Source: Methylococcales bacterium (GTDB lineage: Bacteria > Pseudomonadota > Gammaproteobacteria > Methylococcales > Methylomonadaceae). Taken from it: DNA of 64,000 bases. This document shows, piece after piece, positions 1-64,000 of the stretch. The stretch spans positions 1-64,000 of the forward strand of contig JAQTUW010000017.1 of the NCBI GenBank assembly GCA_028707085.1, given 5' to 3'. The notes beneath the pieces are model-generated. The model made no database searches. It was given only the letters and a program-made list of their open reading frames with translations, and had not been told where the DNA came from. A program made the translations under genes and the position numbers. Each line of letters starts with the position of its first letter. Position 1 is the stretch's first letter.

Positions 1-29
1 CGGAGGTTCGAATCCTCCCCCCTCCACCA
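1..29 (+). tRNA. tRNA-Tyr, 3' end only
   Basis: The window opens inside a tRNA. A T-arm (GGAGG / TTCGAAT / CCTCC, 2-18), the 3' acceptor strand CCCCTCC, discriminator A and an encoded CCA (27-29) are visible. The anticodon lies outside the window. Identity as tRNA-Tyr is inferred from the conserved gammaproteobacterial order tRNA-Tyr, tRNA-Gly, tRNA-Thr, tuf. Confidence 0.75.
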
Positions 30-48
30 TCAAATTTGAATTGGATCT

Positions 49-122
49 GCGGGTGTAGTTCAATGGTAGAACTCCAGCCTTCCAAGCTGATTGCGTGGGT
101 TCGATTCCCATCACCCGCTCCA
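49..122 (+). tRNA. tRNA-Gly (anticodon TCC)
   Basis: A complete 74-nt cloverleaf with genome-encoded CCA. The acceptor stem GCGGGTG pairs with CACCCGC, the anticodon loop reads CTTCCAA (anticodon TCC), and the T-arm carries GGTTCGATTCCC. It corresponds to E. coli glyT and sits 19 bases after tRNA-Tyr, so the cluster is probably one transcript leading into tuf. Confidence 0.95.
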
Positions 123-143
123 TTTTCAGAATACCAGAATGTC

Positions 144-219
<76 letters not shown>

Positions 220-254
220 GTTAAGTTGATTGTTTTTGTTGTAGGGTTTTTGTA

Positions 255-1445
255 ATGGCTAAAGAAAAATTTGAAAGAAAAAAACCGCACGTTAACGTAG
301 GCACTATCGGTCACGTTGACCACGGCAAAACCACATTGACAGCGGCGTTAACCAAGGTGATGGCCGAGTTGCAAGGCGGGGAAGTCAAGGCGTTCGATCA
401 AATCGACAATGCGCCTGAAGAACGCGCCCGCGGTATCACCATTTCAACTTCGCACGTTGAATACGAATCCGCCAATCGCCACTATGCGCACGTTGACTGC
501 CCAGGCCATGCCGACTACGTCAAAAACATGATTACCGGCGCGGCGCAAATGGACGGTGCGATTCTGGTTTGTTCGGCGGCGGACGGCCCGATGCCGCAAA
601 CCCGTGAACATATTCTGCTGTCCAGACAGGTCGGCGTACCTTATATCGTGGTGTTTCTGAACAAAGCCGACATGGTCGACGATGCGGAACTGATCGAGCT
701 GGTGGAAATGGAAATTCGCGAACTGCTGAACCAATACGATTTTCCAGGCGACGACACGCCGATCATTGTCGGTTCCGCGCTGAAAGCGCTGGAAGGCGAC
801 ACCAGTGAAATCGGCGTACCTTCCGTGGTCAAGCTGGTGGAGGCGCTGGACGCCTATATTCCCCTGCCAGAACGCGCTATCGACGGCAAATTTCTGATGC
901 CGATCGAAGACGTGTTCTCGATTTCCGGTCGTGGTACGGTGGTGACCGGTCGTGTGGAGCGCGGCATTATCAAGGTAGGTGAAGAGGTTGAAATCGTCGG
1001 CATCAAACCGACCGTCAAAACCACCTGCACCGGCGTGGAAATGTTCCGCAAATTGCTGGATCAGGGTCAGGCGGGCGATAACGTCGGCGTATTGCTGCGC
1101 GGCACCAAAAGAGACGACGTCGAGCGTGGTCAGGTGTTGGCGCATGTCAACTCGATCAAGCCGCACGCGCACTTCAATGCCGAAATCTACGTGCTGTCAA
1201 AAGAAGAGGGTGGTCGTCATACTCCATTCTTCAATGGTTACCGTCCGCAGTTCTATTTCAGAACCACAGACGTAACCGGTGCGGTCGATCTGCCTGAAGG
1301 CGTGGAAATGGTGATGCCGGGCGATAACATTTCGGTTATCGTAAAACTGATTTCGCCGATTGCGATGGAAGACGGTTTGCGGTTTGCGATTCGTGAAGGC
1401 GGACGTACAGTCGGCGCCGGCGTCGTTGCCTCAATTATTGAGTAA
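255..1445 (+). CDS. tuf: Elongation factor Tu (copy 1)
   Basis: EF-Tu is the GTPase that brings aminoacyl-tRNA to the ribosomal A site. The protein is 396 aa, normal length, with the G1 motif GHVDHGKT (about residues 19-26), DCPGH (81-85) and NKAD (136-139), followed by the two beta-barrel domains. It lies between tRNA-Thr and tRNA-Trp, the tufB position in gammaproteobacteria. The protein is identical to the copy at 16464-17654. Over the whole gene I see only two base differences, both silent (269 and 1430), which points to ongoing gene conversion between the copies. Confidence 0.99.
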
Positions 1446-1477
1446 CGCCCGAAGTTTAAAAAGCAGGTTTTCTGAAT

Positions 1478-1553
1478 AGGTCAGTAGTTCAATTGGTAGA
1501 GCAGCGGTCTCCAAAACCGCAAGTTGGGGGTTCGAGTCCCTCCTGGCCTGCCA
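1478..1553 (+). tRNA. tRNA-Trp (anticodon CCA)
   Basis: A complete 76-nt tRNA with encoded CCA end. Acceptor stem AGGTCAG pairs with CTGGCCT (one G-T pair), the anticodon loop is CTCCAAA, and the T-arm is GGGGGTTCGAGTCCCTC. It sits between tuf1 and secE, where tRNA-Trp is found in many gammaproteobacteria. Confidence 0.96.
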
Positions 1554-1594
1554 TTCGGAAAAAATAGTTAGTAAAATTTTTACAAGATAATTAA

Positions 1595-1975
1595 ATGAGC
1601 GCACAGGCAGAAGAAGTTACGTCGATAATCGACATTGTAAAGCTGGTTTTGTCGCCAATTTTCGTTATTGCGGGAGTGGCTGCGTTTTATTATTTTTCCG
1701 ATATTCAGTTGCTGTATAGAGTGCTGGTATTGATTGCAGTCGTTTCTTTGGCAATTGGCGTTTGTTTTACCACGGCAAGAGGCCGTAGCGTATGGGGGTT
1801 CATGCTTGAATCCAGGCAGGAGTTTCATAGGGTGGTATGGCCAACGCGCGAAGAAACCATCCGCACAACGCTGCTAGTTTTTGCGATGGTGGTTTTGGTC
1901 GCTTTTGTACTCTGGCTGCTTGATACGTTCCTGTTTTGGGGTATTCAGTTGTTGATGAGCCTGGGAGTCAAGTAA
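1595..1975 (+). CDS. secE: Preprotein translocase subunit SecE
   Basis: SecE is the small membrane subunit that clamps SecY in the SecYEG channel. The 126-aa product has the E. coli-type three-membrane-segment layout: two hydrophobic segments in the first 60 residues, then the conserved amphipathic [11 protein letters not shown] stretch (about 84-94) and a final membrane span. Its stop codon overlaps the nusG start (TAATG), so the two genes are translationally coupled as in E. coli. Confidence 0.95.
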
Positions 1976-2508
1976 TGGCTCTGCGCTGGTATGTGGTTCA
2001 TGCTTATTCCAATTTTGAAAACAAGGTCAAGCAGGCTCTGGAAGAACGCATCAAACGCGAAGGACTGGAAGAGTATTTTGGCAAGATTCTGGTTCCAACC
2101 GAAGAAGTGGTGGAAATGCGCATGGGCCAGCAGCGCAAAAGCGAAAGAAAGTTTTTTCCGGGCTATGTCCTGGTACAAATGGATTTGAACGATGAAACCT
2201 GGCATCTGGTCAGAAATGTGCCCAGAGTTCTGGGCTTCATTGGCGGTGCATCGGATCGTCCGTCTCCAATCACAGAAAAGGAAGCCATGGCGATATTAAG
2301 CCGGGTGGAAGAGGGCGTTAACAAGCCGAGGCCGAAAATACTGTTTGAGGTAGGGGAAGTCGTGCGCATCATTGATGGTCCGTTTAAAGATTTTAACGGC
2401 AATATTGAAGAAGTCAATTACGAGAAAAGCCGTTTACGCGTTTCAGTTCTGATTTTCGGTCGTTCCACACCGGTTGAGCTTGAATTTGGACAGGTTGAAA
2501 AAGCTTAA
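1975..2508 (+). CDS. nusG: Transcription termination/antitermination factor NusG
   Basis: NusG binds RNA polymerase and links it to Rho, NusE and the ribosome. The start chosen gives [13 protein letters not shown], the conserved N-terminus, and 177 aa against 181 in E. coli. An upstream in-frame ATG at 1936 lies inside secE and would add 13 unrelated residues. The NGN domain occupies about 1-120, with FPGYVLV near 60. The KOW motif follows at about 125-155 ([16 protein letters not shown]). A terminator follows at 2530-2559. Confidence 0.97.
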
Positions 2509-2529
2509 CTAATTCAGTTGTATTGATGA

Positions 2530-2559
2530 ATCCCTGTCATTTTCGTGACGGGGATTTTT
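2530..2559 (+). terminator. Intrinsic terminator after nusG
   Basis: ATCCCTGTCA (2530-2539) pairs with TGACGGGGAT (2546-2555) with one G-T pair around a 6-nt loop, followed at once by a T-run. It separates secE-nusG from the rplK operon. I do not see a convincing sigma70 promoter in the 49 bases before rplK, so partial read-through or a promoter I cannot recognise must feed rplK. Confidence 0.85.
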
Positions 2560-2608
2560 GTTTGTTGGGGAGCTAAAAATAGCGTTTGCACCCGTTCAGG
2601 AGTAAGAA

Positions 2609-3040
2609 ATGGCAAAAAAAATTGATTCCTATATCAAATTGCAGGTCAAAGCCGGCGAGGCGAATCCCAGTCCGCCAATAGGCCCGGCTCTCGGTCAGCG
2701 CGGCGTAAACATCATGGAGTTCTGTAAAGCATTCAATGCCAGAACGCAGGATGTCGAAAAAGGTCTGCCGTTGCCGGTCGTCATTACCGTTTTTAGTGAC
2801 AAAAGCTTTACTTTTATTACTAAAACCCCGCCAGCCACTGTTTTATTGAAAAAAGCCGTCGGCATTAAAAGCGGCAGCAGTAAACCGAATGCAACTAAAG
2901 TCGGTACTGTCACGCGTGCGCAACTGGAAGAAATTGCCAAAACCAAAATGGAAGACTTGAATGCGGCCGATCTGGAAGCGGCCGTCAAAACGATTGCGGG
3001 TAGTGCGCGCAGTATGGGTTTGATCGTGGAGGGCGTGTAA
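2609..3040 (+). CDS. rplK: 50S ribosomal protein L11
   Basis: L11 binds the GTPase-associated region of 23S rRNA. The 143-aa protein starts [20 protein letters not shown] and keeps the N-terminal Pro-rich [20 protein letters not shown] segment near 22-42, the thiostrepton-site region, and the C-terminal RNA-binding domain. A good AGGAGT precedes the start. It overlaps rplA by one base (TAATG). Confidence 0.98.
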
Positions 3041-3735
3041 TGGCGAAAGTGACCAAAAAAGCAAAAGCAATCAAGGAAAAAGTAGTCAGAAGCAAACAAT
3101 ATTCGGTGACTGAAGCCGTTAGTTTGCTTAAAGAGTTTGCCAATAGCAAATTTGACGAATCAATCGATGTCAGCGTTAACTTGGGCGTTGATCCAAGAAA
3201 ATCGGATCAGAACGTAAGGGGTGCCTCGGTTCTGCCTCATGGCACAGGTAAAACAGTTCGCGTGGCCGTGTTTACCCAGGGACCAAACGCCGACGCCGCC
3301 AGAGAAGCGGGCGCCGATGTGGTGGGCATGGATGATCTGGCCGAACAGGTCAAACGTGGCGAAATGAACTTTGACGTGGTGATCGCTTCTCCTGACGCCA
3401 TGCGGGTTGTCGGTCAATTGGGTCAAATTCTCGGTCCAAGAGGTCTGATGCCTAACCCTAAAGTGGGCACAGTCACCCCTGATGTGGCGACAGCCGTTAA
3501 AAATGCAAAATCCGGTCAGGTAAGATACCGCACTGATAAATCTGGAATCATACATTGCTCAATCGGCAAGGTTTCGTTTGATGAAACCCTGTTGAAGCAA
3601 AACCTTGAGTTCCTGATTGTCGATCTCAAAAAAGCCAAACCAACCGCTGCAAAAGGCGTTTATCTGAAAAAGATTTCGCTGTCCTCGACAATGGGGCCAG
3701 GTCTGTGGATTGATCAAAACAGTATTGAAATCTAA
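3040..3735 (+). CDS. rplA: 50S ribosomal protein L1
   Basis: L1 forms the mobile L1 stalk and, in E. coli, represses its own operon by binding the rplK leader. The 231-aa product is close to the E. coli length (234) and contains the signature [15 protein letters not shown] near 129-143. The start overlaps the rplK stop. The next gene, rplJ, is preceded by a 191-base regulated leader. Confidence 0.98.
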
Positions 3736-3749
3736 AAAAGCAAATTGCA

Positions 3750-3926
3750 AGACTTTGGGTTGCCGGGATACCGGTAACCGTCAAAGACCGTAGGGGCCTT
3801 GCGCTTAATTATCCTACGCAGACGGAGGGCTGGAACCGCAAAGCTGGTTTAAAGCGCCGTAAGGAGCATCGTGACCGATGCGTTTTATAGATTCCGATGA
3901 ATATCGGAAATGTACCGGAGGTAAAT
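3750..3926 (+). promoter_or_regulatory. L10 leader (ribosomal protein L10-L7/L12 autoregulatory RNA)
   Basis: The gap before rplJ holds the conserved L10-leader kink-turn element: CGTAGG (3789-3794) pairs with CCTACG (3823-3828), and is followed by the GCAGACGG strand that pairs back with the GACCG before it. Two further hairpins follow: GCATCG/CGATGC (3866-3881), trailed by GTTTTA, and TTCCGAT/ATCGGAA (3892-3909) just ahead of the GGAGG at 3917-3921. In the known system L10(L12)4 binds this leader and blocks rplJ translation. Boundaries are approximate. Confidence 0.85.
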
Positions 3927-4421
3927 GTGGCGCTCAATTTAGATAGCAAAAAAGTTGTCGTAGAGGAAGTTGCTGAATTCGCCGCAAAAGCCCATTCAGC
4001 TGTAGCGGCTGAATATCGTGGTTTAACAGTTACCGAATTGACGGAATTGCGAAAAACTGCGAGAGAATCGGGCGTTTATTTGCGTGTAGTCAAGAATACA
4101 TTGGCTAAACGTGCTGTCGCTGGAACCGAGTTTGAATGTATGCAGCAAAGGCTTGTTGGGCCTTTGATCCTGGCGTTTTCTTTGGAAGACCCTGGCTGTG
4201 CAGCCAGACTCATCAGCGATTTCTCAAAAACCCACAATAAACTGATTGCCAAAATTGTGGCAATTGGCGGACAGGCTTTTGATGGTTCCGAACTTGATCG
4301 TCTGGCAAGATTGCCAACACGCGATCAAGGTATCAGCATGCTGATGTCGGTAATCATAGCACCGGTTGAGAAACTTGCACGGACTTTGGCGGAAGTCAGA
4401 GACCAGAAGCAAGCGGCATAA
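3927..4421 (+). CDS. rplJ: 50S ribosomal protein L10
   Basis: L10 anchors the L7/L12 stalk. I place the start at the GTG at 3927, five bases after GGAGG, giving MALNLDSKKVVVEEV and 164 aa, matching the E. coli N-terminus (MALNL) and length (165). An in-frame ATG at 3897 would put ten unrelated residues inside the leader hairpin. The gene carries the usual N-terminal L10 domain and the C-terminal helix that binds L7/L12 dimers. Confidence 0.96.
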   Translation: MALNLDSKKVVVEEVAEFAAKAHSAVAAEYRGLTVTELTELRKTARESGVYLRVVKNTLAKRAVAGTEFECMQQRLVGPLILAFSLEDPGCAARLISDFSKTHNKLIAKIVAIGGQAFDGSELDRLARLPTRDQGISMLMSVIIAPVEKLARTLAEVRDQKQAA

Positions 4422-4469
4422 TTTTGCGGACAATCAGTTAACACTCAAAAAATTCTATAGGAAAATATA

Positions 4470-4841
4470 ATGGCAATATCACAAGAAGAAATCCTGGAAG
4501 CAGTCGCGAACATGACTGTTATGGAAATCGTTGATTTAATTTCAGCGTTCGAAGAAAAATTCGGCGTTTCTGCGGCGGCGGCCGTAGCGGTTGCCGCACC
4601 GACAGCCGCTGCGGCAGTTGTTGAAGAACAAACCGAATTCGACGTCATCCTGACAGGCTTCGGCGAAAACAAGGTTGCAGTCATTAAAGCGGTTCGCGGT
4701 ATGACAGGTCTGGGCCTGAAAGAAGCCAAAGACGCTGTAGAAGGCGCACCGACTACAGTCAAGGAAGCTGTCAGCAAGGCCGATGCCGAAGCGGCTAAAA
4801 AAGAGCTGGAAGCAGCAGGCGCGACAGCTGAAATCAAATAA
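4470..4841 (+). CDS. rplL: 50S ribosomal protein L7/L12
   Basis: This is the multicopy stalk protein that recruits translation factors. The 123-aa product has the N-terminal dimerisation helix region (1-30), an Ala/Val-rich flexible hinge (about 33-52) and the C-terminal factor-binding domain with [15 protein letters not shown] near 83-97. It lies 48 bases after rplJ and is followed by an attenuator that reduces transcription into rpoB. Confidence 0.98.
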
Positions 4842-4880
4842 ACAATTTGATAGCATAACAGGCACAGGCCTACCAAACCG

Positions 4881-4909
4881 GGCTGGTGGCATTTTGCCGC
4901 CGGCCTTTT
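4881..4909 (+). terminator. rplL-rpoB attenuator
   Basis: GGCTGGTGGCA (4881-4891) pairs with TGCCGCCGGCC (4895-4905), with G-T pairs, around a three-base loop and followed by TTTT. Its position matches the partial terminator of E. coli, which lets only a fraction of polymerases continue from the ribosomal protein genes into rpoBC. Confidence 0.85.
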
Positions 4910-4967
4910 ACTGTTTGTAAAACAGACAGTAGTAAATAATCTCTGACGACGAAGGTATAGAAGCAAT

Positions 4968-7900
4968 ATGACCTATTCTTTTACCGAAAAAAAGCGTATC
5001 CGTAATAATTTTGGAAAAGGTACAGAAGTACTTGAAGTTCCATATCTATTAGCAACACAAATCGATTCCTATGCAAGTTTCCTGCAGTCCGGCAGCGAGC
5101 CGGAAAAAAGGCGGAATCAGGGTTTGCACGCTGCATTTTCCAGTGTATTTCCAGTGATTAGCCATTCAGGTTATGCTGTTCTGGAATATGTCAAATATCG
5201 CTTGGGGGAACCTGCTTTCGACGTAAGAGAATGTCAGCAACGCGGCGCTACTTTCTCGGCGCCATTAAGAGTGCTGGTCAGACTGGTCATATACGATAAG
5301 GATGCGCCTGCCAATACCAAGGTCGTCAAGGATATCAGGGAGCAGGAAGTTTACATGGGTGAACTGCCGTTGATGACCGACAATGGCACTTTCGTAATTA
5401 ACGGTACGGAACGGGTCATCGTTTCGCAATTACACAGATCGCCCGGGGTATTTTTTGACCACGACAAGGGTAAAACCCACTCGTCCGGTAAATTGCTGTT
5501 CAATGCCAGAGTCATTCCCTATCGCGGATCCTGGCTAGACTTCGAATTCGACCACAAGGATGCCGTCTATGTCAGGATAGATAGACGCCGAAAAATTCCG
5601 GCGACTATCTTGCTCAGAGCGTTGGGCTATGATAACGAAGAAATGATCAATATTTTCTTCGAGACCAACAAGTTTTCGCTAAGCAACGAAACGTTCATGT
5701 TTCATCTAATTCCGGAAAGATTGCGGGGCGAGATGGCGGTATTTGATATCAAACAGGATGGCAAGGTTCTGATTGAGGAAGGACGCAGAATAACGGCCAA
5801 ACATGTACGCCAGTTGGAAAAAGCCGGTGTCACTGAAATCGAAGTGCCCAAAGATTATCTGTATGGCAAGATTCTGGGACACAATGTCATTGATAAAACT
5901 ACCGGTGAACTGCTTGCCAATGTCAATGACGAATTGACCGATGCACTGCTGCAAAAACTGATTGACGCCGATATCGGGGAAATCAATACCCTGTATGTAA
6001 ATGATCTGGATCGCGGGCCGTACATGTCAAATGCGATGCGTCTGGATGCTACGACCAACCGTATGGAAGCGTTGGTCGAAATTTACCGGATGATGCGTCC
6101 CGGCGAGCCGCCGACTGCTGAATCGGCTGAGAACCTGTTTGAAAACCTGTTTTTTACTGATGAGCGCTATGACCTGTCGGCGGTAGGCCGGATGAAATTC
6201 AATCGCCGCTTGGGTAGAGAGGAAATTGAAGGTTCGGGTACCTTGAGCAAGAGTGATATTATCGATGTCCTGAAAGAACTGATTAAAATCAGAAACGGCA
6301 ATGGCACTGTTGATGATATCGACCATCTGGGTAACAGACGGGTGCGTTCAGTCGGTGAAATGATCGAAAACCAATTCCGTATCGGACTGGTCAGAGTCGA
6401 GCGCGCAGTTAGGGAGCGTTTAACCCTGGCCGATTCAGAAGGTTATATGCCGCAGGAAATCATTAACGCCAAACCGGTGTCGGCCGCGGTCAAGGAGTTC
6501 TTTGGCTCCAGCCAGCTTTCGCAATTCATGGATCAGAACAATCCATTGTCCCAAGTGACGCATAAGCGTCGGGTATCCGCGCTGGGCCCCGGTGGTTTGG
6601 CCCGGGAACGCGCCGGTTTTGAGGTGCGCGACGTACACACCACACATTATGGCCGCGTTTGTCCTATAGAAACGCCCGAGGGTCCCAATATTGGTCTGAT
6701 CAACTCGTTGTCGGTTTATGCCAGAACCAACGAATACGGTTTTCTGGAAACGCCTTATCGTAAGGTTGTCGACGGTAAGGTCACCGATCAGGTCGATTAC
6801 ATTTCCGCCATTGAGGAAGGCGAATATGTCATCGCCCAGTCCAGCGTAGCGGTCGATGATAGCGGGCGACTGGTGGAAGGACTGGTGTCCTGCCGCCACA
6901 AGGACGAATTTACCCTGGCGTCTTCCGACACCGTGCAATACATGGATGTCTCGTCCAAACAGATCGTTTCGGTAGCGGCTTCCATTATTCCATTCCTGGA
7001 ACATGATGACGCCAATCGCGCCTTGATGGGTTCAAACATGCAGCGTCAGGCTGTTCCGACCTTACGCGCTGAAAAGCCGCTGGTGGGTACCGGCATGGAG
7101 CGCGTGGTGGCGAAGGATTCCGGCGTGACCGTGGTCGCGACGCGCGGCGGCACTATTGAAGGCGTCGATGCCGCTCGTATCGTGGTGCGGGTCAATGACG
7201 ATGAAACCGTTGCCGGTGTGCCGGGCGTCGATATTTACAATCTGATCAAATACACGCGTTCGAATCAGAATACCTGTATCAATCAGAAACCGCTGGTCAA
7301 ACTCGGGGACATCGTCAAAAAGGGCGATATTCTGGCAGACGGCCCTTCGACAGACTTGGGCGAACTGGCATTGGGCCAAAATATGCTGATTGCATTCATG
7401 CCCTGGAATGGCTATAACTTCGAGGACTCCATTCTGGTTTCCGAACGCGTGGTAAAGGAAGACCGGTTCACCACCATACACATCGAGGAAAAAACCTGCG
7501 TAGCGCGTGAAACCAAGCATAGCCCGGAGGAAATTACTGCCGATATTCCGAATGTCAGTGAAGAAGCGCTGTCTAAACTGGATGAGTCCGGTATTGTCTA
7601 TGTCGGTGCAGAAGTCAAAGGTGGCGATATTCTGGTTGGTAAGGTGACGCCAAAAGGCGAAACACAGTTGACACCGGAAGAAAAACTGCTGCGGGCGATT
7701 TTTGGTGAAAAAGCCGCCGATGTTAAAGATACCTCGCTTCGTGTGCCAGGCAATGTGCGTGGTACCGTTATCGACGTCCAGGTCTTTACCCGCGATGGCG
7801 TTAAAAAGGACAAACGGGCGCTGGAGATCGAAGAGGCCGAAATCAAGCGCTATCGCCAGGATCTGGATGACCAGTTGAAAATTGTTGAACACGATATATT

Positions 7901-9044
7901 CGAACGCGTTAAAGCCATGCTGCTCGGTAAAATGGCCGAAAAAGGGCCGAATAGCCTGAAAAAAGGCGATGAAATTTCTGCCGGCTATCTGGAAAATCTG
8001 ACGCACTCGGAATTGCTGAAAATCAAGACCCATGACGAAGATATCAATCTGCGCCTGGAAACGGTAGCCGAACAGATCGAGCAACAAAGAAGGGAATTTG
8101 AAGAGCGTTTCGAACAGAAAAAGAAAAAAATAACCATGGGCGACGATCTGGCTCCAGGCGTTTTGAAAATGGTTAAAGTTTATCTTGCTGTGAAAAAACG
8201 TATTCAACCGGGCGACAAAATGGCGGGACGCCATGGTAACAAGGGTGTTATCTCGCAAATTGTGCCGATTGAAGATATGCCTTATACCGCAGACGGCAAC
8301 CCGGTGGATATTTTACTGAATCCACTGGGCGTACCGTCACGAATGAATGTCGGGCAGGTGCTGGAGACGCATTTGGGATGGGCGGCCAAGGGGCTGGGCA
8401 TCAAGATTGGTAAAATGCTGGAGGCGCAGGCAAAAGTTGTTGAAATCAGAGGCTTTTTAGAAAAAATCTATAACTGTAGCGGCAGAAAGGAAGATCTGAA
8501 TTCCTTTTCGGATAAGGAAATTATCGAGATGTCCGTTAATCTGATCAGCGGTGTGCCGATGGCGACACCAGTGTTCGACGGCGCTTCCGAAGAAGATATT
8601 CGCACCATGCTCAGGTTGGCTGATTTACCTGAACACGGCCAAACCGTGTTATATGACGGACTGACCGGCGAACCGTTTGAGCGTCAGGTTACCGTAGGCT
8701 ATATGTATATGCTTAAGCTTAACCATCTGGTTGACGACAAAATGCATGCCCGTTCAACCGGGCCATACAGTCTGGTCACACAGCAGCCGCTGGGCGGCAA
8801 AGCCCAGTTTGGCGGCCAGCGTTTTGGCGAGATGGAGGTCTGGGCGCTTGAGGCCTATGGCGCCGCCTATACCTTGCAGGAAATGTTGACGGTCAAATCC
8901 GATGACGTGACTGGCAGAACCCGGATGTATAAAAACATTGTCGATGGAAATCATTCAATGGAAGCTGGCATGCCGGAATCCTTTAATGTACTGGTCAAGG
9001 AAATACGCTCTCTGGCAGTCAATATTGAAATGCGGCAGGATTAG
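4968..9044 (+). CDS. rpoB: DNA-directed RNA polymerase subunit beta
   Basis: The beta subunit of RNA polymerase, 1358 aa against 1342 in E. coli, with recognisable lobes and the flap. The rifampicin-pocket segment at about residues 513-550 ([16 protein letters not shown], then [13 protein letters not shown]) carries the wild-type residues of sensitive bacteria. The C-terminal clamp-contact region ([21 protein letters not shown]) is intact. It is transcribed from the rplKAJL operon through the attenuator and is followed 60 bases later by rpoC. Confidence 0.99.
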
Positions 9045-9104
9045 CCGTGTGAGCGCCGGAAAGGTTCTGCTTAATATCGGATAACATTTAAAGAGGATAA
9101 GCTC

Positions 9105-12100
9105 TTGAAAGACTTAATGAATTTCTTAAAACGCCAAGGTCGTACCGACGACTTTGACGCCATCCACATTGGATTGGCTTCACCAGACATGATCCGTTCA
9201 TGGTCATACGGCGAGGTGAAGAAGCCTGAAACAATCAACTACCGTACCTTTAAACCGGAGCGGGACGGGCTGTTTTGCGCCAAAATATTTGGGCCGATCA
9301 GCGATTACGAATGCCTGTGCGGCAAATACAAAAGACTAAAGCATCGCGGCGTCATCTGCGAAAAATGCGGCGTCGAAGTCACTTTGTCAAAAGTGCGCCG
9401 CGATAGAATGGGGCATATTGATCTGGCAAGTCCGGTTGCGCATATCTGGTTTTTAAAATCATTGCCTTCCAGAATTGCATTATTGCTGGATATGACCTTG
9501 CGCTCAATCGAAAGAGTGCTGTATTTTGAGACATTCGTGGTCACCGATCCCGGCATGTCGCCTCTGGAAAAAGGCCAGTTGCTGACAGATGAGGAATATC
9601 TGAATGCAGTGGAAGAACATGGTGACGACTTTGTGGCGAAAATGGGTGCGGAAGCCATCTATGATTTGCTCAAGTCCATTGATTTAAAGGAAGAAATCAA
9701 TATTCTTCGCGAAGAGATCAATTCCACGAACTCCGACACCAAAATCAAGAAATTTTCCAAGCGCCTAAAAGTCATCGATTCGCTGCTGGCTTCGAATAAT
9801 CGTCCGGAATGGATGATTCTGACCGTGTTGCCGGTACTGCCGCCTGAATTACGTCCGCTGGTGCCGCTGGATGGCGGACGTTTCGCCACCTCGGATTTGA
9901 ATGATCTGTACCGTCGGGTCATCAACAGAAACAACCGTCTGACCCGATTACTGGATTTGAACGCCCCGGATATCATCGTCCGCAATGAAAAACGCATGCT
10001 GCAGGAAGCTGTCGACGCCTTGCTGGATAACGGTCGTCGCGGACGGGCCATTACAGGCAGCAATAGAAGGCCTTTGAAATCACTTGCCGATATGATCAAA
10101 GGCAAGCAGGGCCGTTTCCGTCAGAACCTGCTAGGTAAGCGGGTCGATTATTCCGGACGCTCGGTGATCGTCGTGGGGCCTACTTTAAGGCTGCATCAAT
10201 GTGGCCTACCGAAAAAAATGGCGCTGGAATTGTTCAAGCCTTTTATTTTCAGCAAATTACAACTTCGCGGGCTGGCGACGACCATCAAAGCAGCCAAAAA
10301 AATGGTGGAACGCGAAGGCGCGGAAGTTTGGGATATTCTGGAAGAAGTCATTCGCGAACACCCGGTATTACTGAACCGCGCGCCTACGCTGCATAGACTG
10401 GGCATACAGGCATTCGAGCCGACGCTGATCGAAGGCAAGGCGATACAGTTGCATCCCTTGGTGTGCAGTGCATTCAACGCCGATTTCGACGGCGACCAGA
10501 TGGCGGTGCATATTCCATTGTCTATAGAAGCCCAGCTTGAGGCGCGGACACTGATGATGGCGACCAATAACATTTTGTCGCCAGCCAATGGCGAACCGGT
10601 CATCAACCCTTCACAGGACGTGGTGCTAGGTTTGTATTACATCAGTCGCGAAAAAGTCAATGCGATTGGTGAAGGCAGTATTTTTACCGATTCGGCTGAA
10701 ATTCTGAAAGCGCTGGATAGCAAGACGATTGAATTACAGACCAAAATTGAAGTCAGGATTACAGAAAAGCTGAAAAACGCTGAAGGCAAATTCGATACTA
10801 TCGTCAGCAGAAAGAAAACCACCGTCGGCCGCGCCCTGATATGGGATATCGTTCCCGATGGCATGCCCTATGAGTTGGTCAATGTCGATATGACCAAAAA
10901 GAATATATCTCGGTTGATCAACTATAGCTACCGTTATCTGGGTATTAAGGAAACCGTGATTCTGGCAGACCAGATCATGTATATGGGTTTTAGGTATGCG
11001 ACCCGTTCTGGTGTTTCGTTCGGTATTGAAGACATGGAAATACCTGCGAAAAAGGCGGATATTATTCGCAGCGCCGATGCGGAAGTGAACGAAATTCAGA
11101 ACCAGTATGCTTCCGGTCTGGTTACGGATGGCGAACGCTACAACAAGGTTGTGGATATCTGGTCTCGCGCCAACGATCAGGTTGCTAAAGTCATGATGGA
11201 AGGTCTGGGCGAAGAAGAGGTCGTCAACTCCAAAGGTGAGAAGGTAAAACAAAAATCCTTCAACTCCATTTTTATGATGGCGGAATCTGGCGCGCGGGGT
11301 TCTGCCGCCCAGATTCGTCAGTTGGCCGGCATGAGGGGGCTGATGGCGAAACCGGATGGCTCAATCATCGAAACGCCTATTACCGCCAATTTCCGCGAAG
11401 GACTGGACGTATTGCAATACTTCATCTCGACGCACGGCGCCCGGAAAGGTCTGGCGGATACTGCGCTGAAAACCGCCAACTCCGGTTATCTGACGCGGCG
11501 ACTGGTGGATGTGGCGCAGGATTTGGTCATAGCCGAGCAGGATTGCGGTACCCGGAACGGTCTGACTATGACCCCCATCATTGAGGGTGGCGATGTGGTC
11601 GAGCCGCTGGTTGAACGTGTCCTGGGACGGGTGGCGGCAGTCGATGTCACCGATCCCTCCGGAAATAATGTACTGATTCCGGCCGGCGTGATGATCGATG
11701 AAAATCTGGTGGCCGTGCTGGAGGAAAACGGTATCGACAAAATGCTGGTGCGCTCCGTCATTACCTGTGAATCCAGGCAGGGGGTCTGCAGCAAATGTTA
11801 TGGGCGAGACTTGGGGCGTGGGCATCAGGTTAATATTGGGGAGGCTGTCGGTGTCGTGGCGGCGCAATCGATCGGCGAGCCAGGCACGCAGTTGACCATG
11901 CGGACATTCCACATTGGCGGCGCGGCGTCACGGTCTGCGGCGGTCAGCAATGTACAGGTCAAATCGGCCGGTAGTGTCAAGCTGAACAACCTGAAAACCG
12001 TTAAAAACCGAGAGAACAATCTGGTTGCAGTGTCCAGATCAGGTGAAGTCGGGGTGATGGACGATTACGGCCGCGAAAGAGAGCGGTACAAAATACCTTA

Positions 12101-13316
12101 TGGTGCGGTGCTATCCATTCAGGATGGCAGCCCGGTCAGTGCCGGCGACATTATTGTCAACTGGGATCCGCATACCCACCCGGTTATTACCGAGGTTGAC
12201 GGTTTTATTCAATTGATCGACTTTATGGATGGCATTACCGTTCAGGAGCAATCTGATGAAGTGACCGGCCTGACGTCAAGAGTCGTGACCGATCCGAAAC
12301 AAAGAAGCTCCGCCGGTAAAGAGCTTAGACCTATGGTGCGGTTGATAGACGAACAGGGTGGTCAGATCAATCTGCCGGGTACCGATATTCCCGCCCAATA
12401 TTTTCTGCCGGCTGGCGCTATCGTCGGTGTGAAGGATGGTGGAGAAGTAAAAGTTGGTGACGTGTTGGCCAGAATACCGCAGGAGTCTAGTAAAACCCGC
12501 GATATTACCGGTGGTTTGCCACGGGTGGCCGATTTGTTCGAGGCGCGCAAAACCAAGGATCCGGCAATTTTGGCCGAAGCGACCGGCATGGTGGCGTTCG
12601 GCAAGGAAACCAAAGGCAAGCAGCGGGTGATCATCACTGACTCGGAAGGCCTGCAATATGAGACCCTGATTCCGAAATGGCGGCATATCACGGTCTTCGA
12701 AGGTGAATTTGTCGAAAAAGGCGAAACCATTGCCGAAGGTGAACTGACACCGCACGATATTTTGAGATTGCGCGGGATCGAAGAGCTGGCGGATTATCTG
12801 GTAAAGGAAATACAGGACGTTTATCGTTTGCAGGGTGTAAAAATCAACGACAAACACATCGAAGCGATCATTCGCCAAATGCTGAAAAAAGTCGAGATTA
12901 CTGCTTCCGGTGAAACCGATTTCGTCAAGGGTGAGCAAGTCGAGCGCACATTGATGAATGCTGTTAATGACAAGGCGGAGCGTGAAGGTAAAATTCCCGC
13001 CAGTTACGATTCTCTGTTACTGGGTATTACCAAGGCGTCGCTGGCAACAGAATCCTTTATCTCGGCAGCTTCGTTTCAGGAAACCACCCGGGTGCTGACC
13101 GATGCGGCAGTCAGAGGCATCAGCGATAGTCTGAATGGTCTGAAAGAAAACGTGATTGTTGGCAGACTGATACCGGCAGGTACGGGGCTGGCTTATCATG
13201 AACAAAGACGTAAAAGGGCCGCCGCCGATTCTCTGGCCAATTCCGAATCGGCTACACAGGCGGTCGAAACAGTTGACGTGGAAGAAGCCCTGAAGCAAGC
13301 TTTGAATACTGAATAG
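9105..13316 (+). CDS. rpoC: DNA-directed RNA polymerase subunit beta'
   Basis: The catalytic beta' subunit, 1403 aa against 1407 in E. coli. The start is TTG at 9105, giving [11 protein letters not shown], which aligns with E. coli MKDLLKFLK. AGAGGA lies eight bases upstream, and no ATG gives a better N-terminus. Visible features are the N-terminal zinc site ([19 protein letters not shown], about 70-88), the magnesium-binding NADFDGD (about 458-464) and the second zinc site ([11 protein letters not shown], near 887-897). A promoter for the next operon lies 17 bases after the stop. Confidence 0.99.
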
Positions 13317-13332
13317 AAATGTATAAAAATGC

Positions 13333-13361
13333 TTGACCTGGTGTTTTTGTGGTTGTATTAT
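13333..13361 (+). promoter_or_regulatory. sigma70 promoter of the str operon
   Basis: TTGACC (13333-13338) and TATTAT (13356-13361) are separated by exactly 17 bases, a near-consensus sigma70 promoter. It lies between the rpoC stop and rpsL, with a leader of about 100 bases, so the str operon can be transcribed independently of rpoBC. No terminator is seen after rpoC, so read-through is also likely. Confidence 0.8.
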
Positions 13362-13465
13362 GGTCTGCTCACATGAGTCAAGAGATTTAGGTCTGGCGGC
13401 AGTGATCAGTGACCATGAAAACACTGGCTTTGTTTGTTACAAATTGAATATCGGAGTAGTTAAGA

Positions 13466-13840
13466 ATGGCCACGATCAACCAGTTGGTTCGTAAGCCTCG
13501 TGCTAAGAAAATAGAAAAAACCAATGTTCCTGCGTTGGAGGCGTGTCCGCAAAGAAGAGGTGTGTGTACTCGCGTATACACAACAACGCCTAAAAAGCCG
13601 AACTCGGCTTTGCGTAAGGTTGCCAGGGTAAGATTGACGAACGGTTCCGAGGTAAGTAGTTATATCGGTGGCGAGGGTCATAATCTTCAGGAGCACTCGG
13701 TAGTGCTGATAAGAGGCGGTCGTGTCAAGGATTTGCCGGGCGTTCGTTATCACGTTGTTCGCGGAAGCCTTGATACCTCCGGTGTGAAGGATAGAAAATG
13801 TGGGCGCTCCAAATACGGTGCCAAAAGACCTAAGAAATAA
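13466..13840 (+). CDS. rpsL: 30S ribosomal protein S12
   Basis: S12 sits at the decoding centre and influences accuracy. The 124-aa protein is full length. The segments where streptomycin-resistance changes occur, [14 protein letters not shown] near 40-53 and [14 protein letters not shown] near 84-97, carry the usual wild-type lysines. GGAG precedes the start. It is the first gene of the str operon. Confidence 0.99.
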
Positions 13841-13850
13841 AGGCTGGTAA

Positions 13851-14324
<474 letters not shown>

Positions 14325-14338
14325 ACAAGGTTGTAAAT

Positions 14339-16435
14339 GTGGCTAGGAAGACGCCTATAGCGCGCTATCGTAATATAGGCATCATGGCCCACATTGATGC
14401 CGGAAAGACCACGACAACCGAACGGATATTGTTCTATACCGGGGTGTCGCATAAGCTGGGTGAGGTTCATGACGGCACAGCCACCATGGACTGGATGGAA
14501 CAGGAGCAGGAAAGAGGGATTACCATTACCTCGGCGGCGACCACGTGTTTTTGGTCGGGGATGGCAAAGCAGTATTCCGAGCATCGGATAAATATAATCG
14601 ACACACCGGGCCATGTTGATTTTACCATTGAAGTCGAGCGGTCATTAAGAGTACTGGATGGCGCCTGTGCGGTGTTCTGTGCGGTGGGCGGCGTTGAGCC
14701 GCAATCGGAAACGGTCTGGAGACAGGCGGATAAATACCATGTGCCCCGGTTGGCGTTCATCAACAAGATGGATAGAGTGGGTGCGGATTTTTTCCGTGTT
14801 GTAGAGCAGATACAAAATCGTCTGGGTGCAACTGTGATTCCCATGCAGTTGCCTATCGGTGCCGAAGAATCCTTCAAGGGTATAGTCGATCTCCTGAAAA
14901 TGCAGGCGATATACTGGGATGAGGCCAGCATGGGTCTGACATTCCAGGCAGGGGGCATACCCGAAGAGCTGCGAAGCGCAGCAGAAAAATGGCGCGAAAG
15001 ATTAATTGAAGCGGCTGCGGACGGCAGCGAAGCGCTGACGGAAAAATATCTGGAAGAAGGTGTTTTGTCCGAAGATGAGATCGTATCGGGAATTCGATCC
15101 CAGGTGCTGCAAAACCAGCTAGTACCGGCCTTTTGTGGTTCAGCCTTTAAAAACAAGGGGGTACAATGCCTTCTGGATGGTGTCATCGAGTTTTTACCCT
15201 CGCCGGCCGATAAGGAATCTGTCAAGGGCATTATTGAGGGTGTCGTCGGCAGCATGGAAAGACATGCGCAGGATGAGGAAGCCTTTGCCGCCCTGGCTTT
15301 TAAAATAGCCACAGACCCGTTTGTAGGTATTCTGACCTTCATTCGTGTGTATTCTGGGGTATTAAAATCTGGCGATGCGGTTTTGAATGTGGCGAAAGGT
15401 AAAAGAGAACGGATTGGCCGTATCGTGCAGATGCACGCCAACAGCCGGGAAGAGATTGCAGAAGTCAGGGCCGGTGATATCGCAGCCGTGATCGGTTTGA
15501 AGGATGTCACGACAGGGGATACCTTCTGCGATATGGGCGCGCCCATATTGCTGGAAAAAATGGAGTTTCCCGAGCCTGTGATATCGATAGCGGTCGAGCC
15601 GAAAACCAAAGCCGATCAGGACAAGATGGGCAGCGCCTTGGCTAGGTTGGCGCAGGAAGATCCATCGTTTCGGGTGAATACCGACCAGGAATCCGGGCAG
15701 ACCATCATTTCCGGGATGGGCGAACTACATCTGGAAATTATTGTAGACAGAATGAAACGGGAATTCAACGTTTCGGCCAATGTTGGCGCCCCGCAGGTTG
15801 CTTACCGGGAAACGATTAAGAAAGTCGTTGAGTGTGAAGGAAAATTTATCAGGCAGACCGGTGGCCGCGGTCAATATGGACATGTCTGGCTGCGACTGGA
15901 GCCGCGCGAATTGGGGGCGGGTTATCTGTTCGTCAATGAACTGGTCGGCGGAGTCATTCCCAAGGAATTTGTGCCGGCAATAGATAAAGGCGTACAAGAA
16001 CAAATGGAAAATGGCATAATAGCTGGTTTTCCGGTAGTTGATGTAAAGGTTAGTTTGTTCGATGGGTCGTACCATGATGTTGATTCGAATGAAATAGCTT
16101 TCAAAATTGCAGGATCGATTTGCTTCAGGGATGGTGCAGAAGCTGCAAATCCGGTGTTGCTCGAACCCATAATGAAGGTCGAGGTGGTGACGCCGGAAGA
16201 CTATATGGGGGAAGTTGTCGGTGATATTACGCGACGCAGGGGTATCATCCACGGTATGGGTGATGTGCCGGCAGGCAAAACCATCGAGTGTGAAGTGCCT
16301 CTGGCGGAGATGTTTGGATATGCAACCGATCTCAGATCGGCAACTCAAGGAAGGGCAACATACAGTATGCAGTTTGAAAAATATAACGAAGCACCTGCAA
16401 ATATTGCGGAAGCTATAATTAGAAAAGTATCTTGA
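14339..16435 (+). CDS. fusA: Elongation factor G
   Basis: EF-G is the GTPase that drives translocation and, with RRF, ribosome recycling. It is 698 aa, normal for the single canonical FusA. The start is GTG at 14339 ([16 protein letters not shown]). G1 is [15 protein letters not shown] (about 17-31), followed by DTPGHVDF and NKMD. Domains II to V follow, with [14 protein letters not shown] at the start of domain IV. It lies 14 bases after rpsG and 28 before tuf2. Confidence 0.99.
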
Positions 16436-16463
16436 TTCTTTTATAAATATTAGGTATTGACAC

Positions 16464-17654
16464 ATGGCTAAAGAAAAGTTTGAAAGAAAAAAACCGCACG
16501 TTAACGTAGGCACTATCGGTCACGTTGACCACGGCAAAACCACATTGACAGCGGCGTTAACCAAGGTGATGGCCGAGTTGCAAGGCGGGGAAGTCAAGGC
16601 GTTCGATCAAATCGACAATGCGCCTGAAGAACGCGCCCGCGGTATCACCATTTCAACTTCGCACGTTGAATACGAATCCGCCAATCGCCACTATGCGCAC
16701 GTTGACTGCCCAGGCCATGCCGACTACGTCAAAAACATGATTACCGGCGCGGCGCAAATGGACGGTGCGATTCTGGTTTGTTCGGCGGCGGACGGCCCGA
16801 TGCCGCAAACCCGTGAACATATTCTGCTGTCCAGACAGGTCGGCGTACCTTATATCGTGGTGTTTCTGAACAAAGCCGACATGGTCGACGATGCGGAACT
16901 GATCGAGCTGGTGGAAATGGAAATTCGCGAACTGCTGAACCAATACGATTTTCCAGGCGACGACACGCCGATCATTGTCGGTTCCGCGCTGAAAGCGCTG
17001 GAAGGCGACACCAGTGAAATCGGCGTACCTTCCGTGGTCAAGCTGGTGGAGGCGCTGGACGCCTATATTCCCCTGCCAGAACGCGCTATCGACGGCAAAT
17101 TTCTGATGCCGATCGAAGACGTGTTCTCGATTTCCGGTCGTGGTACGGTGGTGACCGGTCGTGTGGAGCGCGGCATTATCAAGGTAGGTGAAGAGGTTGA
17201 AATCGTCGGCATCAAACCGACCGTCAAAACCACCTGCACCGGCGTGGAAATGTTCCGCAAATTGCTGGATCAGGGTCAGGCGGGCGATAACGTCGGCGTA
17301 TTGCTGCGCGGCACCAAAAGAGACGACGTCGAGCGTGGTCAGGTGTTGGCGCATGTCAACTCGATCAAGCCGCACGCGCACTTCAATGCCGAAATCTACG
17401 TGCTGTCAAAAGAAGAGGGTGGTCGTCATACTCCATTCTTCAATGGTTACCGTCCGCAGTTCTATTTCAGAACCACAGACGTAACCGGTGCGGTCGATCT
17501 GCCTGAAGGCGTGGAAATGGTGATGCCGGGCGATAACATTTCGGTTATCGTAAAACTGATTTCGCCGATTGCGATGGAAGACGGTTTGCGGTTTGCGATT
17601 CGTGAAGGCGGACGTACAGTCGGCGCCGGCGTCGTTGCGTCAATTATTGAGTAA
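16464..17654 (+). CDS. tuf: Elongation factor Tu (copy 2)
   Basis: Second EF-Tu gene, in the tufA position after fusA. Its 396-aa protein is identical to that of copy 1 at 255-1445. The only base differences I see are at 16478 (AAG for AAA, Lys) and 17639 (GCG for GCC, Ala), near the two ends of the gene, so the conversion tract covers nearly the whole coding region. The flanks are unrelated. rpsJ starts five bases after the stop, so the str and S10 operons are joined here. Confidence 0.99.
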
Positions 17655-17659
17655 GCATG

Positions 17660-17971
17660 ATGGCAAATCAAACTATCCGAATTCAATTAAAAGCGTTTGA
17701 CCATAAACTGATCGATCAGTCGGCCGGTGAAATTGTTGAAACTGCAAAAAGAACTGGCGCCCAGGTAAAAGGCCCGATTCCATTGCCAACAAGAAAAGAA
17801 CGTTTTACCGTGCTGATCTCGCCTCACGTCAATAAAGACGCGCGGGATCAGTATGAATTGAGAACATATAAAAGGTTGCTTGATATAGTCGAGCCAACCG
17901 ACAAAACCGTAGACGCCTTGATGAAACTGGATCTGGCTGCCGGTGTTGACGTTCAAATTAAGCTTAAATAA
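17660..17971 (+). CDS. rpsJ: 30S ribosomal protein S10 (NusE)
   Basis: S10 is a 30S head protein and also the antitermination partner NusE. The second of two adjacent ATG codons (17660) gives [19 protein letters not shown] and 103 aa, the usual length. 17657 would add one Met. The family signature [20 protein letters not shown] is present near 40-59. There is no leader: only five bases separate it from tuf2, so the E. coli-type L4-responsive S10 leader is absent. Confidence 0.98.
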
Positions 17972-18000
17972 AGCGAGTAATATTTTAGAGGGATTGGCAG

Positions 18001-18651
18001 ATGTCAATAGGTCTTGTAGGTCGTAAATGTGGTATGACCAGAATTTTTAGTGAAGACGGCGTGTCCGTGCCGGTAACTGTTCTGCATATAGAATCCAATC
18101 GGGTGATTCAGGTTAAAAATCCGGAAACCGATGGTTATCGTGCAATTCAGATTGCCGCTGGTGATGTAAAGTCTTCTAAAGTCAATAAAGCGATGGCTGG
18201 TCATTACGCCGCTGCGAATGTTACCGCAGGCCGTGGTTTGTGGGAATTCAGATTGAACGAGAATGAAGGCGTAGAACTGTCTGCCGGTTCCGAACTGAAT
18301 GTGGATGTTTTTGAAGCAGGGCAAATGGTTGATGTATGCGGCACCAGTATCGGTAAAGGTTTTGCCGGTACGGTAAAACGCTACAATTTCCGAACCCAGG
18401 ATGCGACCCATGGTAACTCGCGTTCGCACCGTGTACCAGGCTCAAACGGTATGAACCAGACCCCGGGCCGGGTATTCAAAGGTAAAAAAATGTGCGGACA
18501 CATGGGTGCGGTTAAAACCACAGTCCAAAATCTGACGATTCATTCGGTCGATCCGGAACGGAATCTGATTTTAGTCAAAGGTGCTGTGCCGGGCGCCAAA
18601 GGTGGTGATGTCATCATTACTCCTGCAGTAAAATCGTTAAATAAAGGTTAA
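18001..18651 (+). CDS. rplC: 50S ribosomal protein L3
   Basis: An early assembly protein close to the peptidyl transferase centre. It is 216 aa with the loop [20 protein letters not shown] near 149-168, which includes the Gln methylated by PrmB in E. coli. The start is preceded by AGAGGG. It begins 29 bases after rpsJ and ends three bases before rplD. Confidence 0.98.
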
Positions 18652-18654
18652 GTT

Positions 18655-19275
18655 ATGAGTTTGCAAATACCTGCAATCGGTCATGAAGGAGCTGCTCAGC
18701 CGCTTGAGGTTTCTGAGCTGGTTTTCGGTCAGGATTTTAATGAAACGTTGGTGCACCAACTGGTGACAAAATATTTGTCGACAGCAAGAGCCGGCACCAA
18801 AGCCCAAAAGAATCGGGCCGCCGTCAGCGGTGGCGGCGCAAAACCTTTTAGACAGAAAGGGACGGGTCGCGCGCGGGCTGGCACCACCCGTGGGCCGGTA
18901 TGGCGTCATGGTGGCGTAGCTTTTGCCGCGCAACCAAGATCATACGATCAGAAACTGAATAAAAAAATGTACAAAGCTGGCATTCGTTCGATATTCTCAG
19001 AATTGCTGAGACAGGATCGAATCGCCGTTTGCAACGACATTTATCCAGCCAACCCGAAAACCAAGGAATTGCTGGCGTTAATCAAAGGCATGGATGACGG
19101 AAGATTATTGATTGTTGCAGAAGAGATGAACGAGAATCTGCTGCTGGCCGCCAGAAATTTGCCTTATGTCGCAGTATTGACGCCGAGTAGCGTCGATCCG
19201 GTCTCGCTGGTATCCGCCGATAAGGTAATAGCCACCACAATAGCCTTGAAACAAATTGAGGAGCGACTGGCATGA
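18655..19275 (+). CDS. rplD: 50S ribosomal protein L4
   Basis: L4 lines the exit tunnel and in enterobacteria also represses the S10 operon. It is 206 aa. The tunnel loop with KPFRQKGTGRARAGTTRGPVW (about 62-82) is intact, as in macrolide-sensitive bacteria. It overlaps rplW by four bases (ATGA). Given the missing S10 leader, autoregulation through that RNA is unlikely here. Confidence 0.98.
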   Translation: MSLQIPAIGHEGAAQPLEVSELVFGQDFNETLVHQLVTKYLSTARAGTKAQKNRAAVSGGGAKPFRQKGTGRARAGTTRGPVWRHGGVAFAAQPRSYDQKLNKKMYKAGIRSIFSELLRQDRIAVCNDIYPANPKTKELLALIKGMDDGRLLIVAEEMNENLLLAARNLPYVAVLTPSSVDPVSLVSADKVIATTIALKQIEERLA

Positions 19276-19571
19276 GTATGCAAAATATTAAACTGGCAAG
19301 CATTATACAGGCCCCGATTATTTCCGAAAAAAGTACAAATGCCGCTGATCAGAGTAATCAGTTTGTATTTAAAGTACAAAAATCTGCAACGAAACTGCAA
19401 ATCAAAAATGCAGTTGAATTGATGTTCAACGTCGAAGTGGATTCGGTACGGGTATTGAATGTCAAAGGCAAAATCAAACGTTTCGGACGTTCATTGGGTA
19501 AACGGTCAGACTGGAAAAAAGCATATGTAAAATTGCAGTCTGGACATAGTATTGAATTAGCAACAGCTTAA
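19272..19571 (+). CDS. rplW: 50S ribosomal protein L23
   Basis: L23 lies at the tunnel exit and docks trigger factor and SRP. The 99-aa product has the conserved APIISEKST start region and RRSDWKKAYV-like ending (KRSDWKKAYVKL, about 76-87). Its ATG overlaps the rplD stop as ATGA, suggesting translational coupling. Confidence 0.97.
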   Translation: MSMQNIKLASIIQAPIISEKSTNAADQSNQFVFKVQKSATKLQIKNAVELMFNVEVDSVRVLNVKGKIKRFGRSLGKRSDWKKAYVKLQSGHSIELATA

Positions 19572-19602
19572 TTTAAAGATCAATTAGGAGCGGTAGAAAA
19601 GC

Positions 19603-20430
19603 ATGGCTATTCTAAAATCAAAACCGACATCTCCGGGTTCTCGGTTTGTAGTACGTGTACAAAATAATGATTTGCATAAGGGTAAGCCATTTGCACAACT
19701 ACTAGAAAAAAAGAATAACACGGGTGGTCGGAATAATTATGGCAGGGTGACGACCCGGCATATCGGTGGTGGACATAAAAAATACTACCGCTTAGTTGAC
19801 TTTAAAAGAGATAAAACCGACATTCCTGCAGTGATCGAGAGAATTGAATACGATCCAAACAGAACAGCGAACATTGCGTTGATCCTGTTCAAAGACGGCG
19901 AACGTAGATACATCATTGCACCAAAAGGAATAGAAATAGGCCAGGAAATACTGAGCTCCGAAACGACGCCAGTAAAAGCCGGCAACTGCATGCCATTACG
20001 CAATATGCCGTTGGGCGCCACGCTGCATTGTGTGGAGCTTAAACCCGGAAAAGGCGCACAACTGGCCAGAAGTGCAGGCACTTCTGTGCAATTGGTGGCG
20101 AAAGACGGCGCCTATGTCACTATTCGTCTGCGTTCCGGGGAAATGAGGAAAGTCATGGCGGATTGCAGAGGCGTGGTGGGAGAGGTTTCCAATTCGGAAC
20201 ATAATCTAATCTCGCTGGGTAAAGCCGGCGCGAAAAGATGGCGCGGCGTCAGACCGACAGTCAGAGGTGTCGCCATGAACCCGGTTGACCATCCGCATGG
20301 TGGTGGCGAAGGTAGAACATCGGGTGGACGGCATCCTGTATCACCGTGGGGTACGCCGACTAAAGGGTATAAAACTCGCAAAAACAAACGTACTAGCAAT
20401 ATGATTGTTAGACGCCGTAAGCAAAAATAA
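19603..20430 (+). CDS. rplB: 50S ribosomal protein L2
   Basis: A core protein needed for peptidyl transferase activity. It is 275 aa against 273 in E. coli. The C-terminal [20 protein letters not shown] segment (about 226-245), containing the conserved functional His, is intact, and the basic C-terminus ends in [13 protein letters not shown] lies upstream of the start. Confidence 0.99.
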
Positions 20431-20443
20431 GAGGTAGCAAACC

Positions 20444-20716
20444 GTGCCGCGTTCAATTAAAAAAGGTCCATTTATTGATCATCATCTGCTGAAAAAAGTT
20501 GAAGAAGCAGTGAGAACAAATAATCGGAAACCAATTAAAACTTGGTCAAGAAGATCCATGATTAGCCCGGATATGCTGGGTTTGACCATAGCTGTGCACA
20601 ATGGCAAACAGCATGTTCCTGTTTTGATTTCAGAAAACATGGTCGGTCACAAGTTGGGCGAATTTTCCCCGACTCGAACCTATAAAGGCCATATCGTAGA
20701 TAAAAAATCAAGATAA
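20444..20716 (+). CDS. rpsS: 30S ribosomal protein S19
   Basis: S19 lies in the 30S head with S13. It is 90 aa, starting at GTG 20444 with [18 protein letters not shown], preceded by GAGGTAG. The conserved [16 protein letters not shown] segment is present near 68-83. Thirteen bases after rplB and nine before rplV. Confidence 0.97.
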
Positions 20717-20725
20717 GGAGTCAAT

Positions 20726-21058
20726 GTGGAAGTTTCAGCCAAATTAAGTAATGCGCCTTTTTCTGCACAAAAAGCCAGATTGGTCGGTGATCAAATTCGT
20801 GGTCTGCCAGTTGAAAAGGCATTGAACCTGCTGAATTTTAGTTCAAAAAAAGCGGCTGCAGTTATCAAGAAAGTGCTTGAATCTGCAATTGCAAATGCCG
20901 AGCATAATGAGAGCGCGGATGTTGACGAATTGCATGTATCGACCGTTTTTGTCAACGAAGGCACAACCTTGAAAAGAGTGAGCGCCAGAGCAAAAGGCCG
21001 AGCGAATCATATTCTCAAAAGAACTTGTCATATCACAATCAAAGTAGCAGAAAAATAG
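20726..21058 (+). CDS. rplV: 50S ribosomal protein L22
   Basis: L22 has a globular body and a tunnel beta-hairpin involved in macrolide response. It is 110 aa, starting at GTG 20726 ([20 protein letters not shown]) after AAGGAG. The hairpin region [20 protein letters not shown] (about 75-94) has no insertion or deletion relative to the family. Confidence 0.97.
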
Positions 21059-21067
21059 AGGTAGAAA

Positions 21068-21739
21068 ATGGGTCAAAAGGTTCATCCCACAGGCATACGC
21101 CTGGGGATAGTTAAAGATTGGACTTCCAGATGGTATGCAAATAGCCAGAATTACCCAGTTCTACTGTTACAGGATCTGAAAGTTCGTGAATATATTAAAC
21201 AGAAACTGGCGCATGCTTCGGTTAGTCGGGTTCAGATCAATCGTCCGGCGAACAATGCCAATATTACCGTACACACCGCGCGGCCAGGTATTGTAATCGG
21301 CAAAAAAGGCGAAGATATCGATGTGTTGAGAAAAGAAATCTCGGCTATGATGGGCGTGCCTGTGCAACTGAACGTCGAAGAGATCAGAAAACCCGAGCTG
21401 GACGCCTATCTGGTAGCTGAAAGCATTGCGCAGCAGCTCGAAAAACGGATCATGTATCGCCGGGCGATGAAACGCGCTGTAACCAATACCATGCGTCTTG
21501 GTGCCGAAGGCATCAAAATTACGGTGGCAGGACGCTTGAACGGCGCTGAAATTGCACGCACCGAGTGGTACAGAGAGGGTCGGGTTCCGCTACATACGTT
21601 TAGAGCCGACATTGATTACGCGACTGCGGAAGCAAAAACCACCTACGGGATCATTGGCATAAAAGTCTGGATTTTCAAGGGCGAAGTTTTTGACATGGAA
21701 GCGCATACGGCTTCCTTAAGCGCCGATTCCAAGAAATAG
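21068..21739 (+). CDS. rpsC: 30S ribosomal protein S3
   Basis: S3 is part of the mRNA entry site. The 223-aa protein has the N-terminal [14 protein letters not shown], the KH domain with [17 protein letters not shown] (about 76-92) and the C-terminal S3 domain with [17 protein letters not shown] near 155-171. Confidence 0.98.
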
Positions 21740-21755
21740 TTGAAGGAATAATAAA

Positions 21756-22169
21756 ATGCTTCAGCCTAAAAGAACTAAATTTCGTAAACAGCACACCGGC
21801 AGAAATAATGGAACCGCATTGCGTGGTTCTTCGGTCAGCTTTGGTGAATATGGATTAAAATCAATAAGCCGTGGTAGAATGACCGCCCGCCAAATTGAGT
21901 CCGCCCGTAGAGCGATCAGCCGGCACGTCAAGCGGGGCGGGAAAATATGGATTCGCATATTCCCGGACAAACCTGTCACCAAAAAACCGCTGGAAGTGCG
22001 GATGGGGAAAGGTAAAGGTAGTGTCGAATACTGGGTAGCGCAGATCAAGCCCGGAACGATGCTGTTTGAAATCGAAGGGGTATCGGAAGAGCTCGCTCGC
22101 GAAGCCTTTGAATTGGCAGCCGCGAAACTGCCGGTTAAGACAACCTTTTCTGCACGGACAATAATGTAA
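21756..22169 (+). CDS. rplP: 50S ribosomal protein L16
   Basis: L16 contacts the A-site tRNA elbow. It is 137 aa, starting [19 protein letters not shown], with [25 protein letters not shown] (spread over about 70-93) containing the Arg that is hydroxylated in E. coli. It shares one base with rpmC (TAATG). Confidence 0.98.
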
Positions 22170-22360
22170 TGAAAGCGACAGAATTACGCAATAAATCAAA
22201 AGATGAGCTGGTCACCAGTCTTTTTGAACTGACACGCGAGCAGTTCAATTTAAGAATGCAAAAAGGGACTGGACAACTCGCCAAATCAAGTCAGATCAGA
22301 CAGGTCAGACGTGATATTGCTCGTATTAATACCGTATTAAGTGAAATGGCGAGAGTTTAA
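22169..22360 (+). CDS. rpmC: 50S ribosomal protein L29
   Basis: A 63-aa helical protein at the tunnel exit, with [15 protein letters not shown] at the N-terminus and the conserved [14 protein letters not shown] segment near 17-30. The start overlaps the rplP stop. Two bases separate it from rpsQ. Confidence 0.96.
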
Positions 22361-22362
22361 GC

Positions 22363-22626
22363 ATGAGCGAAAATGTGGAAAAAATCCGTACTGTAACCGG
22401 TCGAGTTGTCAGCAATAAAATGGACAAAACGGTTGCTGTTTTGGTGGAAAGACTGGTAAAGCATCCCGTTTACGGGAAATATGTAAAACGCTCCACCAAA
22501 TTTCTGGTGCATGATGAAAACAATCAATGCCAGGAAGGAGATCTGGTCACGATTGCGTCTTGTCGGCCGATCTCAAAAAATAAAACATTTAAATTGGTTG
22601 ATGTCTTAGAGACTTCAAACAAATAA
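22363..22626 (+). CDS. rpsQ: 30S ribosomal protein S17
   Basis: A primary 16S rRNA-binding OB-fold protein of 87 aa. The family pattern [15 protein letters not shown] near 12-26 and [14 protein letters not shown] near 38-51 are visible. A 31-base gap to rplN marks the usual S10/spc operon border, but I see no promoter in it. Confidence 0.97.
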
Positions 22627-22657
22627 TCAATCGAATTTTTAAGTTGGGAATTTCAAA

Positions 22658-23026
22658 ATGATTCAGATGCAAACTAGCCTTGACGTCGCCGATAATAGCG
22701 GTGCAAAAAAGGTCATGTGTATCAAAGTATTGGGTGGGTCACATCGGCGATATGCCGGTATTGGTGACATCATCAAAGTCAGTGTCAAAGATGCCATGCC
22801 GAGAACCCGGGTTAAAAAAGGGGATGTTTATAACGCTTTGGTCGTGAGAACCCGTAAAGGCGTTCGTCGCGCAGATGGTTCAATAATACGATTTGACGGT
22901 AATGCGGCAGTTATTTTGAATAACCAACTTCAACCGATAGGAACACGTATCTTTGGACCTGTTACCCGCGAGTTGAGAGGGGATAGATTCATGAAAATTA
23001 TTTCCCTTGCTCCAGAAGTTTTGTAA
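22658..23026 (+). CDS. rplN: 50S ribosomal protein L14
   Basis: L14 lies at the subunit interface and is the target of RsfS silencing. It is 122 aa, with [20 protein letters not shown] at the N-terminus and the conserved [17 protein letters not shown] near 64-80. First gene of the spc group. Confidence 0.98.
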
Positions 23027-23038
23027 GAAGGTACAAAG

Positions 23039-23353
23039 ATGCAGAAAATTAAACAAGGCGATGAAGTAATTGTTCTAGTCGGCAAAGATAAAGGCAAACA
23101 GGGAAGGGTTGCCAGAATACTGAATAACAACAAGGTTCTGGTTGACGGTGTAAACACGGTAAAAAAACACCAGAAAGGTAATCCGAATATGGGTATCTCC
23201 GGCGGAATAACCGAAAAGGACATGCCGGTCGATATTTCGAACGTAGCTTTATATAATCCAAAGACTAAAAAAGCCGATCGGGTAGGATTTAGATTTGATG
23301 ATGGCAAAAAAGTCAGATATTTTAAATCAACTAACGACATTGTCGGTCTATAA
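23039..23353 (+). CDS. rplX: 50S ribosomal protein L24
   Basis: An assembly initiator with a KOW motif ([21 protein letters not shown], about 7-27). It is 104 aa, the same as E. coli. It starts 12 bases after rplN and ends 11 before rplE. Confidence 0.97.
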
Positions 23354-23364
23354 GGTATAAGGCT

Positions 23365-23904
23365 ATGGCTAGACTAGAATCAAAATATAAACAGGAAATT
23401 GTTCCGGTATTATTGGAGCAATTCGGTTACAAAACCATCATGCAGGTTCCTAAAATAACCAAGATTACCCTGAACATGGGTGTCGGTGGAGCCGTGGCGG
23501 ATAAAAAAGTATTGCAGTCCGCAGTTTCCGACATGGAAAAAATAGCAGGCCAGAAAGCAGTCGTTACCCTGGCGAGAAAATCGATTGCAGGTTTCAAAAT
23601 TCGTGACGACATGCCTATCGGCTGCAAGGTAACCTTGCGCGGTGCAAAAATGTACGAATTTTTCGACAGACTGATTACCATTTCGATTCCGCGCATTCGC
23701 GATTTTCGAGGCATGAGTCCAAAAAGTTTCGATGGTCGTGGTAATTACACTTTGGGAATTAAGGAGCAAATTATTTTTCCAGAGATTGATTATGACAAAA
23801 TTGATGCTCTTCGTGGTATGGATATTTGCATAACAACAACCGCCAGGACAGACGAAGAAGGCTTGGCTTTGTTGAAACAGTTTAATTTTCCATTTAAAAA
23901 CTAA
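23365..23904 (+). CDS. rplE: 50S ribosomal protein L5
   Basis: A 5S rRNA-binding protein of 179 aa, the same as E. coli. It contains [15 protein letters not shown] near 30-44 and the C-terminal [20 protein letters not shown] segment near 153-172. Confidence 0.98.
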
Positions 23905-23914
23905 GGGCGGCAAA

Positions 23915-24220
23915 ATGGCTAAGAAATCAATGATTGCCCGCGATGTAAAGCGCGCGAATCTTATTAAGAAATACGATGGAAAAAGAAGTGCTCTGAAAGA
24001 AATAATCAGGTCACCGAGTTCAACTTTCGAAGAAAAAGAAAATGCTCAGCTCCAATTGCAGAAGTTACCAAGAGACTCAAGCAAATCAAGATTGCGCAAT
24101 CGCTGCAAATTGACTGGCCGTCCGCATGGTTACTACAGAAAATTCGGCTTAAGCCGTAATAAGCTCAGGGAAGCAACCATGCGTGGCGACGTTCCGGGTT
24201 TAACCAAGGCTAGCTGGTAA
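23915..24220 (+). CDS. rpsN: 30S ribosomal protein S14 (zinc-free, long form)
   Basis: It is 101 aa, the long C-minus type. It has only one cysteine ([20 protein letters not shown], about 73-92) and lacks the CxxC...CxxC zinc knuckle of the short form, so it does not need zinc, unlike the L36 encoded at 28046. Confidence 0.97.
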
Positions 24221-24252
24221 TTCTGGTCAATTCAGGTTTTTGGAGAATATAA

Positions 24253-24648
24253 ATGAGCATGACAGATCCAATTGCGGATATGCTGACCAGAATAAGAAAT
24301 GGTCAATCTGCCGGCAAGAAGTGTGTAAAAATCCCTTCATCGAAATTAAAAATTGCAATTGCAAAGGTTTTGAAAGAAGAAGGCTATATAGCAGACTATA
24401 AAATTGAAACAATAGGCAATCATACTGAAATGACTGTTGAATTGAAATATTTCAATGGCGTTCCGGTAATTGAAAACGTAAAGCGCATCAGCCGACCCGG
24501 GCTAAGAATTTACAGATCGAAAGACGAGTTGCCAAAAGTGCTCGGCGGTCTGGGTATTGCCATCGTCTCCACCTCCAACGGGGTGATGACGGATCGTGCC
24601 GCACGTGCAATAGGGCACGGCGGTGAAGTAATTTGTACTGTATGCTAG
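24253..24648 (+). CDS. rpsH: 30S ribosomal protein S8
   Basis: A central-domain assembly protein and, in E. coli, the spc operon repressor. It is 131 aa, starting [18 protein letters not shown], with the C-terminal [20 protein letters not shown] near 108-127. TGGAGA lies before the start. Confidence 0.98.
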
Positions 24649-24663
24649 GAATAGGGAGTAATC

Positions 24664-25197
24664 ATGTCACGTGTAGCTAATGCTCCAATTACAATTCCTG
24701 CAGGCGTCAATGTCAGCCGCGAAGGTAAAATAGTCAGTATCAATGGCAAGCTCGGACAGATGACATTTGGTCTGCTTGACTCGGTCGAACTTGATATTCA
24801 GGCTGATTCTCTGCATGTCAAATGGAACGAAGATGTCAAAGGCGCCAAGGCGCATGCCGGTACGGCGCGCGCTTCGCTTAACAATATGGTGAAAGGCGTT
24901 TCGGAAGGTTTTGTAAAGAAAATGCTTTTGGTTGGGGTCGGATACCGGGCTCAGGTAAAAGAAAATTTACTTACCCTGTCGCTGGGTTATTCCAATCCTG
25001 TTGAATATCTTATTCCAGAGGGTGTGACTGTCGAAGCGCCAACACAGACCGAGCTTCTAGTTAAAGGCAGCGATAAGCAGAAGGTTGGACAGGTTGCTTC
25101 TGAAATTAGGGCATTCCGTCCGCCGGAACCCTATAAAGGCAAAGGTGTGAGAATTGCCGACGAATACGTCGCCAGAAAAGAAGCCAAGAAAAAATAG
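24664..25197 (+). CDS. rplF: 50S ribosomal protein L6
   Basis: It binds near the sarcin-ricin loop. It is 177 aa with two tandem L6 folds. The signature [20 protein letters not shown] is present near 154-173. AGGGAG precedes the start. Confidence 0.98.
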
Positions 25198-25205
25198 GTA
25201 ATACG

Positions 25206-25559
25206 ATGGATAAGAAGTCAACCAGATTAAAAAGAGCATTAAAATTACGCAGCAAAATTAAAAAGTTTGATGTCAACAGACTGACCATACATCGTACATC
25301 CCAACATATTTACGCTCAGGTGTTGAGTACGGATGGCAAGTCAACGCTGGCGTCGGCTTCAACGGTTCAGGCAGACGTAAGAAATGCAGTCAAGAACACC
25401 AGCAATATAAATGCAGCAATTGAAGTGGGTAAAGCCGTCGCATTAAAAGCGATTGCAGCCGGTGTCACTGAAGTCGCCTTTGATCGCTCTGGTTTTAAAT
25501 ATCACGGTCGCGTGAAGGCACTAGCAGATGCTGCACGTGAAGCCGGACTGAAGTTTTAG
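25206..25559 (+). CDS. rplR: 50S ribosomal protein L18
   Basis: A 5S rRNA-binding protein, 117 aa as in E. coli, with a basic N-terminus ([20 protein letters not shown]) and the conserved [28 protein letters not shown] region starting near 90. Confidence 0.97.
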
Positions 25560-25569
25560 GGGAAATAGA

Positions 25570-26076
25570 ATGGCAACAGCACCAGCTCAAGGTAGTACAG
25601 ACGGCTTTCAGGAAAAATTGGTAAACGTAAGACGTGTGGCAAAAGTCGTAAAAGGTGGTAGAGTATTTGGTTTTGCGGCCTTGACCGTTGTCGGTGATGG
25701 CGACGGACGGGTCGGTTACGGTGTTTCCAAGGCGCGCGAAGTGCCGGTGGCGATCCAGAAGTCGCTCGAACAAGCACGTAAAAACATGCGTAAAGTCGCA
25801 TTGAAGGACGGTACCCTGCAGTATTCGATCATGTCCAACACCGGAGCGGCAAAGGTCTATATGCAGCCTGCTTCCGAAGGTACTGGCATTATCGCCGGCG
25901 GTGCGATGCGCGCGGTATTCGAAGTGGTGGGCGTGCACAATGTGCTGGCGAAATGCATAGGCACCAACAATCCTATAAATGTAGTCAGGGCTACGATTGA
26001 CGGCCTGACATCCATGCACGACGCCAAGCAGATTGCAGCCAAACGTGGCTTGACCGTTGAACAAATTACAGGATAA
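25570..26076 (+). CDS. rpsE: 30S ribosomal protein S5
   Basis: S5 lies at the mRNA entry and decoding region. It is 168 aa. The N-terminal double-stranded RNA-binding loop with [20 protein letters not shown] (about 23-42), where spectinomycin-resistance changes map, shows no deletion. GGGGAAAT precedes the start. Confidence 0.98.
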
Positions 26077-26081
26077 CAGAG

Positions 26082-26267
26082 ATGTTAGGCAAAAGAATTA
26101 ATGTAATGATGACCAAAAGCAAGCATGGCCGGTTGAAAAGTCACCAGCAATGCCTTAAAGGTCTGGGGCTGAGTCGGATTCGTCAGATAGTCAATGTGGC
26201 GGATACGCCCGAGAATCGCGGCATGATAAACAAAATTGCATATATGCTTAAAGTTGAGGAAGTCTAA
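26082..26267 (+). CDS. rpmD: 50S ribosomal protein L30
   Basis: A small protein of 61 aa (59 in E. coli). The L30 pattern is present: [21 protein letters not shown] (about 15-35) and [21 protein letters not shown] at the end. It shares one base with rplO (TAATG). Confidence 0.95.
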
Positions 26268-26701
26268 TGTACTTGAATACGATTCAGGCAGCATACGGTG
26301 CTAGAAAAAAACTGAAACGAGTAGGCCGTGGTATCGGCTCTACGGACGGTAAAACCTGCGGACGGGGGCATAAAGGCCAGAAAGCTCGTAGCGGCGGTTA
26401 TCACAAGGTCGGCTTCGAAGGCGGTCAGATGCCGTTGCAGCGGCGCTTGCCGAAAGTCGGTTTTACGTCCAGAACCAAAAAATTTAACGCAGAAGTCCGC
26501 TTGAGCGAGCTGGATTCGCTTGGCCTGGAAGTCATCGATTTGCAATTGTTGATCGATAGCAACACCATTCCAGCCTTTTCGAAAACGGCCAAGCTGATCA
26601 ACACGGGTGCTATTAGCAGAGCAATCACATTAAAGGGAGTCAATGTAACTGATGGTGCCAGGCAGGCAATTGAAGCTGCCGGTGGCAGAGTTGAGGCGTA
26701 A
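26267..26701 (+). CDS. rplO: 50S ribosomal protein L15
   Basis: It is 144 aa, the same as E. coli. The Gly/Arg/Lys-rich N-terminal extension ([22 protein letters not shown] starting near 17) and [15 protein letters not shown] are present. secY follows with no gap. Confidence 0.98.
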
Positions 26702-28024
26702 GTGAGCACAAAAGGCTTTGATGTTGCGGCTGGAAAATTTCGTTTTGGCGAACTGAAGTCCAGATTATTGTTTGTATTTGGCGCATTTGTAGTTTATAGA
26801 ATTGGTGCGCACATTCCTGTGCCGGGAATCGATCCAAATGCGCTGGCGGCCATGTTTGCACAGCAATCCGGTTCAATACTGGATATGTTCAACATGTTTT
26901 CCGGCGGCGCATTGATGCGTCTGAGTTTGTTCGCCCTTGGCATCATGCCTTATATATCCGCATCCATCATCATGCAGCTTATGACCATCGTCATACCTGC
27001 CATGGAACAGATTAAAAAGGAAGGTGAATCCGGGCGTAGAAAGATTTCGCAATATACCCGCTATGGCACGGTTGTGCTGGCCATGTTTCAATCCATAGGC
27101 ATATCGGTCGCCCTGCAAAATCAGACAGCCGGTGGTATGGCGGTGGTTTTGCAACCCGGCCCGGGCTTTATCGTTATCACCACCATCACGCTGGTGACCG
27201 GAACGATATTTCTGATGTGGATTGGTGAACAGGTTACCGAACGCGGCATTGGCAATGGTATTTCGCTGATCATTTTTGCCGGTATCGTTTCCGGTTTACC
27301 GCATGCCATAGGTGGAACCCTGGAGCTGGCTCGTACCGGCGAAATGAATAGCGCGTTTATAGTTGTGCTGTTTGCGCTGGCCGTGTTGGTTACCGGGATT
27401 GTGGTGTTTGTGGAGAGAGGCCAGCGGCGAATAACGATCAATTACCCCAAGCGGCAGCAGGGCAATAAGGTCTATGCAGGCCAGACGTCGTTTTTGCCCT
27501 TGAAACTTAACATGGCTGGGGTTATCCCACCCATTTTCGCCTCCAGTATCATTTTGTTCCCGGCTACTATCGCCGGCTGGTTTGGAGACGTAAACGGTTT
27601 TGGCTGGCTGCACGACATATCAACCCTGTTATCACCAGGTCAGCCGGTTTATGTAATGTGCTATGCGCTGGCCATTATTTTCTTCTGTTTTTTTTATACC
27701 GCACTGGTATTCAATTCCAAGGAAACAGCGGAGAATCTGAAGAAATCAGGCGCATATTTGCCAGGTATCAGGCCCGGCGTGCAGACAACGAACTATATCG
27801 ACAAAGTGATGACGCGGCTGACATTGATCGGTGCCATTTATATAACGCTGATTTGTCTGTTGCCTGAATTTTTAATCGTATATTGGAATGTGCCCTTTTC
27901 GTTCGGCGGAACTTCATTGTTGATTATTGTGGTTGTGGTCATGGATTTCATATCGCAAATGCAGACACATTTGATGTCGCAACAATATGAAGGCTTGATG
28001 AAAAAGGCTAATCTGAAGAAATAA
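26702..28024 (+). CDS. secY: Preprotein translocase subunit SecY
   Basis: The channel-forming subunit of SecYEG. It is 440 aa with ten hydrophobic segments. The plug-region sequence [15 protein letters not shown] (about 82-96) and the cytoplasmic loop with [16 protein letters not shown] near 237-252 are visible. The start is GTG at 26702, directly after the rplO stop. It is followed by rpmJ 21 bases later. Confidence 0.98.
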
Positions 28025-28045
28025 CATCAATTTTTGGAGTAAGAC

Positions 28046-28159
28046 ATGAAAGTCCGGGCATCGATCAAAGCAATATGCAAAAACTGCAAGGTAGTCAAAC
28101 GTAATGGCGTGGTTCGTGTGATCTGTAAGGATGGCAGACACAAACAACGCCAGGGATAG
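28046..28159 (+). CDS. rpmJ: 50S ribosomal protein L36 (zinc-binding form)
   Basis: This 37-aa gene is below usual ORF cut-offs but certain. It starts [20 protein letters not shown] and keeps the zinc ligands C11, C14, C27 and H32, so it is the C-plus form. It is placed between secY and rpsM as in other gammaproteobacteria and preceded by TTGGAG. Confidence 0.97.
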
Positions 28160-28166
28160 ATTTTTT

Positions 28167-28195
28167 TTGCAATTAAAATTTAGGGCTGTTATAAT
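28167..28195 (+). promoter_or_regulatory. sigma70 promoter of the alpha operon
   Basis: TTGCAA (28167-28172) and a perfect TATAAT (28190-28195) are separated by 17 bases. Transcription would start near 28202, leaving a leader of about 35 bases before rpsM. That is too short for the E. coli-type S4-binding pseudoknot. Confidence 0.85.
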
Positions 28196-28236
28196 GGCCT
28201 GCTTAACTTTATATAGTACCGATTGGGAGTATCTGA

Positions 28237-28593
28237 ATGGCGCGTATTGCCGGTATTAACGTAGCTGATCATAAACATGCGGGTATTGCGTTAACTGCGA
28301 TTTATGGGATAGGCAGGCCGACTGCCATTCAAATCTGCAGTCAAGTAGGCATACTGCCGAATGTAAAGATTAGAGATCTTTCGGAAGATCAGGTCGAAAC
28401 CATCCGTAAGGTTATTTCTTCAATGACAGTTGAAGGCGATCTCAGAAGGGAAGTTTCTATGAACATAAAAAGGCTGATGGATTTGGGCTGCTATCGCGGC
28501 ATCAGACATCGCCGCGGTCTTCCGCTGAGAGGGCAAAGAACGCGTACGAACGCCCGGACAAGAAAAGGTCCGCGCAAACCAGTTACTAAATAA
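28237..28593 (+). CDS. rpsM: 30S ribosomal protein S13
   Basis: A head protein that bridges to the 50S subunit. It is 118 aa, the same as E. coli, with [20 protein letters not shown] at the N-terminus and the basic [20 protein letters not shown] segment near 88-107. First gene of the alpha operon; GGGAG lies ten bases upstream. Confidence 0.98.
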
Positions 28594-28614
28594 GCTTTAA
28601 AATAAGGTAAGTTG

Positions 28615-29001
28615 ATGGCAACGCAAAATCGAGTAAAAAAACGGATAAAGAAGGAAGTGTCCGATGGCATCGTACATGTACATGCATCTTTCAATAACAC
28701 TATCGTAACGATCACCGATAGAAAGGGAAATGCACTGTCTTGGGCAACGTCCGGTGGTTCCGGGTTTCGCGGCTCAAGAAAAAGTACGCCATTTGCAGCT
28801 CAGGTTGCCGCAGAAAAAGCCGGCGCCGTGGCGCAGGAATATGGAATGAAAAATCTCGATGTCATGATCAAAGGCCCCGGCCCTGGTCGCGAATCTGCTG
28901 TCCGGTCGTTGAACAGCCTTGGTTTTAAAATTACAAATATAGTGGACGTTACGCCAATTCCCCATAATGGCTGCCGTCCACCCAAAAAACGTCGCGTTTA
29001 G
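28615..29001 (+). CDS. rpsK: 30S ribosomal protein S11
   Basis: S11 forms the platform near the E site. ATG 28615 gives 128 aa (129 in E. coli). A TTG one codon upstream is not needed. It contains [20 protein letters not shown] near 44-63 and [15 protein letters not shown] at the C-terminus. Confidence 0.98.
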
Positions 29002-29018
29002 GATATTGGAGTAATTAA

Positions 29019-29639
29019 ATGGCAAGATATCTTGGGCCTGCCTGCAAGTTAAGTAGAAGAGAAGGCACTGATTTATTTCTCAAGAGCAGAGGAAAGTCTC
29101 TGGAAGGCAAATGCAAGCTGGATCAAAGGCCAGGCCAGCATGGAGCCAAACGCACGAGGAATTCTGATTACGCAATACAGCTTCGTGCAAAACAAAGATT
29201 GCGCCGTATATACGGTGTTCTTGAGAAACAATTCAGAAATTATTACAAAGCCGCGGATCTTCAAAAAGGTGCTACTGGCCAGAATTTGCTGAATTTTCTC
29301 GAGTCAAGACTGGATAATGTCGTCTATCGTATGGGTTATGCTTCCACACGGGCTGAAGCCAGGCAATTAGTCAGCCATAAAGCGATTATGGTTAATGATC
29401 AGCTTATTAATATACCCTCTTACCAGCTTGCCGCAGGTGATCAGGTAAAAATTCGTGAAAAAGCCAAGTCGCAGCAACGGATTAAGGATTCGCTTGTTGT
29501 TGCCGAGCAATACGGCTTTCCAGTTTGGGTTGAAGTAAATCCAAAAGATATGAGTGGAGTTTTTAAAACCGTTCCTGATCGTGTTGACCTTGGGTCTGAC
29601 ATTAACGAACAGTTGGTTGTTGAGCTTTATTCCAAGTAA
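29019..29639 (+). CDS. rpsD: 30S ribosomal protein S4
   Basis: A primary 16S rRNA binder. It is 206 aa, the same as E. coli. It has the N-terminal [19 protein letters not shown] and the S4 RNA-binding fold with [20 protein letters not shown] (about 94-113). In enterobacteria S4 represses this operon. The short leader here leaves that mechanism unsupported. Confidence 0.98.
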
Positions 29640-29658
29640 TAAATCCGGGATTTAAACT

Positions 29659-30666
29659 ATGCAGAGTTCTATTGTTGGTCTTTTGAAACCTCGGTTAGTA
29701 GAGGTCATCAGCGAAACGGCCAACCATTCGAGAATTGTGATTGAACCTTTGGAGCGAGGCTTTGGGCATTCGCTGGGCAATGCATTACGTCGAGTAATGC
29801 TGTCATCGATTCCCGGATGCGCCGTCACTGAGATTGCGATTGAAGGTGTACTTCACGAATTCACTACAATAGAAGGCGTGCAAGAGGATGTTATCGATAT
29901 CATTCTCAATCTGAAAAAACTGGCTGTGGTGCTGCATTCCAAAGATGAAGTGACATTGAGCCTCGTCAAGTCCGGAGTGGGCGCCGTAACGGCGGGGGAT
30001 ATTGAGATTCCACATAATGTGGAAATCATTAATCCAGATCTGATTATAGCCCATATCACTCAGGATATAACGTTCAGTATCAAGATAAAAATTGAACGCA
30101 GTAGAGGCTATGTGCCGGCCAGCGTTCGTAAAGAGCAATATGATGATGCGCCGGTAGGGGTGCTGATGGTGGACGCTGCATTCAGCCCTATTGTAAAAGT
30201 GGCTTATCATGTCGAAAGTACACGCGTCGAACAGCGTACCAACCTTGATAAATTGATCATCGAGCTGGAAACCAATGGCACGGTCGATCCTGAAGCAGCA
30301 ATCAAACTGGCGGCATCCATACTGCATGATCAGTTGTCCGTGTTCGTTGATTTTGAAAAAGTTAAGGAACAGGTTCTGGAAGAAGTGCATGTTGAAGAAC
30401 AGCCTTTCGATCCAGTGCTGTTGAGACCGGTCGACGATCTGGAATTAACGGTGCGCTCTGCGAATTGTTTGAAAGCCGAAAACATCTTTTATATTGGCGA
30501 TTTAATCCAGCGTACGGAAGTTGAGCTGTTACGCACTCCGAATCTGGGTAAAAAGTCGCTGACTGAGATTAAAGACATACTAGCCCTGAAAGGATTGTCA
30601 TTAGGCATGAGATTGGAAAATTGGCCGCCTGAAAATTTGGCGGATCAATCCCAAGTTGGAATTTGA
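29659..30666 (+). CDS. rpoA: DNA-directed RNA polymerase subunit alpha
   Basis: The assembly platform of RNA polymerase and target of activators. It is 335 aa (329 in E. coli). The N-terminal domain has [20 protein letters not shown] near 34-53. The C-terminal domain has the two helix-hairpin-helix segments, with [16 protein letters not shown] and [15 protein letters not shown] at about 268-305. It lies between rpsD and rplQ. Confidence 0.99.
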
Positions 30667-30682
30667 AATTAAGGCAATATAA

Positions 30683-31063
30683 ATGAGACACCGTAAATCT
30701 GGAAGACAGCTAAATAAAAATAGCAGCCATCGAAAAGCCTTGTTTAGCAACATGGCATGTTCATTGTTCAAGCACGAGTTGATCAAGACAACTCTGCCTA
30801 AAGCAAAAGAACTGCGCATGCTGGCAGAGCCTCTGATTACCTTATCGAAAGAAGATTCTGTCGCCAAACGCCGTCTGGCGTTTGCCAAGTTACGCGACAG
30901 AGATGTGGTAACCAAACTGTTTAATGAACTAGGCCCGCGTTATCAGGCCAGAAACGGCGGTTATCTCAGAATTATCAAATGTGGTTTCAGAACAGGCGAC
31001 GATGCGCCTATGGCGTATGTCGAACTGGTTGACCGCGCAGAACCGGTTGCTGTTTCCGAATAA
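30683..31063 (+). CDS. rplQ: 50S ribosomal protein L17
   Basis: It is 126 aa (127 in E. coli), starting [20 protein letters not shown], with the conserved [22 protein letters not shown] near 92-113. Last gene of the 31-kb ribosomal block. It is followed by structured sequence and a long hairpin at 31184-31220. Confidence 0.98.
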
Positions 31064-31183
31064 TCGTTGGCGTACCGGTTCCGATTTTAAGTAACGCGAT
31101 CCACAGGCGCCGAGTGCTTTCAGGCGCATATCTGCCGAACTTCGGTACGCATTACCAGCCTCCAGGGCTATTCACTCATCAGC

Positions 31184-31220
31184 AATTAACGCCGTATCCC
31201 TGCCGAATACGGCGTTAATT
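31184..31220 (+). terminator. Perfect 14-bp hairpin between rplQ and rarA
   Basis: AATTAACGCCGTAT (31184-31197) and ATACGGCGTTAATT (31207-31220) form a perfect stem around a 9-base loop. It lies between convergent rplQ and rarA, ending six bases from the rarA stop, so it probably terminates or protects both transcripts. The T-runs are weak on both strands (TTAATT), so classic intrinsic termination is not certain. Confidence 0.65.
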
Positions 31221-31225
31221 AGCTG

Positions 31226-32542
31226 CTACAGTTTTCTAAGAAACGCCAGCTTTTCCTTGATCTTCAGTTCCAGTCCCCTTTCAACCGGCTGGTAATAGCG
31301 GCGGTTTTGCATCTTTTCCGGAAAATAATTCTCGCCTGTGGCAAAAGCGTTCTTTTCATCATGAGCGTAGCGATAGTTTTCGCCATGTCCCAAATCACGC
31401 ATTAATCGAGTTGGCGCATTTCGTAAATGCATAGGCACTTCCAGCGATCCGCTGGTTTTGGCATCCGCCATGGCGGCCTTGAATGCGACATAAACCGCGT
31501 TGCTTTTAGGCGCGCAAGCCAGATAGACGACTGCCTGGGCAATCGCCAGCTCGCCCTCCGGGCTGCCGAGCCGTTCATAGGCCGAAGCGGCGTCCAGCGC
31601 CAGTTGCAAGCCCCTTGGGTCGGCATTGCCAATATCCTCCGACGCCATGCGAATCACCCGCCTGGCAATATATAGCGGATCGCAACCTGCCGATAGCATC
31701 CGGCATAACCAGTATAGGGCTGCATCCGGATCGGTTCCCCTGACCGACTTGTGCAATGCGGATATCTGGTCATAAAAAATATCGCCCTGCTTGTCAAACC
31801 GGTTAGCCTGACCTTGTAATACTTCATCGATTACCTGATAGGTAATGGTTTCCTGTCCGGCAATCGTTTCGGAAAGATCGGCGGCCACCTGCAAAATATT
31901 CAGACAGCGTCTGGCGTCACCATCGGCTGCCTTGCTGATCAGTTCCAGCACTTCTTCGCTGATCTGCAGTTTTCGGTTGCCAAGTCCGCGTTCGTCGTCT
32001 GTGAGTACTCTATCGATCAAAACCTTTAGGTCTGCCGGTTCAAGAGTACGTAATACATAAACCCGTAAACGTGACAATAAGGCATTATTCAATTCAAAAG
32101 ATGGATTTTCAGTGGTAGCGCCAAACAATATGATCGATCCATTTTCGATCGGCGCCAGTAAGGAGTCCTGCTGGCTTTTTGAGAAGCGATGAATTTCATC
32201 GATGAAAACCACCGTCTGTATGCCCTGTAAATTTTTTATGTCACAGGCTTCGCTCACTGCCGCCCTTATTTCCTTTACGCCAGCCATGACCGCAGACAGC
32301 TCAATGAAATGACTTTGGGTATTGGCGGCAATAATCTTGGCCAGCGTGGTTTTTCCGACGCCGGGCGGCCCCCAGAACACTAGCGAATGCAGAACACCAT
32401 TTTCGATTGCCGAGCGTAGCGATCTGCCTTCCGCCAGCAAATGCTGCTGGCCGACTATATCGCCTATGTCTTGCGGACGCATTCTGGCCGCCAGCGGGGC
32501 GTGGGCGCCGATTTCCCGGGTTGTCTGTTTATTCATCTGCAA
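31226..32542 (-). CDS. rarA: Replication-associated recombination protein A (AAA+ ATPase)
   Basis: RarA (MgsA) is an AAA+ ATPase related to clamp loaders and acts at stalled replication forks. The 438-aa protein has Walker A GPPGVGKTTLAK (about 58-69), Walker B VVFIDEIHRF near 110-119, a sensor segment GATTENPSFELN near 135-146, and the C-terminal MgsA tetramerisation domain. Length and motifs are typical. It is a single gene, convergent with rplQ and divergent from accA. Confidence 0.96.
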   Translation of the reverse strand: MQMNKQTTREIGAHAPLAARMRPQDIGDIVGQQHLLAEGRSLRSAIENGVLHSLVFWGPPGVGKTTLAKIIAANTQSHFIELSAVMAGVKEIRAAVSEACDIKNLQGIQTVVFIDEIHRFSKSQQDSLLAPIENGSIILFGATTENPSFELNNALLSRLRVYVLRTLEPADLKVLIDRVLTDDERGLGNRKLQISEEVLELISKAADGDARRCLNILQVAADLSETIAGQETITYQVIDEVLQGQANRFDKQGDIFYDQISALHKSVRGTDPDAALYWLCRMLSAGCDPLYIARRVIRMASEDIGNADPRGLQLALDAASAYERLGSPEGELAIAQAVVYLACAPKSNAVYVAFKAAMADAKTSGSLEVPMHLRNAPTRLMRDLGHGENYRYAHDEKNAFATGENYFPEKMQNRRYYQPVERGLELKIKEKLAFLRKL

Positions 32543-32673
32543 AATTGAGCATAAAAATTAAAAGTGTAGCCATGGTCAAAAAATTAAATTTTCGGTACTT
32601 GCGAAATTGATAGGCAATAGCAATATTTTTCTTTAGAATTGTAAAAGTTTTACTTGAATGCCGACCGAAGCAC

Positions 32674-33648
32674 ATGGATTTAAAATTTTTAGATTTCGAA
32701 CAACCGATTGCCGAATTGCAAGCCAAGATCGAAGAGCTGCGAAAGGTTGAATTGGACAATAATTTCGATATCTCCGAGACACTTAAGCAGCTTGAGCAAA
32801 AATGCGAAGCCTTGACGGAGACCATATTCACCAATTTGACCGACTGGCAGATTTCGCAATTATCCAGACATCCGGGCCGTCCGTATACATTAGATTATAT
32901 CTCGCTGATATTTACCGATTTTCATGAATTGCACGGCGACCGGGCTTTTGCGGATGATCCGGCTATCATCTGCGGCCTGGCAAAGCTTAAAGGTCAGCCG
33001 ATCATGGTCATCGGCCATCAGAAAGGTCGGGATACCAAGGAAAAAATTTATAGAAACTTCGGCATGCCGCGTCCGGAAGGTTACCGCAAGGCGTTACGGG
33101 CAATGAAGCTGGCCGAACGGTTTGGCTTGCCGATTATTTGCTTTATCGATACCCCCGGCGCCTATCCGGGTATCGGTGCCGAAGAACGCGGACAAAGCGA
33201 AGCAATTGCCCGCAATTTATTTGAAATGACTACGCTGAAAACACCTATCATCTGTACTGTCATCGGTGAGGGTGGTTCCGGCGGGGCGCTGGCCATCGGC
33301 GTCGGCGATCGGTTGCTGATGCTGGAATACAGTACCTATGCGGTCATATCGCCTGAAGGTTGTGCATCCATTTTATGGAAAAGCGCCGATAAGGCCCAAC
33401 TGGCTGCCGAAGCGATGGGTATTACTTCGGATCGGGTGCGTGAACAAGGTTTTCTGGATGAAGTGATACGTGAACCCATAGGCGGCGGACATCGTAATTT
33501 TCAGAAAGTCGCCGCAAATCTTCGCGATTCTCTAGTGAGGCATCTGGATGAGCTGAACGATGAATCTCGGCAAATGGACAGCTTGCTGGAGAAGCGCTAC
33601 CAACGTATCATGCGCTTCGGTTCCTATCTTGAAGAACCCGTGAAGTAA
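32674..33648 (+). CDS. accA: Acetyl-CoA carboxylase carboxyltransferase subunit alpha
   Basis: With AccD it transfers the carboxyl group from carboxybiotin to acetyl-CoA, the first step of fatty acid synthesis. It is 324 aa (319 in E. coli). It starts [20 protein letters not shown]. The crotonase-like core contains [20 protein letters not shown] (about 155-174) and [15 protein letters not shown] near 196-210. A strong terminator follows. accD is not in the window. Confidence 0.98.
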
Positions 33649-33673
33649 TCCGCTTTGCATTTTTGCATTCATG

Positions 33674-33703
33674 AAAAAGGCCGATCCACTTCGGCCTTTT
33701 TTG
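33674..33703 (+). terminator. Intrinsic terminator after accA
   Basis: AAAAAGGCCGA (33674-33684) pairs with TCGGCCTTTTT (33691-33701) around a 6-base loop, in a run of six T. Textbook rho-independent terminator. tilS begins 14 bases later, so it must have its own promoter or receive read-through. Confidence 0.93.
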
Positions 33704-33716
33704 TTTATATGAGACC

Positions 33717-35030
33717 ATGACCCAACTCACTCTTGATGCCATCGGCCAGCTTCTGCCGTCAAACGGCAGGCGAATTTTTATTGGCTACAGCGGCGGTGTG
33801 GATTCGCACGTTTTATTGCATCTATTGGCTTCTGCTGCCGAATTCAGGGATAGGATTACAGCTGTCTATATTCATCATGGCTTGCAGTCCGCCGCCGATA
33901 ACTGGGCTGTGCATTGCCAGCAGCAGTGTTTGCAATTGGCTGTGGATTTTAAAACGATAAAGGTCGATGCTCGCCACCCGCGCGGCGAAAGTCCGGAAGC
34001 TTCTGCGCGCGCGGCGCGCTATGCCGCCTTTCGGGAATTGCTGCAGACGGATGATCTGCTTTTGCTGGCGCAGCACCGGGAGGATCAGATGGAAACCCTG
34101 CTATTGCAATTGTTTAGAGGCGCCGGCATACACGGTCTGGCATCGATGCCATCGAGCATGGCGTTCGGCCAGGGCATGCTGTTGCGGCCTTTGCTGCCTG
34201 TCGCCAGACTCGATATTCTGAAATATGCGCAGCAGCATGTCTTGCAATGGGTGGAGGATCCGACCAATCAGGCCAGCGATTATGACCGCAATTTTTTGCG
34301 CAATCAGGTCATACCGCTGTTAAAACAGCGCTGGCCGGCCATTGATAAAACCGTTTCCCGTACCGCCAGGCATAGCGCCGCCGCTGGCCAATTACTGGAT
34401 GCCTGGGCTAGTCAGGAATTGTTGGCAATCCGCGATGCTGTCGATCAAAGCTTGTTGATCGATAAATGGCGCCAGTATAATGAAAACCAGCGAAACTGGT
34501 TGTTGAGAGGCTGGCTGCAGCGTTTTGGTTTAAAGCCTTCCAGCGAAGCCGTTCTACAGGCCATTATCGAACAGGTCATCAATGCCGGAGAAGACGCCAA
34601 TCCTGAACTGCAAATCCAGGATGTCCATTTAAAAAAATACCGGCAAAAACTGTTTTGCCTGCCGCACCGATATTTGCAAAGCGCCAGCGCCGCCGTCATC
34701 TGGCCGGCCCAGTCGCCGGTGCTGGTCATGCAAAATGGCTACAGGCTGATTCGGGTCGATGCCGGCGCAGGTATCGACAAACGCCTGTGGCAGGCGCACA
34801 CGGTCACTGCCGATTGCCGGCGTGGCGGGGAGAGGTTAACATTGCCCGGCAGAAGCGGCCGCCACAGTCTTAAAAAACTCTATCAGGAGGCAGGCGTGCC
34901 GCCGTGGGAGCGCAATATCAGGCCGCTGATCTATCTGGACGGCAGGCTGGCGGCCGTTGCCGGTTTGTGGGTAGATGAATGGGCGTGGCGACGGCAGGGC
35001 GATTGTTATGCCCTGTCATGGCAGGCATGA
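33717..35030 (+). CDS. tilS: tRNA(Ile)-lysidine synthetase
   Basis: TilS attaches lysine to C34 of tRNA-Ile(CAU) so that it reads AUA. The 437-aa product has the ATP-pyrophosphatase P-loop SGGVDS (25-30), HHGLQSAADNWAVHC near 53-67, the N-terminal catalytic domain, and the C-terminal TilS domains ending in a segment with RRGGERLTLPGRSGRHSLKKL. The accA-tilS order is shared with many gammaproteobacteria. Confidence 0.96.
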   Translation: MTQLTLDAIGQLLPSNGRRIFIGYSGGVDSHVLLHLLASAAEFRDRITAVYIHHGLQSAADNWAVHCQQQCLQLAVDFKTIKVDARHPRGESPEASARAARYAAFRELLQTDDLLLLAQHREDQMETLLLQLFRGAGIHGLASMPSSMAFGQGMLLRPLLPVARLDILKYAQQHVLQWVEDPTNQASDYDRNFLRNQVIPLLKQRWPAIDKTVSRTARHSAAAGQLLDAWASQELLAIRDAVDQSLLIDKWRQYNENQRNWLLRGWLQRFGLKPSSEAVLQAIIEQVINAGEDANPELQIQDVHLKKYRQKLFCLPHRYLQSASAAVIWPAQSPVLVMQNGYRLIRVDAGAGIDKRLWQAHTVTADCRRGGERLTLPGRSGRHSLKKLYQEAGVPPWERNIRPLIYLDGRLAAVAGLWVDEWAWRRQGDCYALSWQA

Positions 35031-35066
35031 TGCCCGCCGCTTATCAATCGAAATGGGGAGGAGAGG

Positions 35067-35261
35067 ATGGTTCCGGAAATCGTTCAGGTGGTGATTGTCG
35101 GTTTGATGATCCTGGTGCCGCTATGCGTTATTTACAAAAAGGCCGGATTTAATCCGCTCTGGGCAGGACTGGTTTTTCTGCCGGGTTTCGGCCTGCTGAT
35201 CATTTTCATGCAACTGGCCTTACTGCCTTGGCCAAATGCCAAATCTGGTTCGGAGCGTTGA
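35067..35261 (+). CDS. Small two-segment membrane protein (tandem copy A)
   Basis: Not recognised by family name. The 64-aa product has two hydrophobic segments (about 6-22 and 31-53) separated by KKAGFNPLW, and ends with LLPWPNAKSGSER. A good ribosome-binding site (GGGGAGGAGAG) precedes the ATG. Two bases after its stop lies a related gene with the same pattern (KAG, W, P, WPN), so the two probably arose by duplication and may form one complex. Function unknown. Confidence 0.75.
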   Translation: MVPEIVQVVIVGLMILVPLCVIYKKAGFNPLWAGLVFLPGFGLLIIFMQLALLPWPNAKSGSER

Positions 35262-35263
35262 GC

Positions 35264-35461
35264 ATGGAACTGTATACTGTTTTGCTGCCGGCGTTTGTCC
35301 TATTCTGTTTGTGGCTGGGCTACCGTATTCTGGAGAAAGCCGGACTGGATGGATGGTGGACGCTGGTGCTGCTGGTGCCTGTAATCAACATCATCATGAT
35401 CTGGGCTTTTGCCTTCAGCCGCTGGCCGAATGTCGGCGCCGATGCCGATCTGGACATGTAA
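35264..35461 (+). CDS. Small two-segment membrane protein (tandem copy B)
   Basis: Not recognised by family name. The 65-aa product starts MELYTVLLPAF. It has hydrophobic segments at about 5-22 and 32-51 flanking EKAGLDGWW, then FAFSRWPNVGADADLDM. The loop and the WPN motif match copy A, but the C-terminal tail is acidic here and basic/polar there. An in-frame ATG at 35228 overlaps copy A; I prefer 35264 because it keeps the paralogous layout. A terminator hairpin follows. Confidence 0.72.
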   Translation: MELYTVLLPAFVLFCLWLGYRILEKAGLDGWWTLVLLVPVINIIMIWAFAFSRWPNVGADADLDM

Positions 35462-35467
35462 AATTCT

Positions 35468-35504
35468 GCCGGGGGTAAGGCCGCCGTCCGGCCATACCCC
35501 CGGC
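35468..35504 (+). terminator. Bidirectional terminator hairpin
   Basis: GCCGGGGGTA (35468-35477) pairs with TACCCCCGGC (35495-35504), enclosing a second stem GGCCG/CGGCC (35479-35483 with 35489-35493). T-rich sequence follows on the + side. It sits between the small membrane genes and the convergent secreted-protein gene, so it can serve both. Confidence 0.75.
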
Positions 35505-35510
35505 CCCTGG

Positions 35511-35912
35511 CTATTTTATTTTTAGCAACTCTTTGCCGTCGCTGGTGAAATGGCAGATGCCGGTGGCGAAATAGCTGCATTCTTCCGATTGCTCGATTTT
35601 CGCGCCGCTCTCGGTCAGATGGATCTTTAACGAACAGACCCGAGCTTCGCCTTCTATGTGTTTTTTCATCACCAATTCGTTTTCGGCTACGCTTTTGGCT
35701 TCTCCTGAAACATGGCCCGAACAGGCATGACGGCCGGTTTCCGCCGGATTTGGTTCAAAATCCACATCGGTGCTGACGGTAATATTTTTACCGATTGTGG
35801 TAATCTTCAAATGATGGACATGATTGCCGTCACGGAGCAGATAGTGATCGGTAGCGGCAAAAGCACTGCCGGATACCAGCATGGCGATAGCCAGAAATAC
35901 AGTTTTTTTCAT
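35511..35912 (-). CDS. Secreted/periplasmic protein with four cysteines, function unknown
   Basis: Not recognised. The 133-aa product begins with a clear signal peptide (MKKTVFLAIAMLVSGSAFA, cut likely after AFA at 19). The mature part has four cysteines (C64, C93, C112, C120), which could form two disulfides in the periplasm, and several histidines near the N-terminus. It is transcribed alone. The 210 bases upstream contain only short hairpins. Confidence 0.75.
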   Translation of the reverse strand: MKKTVFLAIAMLVSGSAFAATDHYLLRDGNHVHHLKITTIGKNITVSTDVDFEPNPAETGRHACSGHVSGEAKSVAENELVMKKHIEGEARVCSLKIHLTESGAKIEQSEECSYFATGICHFTSDGKELLKIK

Positions 35913-36122
35913 TATGTTATACCTTAGGTTTAGTTAAGCTTGAGTCTCGGACAGCCTCCGCGTTCCGTCTGTAATGTCAGAGCCTTGAATGGGTCGGGAT
36001 CAGGCGTCCGCATCAGGCCGGAATTGTACCGCACTGTTGAGGGTTTCCTCAAAGGGCGGCGACTTTTCCCGGGTTTCGGCGAAACCGTCCCTTTTGGGTA
36101 ATCCGGCTGGGGGGCGGCCGCT

Positions 36123-36893
36123 TTAGTGGAAATGATCTTTCAGGCGCCTGATTTCGGCAAATACCCTGGTTGCAGACGCATCTTCGGGAATGGCAAGCGA
36201 TTTGCGTATCGATGGGCTATGCTCCCTGAGAAACGGATTCGTGGCAAGTTCCAGGCCGATATTGCTGGGCAGGCTGGGCAGATTCAGTTTGCGCAGGGCA
36301 TTCACCTCCGCAATGCGCTGCATGAGTGTCGGATTATCGGCTTCCAGCGTCAATGCAAACCGGCCATTGGCCTGGGTATATTCATGTGCGCAATAGAGGC
36401 GGGTGGCCGGGGGCAAAGCTTTCAATTTTTGCAAGGACTGCCACATTTGTTCGGCGCTGCCTTCAAACAGTCGCCCGCAGCCTAGCGAAAACAAAGTGTC
36501 GCCGCAGCATAAAACTTGACTTTCGGCACAGTAATACACGATATGTCCCGATGTGTGGCCGGGAGTGGCCAGGATGGCTATTTTTCGCTCGCCCAGCAGA
36601 ATCTGTTCGCCATCGTTTACGCCAATATCGATGCCGGGTATTCGCTGGCGATCGCTTTCCGCAGCAATGATCTTACAGCCTGTCTGTTGTTTAAGCTGGA
36701 GATTGCCGCCAACATGATCGGCGTGGTGATGGGTATTGAAGATATAGTCGAGTCGCCAGCCTTTTTTCGCCAGTATCCGCATGACAGGCGCGGCCTGGGC
36801 CGGATCGACCACCGCCGTTTCACCGGTAACGCTTTCATGCAGCAGATAAATATAGTTATCGCTGAGGACGGGGATGGTGATTATATCAAGCAT
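36123..36893 (-). CDS. gloB: Hydroxyacylglutathione hydrolase (glyoxalase II)
   Basis: It hydrolyses S-lactoylglutathione to lactate and glutathione, the second step of methylglyoxal detoxification. The 256-aa product is a metallo-beta-lactamase-fold enzyme with the binuclear metal motif THHHADHVGG (54-63), a further ligand His in ATPGHTSGHIVYY near 108-121, CGDTLFSLGCGRLFEG near 129-144, and the C-terminal HxGH domain typical of GloB (CAHEYTQAN near 168-176). It is followed on the same strand by short hairpins only. Confidence 0.95.
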   Translation of the reverse strand: MLDIITIPVLSDNYIYLLHESVTGETAVVDPAQAAPVMRILAKKGWRLDYIFNTHHHADHVGGNLQLKQQTGCKIIAAESDRQRIPGIDIGVNDGEQILLGERKIAILATPGHTSGHIVYYCAESQVLCCGDTLFSLGCGRLFEGSAEQMWQSLQKLKALPPATRLYCAHEYTQANGRFALTLEADNPTLMQRIAEVNALRKLNLPSLPSNIGLELATNPFLREHSPSIRKSLAIPEDASATRVFAEIRRLKDHFH

Positions 36894-36927
36894 GACCGTC
36901 TGGCGGCGCGTCAGGGCCGGGTCTGAG

Positions 36928-37413
36928 TCAGGGCATCAGGCCGCAAGGCAGGCTCCACAACAGTTTCGCGTTTGGCTGTATGACAAAATCGGCTTCAAGG
37001 TGGGTAAGGGAGGCTTTTTTGACGATGATATTCCCGTCGTCGGCATGAAGCAACTGAGCGATGACGCTCGAAAAAGCCGGCTCGTGTCCGACCAGCCAGA
37101 CATCATCCACGCCCTGATTATCCAGTAAGGCGAGTTCGGCGATGATGATCTCCGGGCTGCTGTCGGTGTTCAGCCAGGTCACGATTTGCGGAAGCGGACA
37201 ATCCGGGAGGTTAGATTGTAAAACTTTGGCGGTCTGTTGGGCGCGTAACAAGGCGCTGCTGAAAATGACCCCCGGCAGCAATTGATTGGCCTGGCAGAAT
37301 GCGGCAACCCGCTTTACCTGCTTTTCGCCTTTGTCAGTGAGCGCCCGTTCGGCATCAGGAATGGCAAGCTTTCTGTCTTCTGCGGTCGCGTGTCTCAGGA
37401 AAGTGATGAACAT
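36928..37413 (-). CDS. sixA: Phosphohistidine phosphatase SixA family
   Basis: SixA-type histidine phosphatases remove phosphate from phosphohistidine, for example on HPt domains or nitrogen-PTS proteins. Starting at ATG 37413 gives 161 aa with MFITFLRHATAED, placing the catalytic RH at residues 7-8 as in E. coli SixA. An upstream in-frame start at 37443 adds ten unrelated residues. The second catalytic His is in LVGHEPAFSSV. It starts 34 bases upstream of gloB on the same strand, so the two may be co-transcribed. Confidence 0.88.
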   Translation of the reverse strand: MFITFLRHATAEDRKLAIPDAERALTDKGEKQVKRVAAFCQANQLLPGVIFSSALLRAQQTAKVLQSNLPDCPLPQIVTWLNTDSSPEIIIAELALLDNQGVDDVWLVGHEPAFSSVIAQLLHADDGNIIVKKASLTHLEADFVIQPNAKLLWSLPCGLMP

Positions 37414-37498
37414 GTCGGATACCAAAAGGCTAATAATATTCAAGTGTAGACGTGTCGGCAGAAAAATGCCAGTTTCTCAGGCGGTTAGTCAGCGCTGT

Positions 37499-38398
37499 TC
37501 AGGATTTTGCATGATGGCCCGGCGGCATTTTTTCGCGTAACTTTAAATAGCGCCGGTAACGGTTGACGCCGATTTCAGCGTTTTCCACTGCCGCACGCAC
37601 AGCGCAATACTTGTCGTTGACATGCCGGCAATCGTTGAACCGGCATTGGCCGATGAAGGGCTGGAATTCCCGGTAGCCTCTGGCCAGTTGCGCCTCGGTC
37701 AGTCCCGCCAGGCCGAAAATGGCTACGCCGGGGCTATCGATTAAATTTCCGCCGCCGGGCAGATGGTAAAGCGTGGCTGCGGTCGTGGTATGGCGTCCGT
37801 GGCGGGTGATTTCCGATACGCGGCCTATTTTTAAAGACATCTCAGGTAAAAAAGTCTTGGTCAGGGATGATTTTCCCACCCCGGACTGGCCGGCGAACAG
37901 ACTGGTTTGTCGGGATAAAACCTGTTTCAGTTCAGCCATGCCGATATTCCGGCTGGCGCTGACTTTGTACAGCGGATAACCCAAGTCTTGGTAATATTGT
38001 AGTTCCTGTTCGATGTCATCGGCGCAGGGCAGGTCGATTTTATTGAAAATCAGTGCGGCGTCTATATTGCCGTTTTCGCAAATAGCCAGGTATTGATCCA
38101 GCAACAGAAAGTCGCACTCGGGTTCGGCCGCCAGCACCACGAAGATAGTATCGATATTGGCGGCTACCGGGCGGGTCTGGTCGCTGCGTCCCGGTCGCTG
38201 CAGTACCGAGCGTCTGGGCAATAATTGTTCTATGCGGCCCTGGTCGGGCGAAGACCGGGAAATCAGCACCTGATCCCCGACCACGATGGTTTCAAGTTTG
38301 CGCAAGGTCTGGCAGAGTATGATTTGACTATCCACCTCGACAGCAATGCCTTTACCGAGATGGGCGACAACCAGACCTTCGCTTTGCGTGGTCATCAA
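37499..38398 (-). CDS. rsgA: Ribosome small subunit-dependent GTPase RsgA
   Basis: RsgA checks the decoding centre during late 30S assembly. The 299-aa product has the OB fold in the first ~65 residues. The GTPase is circularly permuted, with motif order NKID (G4), SAS (G5), GQSGVGKSSL (G1) and DSPG (G3). The C-terminal zinc-finger is CRFNDCRHVNDKYCAV (near 254-269). Its start overlaps the stop of the upstream M48 protease gene (ATGA). Confidence 0.96.
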   Translation of the reverse strand: MMTTQSEGLVVAHLGKGIAVEVDSQIILCQTLRKLETIVVGDQVLISRSSPDQGRIEQLLPRRSVLQRPGRSDQTRPVAANIDTIFVVLAAEPECDFLLLDQYLAICENGNIDAALIFNKIDLPCADDIEQELQYYQDLGYPLYKVSASRNIGMAELKQVLSRQTSLFAGQSGVGKSSLTKTFLPEMSLKIGRVSEITRHGRHTTTAATLYHLPGGGNLIDSPGVAIFGLAGLTEAQLARGYREFQPFIGQCRFNDCRHVNDKYCAVRAAVENAEIGVNRYRRYLKLREKMPPGHHAKS

Positions 38399-39645
38399 GC
38401 CGATTTTAACTTTTCTTCAATGTGCGCAATGCGTATCGCCGCCGGCGGATGACTGTAATGAAATGCCGAATACAATGGGTCGGGGGTCAGGGTGCTGGCA
38501 TTTTCTTCGTAAAGTTTAACCAGACCGCTGATCATCTTGGCGCCCTGGGCATGTTCAATGGCAAAATCGTCGGCTTCAAATTCGAACCGGCGCTGAAAAT
38601 AGGCGCTGATCGGCTGCATAAAGGTGGTAAACACCGGCGAAACCAGCATAAATACCAGCAAGGCGGCTGCATTGGTATGGGTGCTTATCCCCAGCCCGTC
38701 AAAAAACCAGTCCTTGTTTATCAGCCAGCCCAACACGGCAAAACTGATCAGGGTCATAATGGCCGAGGCGAACAGCATCTTGATGACATGCCGGCGTCTA
38801 AAATGGCCTAGTTCATGGGCTAATACCGCTTCCAGTTCGTCTTCATCCAGGGAGTCGATCAGGGTGTCAAAGAACACGATGCGTTTATTGTTGCCGAGAC
38901 CGGTAAAATAAGCGTTGCCGTGGCCGGAACGGCGGGAGCCGTCCATGATAAAAATGCCCTGACTGTTGAAGCCGCAGCGTTCCAGCAGATTCTGGATACG
39001 CAGTTTCAGGCTGCCATCCGCCATGGGGGTGAATTTGTTGAACAGCGGGGCGATGACGGTCGGAAACAGCCAACTCATCAGCAGCGAAAAACTCATGATG
39101 ATCAGCCAGGCGCATAGCCACCATAGATTGCCCAGACTGTCCATTACCCAGAGAATCAGGGCCAGAACTGGCAGGCCTATGCCCTGGGTCAGGGCGAGCG
39201 AGATCAGTTGATCCTTTATAAACTGCGGAAGGGTGTTTTTATTGAAGCCGAATTTTTCCTCGATTACAAAAGTCTGATAGAGGCTGAATGGAATATCGAC
39301 TAAGGCCATTAGCAGAAAGATGCTGGCTACTGCCAGCAGGCCGGTCACTATGGTCGGCAAATCGAAGGTAGTCCAAAAATCGAAGATCAGGCTAATGCCA
39401 CCGCCCAGGGTCAGCGCAATCAGGAAAATCATGCCTGTGAGACTGTCAATGTCGCCTAGTTTGCTTTTTTCCACAGTGTAATCGGCCGCTTTTTGATGCG
39501 CAGCCAATGACACTTTGTCCCTGAAGGCCGCCGGCACCTGTTCGCGGTGACGTATGACATAAGACTTCTGGCGTAGGGACAGCCAGAACTGAATGCCGTA
39601 GGACGATGCCAGGGCGATTAGAAAAATAACAGTAAAAGTGTTCAT
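38395..39645 (-). CDS. M48 family zinc metalloprotease (Ste24-like)
   Basis: An integral membrane peptidase. From ATG 39645 it is 416 aa (MNTFTVIFLIALASSYG). A GTG at 39681 would add 12 residues. There are about six hydrophobic segments, the zinc motif HELGH at about 277-281 and a downstream Glu ligand in FEFEADDFAIEHA. The layout matches the Ste24/CAAX-protease-like M48 proteins of proteobacteria, which are thought to act in membrane protein quality control. It overlaps rsgA by four bases and is divergent from orn. Confidence 0.9.
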   Translation of the reverse strand: MNTFTVIFLIALASSYGIQFWLSLRQKSYVIRHREQVPAAFRDKVSLAAHQKAADYTVEKSKLGDIDSLTGMIFLIALTLGGGISLIFDFWTTFDLPTIVTGLLAVASIFLLMALVDIPFSLYQTFVIEEKFGFNKNTLPQFIKDQLISLALTQGIGLPVLALILWVMDSLGNLWWLCAWLIIMSFSLLMSWLFPTVIAPLFNKFTPMADGSLKLRIQNLLERCGFNSQGIFIMDGSRRSGHGNAYFTGLGNNKRIVFFDTLIDSLDEDELEAVLAHELGHFRRRHVIKMLFASAIMTLISFAVLGWLINKDWFFDGLGISTHTNAAALLVFMLVSPVFTTFMQPISAYFQRRFEFEADDFAIEHAQGAKMISGLVKLYEENASTLTPDPLYSAFHYSHPPAAIRIAHIEEKLKSA

Positions 39646-39734
39646 CAATAAACTGAGAATGGGGTTAACAATTAGCGGCACAGATTAGCTAATGCTACAA
39701 TTTGTGGCAACATAAATAAAAATACCAATGCAAA

Positions 39735-40280
39735 ATGGCTGAAGATGCTAACAATCTTATCTGGATTGATCTGGAAATGACAGGGCTGAATCCCGATAAG
39801 GATTTAATTATCGAGATAGCAAGCGTTGTGACCGATAAAAATCTCAATATTCTCGCCGAAGGTCCGGTCATTGCCGTTCACCAAAGCAATGAGGCGCTGG
39901 CGGCCATGGACGACTGGAATCAGCAGCACCACGGCCAGTCCGGTCTGATTGAGCGGGTCAGACAGTCGGAAATCGATGACGCCGGGGCGGAAATTCAAAC
40001 GCTGGTTTTCCTGAGACAGTGGCTGCCGGCCAATGCGTCTCCCATCTGCGGAAACAGCATTTGTCAGGATCGGCGGTTTTTATACCGCTATATGCCGGAA
40101 CTGGAAAGCTTTTTTCATTACCGCAATCTTGATGTCTCGACCATCAAGGAACTGGCCGGACGCTGGGCGCCCCAGCTCGGCGAAGGATTCAACAAGAAAT
40201 CGGCTCATCGGGCCCTGGAAGACATTTACGAATCCATTGAGGAATTGCGCTATTACAGGGAACACTTTTTCAAGTATTAA
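39735..40280 (+). CDS. orn: Oligoribonuclease
   Basis: Orn degrades 2-5-nt RNAs, including pGpG from c-di-GMP turnover. It is 181 aa, the same as E. coli. The DEDDh exonuclease core has [15 protein letters not shown] (D12, E14), [19 protein letters not shown] in the middle and [21 protein letters not shown] near the end. It is followed 72 bases later by serS and is divergent from the M48-rsgA pair. Confidence 0.98.
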
Positions 40281-40352
40281 GGTATTGTTCAGCCAGCCCT
40301 GATCATCCCCACTTTTATCAAATTTTAATTTTCAATCAGGTAATGCATTGTC

Positions 40353-41624
40353 ATGTTAGACCCACGTTTATTTAGAAGCGAGCTGGACTTTGTCCGGGAA
40401 CAGCTCCGGAGACGAAATTTCGAATTCGACGCCGAAGCGTATCGGGCTCTGGAGGAAAGGCGCAAGGACATCCAGATCAAAACCCAGGAATTGCAAAACG
40501 AGCGCAATACCCGTTCCAAAGCCATCGGCCAGGCCAAGGCGAGCGGTCTGGACATTCAGCCTTTACTGGATCAGGTACAGGATCTGGGCGAACAGTTAAA
40601 AGCCGCCGAAACCGAATTGCAGGACATTCAGGATCAATTGAACAGCCTGATGGAAGGCATCCCCAATATTCTCGATTTGGCTGTGCCGGCAGGTAAAAGC
40701 GATGCCGATAATGTGGAAATCAGCCGCTGGGGCGAATTGCCTGAATTCGGCTTTGTCCCAAAGGATCATGTCGATCTGGGCGAGCCCCTGGGGATGAGCT
40801 TTGAGCTGGGCGCCAAAATTGCCGGCGCCCGGTTTGTGGTGTTATCCGGCAAACTGGCGACCTTGCAGCGCGCCATCATCCAGATGATGCTCGACACCCA
40901 TATCTACGAACATGGTTATTCGGAAGCCTATGTGCCCTATCTGGTGAATGCCGACAGTCTGCGCGGTACTGGGCAGTTGCCGAAATTCGAAGCCGATCTG
41001 TTCGCCGTCAGGCATGATCCGGCGTTTTACCTGATTCCGACAGCCGAAGTACCGGTCACCAATATAGTGCGCGATGTGATCGTCGAAGCCCGGCAAATGC
41101 CGCTGAAATTTGTCAGCCATACCCCGTGTTTCCGTAGCGAGGCGGGCGCTTATGGCAGCGATGTGCGAGGCATGATACGCCAGCACCAGTTTGAAAAGGT
41201 GGAGCTGGTGCAGATCGTGGAACCGGAGCAATCCGCGGCGGCGCATGAAGAACTGACCGCCCACGCCGAAAATATCCTGAAGAAACTCGGTCTGCCCTAT
41301 CGCAAGGTATTGCTATGCGCAGGCGACACCGGGTTTTCCTCGGCAAAAACCTACGATCTGGAAGTATGGCTGCCTGGGCAGCAAAAGTATCGGGAAATTT
41401 CTTCCTGCAGCAATTTTAAAGACTTTCAGGCTCGCCGTCTGCAGGCGCGCTGGCGCAATCCGGAGTCCGGCAAGCCGGAATTGCTGCATACCCTGAACGG
41501 TTCCGGCCTGGCTGCGGGCCGCACCCTGATTGCGATTCTGGAGAACTATCAGAATCAGGACGGGTCGGTCGCCATCCCGGAAGCGTTGCGATCTTATATG
41601 GGTGGGCTCGATACCCTGCGCTAA
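40353..41624 (+). CDS. serS: Seryl-tRNA synthetase
   Basis: A class II synthetase that charges tRNA-Ser and tRNA-Sec. It is 423 aa. The N-terminal long antiparallel coiled coil that contacts the tRNA variable arm spans about 27-100. Motif 2 is [20 protein letters not shown] (about 259-278) and motif 3 is [20 protein letters not shown] near 384-403. A GC-rich hairpin follows at 41639. Confidence 0.98.
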
Positions 41625-41933
41625 AATCCGTGCTAAAGCGCCGGAGAAATCCGGCGAACTGTTCACGGCTGAAGCCGGCCGCGGTTAAAGTTCACAGGCT
41701 TCCTCCCGTCTGTCGCCGGCAGAAAATCAAATTGTGGCGATCAAAAAACCGGAATTTGCGATACCAGACTAAAATCGCTGAAACCGTAGTCCATATGCGG
41801 AAATAGTTTTGTGGCAAAACCATCATGGAGTATCATCAGCCCTGCTCTGCCGTCTTGATTCGGGCCAGACCTGGCGATTCGGCACGAGTTTTCAACACAT
41901 ACAATTATTAGAAATTTTTAGTGAGGAGAAGGC
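41625..41933. other. Intergenic region serS / truncated haemoglobin
   Basis: 309 bases without a gene. A perfect hairpin CGCCGGA-GAAA-TCCGGCG (41639-41656) follows serS but has no T-run, so it is at best a weak or Rho-assisted terminator. The 60 bases before the haemoglobin start are AT-rich and contain a possible -10 (TACAAT, 41900-41905) without a good -35. I see no other feature. Confidence 0.5.
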
Positions 41934-42329
41934 ATGAGTGAATCCAGCGAAATCGAAATACAAGCGCCATCGCTATACGAAAGATTGGGCGGAGAGACAG
42001 CGGTTAATGCGGCGGTTGATATTTTTTATGACAAAGTTCTGAACGATTACCGAATCAACCGCTTTTTCGAAAAAACCGACATGAGCAAACAGGCCGAGCA
42101 TCTCAAGTCATTCATGACCGTTGCGTTTGGCGGGCCGAATAATTACACCGGACGTTCCTTGCGTGACGGTCACGCCAGGCTGGTGAAGATAGGGCTCAAT
42201 GACTCGCATTTTGATGCGGTCGTCGAGCATCTGGCCGCAACCCTGCAAGAACTCAATGTTCCGGCCGAGCTGAGCGCGGAAGCTGTTGCACTGGTTGAAA
42301 GCGTCAGAGGCGATGTGTTAGGCAAATGA
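41934..42329 (+). CDS. Group I truncated haemoglobin
   Basis: A small 2-on-2 globin of the HbN type, a family linked to NO dioxygenation and oxygen handling. The 131-aa product has a short N-terminal extension, then SLYERLGG, FYDKVL with Tyr32 at the likely B10 position, GGPNNYTGRSL, and the proximal haem His80 in LRDGHARL, followed by HFDAVVEHLAATL. GAGGAGAAGG gives a strong ribosome-binding site. It is convergent with comEC, with only 15 bases between stops. Confidence 0.93.
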   Translation: MSESSEIEIQAPSLYERLGGETAVNAAVDIFYDKVLNDYRINRFFEKTDMSKQAEHLKSFMTVAFGGPNNYTGRSLRDGHARLVKIGLNDSHFDAVVEHLAATLQELNVPAELSAEAVALVESVRGDVLGK

Positions 42330-42344
42330 GGATTTGGTGAGCAA

Positions 42345-44663
42345 TCATTTCCCTGAATTTGGCAGGTAAGCCGCACCCTCTCCCGCAGGGAGGGGGTCGG
42401 CGCCCAGCCAGTAATGCCGGCGGCGTTCCCGTTCCGCCGCGATCCGCAAATCCCCCGCTTCGGACTGGATGCCGACCGCGCCTTTTTCAGCCGTGTTCAG
42501 CCAGGGTATGGTCAGTTGCCGATAGCGGGCCAGCACTTCCGCATGCGGAAAACCGAAGCGATTCAGATAGCCTGCCGGTATGATGATCAGCTCCGGGTCG
42601 ACAGTCTGTAAAAAGCCGCTGCTGGACGAGGTTTTGCTGCCGTGATGCGGCGCGACCAGCACAGTACTCTTTAGTTCGCCGGCAAACTGATCCACTAGCC
42701 AGGTTTCGGTTTTTTCTTCAATGTCTCCAGTCAGCAAAAAACTGTGCCGGGCGTTATGGATCCGCAGCACGCAGGAATTGTTATTTTCTTTGGCAAAACC
42801 GGATTCCGGCGGCGAGAGAATCTCGAATTCTACGGCATCCCATTCCCAGCGTTGTCCGGCCCGGCAATATTCGCCATCGCTTCGTTCCGCCCATTCCTTG
42901 GCGCTGCTGATAATCCGCCCGACCGCCGCACCGGCCAGAACTGCGGCCGCGCCGCCGCTGTGGTCATTGTCATTGTGGCTGATCAGCAAGGTATCGAGCC
43001 GGGAAATGCCCTGATAGCGCAAAAACGGCAACAGCACCGAATCGCCCATATTGGAGAGCTCCGAGTATTTTGCTCCGGTATCGAATACCAAAGTATGTTC
43101 GGCGGTTTGCGCCACGGCCGACAAACCCTGGCCGACATCCAGCAGGGTCAGCCATAGGTCGCCGGGCTTCGGTTTGTCGATACTCACGAAAAACAAGGGC
43201 AGAAACAAAAATACGCCAAGGTAGCGGGCCGGAAAACCGCGCGGGGCCAGCAACAGCAAAACCGCAACGCCGGCGACCGGCAATGCATACCAGGGCGGCG
43301 GCAAACAGGAGACGTTGATCAGCGGCAAGGCGGCCAGCATTTCCAGTATCCGCCACAGACCATGCAGGATCAGGTCGGCCCCGGACAGCAGGGCGGCGGC
43401 CAGCGAAGGGACGATATATAACAGCAGGATGGATATTAAAGCCAGAGGCGCCACGATGATCTCGATAATAGGAGCCGCTATCAGATTGGCCAGCGGTGAA
43501 ATCAGCGAAACTTTTTGAAAGAACACGATTAACAGCGGTGATAAGCCAATCGCTGTCGTTACCTGGGCCAGGCTTGCCTGCCGCCAGAAGCCGCCTCGGC
43601 CCAGGCGGCCGACCGATACATAAATCAGCAAGGCCACGGCGGCGAACGATAGCCAGAAACCAACCGACAATACTGCAAACGGATCGAAAACCAGCACGGC
43701 CAGCAGGGCCAGCATTAATACCTGCAAGGCTGCGGTATGGCGCTGCCAGAAAATGGCGGCCAGCGCCACGCTCAGCATAATGACGGCGCGCAGGGTAGGG
43801 GTGGAATAGCCGGCCAGCCCGGCATAGAACAGCGCCGTCAGCCAGGCTGCCACCGCCGCCATGCGCTGCGGGGAAATGCGCAGCATTGCCAGCCAGGCCC
43901 AGCCACGGCGCACCAGCAGGAAAACCAGTCCGGCAATCAGGCTGATATGCGAGCCGGAGATGACGATCAAATGCGTGGTGCCGGTGGTATTGAACACCTG
44001 CCATTGCGCCGGGCTGATGGCGTTCTGGCTGCCTATGGTCAGCGCCTTGATCATGCCCAGCTGTTCGCTGGCCGGCAGGGCGCGGCTCAACCGGTCGGCA
44101 ATGGACTGTCGCCAGCCGGCGAATTGGCGGCCAAGGCCGGCTTCGGGCGCAATGGCTTCGGGCGGCGGTTTGTTGCGGGCATAGCCGGTAGCGCCGATAT
44201 GGTTAGCGAACAGCCAGGTTTCGTAATCAAAACCACCTGGATTCATCAAGCCGCGAGGAGCTTTCAATTTAACGCCGAACCGCCAGCTTTGCCCGGCGCG
44301 AAGCTGTTGCGACGGGTGATACCAGTTCAGGCGGATTTTATCGGGAAAATGCCGCTGCGGCCGAGTGACCACAAAATCGAAGCTTATCCTGTTGTCTAGT
44401 TGTTGCGGCAGACTGGCAATGTAACCTTCCACCAGCATGTCGCGGTTTTGATCGCGATCCGCCAGTCGGTCGGCCATGCGCCACATTGCAAAGCCGCCGG
44501 CCCACAGCAGGCCGGCAACAAAAAATAGCCATGGCCATTGACGTTTATAGGCCGGAATCAGTGCAATAGCGGCCAGTAGCAACAGGCTGGCCATGCCCGG
44601 CAAGACCGGGAGTTGCTGAATGGCGACGATGCCAAGCAGGAATGTCAGGCTGGGAATCGTCAT
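42345..44663 (-). CDS. comEC: DNA internalisation competence protein ComEC/Rec2
   Basis: ComEC forms the inner-membrane channel for single-stranded DNA during natural transformation. The 772-aa product has N-terminal hydrophobic segments and an OB-like periplasmic domain (DUF4131 region), the competence membrane domain (about 190-470) with GSHISLIAGL, and a C-terminal metallo-beta-lactamase-like domain with SHNDNDHSGGAAAVL (about 555-569). The last ~18 residues (ADPLPAGEGAAYLPNSGK) are encoded by a dispersed repeat also present near 49941, so the original C-terminus was probably different. A type IV pilin gene lies 5.5 kb away. Confidence 0.93.
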   Translation of the reverse strand: MTIPSLTFLLGIVAIQQLPVLPGMASLLLLAAIALIPAYKRQWPWLFFVAGLLWAGGFAMWRMADRLADRDQNRDMLVEGYIASLPQQLDNRISFDFVVTRPQRHFPDKIRLNWYHPSQQLRAGQSWRFGVKLKAPRGLMNPGGFDYETWLFANHIGATGYARNKPPPEAIAPEAGLGRQFAGWRQSIADRLSRALPASEQLGMIKALTIGSQNAISPAQWQVFNTTGTTHLIVISGSHISLIAGLVFLLVRRGWAWLAMLRISPQRMAAVAAWLTALFYAGLAGYSTPTLRAVIMLSVALAAIFWQRHTAALQVLMLALLAVLVFDPFAVLSVGFWLSFAAVALLIYVSVGRLGRGGFWRQASLAQVTTAIGLSPLLIVFFQKVSLISPLANLIAAPIIEIIVAPLALISILLLYIVPSLAAALLSGADLILHGLWRILEMLAALPLINVSCLPPPWYALPVAGVAVLLLLAPRGFPARYLGVFLFLPLFFVSIDKPKPGDLWLTLLDVGQGLSAVAQTAEHTLVFDTGAKYSELSNMGDSVLLPFLRYQGISRLDTLLISHNDNDHSGGAAAVLAGAAVGRIISSAKEWAERSDGEYCRAGQRWEWDAVEFEILSPPESGFAKENNNSCVLRIHNARHSFLLTGDIEEKTETWLVDQFAGELKSTVLVAPHHGSKTSSSSGFLQTVDPELIIIPAGYLNRFGFPHAEVLARYRQLTIPWLNTAEKGAVGIQSEAGDLRIAAERERRRHYWLGADPLPAGEGAAYLPNSGK
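42350..42400. repeat. Dispersed repeat, copy 1 (overlaps comEC 3' end)
   Basis: The segment reading TTTCCCTGAATTTGGCAGGT then AAGCCGCACCC matches the segment at 49943-49980 at most positions. It continues with the GC palindrome CCCTCTCCC-GCA-GGGAGGG (about 42377-42395). It resembles the REP-like palindromic elements found in many gammaproteobacterial intergenic regions. Here it forms the end of comEC and lies between its stop and that of the haemoglobin gene. Confidence 0.6.
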
Positions 44664-45095
44664 GACAAACTGGCTGCTCCATGCAGTTTGCGGGATTGGG
44701 GTGGAGGGTGGATTTTAGCCTATTGTTGGACGAAGCCGCTAGAGCGGAGAAAGCACCTCGCGATTTGATTATAAAATGTAACCTCAATCCCCCGTTAAGA
44801 GGGGAATATTCGGCACGAATCATGGGATTACTTATTTGGGTATCGAATTGCCGGCGACTCGGGTTTTGCCTGATAGCGCGGCGCGGTCTGTCATGACATT
44901 TGCAAAGGCATGGCCGCCTTTTTCAGTAACATTTGGATGGCCACTGCTGTTTGTACGCCGGCGGATACGGCTGCTGATGTGTTGGCGTAACCTGCTCAAC
45001 TTCACAAAAGCAGGGTAAAACCAATTCATGCAGCCGATTTCCGCGCGGGTACAAACAGCAGTGTCCACCCGAGGCTTTGTTTCTCTTATAGTCTT
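44664..45095. other. Intergenic region comEC / TonB receptor
   Basis: 432 bases without a convincing gene. Its right half is a large imperfect palindrome (see 44935-45070). The left half contains a short CCCCC-GTTAAGA-GGGG inverted repeat near 44790-44805 and no recognisable promoter for comEC. Open frames on the minus strand through the palindrome are judged spurious. Confidence 0.6.
44935..45070. repeat. 136-bp imperfect palindromic element (ERIC-like architecture)
   Basis: Outer arms 44935-44964 and 45041-45070 match at 25 of 30 positions as inverted repeats, including a perfect 15-mer CACTGCTGTTTGTAC (44942-44956) with GTACAAACAGCAGTG (45049-45063). Pairing continues inward: CGGCTGC (44968-44974) with GCAGCCG (45030-45036), and CCTGCT (44991-44996) with AGCAGG (45009-45014), around a 12-base loop. 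Almost the whole element folds back on itself, as in ERIC-type intergenic repeats, although the sequence is not the enterobacterial ERIC. Confidence 0.8.
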
Positions 45096-47402
45096 TCAAT
45101 AACTGATCCGAATCCCCAGTTCCGCGCCGCGGCCCGGTTCCGGAGCAAAATTGCGCAAATACGACACCGAGTTGCGGATGTTTTCATTCAATAGGTTATT
45201 GCCTTTTATGAACAGCATGATATTGGCGTCATGGAAGGTCTGGAGATGATATTGGCCGCCTACGGTCAGCAAATAGTAGCCGGCAGTGGTGGTGTCGTTG
45301 GCTCCCGGATGTTCCTGGGCCTGGGCGCGGGTAAAGCGCAGATTACCCGACCATTCCTTGTGGGTATAATCCCATTGAAAACCGAAACGCAGGGGCGGCA
45401 TCCGGGGCACGGCCCCGCCAGTCGCCACAAAAGTGCCGTTGGTGTAATCGCTGAATAAAGTCAGATCCAGCGCGCCATGAGCCGGTTCCGCAATCGGAAA
45501 CACCATCTTGGCCTCGTAGCCCCTGAAGATTGCGCCGGCCTGATAGCTTGCCGTGACCGGGGTGCAGGTGCCGCCGGCTTGACCGGTCGCGCAGGTTTGG
45601 TTGGCGCCGGCCAGGGTCTGCCCCGCCAGGGGTTCAAAGCCGGGCGGTACAAATTCTCCGGTGCGTTTCTGGTAAATATAATTGTTGGCCCAGTTGTTGA
45701 AGATGTCCAGTTCCGCCCGCATCCAGTCGGTTTTGTATTTGTAGCCCAAATCCAGATTATAGGACGTTTCCATTTGCAGATTGGGGTCGCCCAATTCGTA
45801 GCTGCGGGTGGCGTCGTGATAGCCGTTGGCGAACAGCTCCTGGACTTGTGGGGCGCGCTGGGAACGGGTGAGAGCCATGTTCAGGCTGTTCATCTCGTCC
45901 AGATTCCACAGCGCGGAAGCCGAGGCGCTGATAGGTAAAAAATTATAGGATGAGGCGACCCCATAACTGGATGTCGAATCAGGTGCAAGAATATACGGCG
46001 CGGTATAACTGTTGCTGAGGCTGGGGGTCAGGGCGGTATCCTCCACTCGCAAGCCCAATTGATAATTGACAGGGCCATGCTCAAACGACTCCAGGCCAAA
46101 TACCCCGAAACTGTTGGTCTGTGTGGCGGGCACGATATTGGTCAAGGTCATGTCCGTGGTGGGCCAGGCCGTTTGCGGTACGCCGCCCAACGGAAAATCG
46201 AAAGCGTTAAACTGGCTGGAAATGGCCTGAAAACCCACGGCTCCTTTGAATGGCCCGATAGGTTTGTGAGTCAGCTCCACCCGGCCTTCATAGGTTTTGT
46301 TACTGAATGCGGTGCCGGGGCTATAGGGTATGCCCGGCACTCCGCCATCCCATTCGGTATGATAGTAATCGGTATAACCTAAACGCATGCTGAGTTTGTC
46401 GGCAAAGCTGAAAGGGTTGTTCAACTCGCTTTTAAAATCATACTTGGTTTGCATCTGATCGATGCGGGTATTGGGGTCGGCGTAAGTTAAACCGTTCTGG
46501 GTCAGTGAGCCGCCATCCGGGGCTATGCCGTAATTATTGTGAAACTGGTTCACAGCCACCCCGACAAAACCGCCGTCGCCGACATAAGAACCACCTATGG
46601 AGCCGTTCAGAGTTTGGGCAAAGGTATTGGGTATGACGCCATGGGTGTTGCTGACCACGTTTAAGGTCGGATCCAGAGCCTGGGCTTTGTTTGCGTCGAT
46701 TGCCGTGCCGCCTATGGCCATATCGCCGCGATCCCGGTACAGGCCGTCCAGGTGGTAAGCCCAGTGTCCTTCGCTGCCTTCGGATTTCATTGCTGTGCTG
46801 GATTCGTTGAAAGCCGAGTCATAACGCTGATCGAAAACAAGATTAACTGGTTTGCTGTACAAGTGGGTGGGAATGCGGTTGTCGATAATATTCACCACCC
46901 CGCCCATCGCGCCGCTGCCATATAACAGCGTGGCCGGGCCGCGCAGCACCTCTATGCGTTCCGCCATGCTGGGCTCGATGCTGGTGGCGTGATCCGGACT
47001 TAGCTGCGAGACATCATTACTGCCGATACCGTTTTGCAGCACCCGTACCCTGGGGCCGCTTTGACCACGGATGACCGGGGTGCCGACGCCGGGGCCGAAG
47101 GACTGGCTGGTAATGCCCAGTTCCTGTTTCAGGGTTTCGCCTATGGTATGGCCCATTTTCATGGTCAGTTCGTCACCCTTCAGCACTGTCACAGGCACAG
47201 TGGTTTTGGAGAGCTTGGTCGGCAGGGGCGAGGTGACGATTACCGGCTCCAGTTCGGTAGCGGGTTGCTGAGGCGTTTTAGCCTTGATCGAAGCCGATTG
47301 TTTATCGGCCAGACTGTCGACGGTGGAGTCGGTCTGATCGGCAGCCAAGGCGGTTAGCGGGAGGCTGGCTATTAGGGTGACGACAATAAGTTTTTTAGGC
47401 AT
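45096..47402 (-). CDS. TonB-dependent outer membrane receptor, ZnuD-like
   Basis: An energy-dependent outer membrane importer of 768 aa. It has a signal peptide ending near ALAA (19-22) and a TonB box EPVIVTS (about 52-58). The plug domain carries PVIRGQSGPRVRVLQNGIG, SPDHATSIEPSMAERIEVLRG and PATLLYGSGAMGGVVNI (about 107-170). A 22-strand-type barrel ends in the aromatic RISY. The plug sequence resembles zinc receptors of the ZnuD type more than siderophore or cobalamin receptors, though the His-rich loop of neisserial ZnuD is missing. Two Zur-like palindromes lie upstream. Copper or another metal complex remains possible. Confidence 0.88.
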   Translation of the reverse strand: MPKKLIVVTLIASLPLTALAADQTDSTVDSLADKQSASIKAKTPQQPATELEPVIVTSPLPTKLSKTTVPVTVLKGDELTMKMGHTIGETLKQELGITSQSFGPGVGTPVIRGQSGPRVRVLQNGIGSNDVSQLSPDHATSIEPSMAERIEVLRGPATLLYGSGAMGGVVNIIDNRIPTHLYSKPVNLVFDQRYDSAFNESSTAMKSEGSEGHWAYHLDGLYRDRGDMAIGGTAIDANKAQALDPTLNVVSNTHGVIPNTFAQTLNGSIGGSYVGDGGFVGVAVNQFHNNYGIAPDGGSLTQNGLTYADPNTRIDQMQTKYDFKSELNNPFSFADKLSMRLGYTDYYHTEWDGGVPGIPYSPGTAFSNKTYEGRVELTHKPIGPFKGAVGFQAISSQFNAFDFPLGGVPQTAWPTTDMTLTNIVPATQTNSFGVFGLESFEHGPVNYQLGLRVEDTALTPSLSNSYTAPYILAPDSTSSYGVASSYNFLPISASASALWNLDEMNSLNMALTRSQRAPQVQELFANGYHDATRSYELGDPNLQMETSYNLDLGYKYKTDWMRAELDIFNNWANNYIYQKRTGEFVPPGFEPLAGQTLAGANQTCATGQAGGTCTPVTASYQAGAIFRGYEAKMVFPIAEPAHGALDLTLFSDYTNGTFVATGGAVPRMPPLRFGFQWDYTHKEWSGNLRFTRAQAQEHPGANDTTTAGYYLLTVGGQYHLQTFHDANIMLFIKGNNLLNENIRNSVSYLRNFAPEPGRGAELGIRISY

Positions 47403-47420
47403 GGGGGTTCGTGTTTATTA

Positions 47421-47435
47421 TGTTATATCGTTACA
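47421..47435. promoter_or_regulatory. Zur-like operator, box 1
   Basis: TGTTATATCGTTACA matches the gammaproteobacterial Zur palindrome TGTTATA-N-TATAACA at 11 of 14 positions. It ends 18 bases before the receptor start codon, where it would overlap the core promoter or ribosome entry region of that gene. Recognition is by eye against the known consensus. Confidence 0.5.
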
Positions 47436-47528
47436 TTGTCATGTGAACATATAATGACATGCGCGTTATCTTTTCGCCGCATCGAATTTTCGGCTTTAAA
47501 AGCCGCGCGGATTGGCTATGAATACGAT

Positions 47529-47543
47529 TGTTACTATATAACA
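47529..47543. promoter_or_regulatory. Zur-like operator, box 2
   Basis: TGTTACTATATAACA has perfect TGTTA/TAACA half-sites and matches TGTTATA-N-TATAACA at 12 of 14 positions. It lies about 127 bases upstream of the receptor start and 184 bases upstream of proS. Two boxes in one promoter region strengthen the case for metal control of the receptor. Confidence 0.55.
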
Positions 47544-47726
47544 TATCTTATTTGAATGTCCATACCCGTGTTTATATTGCCGGCATGTCCGGTTGCGGAT
47601 TGTTGGCGTGCCGGTAGAAACCTTACCCGCCTGCGCGGGTGCGCAGTGTGCGCCGACACGCACAATTCGGCATTTTGCATTTTAAACGGTAGAATGCCGG
47701 ATTTGATAAAACGACCAGGGTTCGAC

Positions 47727-49436
47727 ATGCGCACTTCCCAATTTCCGCTTAGCACAGTAAAAGAAACACCGGCCGATGCCGAAATAGCCAGCCATAAACT
47801 GATGATACGCGCTGGTTTGATCCGCAAGCTTGCTGCCGGGGTCTACATCTGGTTGCCGATGGGTTTGCGGGTATTGCGCAAGGTCGAACGGATTACCCGT
47901 GAGGAAATGGACAGGGCTGGTGGGCTGGAAGTATTGATGCCTGCCCTGCAACCCGCGGAGCTTTGGCAGGAAACCGGTCGCTGGGAAAAGTACGGGCCGG
48001 AACTGGCAAGGCTGAAAGATCGGCATGAGCGCGATTTTTGTCTGGGGCCTACCCATGAAGAAATCATCACCGACCTGGCGCGTAACGAACTGAAAAGCTA
48101 TAAGCAGTTACCTGTCATCTATTATCAGATCCAGACCAAATTTCGCGATGAAATCAGACCGCGCTTCGGCGTCATGCGTTCGCGGGAATTCATCATGAAG
48201 GATGCTTACTCCTTCCATCTTGATCAGTCATCCCTGCAAGAAACCTATGAACTGATGTACCAGACCTATACCCGCATATTCAACCGGTTCGGCCTGAAAT
48301 TTCGGGCGGTCGTCGCCGATTCCGGGGCGATAGGCGGCGCGGTTTCCCATGAGTTTCATGTGCTGGCGGATTCGGGCGAGGACGCCATCGCATTTTCGAC
48401 GCTGGGCGACTATGCCGCCAATGTTGAAAAAGCCGAGGCCGTGGCGGCAAGCGGCGAACGCGCTTCGCCGGCAGAATCCTCTGAACTGGTGGCGACGCCC
48501 GGTCAGCACAGTATCGAGGAGCTTAGTCGGTATTTTGGCGTCGGCGCTGAAAAATGTCTGAAAACCCTGATAGTTCGCGGTGAGGACAATACCCTGGTCG
48601 CCCTGTTGCTGCGTGGCGATCATGAATTGAATGCCATTAAAGCCGAAAAAATGCCGGGTGTGCTCTCGCCGCTGCAATTTGCCGGCGATGCGGAAATACT
48701 GGCCGCCTGCGGCTGTCATCCGGGCTCGATAGGCCCAATCGGCTTGCAGATGCTGACGATTGCCGATCGGAGCGTGGCGCTGATGTCGGACTTTATTTGC
48801 GGTGCAAATCAGGATGGCAAGCATTATAAAGGTATAAATTGGGAGCGGGATATGTCCCTGCCGGAACGGATTGCCGATTTGCGCATGGTGGTGGAAGGTG
48901 ATCCCAGTCCGGATGGCAATGGCCAAATTACCCTGGCCAGAGGCATAGAGGTCGGGCATATTTTTCAACTGGGCGGCAAGTATAGCGAGGCCATGAATGC
49001 TGCTGTCATCAACGAGGCGGGAAAAAATCAGACCCTGATCATGGGCTGTTATGGTATAGGGGTTTCCCGCGTGGTTGCCGCGGCGATCGAGCAGGGGCAT
49101 GATGAACGCGGCATCATCTGGCCCAATGAACTGGCGCCGTTTCAAGTCGCGCTGTGCCCTATGAACATGCATAAATCCGACCGTTTGCTGGAGACGGTGG
49201 AAAAAATCTATCGCGAGTTGCTGGATGCCGGTGTTGAAGTATTGCTGGATGACAGAAAAGTCCGCGCCGGTTTCATGTTTTCCGATATGGAGCTGATCGG
49301 CATCCCGCATCGGATCGTCATAGGCGACAAAGGTCTGGACAGCGGCATAGTCGAATATCAGGGGCGTATCGACCTGCAAAGCCAGGAAGTGGCTTTTGCC
49401 GATATCGTCGATTTTATCAAAACCAAACTGGCTTGA
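47727..49436 (+). CDS. proS: Prolyl-tRNA synthetase
   Basis: A class II synthetase of the bacterial type, with an INS editing domain between motifs 2 and 3. The start at 47727 gives [19 protein letters not shown], matching E. coli, and 569 aa (572 in E. coli). The frame stays open upstream to 47556, but those residues are unlike any ProS. Motifs include [12 protein letters not shown] (about 106-117), [20 protein letters not shown] near 140-159, and [17 protein letters not shown] near 443-459. A long hairpin follows. Confidence 0.97.
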
Positions 49437-49447
49437 AGGTTTGGGAA

Positions 49448-49477
49448 GTTACGCTGGTTCCCTGGAGCCAGCGTAAC
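49448..49477. terminator. Hairpin between convergent proS and rubredoxin genes
   Basis: GTTACGCTGGTTCC (49448-49461) pairs with GGAGCCAGCGTAAC (49464-49477), 14 pairs with a single G-T, around a two-base tip. It ends 20 bases before the rubredoxin stop. No T-run follows on either strand, so it may act as a transcript-end barrier or stabiliser rather than a classic terminator. Confidence 0.55.
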
Positions 49478-49497
49478 AACACCTGGAAAATTGGCGG

Positions 49498-49668
49498 TTA
49501 GCGCATCAGGGTAAACATGATTTTGACCGCGCCGCATCTTGGACAGCCCCAGTCTTCCGGCACGTCTTCCCAGCGGGTGCCGGGCGCAACGCCCTGGCGA
49601 GGGTCGCCCAGTTCCTCATCATAAATATGACCGCAGGTTTTGCATTTATATTTTCTGAATTCTGACAT
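49498..49668 (-). CDS. Rubredoxin
   Basis: A 56-aa iron-sulfur electron carrier, short enough to be missed by ORF cut-offs. The reverse strand reads MSEFRKYKCKTCGHIYDEEL, then GDPRQGVAPGTRWEDVPEDW and GCPRCGAVKIMF. It has all four Fe ligands in the two CxxC pairs (C9/C12 and C42/C45) and the typical GDPxxGxxPGTxWEDxPxDWxCPxCG pattern. The ATG follows GAGGAC with a seven-base gap. Redox partners are not in the window. Confidence 0.95.
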   Translation of the reverse strand: MSEFRKYKCKTCGHIYDEELGDPRQGVAPGTRWEDVPEDWGCPRCGAVKIMFTLMR

Positions 49669-49940
49669 TTTTAGTCCTCTTGTGCAGTTAATGGTTGAGA
49701 CGGCCGGTATTCTAGCCTAAGAATTTAAGCGAAAAAACCACGAAAATTTTGTAGTAACCTCGGTATGCCTTTTCGGCGCAGACAGTCTCACTCGCCGGCA
49801 AAAGTGATAAAATTAAAAACGCTGGCTGATCCGGCGCAGGGATGAGGCCGGAATACAGCGTACTGGAATGCGGGGCGGCGAATGCGCAACGCGGGGGAGG
49901 AAGACGCGCAGCCGGAGCCTGATAACCCGGTGAAAAAAAA

Positions 49941-49980
49941 TAATTCCCTTGAACTTGGCAGGCAAGCTGCATGCTGTCCC
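49941..49980. repeat. Dispersed repeat, copy 2
   Basis: TAATTCCCTTGAACTTGGCA followed by GGCAAGCTGCATG closely matches the segment at about 42349-42376 (TTTCCCTGAATTTGGCAGGT, AAGCCGCAC). Both copies are at gene ends in non-conserved sequence. The piece TGGCAG-N6-CTGCA inside it also resembles a sigma54 promoter, which may be coincidental because the other copy has a similar motif with no gene to drive. Confidence 0.6.
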
Positions 49981-50065
49981 ACCGAAAGAGGCTTGCTGTG
50001 AGGGGGATAAAAAAGTCAAAACCGGAATTCGGTAGCCAGATGCCGGCCGATCCTGAAATCCGGTA

Positions 50066-50095
50066 TTGAAACATCTGTCATTCAGCTTTTATAGC
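50066..50095 (+). promoter_or_regulatory. Probable sigma70 promoter of the pilin gene
   Basis: TTGAAA (50066-50071) and TATAGC (50090-50095) with an 18-base spacer, about 20 bases before the pilin start. AGGAAAC at 50104-50110 serves as ribosome-binding site. Confidence 0.55.
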
Positions 50096-50114
50096 GATTC
50101 TTTAGGAAACTTTT

Positions 50115-50615
50115 ATGAAAATACAAAAAAAACAGCAGGGTTTTACGTTGATCGAGATATTGATCGTTATCGCGATAATCGGTATTTTGGTGGCGATTGC
50201 CTTTCCAGCCTATCAGCAACACTTGATTCAGCAGAAAGTAACTGAAAGCATGGCGCTGGCCGATCCTGTCAAACAGGCGATTGCTCAGGCGGCCGCCAAG
50301 GGTGATATCAGCACTGCGACCAATGCGGATCAGCAGGCAGCCGGATTGTTAGGTGTGCCGGTCAATACCGCCATCAACAACGATGTCGTGGAGTCGGTCA
50401 CTGTCGCCGGAACCAGCGCCATGGGCGCCAGTCCGCAAACTGCAAACATTACCATCCTCTTTAAAAAGCCGGTTGAAACCGAGCAAAATGCATTTGCGCC
50501 CCTGGCTGGCGGCACGCTAATTTTACAGGGAACTTTTGCTGCCGATAGTGTGGTCTGGAGCATCAATACGGCGGCTTCAACGCTGCCCGCCAAGTTTCAG
50601 CCCAAAACCGATTAA
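50115..50615 (+). CDS. Type IV major pilin-like protein
   Basis: The 166-aa prepilin has a class III leader cut by PilD: MKIQKKQQG then FTLIEILIV, with the conserved Phe at +1 and Glu at +5. A 25-residue hydrophobic N-helix (IVIAIIGILVAIAFPAYQQ) assembles the fibre core. The globular domain is rich in Ala/Thr/Gln and contains no cysteine, so the C-terminal disulfide loop of most PilA proteins is absent. A major PilA or a minor pilin is possible. No other pil genes are nearby, but comEC in the same window suggests a role in DNA uptake. Confidence 0.88.
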   Translation: MKIQKKQQGFTLIEILIVIAIIGILVAIAFPAYQQHLIQQKVTESMALADPVKQAIAQAAAKGDISTATNADQQAAGLLGVPVNTAINNDVVESVTVAGTSAMGASPQTANITILFKKPVETEQNAFAPLAGGTLILQGTFAADSVVWSINTAASTLPAKFQPKTD

Positions 50616-50694
50616 GCTGAAATCAGTTGCCGGATAGCCAGTTTATTTTTCGGCCAGCTTCCGGGACAGCCTCTTGGTTAACCCGGGAATAGCC

Positions 50695-51384
50695 TTATGG
50701 CCGGATGAAGGATCCATCCGGCCCGCTTATCGCCTGTAAACGTTCCGGCGTACCAATATCCAGCCATAAGCCGGAATGTTTTGTGCCGCCAACCAGGTGG
50801 TTTTGCATGGCTGCGCACAAAATGGGCCGTAGTTTTACCGGGCCGGGTGGTATGTCTGCGAACAGGGCGGGATGGTAGACGCCAATGCCGCTGAATGTCA
50901 GTTTTTCCGTTTCCTGCTCCAAATCCTGTTCCCATAACCGGCCGTCCTGATCCAGCATAAAATCCCCTTGAGGATGATGCGCCGGGTTGTCTATCATGAT
51001 CAGATGCGCCAGATCGATGCGCCGGTTGCGCAGGCATGCCAAGGGAAAGTCGCAAAGAATGTCGGCATTCACCACCAGAAAAGGCTGTTCGCCCAGCAAG
51101 GGCAGGGCAAAAGCGATGCCGCCAGCCGTTTCCAGCGCAGTATCGCCTTCGTCGGAATAGTGGATACTGACGCCCCATCGCTGGCCATTGCCGCAGTAGT
51201 CGCGGATTTGCCAGCCAAGATGGGCAATATTGATGACAATGTCTTTAAAGCCTGCGTTCAGCAGATTTTCAATGCTGTATTCGATCAGGGTTTTGCCGCC
51301 GGCTTTCAGTAACGGTTTGGGTGTCCGGTCTGTCAGCGGGCGCATTCGTTCGCCTCGTCCTGCGGCAAGTATCATGGCTTTCAT
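50695..51384 (-). CDS. murU: N-acetylmuramate-1-phosphate uridylyltransferase
   Basis: A nucleotidyltransferase of the peptidoglycan-recycling bypass, making UDP-MurNAc from MurNAc-1-phosphate. The 229-aa product has the signature LAAGRGERMRPLTDRTPKPL (about 6-25), VVNADILCD near 100-108 and FSGIGVYHPALF near 165-176. It overlaps amgK by four bases (ATGA). The amgK-murU pair facing lptD is the arrangement known from Pseudomonas, which supports MurU rather than a mannose-1-phosphate guanylyltransferase. Confidence 0.92.
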   Translation of the reverse strand: MKAMILAAGRGERMRPLTDRTPKPLLKAGGKTLIEYSIENLLNAGFKDIVINIAHLGWQIRDYCGNGQRWGVSIHYSDEGDTALETAGGIAFALPLLGEQPFLVVNADILCDFPLACLRNRRIDLAHLIMIDNPAHHPQGDFMLDQDGRLWEQDLEQETEKLTFSGIGVYHPALFADIPPGPVKLRPILCAAMQNHLVGGTKHSGLWLDIGTPERLQAISGPDGSFIRP

Positions 51385-52382
51385 AGTGTCGTCCGATAAA
51401 CAGGCAAAACCCGCCGCTGCAAAAAATGATTAAATGCCTTTAATTCGGGGTAGGTCTGGCAGACTTGGCCGATATACCCCAAAGTCCGTGGAATGTCAGC
51501 CAGATAGGCGGATTTACCATCGCGCAAATGCAGCCTGGAAAAAATGCCCGCCGCCTTCAGATGTCGTTGTAATCCCATGAGGTCGAACCAGCGCTTAAAA
51601 CGGATAAACTCGACCGATAACAGGCCAGCCGCGAATAGCCGCTGGTAATATTGGTGCGCCCATTGTTCAACCCGGGTATCCGGCCAGCAAATGTAACAGT
51701 CGCGCAGCAGTGATACCGGGTCGTAGCTGATCGGGCCGGTCACGGCATCCTGAAAGTCTATGATGCCCGGAGAATCCCGATCCAGAACCATCAGGTTGCG
51801 GGAATGAAAATCGCGATGTACGCAGACTTGCGGCTGTTCAAGAGCAGAGTCGATTAAAAGCTGATGCAAAGGCGTGCGGAGAGCTACCGGTAATATTAGT
51901 CCCAGTTGTTTTTCCAGAAACCATTCCTCGAAAATGCCTAGCTCCCGTTCCAGTAAAGCTGTATCGTAAGCAGGCAGTCGGCAGGCATAAATATCAATGC
52001 CGGTTTGCAGTTCGAACAGACTGTCCAGCGCCTGCCGGTAAAGTTGATCGGCGTTATCGGCCTGGAGAGTATCCAGTAGGCTGATCGAGCCGAAGTCTTC
52101 CAGCAAAACAAAGCCATGTTCGATGTTTATGGCGTGGATAGCGGGAACATGCAGTCGCGCAGTCCTGAAAAGTTCGGCTATGCGGATAAAGGGTTCGATA
52201 TTTTCTTTTTCCGGCGGCGCATCCATGACAATATGACAGCCGGCCTGATGGACGACCCGAAAATAGCGCCTAAAGCTGGCGTCGCTGGAGGCTTTCTCAA
52301 GGCGTTGAATATCAAGAAAAACAGTATTTTGTAACCAATTGACGAGTGTGGAAAGGCGTTGATCCGGATAAGGCAAAGACAT
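51381..52382 (-). CDS. amgK: N-acetylmuramate/N-acetylglucosamine 1-kinase
   Basis: AmgK phosphorylates MurNAc and GlcNAc at the anomeric position, feeding MurU and bypassing the fosfomycin-sensitive MurA step. The 333-aa aminoglycoside-phosphotransferase-fold kinase has the catalytic segment VCVHRDFHSRNLMVL (about 186-200) and the metal-binding IIDFQDAVTGP near 206-216. It overlaps murU and is divergent from lptD with 106 bases between. Confidence 0.93.
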   Translation of the reverse strand: MSLPYPDQRLSTLVNWLQNTVFLDIQRLEKASSDASFRRYFRVVHQAGCHIVMDAPPEKENIEPFIRIAELFRTARLHVPAIHAINIEHGFVLLEDFGSISLLDTLQADNADQLYRQALDSLFELQTGIDIYACRLPAYDTALLERELGIFEEWFLEKQLGLILPVALRTPLHQLLIDSALEQPQVCVHRDFHSRNLMVLDRDSPGIIDFQDAVTGPISYDPVSLLRDCYICWPDTRVEQWAHQYYQRLFAAGLLSVEFIRFKRWFDLMGLQRHLKAAGIFSRLHLRDGKSAYLADIPRTLGYIGQVCQTYPELKAFNHFLQRRVLPVYRTTL

Positions 52383-52488
52383 TATTTATTCACAATTGAC
52401 TAACAGTAGGGCAACCTAAGGTAAAATATACTAGGTATTTTATTCGATTTCCATTCTGCTAAGTCAATTTAGCCGCTTTTGTGCATAC

Positions 52489-55400
52489 ATGAATCTTCGG
52501 TTTTTCCATATCTGGTTGGCATTTGTTTTCGTTTCGGGCCTTGTGCATGCGGCCGGAAATAGTGCATGGGATTGCGAACAGGCGCAAAATGGCGAGTGGA
52601 CATGTCAAAATCAGGGCGCCCCAGGGGCGGAACCGGCAAAGACGGTCACCCCCACGCCCAGGCGGGTGGGCGGGGAGCAATCCGCAACCGGGACGGAGCC
52701 GCTACAGCCAGCGACCCAGCCGGCTTTAAAGCAATCCCCGGCTGCCTCGGCGGAACCAGCGCCAGCATCGACGCAGCCGATTGTGGTGAACGTGCCGGCT
52801 TCGGCCCAGCCAGCGTCGGTTCAGGCGCCGCCTATTTCGCCGCAATCGCCCGTATCGGCGCCGGCGCAACCCGTCCTGGCGCAAACACCCGTTCCGCTAA
52901 CCCCGCCCGCTCCGGTTCAGTCGGCTTTGGAGCAGAGTTCGGCGGCGGCAGAGAACGGCGAAAGCGAAAAGCCGGCGGCAGCCCCTGCCGCCGAGCAGCA
53001 AAAGCGGCATGTCCGGGTTACGGAAAGCCAGAAACCTCGGCTTCAGAAAGTCGAACCGATTCCAGAACAGACCGAAAGCATTGCCAGACAGCCAGGCTGG
53101 AGTTGTCAGGCAGGCGGCAACAAGCAAAACTGGAATTGCAATCTGGCTGGGCCGGACACCAAGGGGGAGCCGCAGGTTGTGGCAAGCGGACAGTCAGGCT
53201 GGAACCTGTTGTCCCCTGCATTCTCCGATAGTCAGGAGCTGACTTTTCAGAGGTTGCGGGCGGAATATAAACAGGATCCCTGGATGGACTGCGGAAACTG
53301 GCGGGTCAGGAAAAGAAAGCTGCTTTTGACGCCGCAGGTTAATCGGGATAGTGCGCCAACCGATGTTACCGCTGATTTTTCAGAAGCTTTTGAAGGCGAA
53401 GTGCTTAACTTTGCCGGTAGTGTCGATATGGTTCGCGCCGATCAGCACTTGCTGGCGGATAAGGCCAGCTACGATACGGCTGCAGACACCATGGATGCGC
53501 AAGGCAATGTGATTTACAGTGAAGGCGCGATGGCTTTTTCCGCTGAAACGGCGATGATGAGTCTGGACACCAGCGAGGCCAGGCTTAGAAAAGCGCTGTT
53601 TATTTCCGGCGATGGCCCTTTACGCGGTAGCGCCAGCGTCATCTATCGGGATAACGAATACCTTTCCCGGTTTAACGACTCGGCTTTTACTAGTTGTGCG
53701 CCCGGCAATCAGGACTGGGTCATGCATGCCGCGCGGCTGAAAATAAACCGTGAAAGCGGGCAGGGTGCGGCCAGGGATTTATGGATGGAATACAAGGGTG
53801 TGCCATTGTTCTACACCCCCTATATTTCCTTTCCAACCGATAACCGCCGTCTTTCCGGATTTCTGGCGCCAAACTGGGGAAGCACACAGCGTTCCGGTTT
53901 TTATGCTTCCATGCCGTTTTACTGGAATATCGCGCCGAATGTCGATACGACTATTACGCCCCGCTATTTTTCCAGCCGTGGTGAAATGCTGACCAATAAA
54001 TTACGTTACCTGACCGAAAGTTCCAAAGGCACATTCGGTTTTGAATACATGCCCAACGATCAAACGCTTAACAAGCCCAGGTATTCTTTCAGCTTAAAGG
54101 ATAACAGCACGATTACCTCCAATCTCAACTCGGTCGTCAATCTCAATCTGGTATCCGATACTAACTACTTTACAGATTTAAACACGGCGCTGGGTTTTAA
54201 CAGAAGCAGTTTCCTGCCCAGTAACGCCGCCTTGAATTATGTCGGCAGTGGTTTGAATATGAATGCAACCATGCAGCATTATCAATCGGTTGACCCTACT
54301 TATAGCAAATCGGCATTGCCCTATGACGTGCTGCCGAAATTAAACATGAACGCCAGCCATACTTTTGGCGGTGGCATGCCGATCAAGGTGCAGATGGATA
54401 GTCAATACGCCAATTTCCATCATAATGTTCTGGTCAACGGACAGCGCTTGATGCTGCAACCTGCGGTATCCATGCCGTTCGAGTCGACAGCCGGTTTTTT
54501 TATACCTAAAGTTTCTCTGCAAAGCACGCAGTACGAGTTAAGCAATCAGACCCTTGCCGGTCAGCCTTCCAGCATTAACCGCACCTTGCCTGTGTTGTCG
54601 CTGGATAGCGGACTGGCATTTGAAAAGGCCATGAATTTTGGCGATTCGACCTATAACAACATCATTGAACCGCGCATTTTCTATTTATATATCCCGCGCA
54701 AGAATCAGAGCGATATTCCGATTTTTGACACCACAGCCTATGATATTAACTTCAACAGTCTGTTCAGGGAAAACAGTTATAGCGGATATGACCGTTTGCA
54801 GGACGCCAATCAGATTACCCTGGCGGCGACCAGCCGCTATGTCGATAACAAAACCGGTCTTGAACCTCTCAAGGCTAGCCTGGGTTCGGTCATTTATTTC
54901 GAGAATAGAACGGTTACCTTGCCCGGCATCAATACCCTGGTCAGCAAGACATCCAATTATGTCGGCGAATTAAGCGGGCAGATCAACGAAAATCTGTCCT
55001 ATGACACCGGTGCGCAATGGAACACGGAACAAAATAGTCTGGCGAGTGGTAAGGTGGGCCTGAAATTCAGAAATCAGCCCAATCAGATTTTCGATATAGG
55101 CTACCGATACCGCAGTGCTAACGCCAACCCGTTCATTCTGCCGACCCTGATACCCGGTACCGTTTCGACACAGGCCAATATCTCGTTGACGGATGTTTCC
55201 TTCCGCTGGCCGTTGTTTGATCAATGGTATGCAATGGGGCGATGGCAATATTCGCTGAATTTTGACAAAACCCTGGAAAGTTTTATTGGTCTGGAAAAAG
55301 AGAACTGCTGCTGGCGCTTCCGACTGATCGGCAGGCGATTCATCAACGGCGCCACCACAAACAGCTATGTGGCCTCCAATGTGACGCCGCAAACTGCATT

Positions 55401-55503
55401 TTTCGTGGAACTGGAACTTAAAGGCTTGTCAGGTATCGGTGATGATGTTGATTCCTTCCTTCAAACCGTACTGAATGGTTACCGTCCGGCCAGTTCATTT
55501 TAA
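52489..55503 (+). CDS. lptD: LPS assembly outer membrane protein LptD
   Basis: LptD with LptE inserts lipopolysaccharide into the outer leaflet. It is 1004 aa against 784 in E. coli. It has a signal peptide (1-22), then WDC..EWTC at 27-39, a Pro/Ala/Gln-rich linker at about 45-170, a second WSC..NWNC module at 204-217, the periplasmic OstA jellyroll (about 276-420) and a 26-strand-type barrel. C268, C-C in ENCCWRFRL near the C-terminus and the N-terminal cysteines could form the interdomain disulfides that LptD needs. The extra length is in the linker. It is followed directly by surA. Confidence 0.96.
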   Translation: MNLRFFHIWLAFVFVSGLVHAAGNSAWDCEQAQNGEWTCQNQGAPGAEPAKTVTPTPRRVGGEQSATGTEPLQPATQPALKQSPAASAEPAPASTQPIVVNVPASAQPASVQAPPISPQSPVSAPAQPVLAQTPVPLTPPAPVQSALEQSSAAAENGESEKPAAAPAAEQQKRHVRVTESQKPRLQKVEPIPEQTESIARQPGWSCQAGGNKQNWNCNLAGPDTKGEPQVVASGQSGWNLLSPAFSDSQELTFQRLRAEYKQDPWMDCGNWRVRKRKLLLTPQVNRDSAPTDVTADFSEAFEGEVLNFAGSVDMVRADQHLLADKASYDTAADTMDAQGNVIYSEGAMAFSAETAMMSLDTSEARLRKALFISGDGPLRGSASVIYRDNEYLSRFNDSAFTSCAPGNQDWVMHAARLKINRESGQGAARDLWMEYKGVPLFYTPYISFPTDNRRLSGFLAPNWGSTQRSGFYASMPFYWNIAPNVDTTITPRYFSSRGEMLTNKLRYLTESSKGTFGFEYMPNDQTLNKPRYSFSLKDNSTITSNLNSVVNLNLVSDTNYFTDLNTALGFNRSSFLPSNAALNYVGSGLNMNATMQHYQSVDPTYSKSALPYDVLPKLNMNASHTFGGGMPIKVQMDSQYANFHHNVLVNGQRLMLQPAVSMPFESTAGFFIPKVSLQSTQYELSNQTLAGQPSSINRTLPVLSLDSGLAFEKAMNFGDSTYNNIIEPRIFYLYIPRKNQSDIPIFDTTAYDINFNSLFRENSYSGYDRLQDANQITLAATSRYVDNKTGLEPLKASLGSVIYFENRTVTLPGINTLVSKTSNYVGELSGQINENLSYDTGAQWNTEQNSLASGKVGLKFRNQPNQIFDIGYRYRSANANPFILPTLIPGTVSTQANISLTDVSFRWPLFDQWYAMGRWQYSLNFDKTLESFIGLEKENCCWRFRLIGRRFINGATTNSYVASNVTPQTAFFVELELKGLSGIGDDVDSFLQTVLNGYRPASSF

Positions 55504-55510
55504 GAAAATT

Positions 55511-56797
55511 ATGATTAAGACATTTTTTATTGCATTCTGGCTATGGACAGCGCTTTACAGTCTGGAGACCCAGGCAAGGGTACTGGATAGGATGGTCGCG
55601 GTGGTCGAGGATGACGTGATACTGGAACGCGAACTGAATGTGGAAGTGGCGGCAATTACCGCAAAATTGAAAGCCGGCAATGTGATGATTCCGCCTGAAT
55701 ATGCGTTACGCAAACAGGTTATAGAGCGGATGATTGTCGACAAATTGCAAAAGCAGATGGCGGCCAGGGCGGGTATTCAGGTTAGTGACGAAATGTTGCG
55801 CAATTCGGTTGCCGATATTGCAGGCAGAAACGGTTTATCGGTTGAAGCCTTTCGGGTGGAACTGGCGCGACAGGGGATGGACTACAAAAGCTTTGAAGAA
55901 AATTTGCGTAATGAAATTGCCATTAATCAATTAAGAGGGCATGAAATCGGTTCCCGCATCAAGGTGACGGATGCGGAAGTGGCGCATTATATGGAGACCC
56001 AGGGCAAGGCGGGATTGAGTAACTCGCAATACCGGCTGGGGCATATTCTGATTGCTGTTTCCGAGGCTGCATCGGCCACCACAATCCAGAAAGCCAAGGA
56101 AAAAGCCGATCAGGTCGTTAATGAATTACGGACGGGAAAAGATTTTAAACAGATGGCGATCAGCGTCTCCAATGATGACAATGCCCTGAAAGGCGGCGAT
56201 CTGGGCTGGCGGAGCATCAATCAGATTCCAACCCTGTTTGTCGATACGGTTGCCAGCATGACGCTGGGCGAGGTATCCGAGCCCATTCGTAGTCCCAGCG
56301 GTTTTCATATCATCAAGATTCTGGAGATGGAAGGCGTTGGGCAGCATATCATCACCAAAACCAAAGTCCGGCATATTCTGATCAAGACCAATGAACTGAT
56401 CGACGACGCCGAGGCGCAGAAGCGCCTGGAGGCGTTACGCGATCGTGTTCGCGGCGGCGAAGATTTTGCAGCATTGGCGCGGGGGCATTCCGACGATAAA
56501 GGCTCGGCCATCAACGGCGGTTCTCTGGAATGGGTGATGCCCGGGGCGCTGGTGCCGCCTTTCGAGCAGGCCATGAACAAGCTGGAGATCAATGAAGTCA
56601 GCCAGCCGGTTCAGACCCAGTTCGGCTGGCACATCATACAAGTGCTGGGCAGGGAGAGCCAGGACAATAGCGAACAGTTTAAAAAGGAAAGAGTCAGAGA
56701 TGAAATCCGCAAGCGCAAAATTGAGGAAGAGACCGAGTTGTGGTTAAGGCGTTTACGGGACGAAGCCTACGTTGAAATCGATCAGGACAGATTGTAA
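55511..56797 (+). CDS. surA: Periplasmic chaperone/peptidyl-prolyl isomerase SurA
   Basis: SurA escorts outer membrane proteins, including LptD, across the periplasm. From ATG 55511 it is 428 aa, the same as E. coli, with a signal peptide MIKTFFIAFWLWTALYSLETQA and mature start near RVLDRMVAVVEDDV. The N-terminal chaperone domain (about 25-165) is followed by two parvulin domains, each with the HILI...GGDLGW / GGSLEW pattern (about 172-275 and 285-385), and a C-terminal helix. The upstream frame to 55475 lies within lptD. Its stop overlaps the next start (TAATG). Confidence 0.96.
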   Translation: MIKTFFIAFWLWTALYSLETQARVLDRMVAVVEDDVILERELNVEVAAITAKLKAGNVMIPPEYALRKQVIERMIVDKLQKQMAARAGIQVSDEMLRNSVADIAGRNGLSVEAFRVELARQGMDYKSFEENLRNEIAINQLRGHEIGSRIKVTDAEVAHYMETQGKAGLSNSQYRLGHILIAVSEAASATTIQKAKEKADQVVNELRTGKDFKQMAISVSNDDNALKGGDLGWRSINQIPTLFVDTVASMTLGEVSEPIRSPSGFHIIKILEMEGVGQHIITKTKVRHILIKTNELIDDAEAQKRLEALRDRVRGGEDFAALARGHSDDKGSAINGGSLEWVMPGALVPPFEQAMNKLEINEVSQPVQTQFGWHIIQVLGRESQDNSEQFKKERVRDEIRKRKIEEETELWLRRLRDEAYVEIDQDRL

Positions 56798-57306
56798 TGG
56801 AAAGTAGCGCCATCTCGGCTGAAAAGGAACTGGAAAGGCTTGAAAAGCGCCTTAAATATACTATCGGCTCCCAGAATCTGGCTATCCAGCGGGAGCAGAT
56901 TCAGTCTCTGGCCGAAAAGCTGGATATCAGCCTGCTGGACTGTGCGGCCGCACTGTTATTTTTTTGTCAGCCTCAGGCTGAACGGACGGCCAGGATCCCC
57001 CAAAAGCCGTCCGTCGAATCGCTAAAAGCGCATTACCGGTTTGTCCGCTACCGGCTGGATATCGGCAGCCAGCATCAGGTCGGCAAAGAGCAGATTCAGG
57101 CGGTTCTGATAGAAGAATCCGGCGTAGACAGAAAACGGATAGGCAAAATCGATATTCGGCAGAATTATACGCTGGTTGAATTGCCGGACGGTATGCCGGC
57201 GGATATTTTTCAACTGTTGTCGGAAGCGACCATCGCCGACCGCCGACTGGCGATCAAGCGCGTCAAATCCAACCGGCGCGGCGCCAAGATAAACGACAAG
57301 GCATAA
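56797..57306 (+). CDS. Stand-alone DbpA/CsdA-type RNA-binding domain protein
   Basis: The 169-aa product has an N-terminal charged helix (about 8-20), a segment like the stretch preceding the RNA-binding domain of DeaD/CsdA helicases (QIQSLAEKLDISLLDCAAAL), and then a clear DbpA-type RNA-recognition fold at about 82-156: VRYRLDIGSQHQV, AVLIEESGVDRKRIGKIDI, YTLVELPDGMPADIF. The tail is basic. No helicase core is present, so this is an orphan C-terminal domain, not a truncated neighbour. It is translationally coupled to surA (TAATG), where many gammaproteobacteria have pdxA. A role in rRNA or mRNA binding is inferred; the actual function is unknown. Confidence 0.85.
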   Translation: MESSAISAEKELERLEKRLKYTIGSQNLAIQREQIQSLAEKLDISLLDCAAALLFFCQPQAERTARIPQKPSVESLKAHYRFVRYRLDIGSQHQVGKEQIQAVLIEESGVDRKRIGKIDIRQNYTLVELPDGMPADIFQLLSEATIADRRLAIKRVKSNRRGAKINDKA

Positions 57307-57697
57307 GCAACAGCCCTGTCTAACCACTAAAACCGGGTTTTTCGAGATTATCCGGCCATCAAAAAACAACGGGTTATGGTTTTGTAATGATTCAGCCTGA
57401 AATTAAATCACAGCCAGTTCGCAGGCATTAGCTTCAAGATGTTGAGCCGCACGTTGTTTGGCATATCCTGCAACAATCTGTTTTATAACAGAAAATATTA
57501 ACGGTGAATAGGCGGATGGTTTTTGGGGCGCGTGGTGCGGGGCCGCTGTAGTGATGCGGTATGCGACGTTTTTGGCGATAAGCTGCAAGCCAGGCTGAAA
57601 TAAACACAGGAATATTTGAGCCACATTACCTGTCAGGATAGTAAAATACTCCATCAAGCTGCTTAGGCAGTCAGCACCATACTTAGCCATAGTCACT
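57307..57697. other. Intergenic region before rnd
   Basis: 391 bases between the RNA-binding-domain gene and rnd. I see no strong promoter or terminator. A weak minus-strand open frame fills most of it and is listed separately. Confidence 0.4.
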
Positions 57698-57705
57698 ATG
57701 ACCAT
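57403..57705 (-). CDS. Doubtful hypothetical protein
   Basis: A 100-codon open frame (85-95 if a later Met is used) with a short hydrophobic stretch (about residues 20-40) and an Ala-rich C-terminus (KQRAAQHLEANACELAVI). It resembles no family I know, has no ribosome-binding site, and its start overlaps that of rnd. It is the only sizeable frame in a 391-base gap, so it is recorded, but chance is more likely. Confidence 0.25.
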   Translation of the reverse strand: MVIVTMAKYGADCLSSLMEYFTILTGNVAQIFLCLFQPGLQLIAKNVAYRITTAAPHHAPQKPSAYSPLIFSVIKQIVAGYAKQRAAQHLEANACELAVI

Positions 57706-58846
57706 TCAATATATCAACAGCCCCGAACAACTCCCCGCCCTTTGTCAACAGATCAGCGAACAGCCCTGGATTGCCCTGGATACGGAATTTCTAAGAGAAA
57801 AAACCTATTACCCCAAGTTTTGCCTGCTACAGATTGCAACACCCGAATGGGTGGCCTGCGTCGATCCTCTGGCAATCAGCGATCTGACCTCTTTATTTGA
57901 AGCGATTTATAATCCGGCCATTGTCAAAGTCCTGCATGCCTGCCGGCAGGATCTGGAAATTTTTTATCAGATTACCGGCAAAATTCCCAGCCCGGTTTTT
58001 GATACCCAGATTGCCGCGCCGCTGCTGGGTTTTCAGGAAAATCCCGGTTACGCCATGCTGGTATCCAGCTTTCTGAATATCAATCTTAACAAGGCTCACA
58101 CCCGTACGGACTGGTCGGAGCGGCCGCTGAGCGAAGATCAGATCCAGTATGCAGCGGATGACGTGATTTATCTGTGCAAAATATATCGACTGATGTGCGC
58201 GCAACTGGAAAAACTGGGGCGGCTGGACTGGCTGAACAGCGATTTCGAATTATTGTATGATCCCGAACTGTATCAATTGTCGCCTGAAAACGCCTGGTTG
58301 AAAATTCGCGGTAAAAACAAACTGACCGGCAAGCAGTTGTCCATCATGCAGGCGCTCACCGAATGGCGGGAACGAACCGCCCAGCAGGAAAACAAGCCGC
58401 GTAGCTGGCTGTTACAGGACGAACTGCTGCTGGAACTGGCAAAACTGCAACCGGTGACACTGGCTGAACTGGCCAGGATACGCAATATCAACGAACGTAC
58501 GGTTAACCGATATGGCAAGGTGTTGTGCGAGCTGGTCGAGTCCTCTCGGCAACGGCCGCCCAAACCGTTGAATGAAAAAGACCGCCCCGCCAAAAAGACC
58601 CAGCAGCATGAGGCTGTGCTGGATGTGCTAAGTTCGGTGGTTCGAATCCGTGCCGAGGAAAACTCGCTCAACCCGATTATTCTGGCGACCCGCAAGGATC
58701 TGGAGGCGTTGCTGTTCGGCGAGGAGGATAGTCTGTTGCTGCAAGGCTGGCGTTACAAAATGGCCGGACAGGAGTTACAGGGCCTGTTGCAGGGCGAATA
58801 TACGCTGACTATCAAACCTGATACGGTCATAGTCAGCAAGGTCTAG
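57698..58846 (+). CDS. rnd: Ribonuclease D
   Basis: A 3'-5' exonuclease that trims tRNA precursors. It is 382 aa (375 in E. coli). The DEDDy core has IALDTEFLREKTYYPKFCLLQ (D28, E30), VLHACRQDLEIF near 76-87 and YAADDVIYLCKIY near 148-160. An HRDC domain (about 208-285) and a second HRDC-like region follow. GC-rich hairpins lie downstream (GGCGCG-N7-CGCGCC at 58946-58964) before the convergent ZIP gene. Confidence 0.96.
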   Translation: MTIQYINSPEQLPALCQQISEQPWIALDTEFLREKTYYPKFCLLQIATPEWVACVDPLAISDLTSLFEAIYNPAIVKVLHACRQDLEIFYQITGKIPSPVFDTQIAAPLLGFQENPGYAMLVSSFLNINLNKAHTRTDWSERPLSEDQIQYAADDVIYLCKIYRLMCAQLEKLGRLDWLNSDFELLYDPELYQLSPENAWLKIRGKNKLTGKQLSIMQALTEWRERTAQQENKPRSWLLQDELLLELAKLQPVTLAELARIRNINERTVNRYGKVLCELVESSRQRPPKPLNEKDRPAKKTQQHEAVLDVLSSVVRIRAEENSLNPIILATRKDLEALLFGEEDSLLLQGWRYKMAGQELQGLLQGEYTLTIKPDTVIVSKV

Positions 58847-58991
58847 GAGGCTGTTTCCGGCGCGGTTGCGGCGGCAAAAACTGCCTTGAATGCCGGGCGT
58901 TTAATAAAACCGGAACCGGACGCCCAAGAGAGTATTCATCATTCAGGCGCGCACGCCACGCGCCTTCCGTTCCGGCCGGCTCAGGTTAAGA

Positions 58992-59921
58992 TCAGGTCAG
59001 CAGCTTGTCCAGCAGCATCATGATGATAAAACCCATCATCAACGAAAAAGTGGCTATTCTGGAACGGCCGTAGGCATGCGTTTCCGGGATGATTTCTTCA
59101 CTGATCACAAACAGCATGGCGCCTGCCGCAAAACCCATGGCGATCGGTAAAATTGATGAAAACATGGTGACCATGGTGATGCCAAGAAAACCGCCTATCG
59201 GCTCCACCAGCCCGGTCAGGGTTGCGATACCGACCGCTTTCCACTTGTTATAGCCCAAGCCGACCAGAGGCAGGGCCACCGCCAGTCCTTCCGGCATATT
59301 TTGCAGGGCTACGGCAAGCGAAAGAACCAGGCCGTTATTGATGTCGCCGGAACCGAAACTGACGCCGACAGCCACGCCCTCCGGAAAGTTGTGGATGGTG
59401 ATGGCGATAATGAACAGGGATATCTTTTGCAGCGAGTCCAGGCTGCTGTCGTTGACGCTATCGAAATGCAGATGCGGTAACCGTCGGTCGGCAAAATGCA
59501 GAAACAGCGCGCCGAGCAGCATGCCTGCCGCGACTACCCAGATGCCTTTGCGGGGCCAGATGAGGTCGCCGAAATCCATGCCCGGCACCAGCAGGGAGAA
59601 AGCGGTAGCGGCCAGCATTACACCAGCCGCTGCGCCCAGCATGCAGTTAAAAACGTTTTGGGAAATATCCTTGAAAAACAAAGCCGGCAGGGCGCCGATG
59701 CCGGTCGCCATGCCTGCCAGAATGCTGGCAAACAGGCCGATGACCACGATGTGGTCAAAAATCAGGTACAGGCTGCCGAAGATGACAAGCTGGCTGAACA
59801 GAAACAGGCCGACGAAAACGCCCCAGCGTTTTAACGGCGGCAGCCCCATGACAACATCGTATTGTGGTAATTCGCGCACACGCAAATAGACTTGTTCTAT
59901 GAAGGACTGGATGTTAAACAT
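58992..59921 (-). CDS. ZIP family metal transporter
   Basis: A membrane importer for Zn2+ and related divalent metals. The 309-aa product has about eight hydrophobic segments. The binuclear metal site is in TIHNFPEGVAVGVSFGSG (about 178-195) and ALQNMPEGLAVALPLVG (about 206-222), with EPIGGFLG and EEIIPETHAYG further on. A His/Asp loop (HFADRRLPHLHFDSVND) separates segments 4 and 5. I see no Zur-like box in its 59-base upstream gap, so coupling to the receptor at 45096 is only thematic. Confidence 0.92.
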   Translation of the reverse strand: MFNIQSFIEQVYLRVRELPQYDVVMGLPPLKRWGVFVGLFLFSQLVIFGSLYLIFDHIVVIGLFASILAGMATGIGALPALFFKDISQNVFNCMLGAAAGVMLAATAFSLLVPGMDFGDLIWPRKGIWVVAAGMLLGALFLHFADRRLPHLHFDSVNDSSLDSLQKISLFIIAITIHNFPEGVAVGVSFGSGDINNGLVLSLAVALQNMPEGLAVALPLVGLGYNKWKAVGIATLTGLVEPIGGFLGITMVTMFSSILPIAMGFAAGAMLFVISEEIIPETHAYGRSRIATFSLMMGFIIMMLLDKLLT

Positions 59922-59980
59922 GTAAGGCTCCGCCGGTTATTATTGGATCAAACGCAGATTATACTGAAGAACAGCCGGAT

Positions 59981-60865
59981 TCAATCAATATAACGCCTCA
60001 GCAAATCCCCGTAACTGTCAATTCGCCGGTCGCGCAGGAATGGCCAGATCTGTCGGGTCTGCTCGCTACGCCTGCCATCCAGGGTGGCGAACAGCAAGGT
60101 GTCCTGCTGATGACCGGCGCTGGTCAATATTTCACCCTGAGAGCCGGCGATAAAGCTGTTGCCCCAGAAATCAATGCCCGGACAGTGATCCGGCGCGGCT
60201 TCGAAGCCGATGCGGTTACAGGCTATGACAGGAATGCCGTTGGCGACGGCATGGCCGCGTTGTATGGTGATCCAGGCATCGAGCTGGCGCTGTTTTTCGG
60301 CCTGATCATCCTCTGGATTCCAGCCGATGGCGGTGGGATAGATCAGCATATCGGCGCCAGCCAGCGACATCAGTCGGGCCGCCTCCGGATACCATTGATC
60401 CCAGCATATCAGCACCCCCAGTTTGCCGATGGAAGTGTTGATAGGCGTAAAACCCAGGTCGCCGGGGGTAAAATAAAACTTTTCGTAAAAGCCCGGATCA
60501 TCAGGGATGTGCATTTTCCGGAAAGTGCCGGCGATGCCGCCATCCTTGTCGAACACCACTGCGGTATTGTGGTATAGGCCCGCCGCTCTTCTTTCAAAAA
60601 TTGTCGAAACGATGACGATCTGGTGGGCTTTGGCGACGGCCGCTAGTGTTTCGCTATCGGGGCCGGGAATGGCTTGGGCCAGATCAAAGCAGGCAGTGTC
60701 TTCGCTCTGGCAGAAATAATGGTCAAGATGCAGTTCCGGCAGAACCACCAGATCGGCATGCTGTTTGGCCGCCTGCTCAATTTGGCGGATCGAATAGGCC
60801 AGGTTTTTCGTCCTGCCGCTGTTGCAGCTTTGTTGTACGGCACAGGCAATGATATTATTTTTCAT
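59981..60865 (-). CDS. aguB: N-carbamoylputrescine amidase
   Basis: A nitrilase-superfamily hydrolase that converts N-carbamoylputrescine to putrescine, CO2 and ammonia. The 294-aa product has the catalytic triad Glu44 (LPELHLDHYF), Lys117 (FRKMHIPDDPGF) and Cys154 (VLICWDQWYPEAARL), all in the expected order. It lies 113 bases downstream of the agmatine deiminase gene on the same strand, which supports the specific substrate call. Confidence 0.94.
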   Translation of the reverse strand: MKNNIIACAVQQSCNSGRTKNLAYSIRQIEQAAKQHADLVVLPELHLDHYFCQSEDTACFDLAQAIPGPDSETLAAVAKAHQIVIVSTIFERRAAGLYHNTAVVFDKDGGIAGTFRKMHIPDDPGFYEKFYFTPGDLGFTPINTSIGKLGVLICWDQWYPEAARLMSLAGADMLIYPTAIGWNPEDDQAEKQRQLDAWITIQRGHAVANGIPVIACNRIGFEAAPDHCPGIDFWGNSFIAGSQGEILTSAGHQQDTLLFATLDGRRSEQTRQIWPFLRDRRIDSYGDLLRRYID

Positions 60866-60978
60866 AAGCTTGAGTTTTTTTGGAAGAGTGTCGGCTTAAA
60901 CAGGCATTTTTAAAGTCGGTGCTGTCGAGGCTATTTCTGGTTCAAAATAAAACCTCGTATCCCCATCCGGGATAAGGA

Positions 60979-62010
60979 TTAAAAATTTAACGCCACGCTG
61001 GCCGGAATCTGCATGCTGGCGCAATGCAGGCTGCCGTACTGATGCACCAGCGGCCGGCAAGGTGTGGCAATAAGCTGGCGATCGGGAAAACACGCCGCCA
61101 GTCGTTCAGTCGCCACGCTGTCATTGGCGTCATCGTAGACCGGAACCATGACCGCGCCGTTAATGAACAGGAAGTTGGCGTAATTGGCGGGTAATTGTTG
61201 GTCGTGTTCGTCAAAAATCGGTTTGGGCAAGGGCAGGGCAACCAGTTTGTAGGGTTCGCCGTTTTCGGTTCTAAACGTCTGCAATTGCGCTTCCATGTTT
61301 TTCAGGCTCGGGTAAACCGGGTCTGCTTCGTCGTCGCAACTGCAATAAGCGATGGTATTGGCGTCCACGAAACGGGCCAGGGTATCGATATGGGCGTCTG
61401 TGTCGTCGCCGGCCAGATTGTCCTGTTCCAGCCATAAAATCCGTTTCACGCCCAGATAATTCCGTAACTGGCTGGCGATGGCCTGTTCGGATAATTGCGG
61501 GTTGCGGTTGGGATTGAACAGACAGTTTTTGGTGGTCAGCAACGTGCCCATTCCGTCGGATTCGATGCTGCCGCCTTCCAGTACCAGATTGACAGTGGCG
61601 TTGGGATGGCCTTTGAATATCGGGTGGGCAAACAGCGCCAGATTCAGGGCGTCGTCGGCCGCATGCGGATATTTGCCGCCCCAGCCGTTGAAACGGAAGT
61701 TCAGCAATTGTACGCTGGCTTTCGGGTGCCGCCATTCCAGGCTGATAAACACCGTGTCGCGCACCCAGATGTCGTTATAGTCGGCCTGTATGAAATGAAG
61801 CTGCGGGTTGTCCGGCAATTGCGACTGAATATGTTGTTGATGTTCGCCGTCCCGGCAGATGATAATCAGGGGTTGAAAGCGGGTGATCGTGGTGGCGATA
61901 AAATGATAGGAGTCCTCCACGGCAGACAGATTGGTAAAGTCGCCGCCATGATGCGGCCAGGCAATTATAACGGCGGATTGCGGTTCCCATTCGGCTGGAA
62001 AGCGGATCAT
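60979..62010 (-). CDS. aguA: Agmatine deiminase
   Basis: It converts agmatine to N-carbamoylputrescine, the step before AguB. The 343-aa pentein-fold enzyme has AEWEPQSAVIIAWPH at the N-terminus, VLEGGSIESDGMGTLL near 143-158, DDTDAHIDTLARFVD near 202-216 and the C-terminal catalytic Cys at about 330 (GSLHCASMQIPA). Together the pair gives an arginine-decarboxylase-linked route to putrescine. Confidence 0.95.
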   Translation of the reverse strand: MIRFPAEWEPQSAVIIAWPHHGGDFTNLSAVEDSYHFIATTITRFQPLIIICRDGEHQQHIQSQLPDNPQLHFIQADYNDIWVRDTVFISLEWRHPKASVQLLNFRFNGWGGKYPHAADDALNLALFAHPIFKGHPNATVNLVLEGGSIESDGMGTLLTTKNCLFNPNRNPQLSEQAIASQLRNYLGVKRILWLEQDNLAGDDTDAHIDTLARFVDANTIAYCSCDDEADPVYPSLKNMEAQLQTFRTENGEPYKLVALPLPKPIFDEHDQQLPANYANFLFINGAVMVPVYDDANDSVATERLAACFPDRQLIATPCRPLVHQYGSLHCASMQIPASVALNF

Positions 62011-62106
62011 GAATGACTCCCTGAGTAAATTGGTTATGAAAGAAATGGCTTATTGTACCAATGCCGGTTATGGAATGTTTTTTTGGACATAAATTTATCT
62101 AAAAAA

Positions 62107-62135
62107 TTGACAAGCCATGGCTGCGGATATATATT
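62107..62135 (+). promoter_or_regulatory. Near-consensus sigma70 promoter
   Basis: TTGACA (62107-62112), 17 bases, TATATT (62130-62135). This is the strongest promoter in the window by eye. The expected start point, 62142-62143, coincides with the ATG of a 25-codon frame. The transcript runs toward the EamA gene but meets a strong terminator at 62170-62218. Confidence 0.85.
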
Positions 62136-62142
62136 CAAATCT

Positions 62143-62218
62143 ATGAATATTTTCACGCCTATTTCCAGAAAACACCTATGGTGGCGGCTACCTGCCGCTG
62201 CGGTGTTTCTGTTTTTTT
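62143..62218 (+). ncRNA. Candidate small RNA or attenuated leader, about 76 nt
   Basis: The interval between the predicted start point and the end of the terminator would give a discrete RNA of about 76 nt. Its 3' half is one long hairpin and its 5' half is A/U-rich and unstructured, a common layout for Hfq-type small RNAs. Read-through would make it the leader of the EamA mRNA instead. Confidence 0.5.
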
Positions 62219-62220
62219 AA
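62143..62220 (+). CDS. 25-aa leaderless ORF (leader peptide or small membrane peptide candidate)
   Basis: A 26-codon frame beginning at the predicted transcription start. It reads MNIFTPISRK, then HLWWRLP, then a hydrophobic end (AAAVFLFF), and stops with TAA at the last base of the terminator T-run. The two adjacent Trp codons (62179-62184) lie in the 5' arm of the terminator hairpin. It could be a leader peptide for attenuation, a small peptide, or chance within a small RNA. There is no ribosome-binding site, so translation would need leaderless initiation. Confidence 0.4.
   Translation: MNIFTPISRKHLWWRLPAAAVFLFF
62170..62218 (+). terminator. Intrinsic terminator upstream of the EamA gene
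   Basis: AAACACC (62170-62176) pairs with GGTGTTT (62202-62208). Above a 4-base bulge, GTGGCGGC (62181-62188) pairs with GCCGCTGC (62194-62201) around loop TACCT. CTG and seven T follow (62212-62218). It lies about 80 bases before the EamA start, so it can act as an attenuator. A second small hairpin CGCGG-GTTTTA-CCGCG follows between 62237 and 62255. Confidence 0.88.
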
Positions 62221-62299
62221 AAAAAATCTGAAGCAACCGCGGGTTTTACCGCGACTGCCCGACGATTCGCCTAAGGCCCGCATCAATAATGGAGGCCTA

Positions 62300-63226
62300 A
62301 TGGCAATAACAATCCTGTCCAATCGCAACACCTTGTTAGGCTTCGCCATGGCGGTGCTGGCGGCTATCGGCTTTTCCGCCAAGGCCATTCTGGTCAAACT
62401 GGCCTATTACGATCAGGTGGACGCCGTCACCCTGCTGGCCTTGCGCATGCTGTTTTCCGCGCCGGTATTTCTGCTGGTCGCCCTGAGCCATGCCCGGCAA
62501 AAACAGCCAAGTCCGATGCTGGGCAAGGACTATCTGGCGGTTTTTATCCTGGGCATCCTGGGGTACTACCTGTCCAGCCTGTTCGATTTTATCGGTCTGC
62601 AATACATATCGGCCGGGCTGGAACGGTTGATACTGTTTCTGTATCCGACCATGGTGGTTCTGCTGTCGGTCTTCCTGCTGGGCAAAGTGTTTGGCCGCAA
62701 GGAAGTGATGGCCCTGCTGCTCAGTTATGGCGGCATCGGTCTGGTGTTTTTTGATGAACTGCACATCCAGTCCGAGAATCTGCTGTATGGCGCGGGTTTT
62801 GTGTTTGCCAGCACCCTGACCTATTCGCTGTACCTGATAGGGGCAGGAGAGACTATTAACCGCATCGGCGCAACGCGGTTCACCGCCTACGCCATGCTGG
62901 TCGCCAGTACCGCCACTGTGCTGCAATTTGTCTGCACCCATCCGCCGCAGGCCTTGCTGGTGACGATGCGGGTCTATCAGCTAAGCGCGCTGATGGCGAT
63001 CTTTTCCACGGTGTTGCCAGTGTTCATGCTGTCCTGGGCCATTCGCCTGATAGGTTCGGCCCATACCTCCATGATAGGTTCAATCGGCCCGGTCGCCACG
63101 CTGTTCATGGCGACAGAAGTGCTGGGCGAGGAATTGAGCCTGATGCAAATTGGTGGCGCGGCGCTGGTGATGAGCGGAGTGTTGAGTCTGACTTTGAAAC
63201 GGCCGAAGGCTAAGTCTGTTGCGTGA
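62300..63226 (+). CDS. DMT superfamily transporter (EamA family)
   Basis: A 308-aa inner membrane transporter with ten hydrophobic segments in two EamA repeats (about 12-145 and 160-298), including GFAMAVLAAIGFSAKAILVK at the start. EamA proteins export metabolites such as amino acids; the substrate cannot be read from sequence. GGAGG (62290-62294) is a strong ribosome-binding site. The upstream promoter-terminator unit suggests controlled expression. Confidence 0.9.
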   Translation: MAITILSNRNTLLGFAMAVLAAIGFSAKAILVKLAYYDQVDAVTLLALRMLFSAPVFLLVALSHARQKQPSPMLGKDYLAVFILGILGYYLSSLFDFIGLQYISAGLERLILFLYPTMVVLLSVFLLGKVFGRKEVMALLLSYGGIGLVFFDELHIQSENLLYGAGFVFASTLTYSLYLIGAGETINRIGATRFTAYAMLVASTATVLQFVCTHPPQALLVTMRVYQLSALMAIFSTVLPVFMLSWAIRLIGSAHTSMIGSIGPVATLFMATEVLGEELSLMQIGGAALVMSGVLSLTLKRPKAKSVA

Positions 63227-63313
63227 AACATGGAAGTCAGGATGAAATAGGCCGGGCGAGATCAAGCAAGTCAGCATTTTACGCTTGTGAAGTCATTTAG
63301 GCATAATCCGATT

Positions 63314-64000
63314 TTAATCCCCGGCAGACTCCAGCATCTCCCGGGCATGGGCCAGGGTGTTTTCGGTCATGGTTACGCCGCCCAGCATCCGCGCAATTTC
63401 GTTTACCCGTTGCTCATCCGTCAGGCGGGTTACACTGGAAGAGGTGACCGCCGCCTTTTGATTTTTGCTGACAAACAGATGCTGATGGGCCTGGGCGGCG
63501 ACTTGCGGCAAATGGGTGACGCACAATACCTGCCGATTTGCGCTCAGGCGGCGCAATTTTTGGCCGACGATTTCGGCAATGCCGCCGCCGATACCGGAAT
63601 CCACTTCGTCGAAAATCATGGTCGGCGTGGTTTTGTCGGTGCTGGTGGTGACCTGTATCGCCAGGCTGATACGCGACAGCTCGCCGCCGGAGGCTACCTT
63701 AGCCAGCGGTTTGGCAGGTAGGCCGGGATTGGTGCTGATTAAAAATTCAATAGTATCCAGGCCGTTACGTTGCGGTTCGCCATCCGGCTGGCTGTTGAGT
63801 TTGACGATAAACTCGCCATGCGGCAGACCCAATTCCTTAATGGTGGCGGAAATGCGCTGTTGCAGCAGGTCGGCATATTGCTGGCGGCTGGCGGAAAGCT
63901 GCGCAGCCAGCTTTTGATAGTCTTGCAATAGGCGCTGGCAATCTACAGTCAGGGTTTCGATGCGTTCACTGCTGTGGGTCAGGTTATCCAGTTCGACGGC
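63314..64000 (-). CDS. recN: DNA repair protein RecN, C-terminal part
   Basis: An SMC-like ATPase that acts in double-strand break repair. The window holds the last 228 residues; the 5' part lies beyond 64000. Visible are the end of the coiled coil (DNLTHSSERIETLTVDCQRL and following), the ABC signature ASGGELSRISLAIQ, Walker B TMIFDEVDSGIGGG, and the switch CVTHLPQVAAQAHQHL. The frame is intact up to the window edge. Confidence 0.95.
   Translation of the reverse strand, partial: AVELDNLTHSSERIETLTVDCQRLLQDYQKLAAQLSASRQQYADLLQQRISATIKELGLPHGEFIVKLNSQPDGEPQRNGLDTIEFLISTNPGLPAKPLAKVASGGELSRISLAIQVTTSTDKTTPTMIFDEVDSGIGGGIAEIVGQKLRRLSANRQVLCVTHLPQVAAQAHQHLFVSKNQKAAVTSSSVTRLTDEQRVNEIARMLGGVTMTENTLAHAREMLESAGD

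Follow-up and report, generated by a model that had tools for sequence, protein, structure and literature searches.

The trpL leader of Escherichia coli is leadered and carries a 3:4 terminator. Its control codons lie in segment 1 of a chain of pairings (1:2, 2:3 and 3:4) in which a stalled ribosome favours 2:3 (PMC7298713), and a leaderless leader with Trp codons is already known as trpL of Sinorhizobium meliloti, where the ORF stands at the 5' end of the transcript, comes with mutually exclusive structures and a released small RNA (rnTrpL), and controls the biosynthesis genes trpE(G) via transcription termination (PMC7298713). Short upstream ORFs rich in cysteine codons have been proposed to act by attenuation in mycobacteria, in which leaderless transcripts are common (PMC4633059), and TnaC, a short Trp-containing peptide tied to tryptophan physiology, senses free tryptophan via its nascent chain (PMC8429421). 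The ykkC subtype 2d orphan riboswitch, a ligand-binding RNA whose ligand is described as undetermined, forms a leader before EamA genes (PMC7266159).

The leader described here lies in a 64,000-nucleotide stretch of DNA that was analysed as a whole (hereafter the window) and belongs to a 3.0 Mb genome of the genus Methylomonas. We consider, with a probability of roughly two in three, that it is a ribosome-mediated attenuator of an EamA transporter gene, read by a leaderless Trp-codon frame, such that synthesis of the transporter probably depends on the speed of the ribosome through the Trp codons. The frame, its Trp codons, the leaderless geometry and five competing, co-evolving helices come from sequence comparison, and we infer that the leader is translated, that the ribosome stalls, that stalling means ON and that the transporter has a role related to tryptophan. 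The leader is like the S. meliloti system in its leaderless ORF at the predicted 5' end of the transcript, its Trp codons, its mutually exclusive structures and a possible released small RNA, but it differs in that an EamA transporter gene stands downstream instead of a tryptophan biosynthesis gene, in that a conserved pivot can hide the ribosome-binding site, and in that its terminator-like part is helix 1:2, which is absent in some leaders (PMC7298713). With E. coli trpL it shares the place of the control codons in segment 1, the chain of 1:2, 2:3 and 3:4 and a predicted preference for 2:3 upon stalling, but no consistent U-run was seen by eye after 3:4, and the output would pass through an extra 3:5/5:6 switch. 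The mycobacterial ORFs are similarly short, upstream and furnished with control codons in a leaderless-rich host, but the codons are those of cysteine, the hosts are Actinobacteria and the genes are others (PMC4633059). Likewise, TnaC shares the short Trp-containing peptide, but here the peptide lacks conservation in its C-terminal half (PMC8429421), and unlike ykkC subtype 2d the leader has no Rfam match at threshold (PMC7266159). Overall, the mechanism resembles that of the trp attenuators, and the novelty lies in which gene is concerned, in which lineages, and in a chain of five helices that includes a translational pivot. Leaderless poly-Cys ORFs of mycobacteria have reportedly been studied experimentally since; to our knowledge no six-segment chain has been described for those ORFs, and we know of no leader ORF in ykkC subtype 2d. 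The suggestion made in the initial annotation of the window, that this could be a new attenuation design joining leaderless initiation to stalling within the terminator arm, was overstated, given that the leaderless trpL (PMC7298713) and the mycobacterial Cys-rich ORFs (PMC4633059) came earlier.

Membership of a known RNA family was rejected because there was no Rfam match above the gathering score. Across the whole window only three tRNAs scored above threshold, none of them at the leader, and a search of 62000-62320 with E up to 10 gave seven matches that were all far below the gathering score, the best having an E of 0.0056 and 17.8 bits against a gathering score of 44. The same search of 14 loci, with E up to 1, gave one sub-threshold match, away from the leader. 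The three tRNA genes lie near the window start, at 49-216 and 1478-1550. Among the literature matches listed, none was found that dealt with leader-peptide attenuation of EamA genes or with this leader. Such silence is weak evidence that the leader is undescribed. One of the papers (PMC2965389) mentions neither EamA nor tryptophan in its main text.

In the window, the leader begins on the forward strand with a sigma70-type promoter, TTGACA-17-TATATT (62107-62135; 11 of 12 matches), of which the -35 box lies at 62107-62112 and the -10 box at 62130-62135, with a spacer of 17 nt. It ranked best of six sites in 6 kb, where shuffles averaged 4.4 sites. TATATT is separated by a gap of 7 nt from an ATG at 62143, at or beside which the promoter is predicted to set the transcription start. 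This ATG opens a leader ORF of 25 codons (MNIFTPISRKHLWWRLPAAAVFLFF; 62143-62220, forward strand) that has its control codons, TGG TGG, at 62179-62184 and its stop codon at 62218-62220, 79 nt before the EamA ATG at 62300. The first of the two control codons (W1) is conserved across leaders. Over the Trp codons lies an intrinsic terminator (62166-62218, forward strand) made of helix 1:2, a hairpin at 62166-62211, and seven T at 62212-62218. The near-consensus promoter, the 25-codon frame, the Trp-Trp pair, the hairpin with its T-run and the EamA start had all been proposed in the initial annotation and were each found where it had placed them; its observation that the frame ends in the T-run of the terminator was also correct, the seven T running into the stop codon. 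This unit of promoter, leader frame, Trp-Trp and terminator is the first half of a leader RNA of ~160 nt that ends at the EamA gene, and what had looked like an odd promoter-terminator unit becomes a conserved regulatory RNA.

The earlier claim of leaderless initiation is supported by the geometry of the promoter among relatives. The count covered 51 distinct leaders for which 40 nt or more of upstream sequence was available: 41 had a -10 box ending 5-9 nt 5' of the leader ATG and 39 had both the -10 and -35 boxes placed before it, as opposed to 1/52 and 0/52, respectively, at the EamA start codon, which served as the control; the count leans towards the promoter because the start among several ATGs was picked with the promoter in view. 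Based on this geometry, transcription is predicted to start at the leader ATG.

To assess the frame, starts were chosen by the promoter alone (9 or more of 12 matches, and an ATG located 5-10 nt past the -10 box) and Trp codons were ignored. From 199 loci with an EamA hit, 111 qualified, of which 71 were distinct and 38 remained at <75% identity. Frame 0 was open for at least 18 codons in 37 of these 38 loci and had a Trp codon at codons 9-33 in 36, compared with 12 open and five with Trp for the shifted frame +1, and 28 open and two with Trp for frame +2. The two loci without a frame-0 Trp codon were L031, in which the frame is lost, and L070, a Bacteroidota locus with a chance promoter. A short leader ORF with control codons is, as such, conserved in frame in 36 of 38 loci, which supports the view from comparative sequence that selection acts on the frame and its Trp codons. 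Loss of the Trp codons in relatives that keep the hairpin had been put forward as an outcome that would speak against the initial interpretation, and the outcome was the opposite.

A larger set of 76 leaders, gathered with the aid of the in-frame Trp and, among several ATGs, of the promoter, contained 52 distinct leaders (<80% identity). In order, each has the leaderless ATG, a variable N-terminal stretch, an Arg-Leu-Trp-Leu-Trp-type motif, a G+C-rich segment 2 and the stop codon, past which the alignments place the 3:4 hairpin, the pivot (segment 5) and then the EamA ribosome-binding site (segment 6). W1, whose UGG is also part of helix 1:2, is retained in 48 of the 52; three leaders that have lost it (L168, L174 and L178) were registered by the second Trp codon, and L031 is without any Trp codon. 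A second Trp codon, at +1 or +2, is present in only 25/52. This count, the Trp-less L031 and the part that the UGG of W1 has in helix 1:2 speak against attenuation read by Trp codons. Among the neighbouring codons, Leu stands at -1 in 39 leaders and at +1 in 40, and Arg at -2 in 24, encoded by CGA in 21. It could be that the leader senses slow translation in general rather than tryptophan, through Arg (CGA), Leu and Trp codons or under ribosome-targeting drugs, and a drug transporter of Bacillus subtilis is indeed described as being under ribosome-mediated attenuation (PMC4191407). We consider this explanation improbable, since Trp alone is kept inside the motif in nearly all leaders (51/52, in a collection that favoured Trp), even where the Arg and Leu neighbours have changed. 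Under attenuation by Trp codons, the flanking Arg (often CGA) and Leu codons could still contribute.

Selection on the whole peptide was rejected because its C-terminal half is read in different frames, for example as TAVVFAFF in Methylomonas versus HCRG... in many betaproteobacteria. In two Methylomonas relatives (L117 and L121) the Trp frame is kept, a one-base shift after the Trp moves the end of the peptide to another frame, and the U-run is weakened.

The leader RNA was divided into six segments, all on the forward strand. Segment 1 (62166-62190) is the 5' arm of helix 1:2 and contains the Trp codons, and segment 2 (62194-62211) is the 3' arm of that helix with segment 3 as its alternative partner. 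Segment 3 (GAAGCAACCGCGGGTTTTA; 62230-62248) can pair with segment 2, 4 or 5. Segment 4 (62249-62259) is a partner of segment 3, and segment 5, the pivot (TAAGGCCCGC; 62272-62281), can pair either with 62239-62248 in segment 3 or with segment 6 (62290-62299), in which the EamA ribosome-binding site GGAGG overlaps the pivot-pairing GGCCT. In the window the duplexes of segment 3 have energies of -18.0 kcal/mol with segment 2, -13.5 with segment 4 and -15.2 with segment 5 (ten pairs), and the 5:6 duplex has -11.9 kcal/mol.

To determine which of these pairings co-evolve, duplex energies were computed for every pairing of two segments, once with both taken from the same genome and once with segments swapped between genomes, either freely or within clades, for 47 distinct leaders (15 of the window's order, the Methylococcales, and 32 betaproteobacterial). 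This test and the folding-path test below leave aside five of the 52 leaders, the zetaproteobacterial ones, which diverge. The segment borders were set at constant distances from W1, from the GCGG core and from the EamA start, a choice made after the alignment had been seen. For two leaders a position was assigned manually, namely the anchor in L185 and W1 in L031. Five of the fifteen pairings were stronger at home, with the following z values for free swaps and, in brackets, for swaps within clades: 1:2, -4.4 (-2.5); 2:3, -6.5 (-5.5); 3:4, -7.4 (-7.9); 3:5, -7.1 (-6.8); and 5:6, -8.6 (-7.5). Helix 1:2 had -15.6 kcal/mol in its own genome versus -13.8 when swapped, and within clades 10 of 1000 swaps were as strong; in all other comparisons of the five pairings, whether free or within clades, 0 of 1000 swaps were. 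For the ten remaining pairings no co-evolution was seen in the 47 leaders (z -0.9 to +3.5), and 4:5 was weaker in its own genome than swapped. Mutually exclusive helices are, by this measure, under selection, and the sequence comparison indicates that the five that co-evolve are one chain of competing helices. A pair count over helices 1:2, 3:4 and 5:6 in 28 aligned leaders (alignment A1), set against 500 shuffles, agrees in part with the swap test: 81.1% of cells were paired versus 76.9% in shuffles (0/500) and covariation was 0.214 versus 0.156 (0/500), but two weaker measures are unremarkable and weigh against the reading, with 13 pairs with changes on both sides versus 9.6 (16/500) and 33 further pair types versus 31.4 (144/500).

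We propose that the chain would work as follows. Transcription would begin at the leader ATG, with a 70S ribosome trailing the polymerase. When Trp-tRNA is plentiful, the ribosome would clear the Trp codons and cover segment 2, upon which 3:4 would fold, the pivot would pair with segment 6 and the EamA ribosome-binding site would be hidden (OFF). A stall at the Trp codons would instead cover segment 1 and leave segment 2 free, such that 2:3 would form ahead of the synthesis of segment 4, the unpaired 3' portion of segment 3 would capture the pivot and segment 6 would stay open (ON). The OFF set would then consist of 1:2 (or a ribosome on segment 2), 3:4 and 5:6, and the ON set of 2:3 and 3:5, the two alternating along the chain. 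If the leader is not translated, helix 1:2 would form; in Methylomonas this helix is a putative terminator, at which transcripts of ~76 nt would end.

In a scan of ribosome footprints, 2:3 stayed available as long as the A site lay no further than +3 codons from W1 (2.98-3.36 mean pairs from -1 to +3); it fell from +4 codons past W1 and was gone by +11. The Trp codons are, according to this model, the last stall position that leaves segment 2 free. A stall at the control codons accordingly blocks segment 1 and frees segment 2 in the scan, the blocking of segment 1 by a ribosome at W1 being partly a matter of definition, since segment 1 was defined around W1. Folding paths computed for the 47 leaders (values are medians) had 2:3, with 11 pairs, forming before segment 4 is made when the ribosome is stalled. 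From there the barrier to 2:3 plus 3:5 was 4.6 kcal/mol versus 9.1 to 3:4, and was the lower of the two in 39/47. Leaving 2:3 for 3:4 cost 8.4-9.1 kcal/mol, and a barrier of 8.4 is a modest protection of 2:3. The ON form held both helices in 38/47 leaders, and passing from ON to OFF cost 15.1 kcal/mol. Without a stall, 3:4 formed first and the barrier from 3:4 to 3:5 was 16.7 kcal/mol. Against the proposal, as does the modest barrier of 8.4, speaks the finding that after synthesis of segment 4 the most stable fold is one lacking 2:3, by a median of 3.4 kcal/mol.

Equilibrium folding failed as proof of the switch and counts against this reading. The ribosome-binding site was paired at a near-equal level for every position of the ribosome, with 5:6 present in all states, and a stall at W2 gave no rise of 3:5 (4.15 versus 4.95 pairs; higher in 10/47 leaders and lower in 23/47, p 0.03). 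Because the switch does not appear at equilibrium, the ON direction relies on kinetics and on approximate barriers, and on the folding paths stalling would probably turn the gene ON.

An opposite direction would follow if the ribosome were held at or near the leader stop codon, by an arrest peptide, free tryptophan or another ligand, in the manner of TnaC; the start of segment 3 would be covered, 3:4 would be broken, 3:5 would free the binding site and the gene would be ON when tryptophan is plentiful, which would suit an exporter. In the folding calculations, blocking the first bases of segment 3 did shift 3:4 to 3:5, with 3:5 rising from a mean of 0.76 pairs without a ribosome to 3.97, and the named transporter models that come closest (YddG and TIGR00950, each under its cut-off) stand for an exporter or for general amino-acid and amine transporters. 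We nevertheless regard this explanation as unlikely. An arrest peptide would be expected to be conserved up to the stop codon, but the C-terminal half of this one is not, its frames differing among leaders, and helix 2:3 would be left without a role. Furthermore, the stop codon and the GCGG core in segment 3 are separated by anything from 7 to 52 nt (to 33 nt without the Zetaproteobacteria), and stalling at the stop codon is disfavoured as a general switch because this spacing is too variable for a footprint.

The terminator has support as well. The RNA of 62142-62222 folds at -26.1 kcal/mol versus a shuffle mean of -14.4 (z -4.5), and none of 200 shuffles was as good. Leaders were also scanned for hairpins spanning the Trp codons with a tract of five or more T in eight after them, with any closed hairpin accepted and single-base shuffles as the control. 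A terminator-like hairpin was found in 14/15 leaders of the window's order versus 10/60 shuffled sequences, in 20/32 betaproteobacterial leaders versus 15/128, and in 3/5 zetaproteobacterial leaders versus 2/20. The terminator claim of the initial annotation is supported by the first two of these groups, and the idea that the terminator is a Methylomonas speciality was dropped, given that the shuffle control shows enrichment in the betaproteobacterial leaders as well. Termination at helix 1:2 is probably a common second layer of the regulation. It is probably not the whole switch, because the 80 nt past the terminator hold conserved segments and 12 of the 32 betaproteobacterial leaders are without a terminator. 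The initial interpretation is thus partly supported, in its leaderless initiation, its attenuation logic, its Trp frame and its terminator, but incomplete, as conserved segments lie further 3' and one of them is able to hide the EamA ribosome-binding site. Our results point to an attenuator with hiding of the ribosome-binding site as its conserved output, often with a terminator in addition.

The Methylomonas frame finishes in the U-run itself, and untranslated leaders should therefore end there as an RNA of ~76 nt. One might take this transcript as the product, a small RNA or simply a plain terminator in which the frame is incidental. The hairpins well above shuffles would agree with this, as would the S. 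meliloti rnTrpL, an attenuator RNA that acts in trans (PMC7298713), but the frame, the Trp codons and segments 3-6 past the terminator are all conserved, and every match to the leader model above 25.7 bits (see below) precedes EamA or an apparent truncated EamA gene. We consider it very improbable that a small RNA or terminator is all there is; a released RNA of ~76 nt is possibly a companion of attenuation, with which it is compatible.

The leader is linked to EamA. When 61 genomes were searched at the DNA level, the region turned up in 21, every one of the same genus, and EamA followed in 22/22 fetched loci. A search with the EamA protein in named genomes gave 80 loci, in 21 of which a leader was recognised, and EamA orthologues without a recognisable leader also exist among the 80. 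The leader was seen before orthologues in Thiobacillus, Sulfuricella, Sulfurimicrobium, Sulfuriferula, Gallionellaceae, Methylobacillus, Methylophilaceae and Mariprofundus. Its range includes Methylomonas and further genera of the same order, as well as Betaproteobacteria and some Zetaproteobacteria. In Bacteroidota loci no leader was recognised by the scan for Trp frames or, up to L061, by eye. In five zetaproteobacterial loci (L047, L050, L188, L189 and L193) there are Trp-codon frames with a longer spacer after the stop codon and a different pivot, and on visual inspection these leaders appear to work on the same principle, though with different sequences.

A covariance model of the leader (R1) was searched in 251 genomes of the window's order, 399 of the order of a Thiobacillus genome, which we take to be Betaproteobacteria, and 78 of Zetaproteobacteria. 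The window's order gave 49 matches. EamA follows 40 of them, among which are all 39 that reach 24.9 bits, and the nine without EamA scored no more than 23.7 bits. In the Thiobacillus order, 30 of 37 matches preceded EamA, the remainder being L181 (48.7 bits), one palindromic echo on the opposite strand and five others of no more than 25.7 bits. The Zetaproteobacteria gave six matches, four before EamA and two not (21.9 and 18.6 bits). L181 (reverse strand, ~1400-1750) is a betaproteobacterial leader before an apparent EamA gene that ends after 23 codons, and by eye it has GTG in place of the leader ATG. Among the 32 genomes of the genus that were in both searches, 23 had the leader (R1) together with EamA (E up to 1e-60) and nine had neither. 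It may be that these leaders form a widespread new family of leaderless Trp-codon attenuators, in which the trp chain (1:2, 2:3 and 3:4) is coupled to a pivot (3:5 versus 5:6) before one orthologous EamA gene in three proteobacterial classes, a proposal which in our judgement could hold or fail with about equal ease. Beta-, Gamma- and Zetaproteobacteria would thereby join the groups with leaderless attenuation, and the substrate of the transporter would be predicted to be tryptophan or a compound derived from it.

The presumed target gene (62300-63226, forward strand) encodes an EamA transporter (PF00892) of 308 aa with a Pfam E of 3.5e-30. The protein was not filed as YddG because the NCBIfam model gave 39.8 bits against a cut-off of 300, and no solved structural relative was found by sequence at E 0.01. 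Neither result ties the transporter to tryptophan, which weighs against the main reading. For this uncharacterised transporter the control codons provide a direct prediction, as the conserved Trp codons suggest tryptophan or a derivative as the substrate; if shortage of tryptophan is the ON state, uptake would be more logical than export. Next to the leader on the minus strand, 58992-62010 carries genes that match the models of ZupT, N-carbamoylputrescine amidase and agmatine deiminase, all below cut-offs. A link between the leader and the divergent agmatine deiminase gene was discarded, as the flank was hit in 7/22 locus ids (6/21 genomes) compared with 22/22 for EamA.
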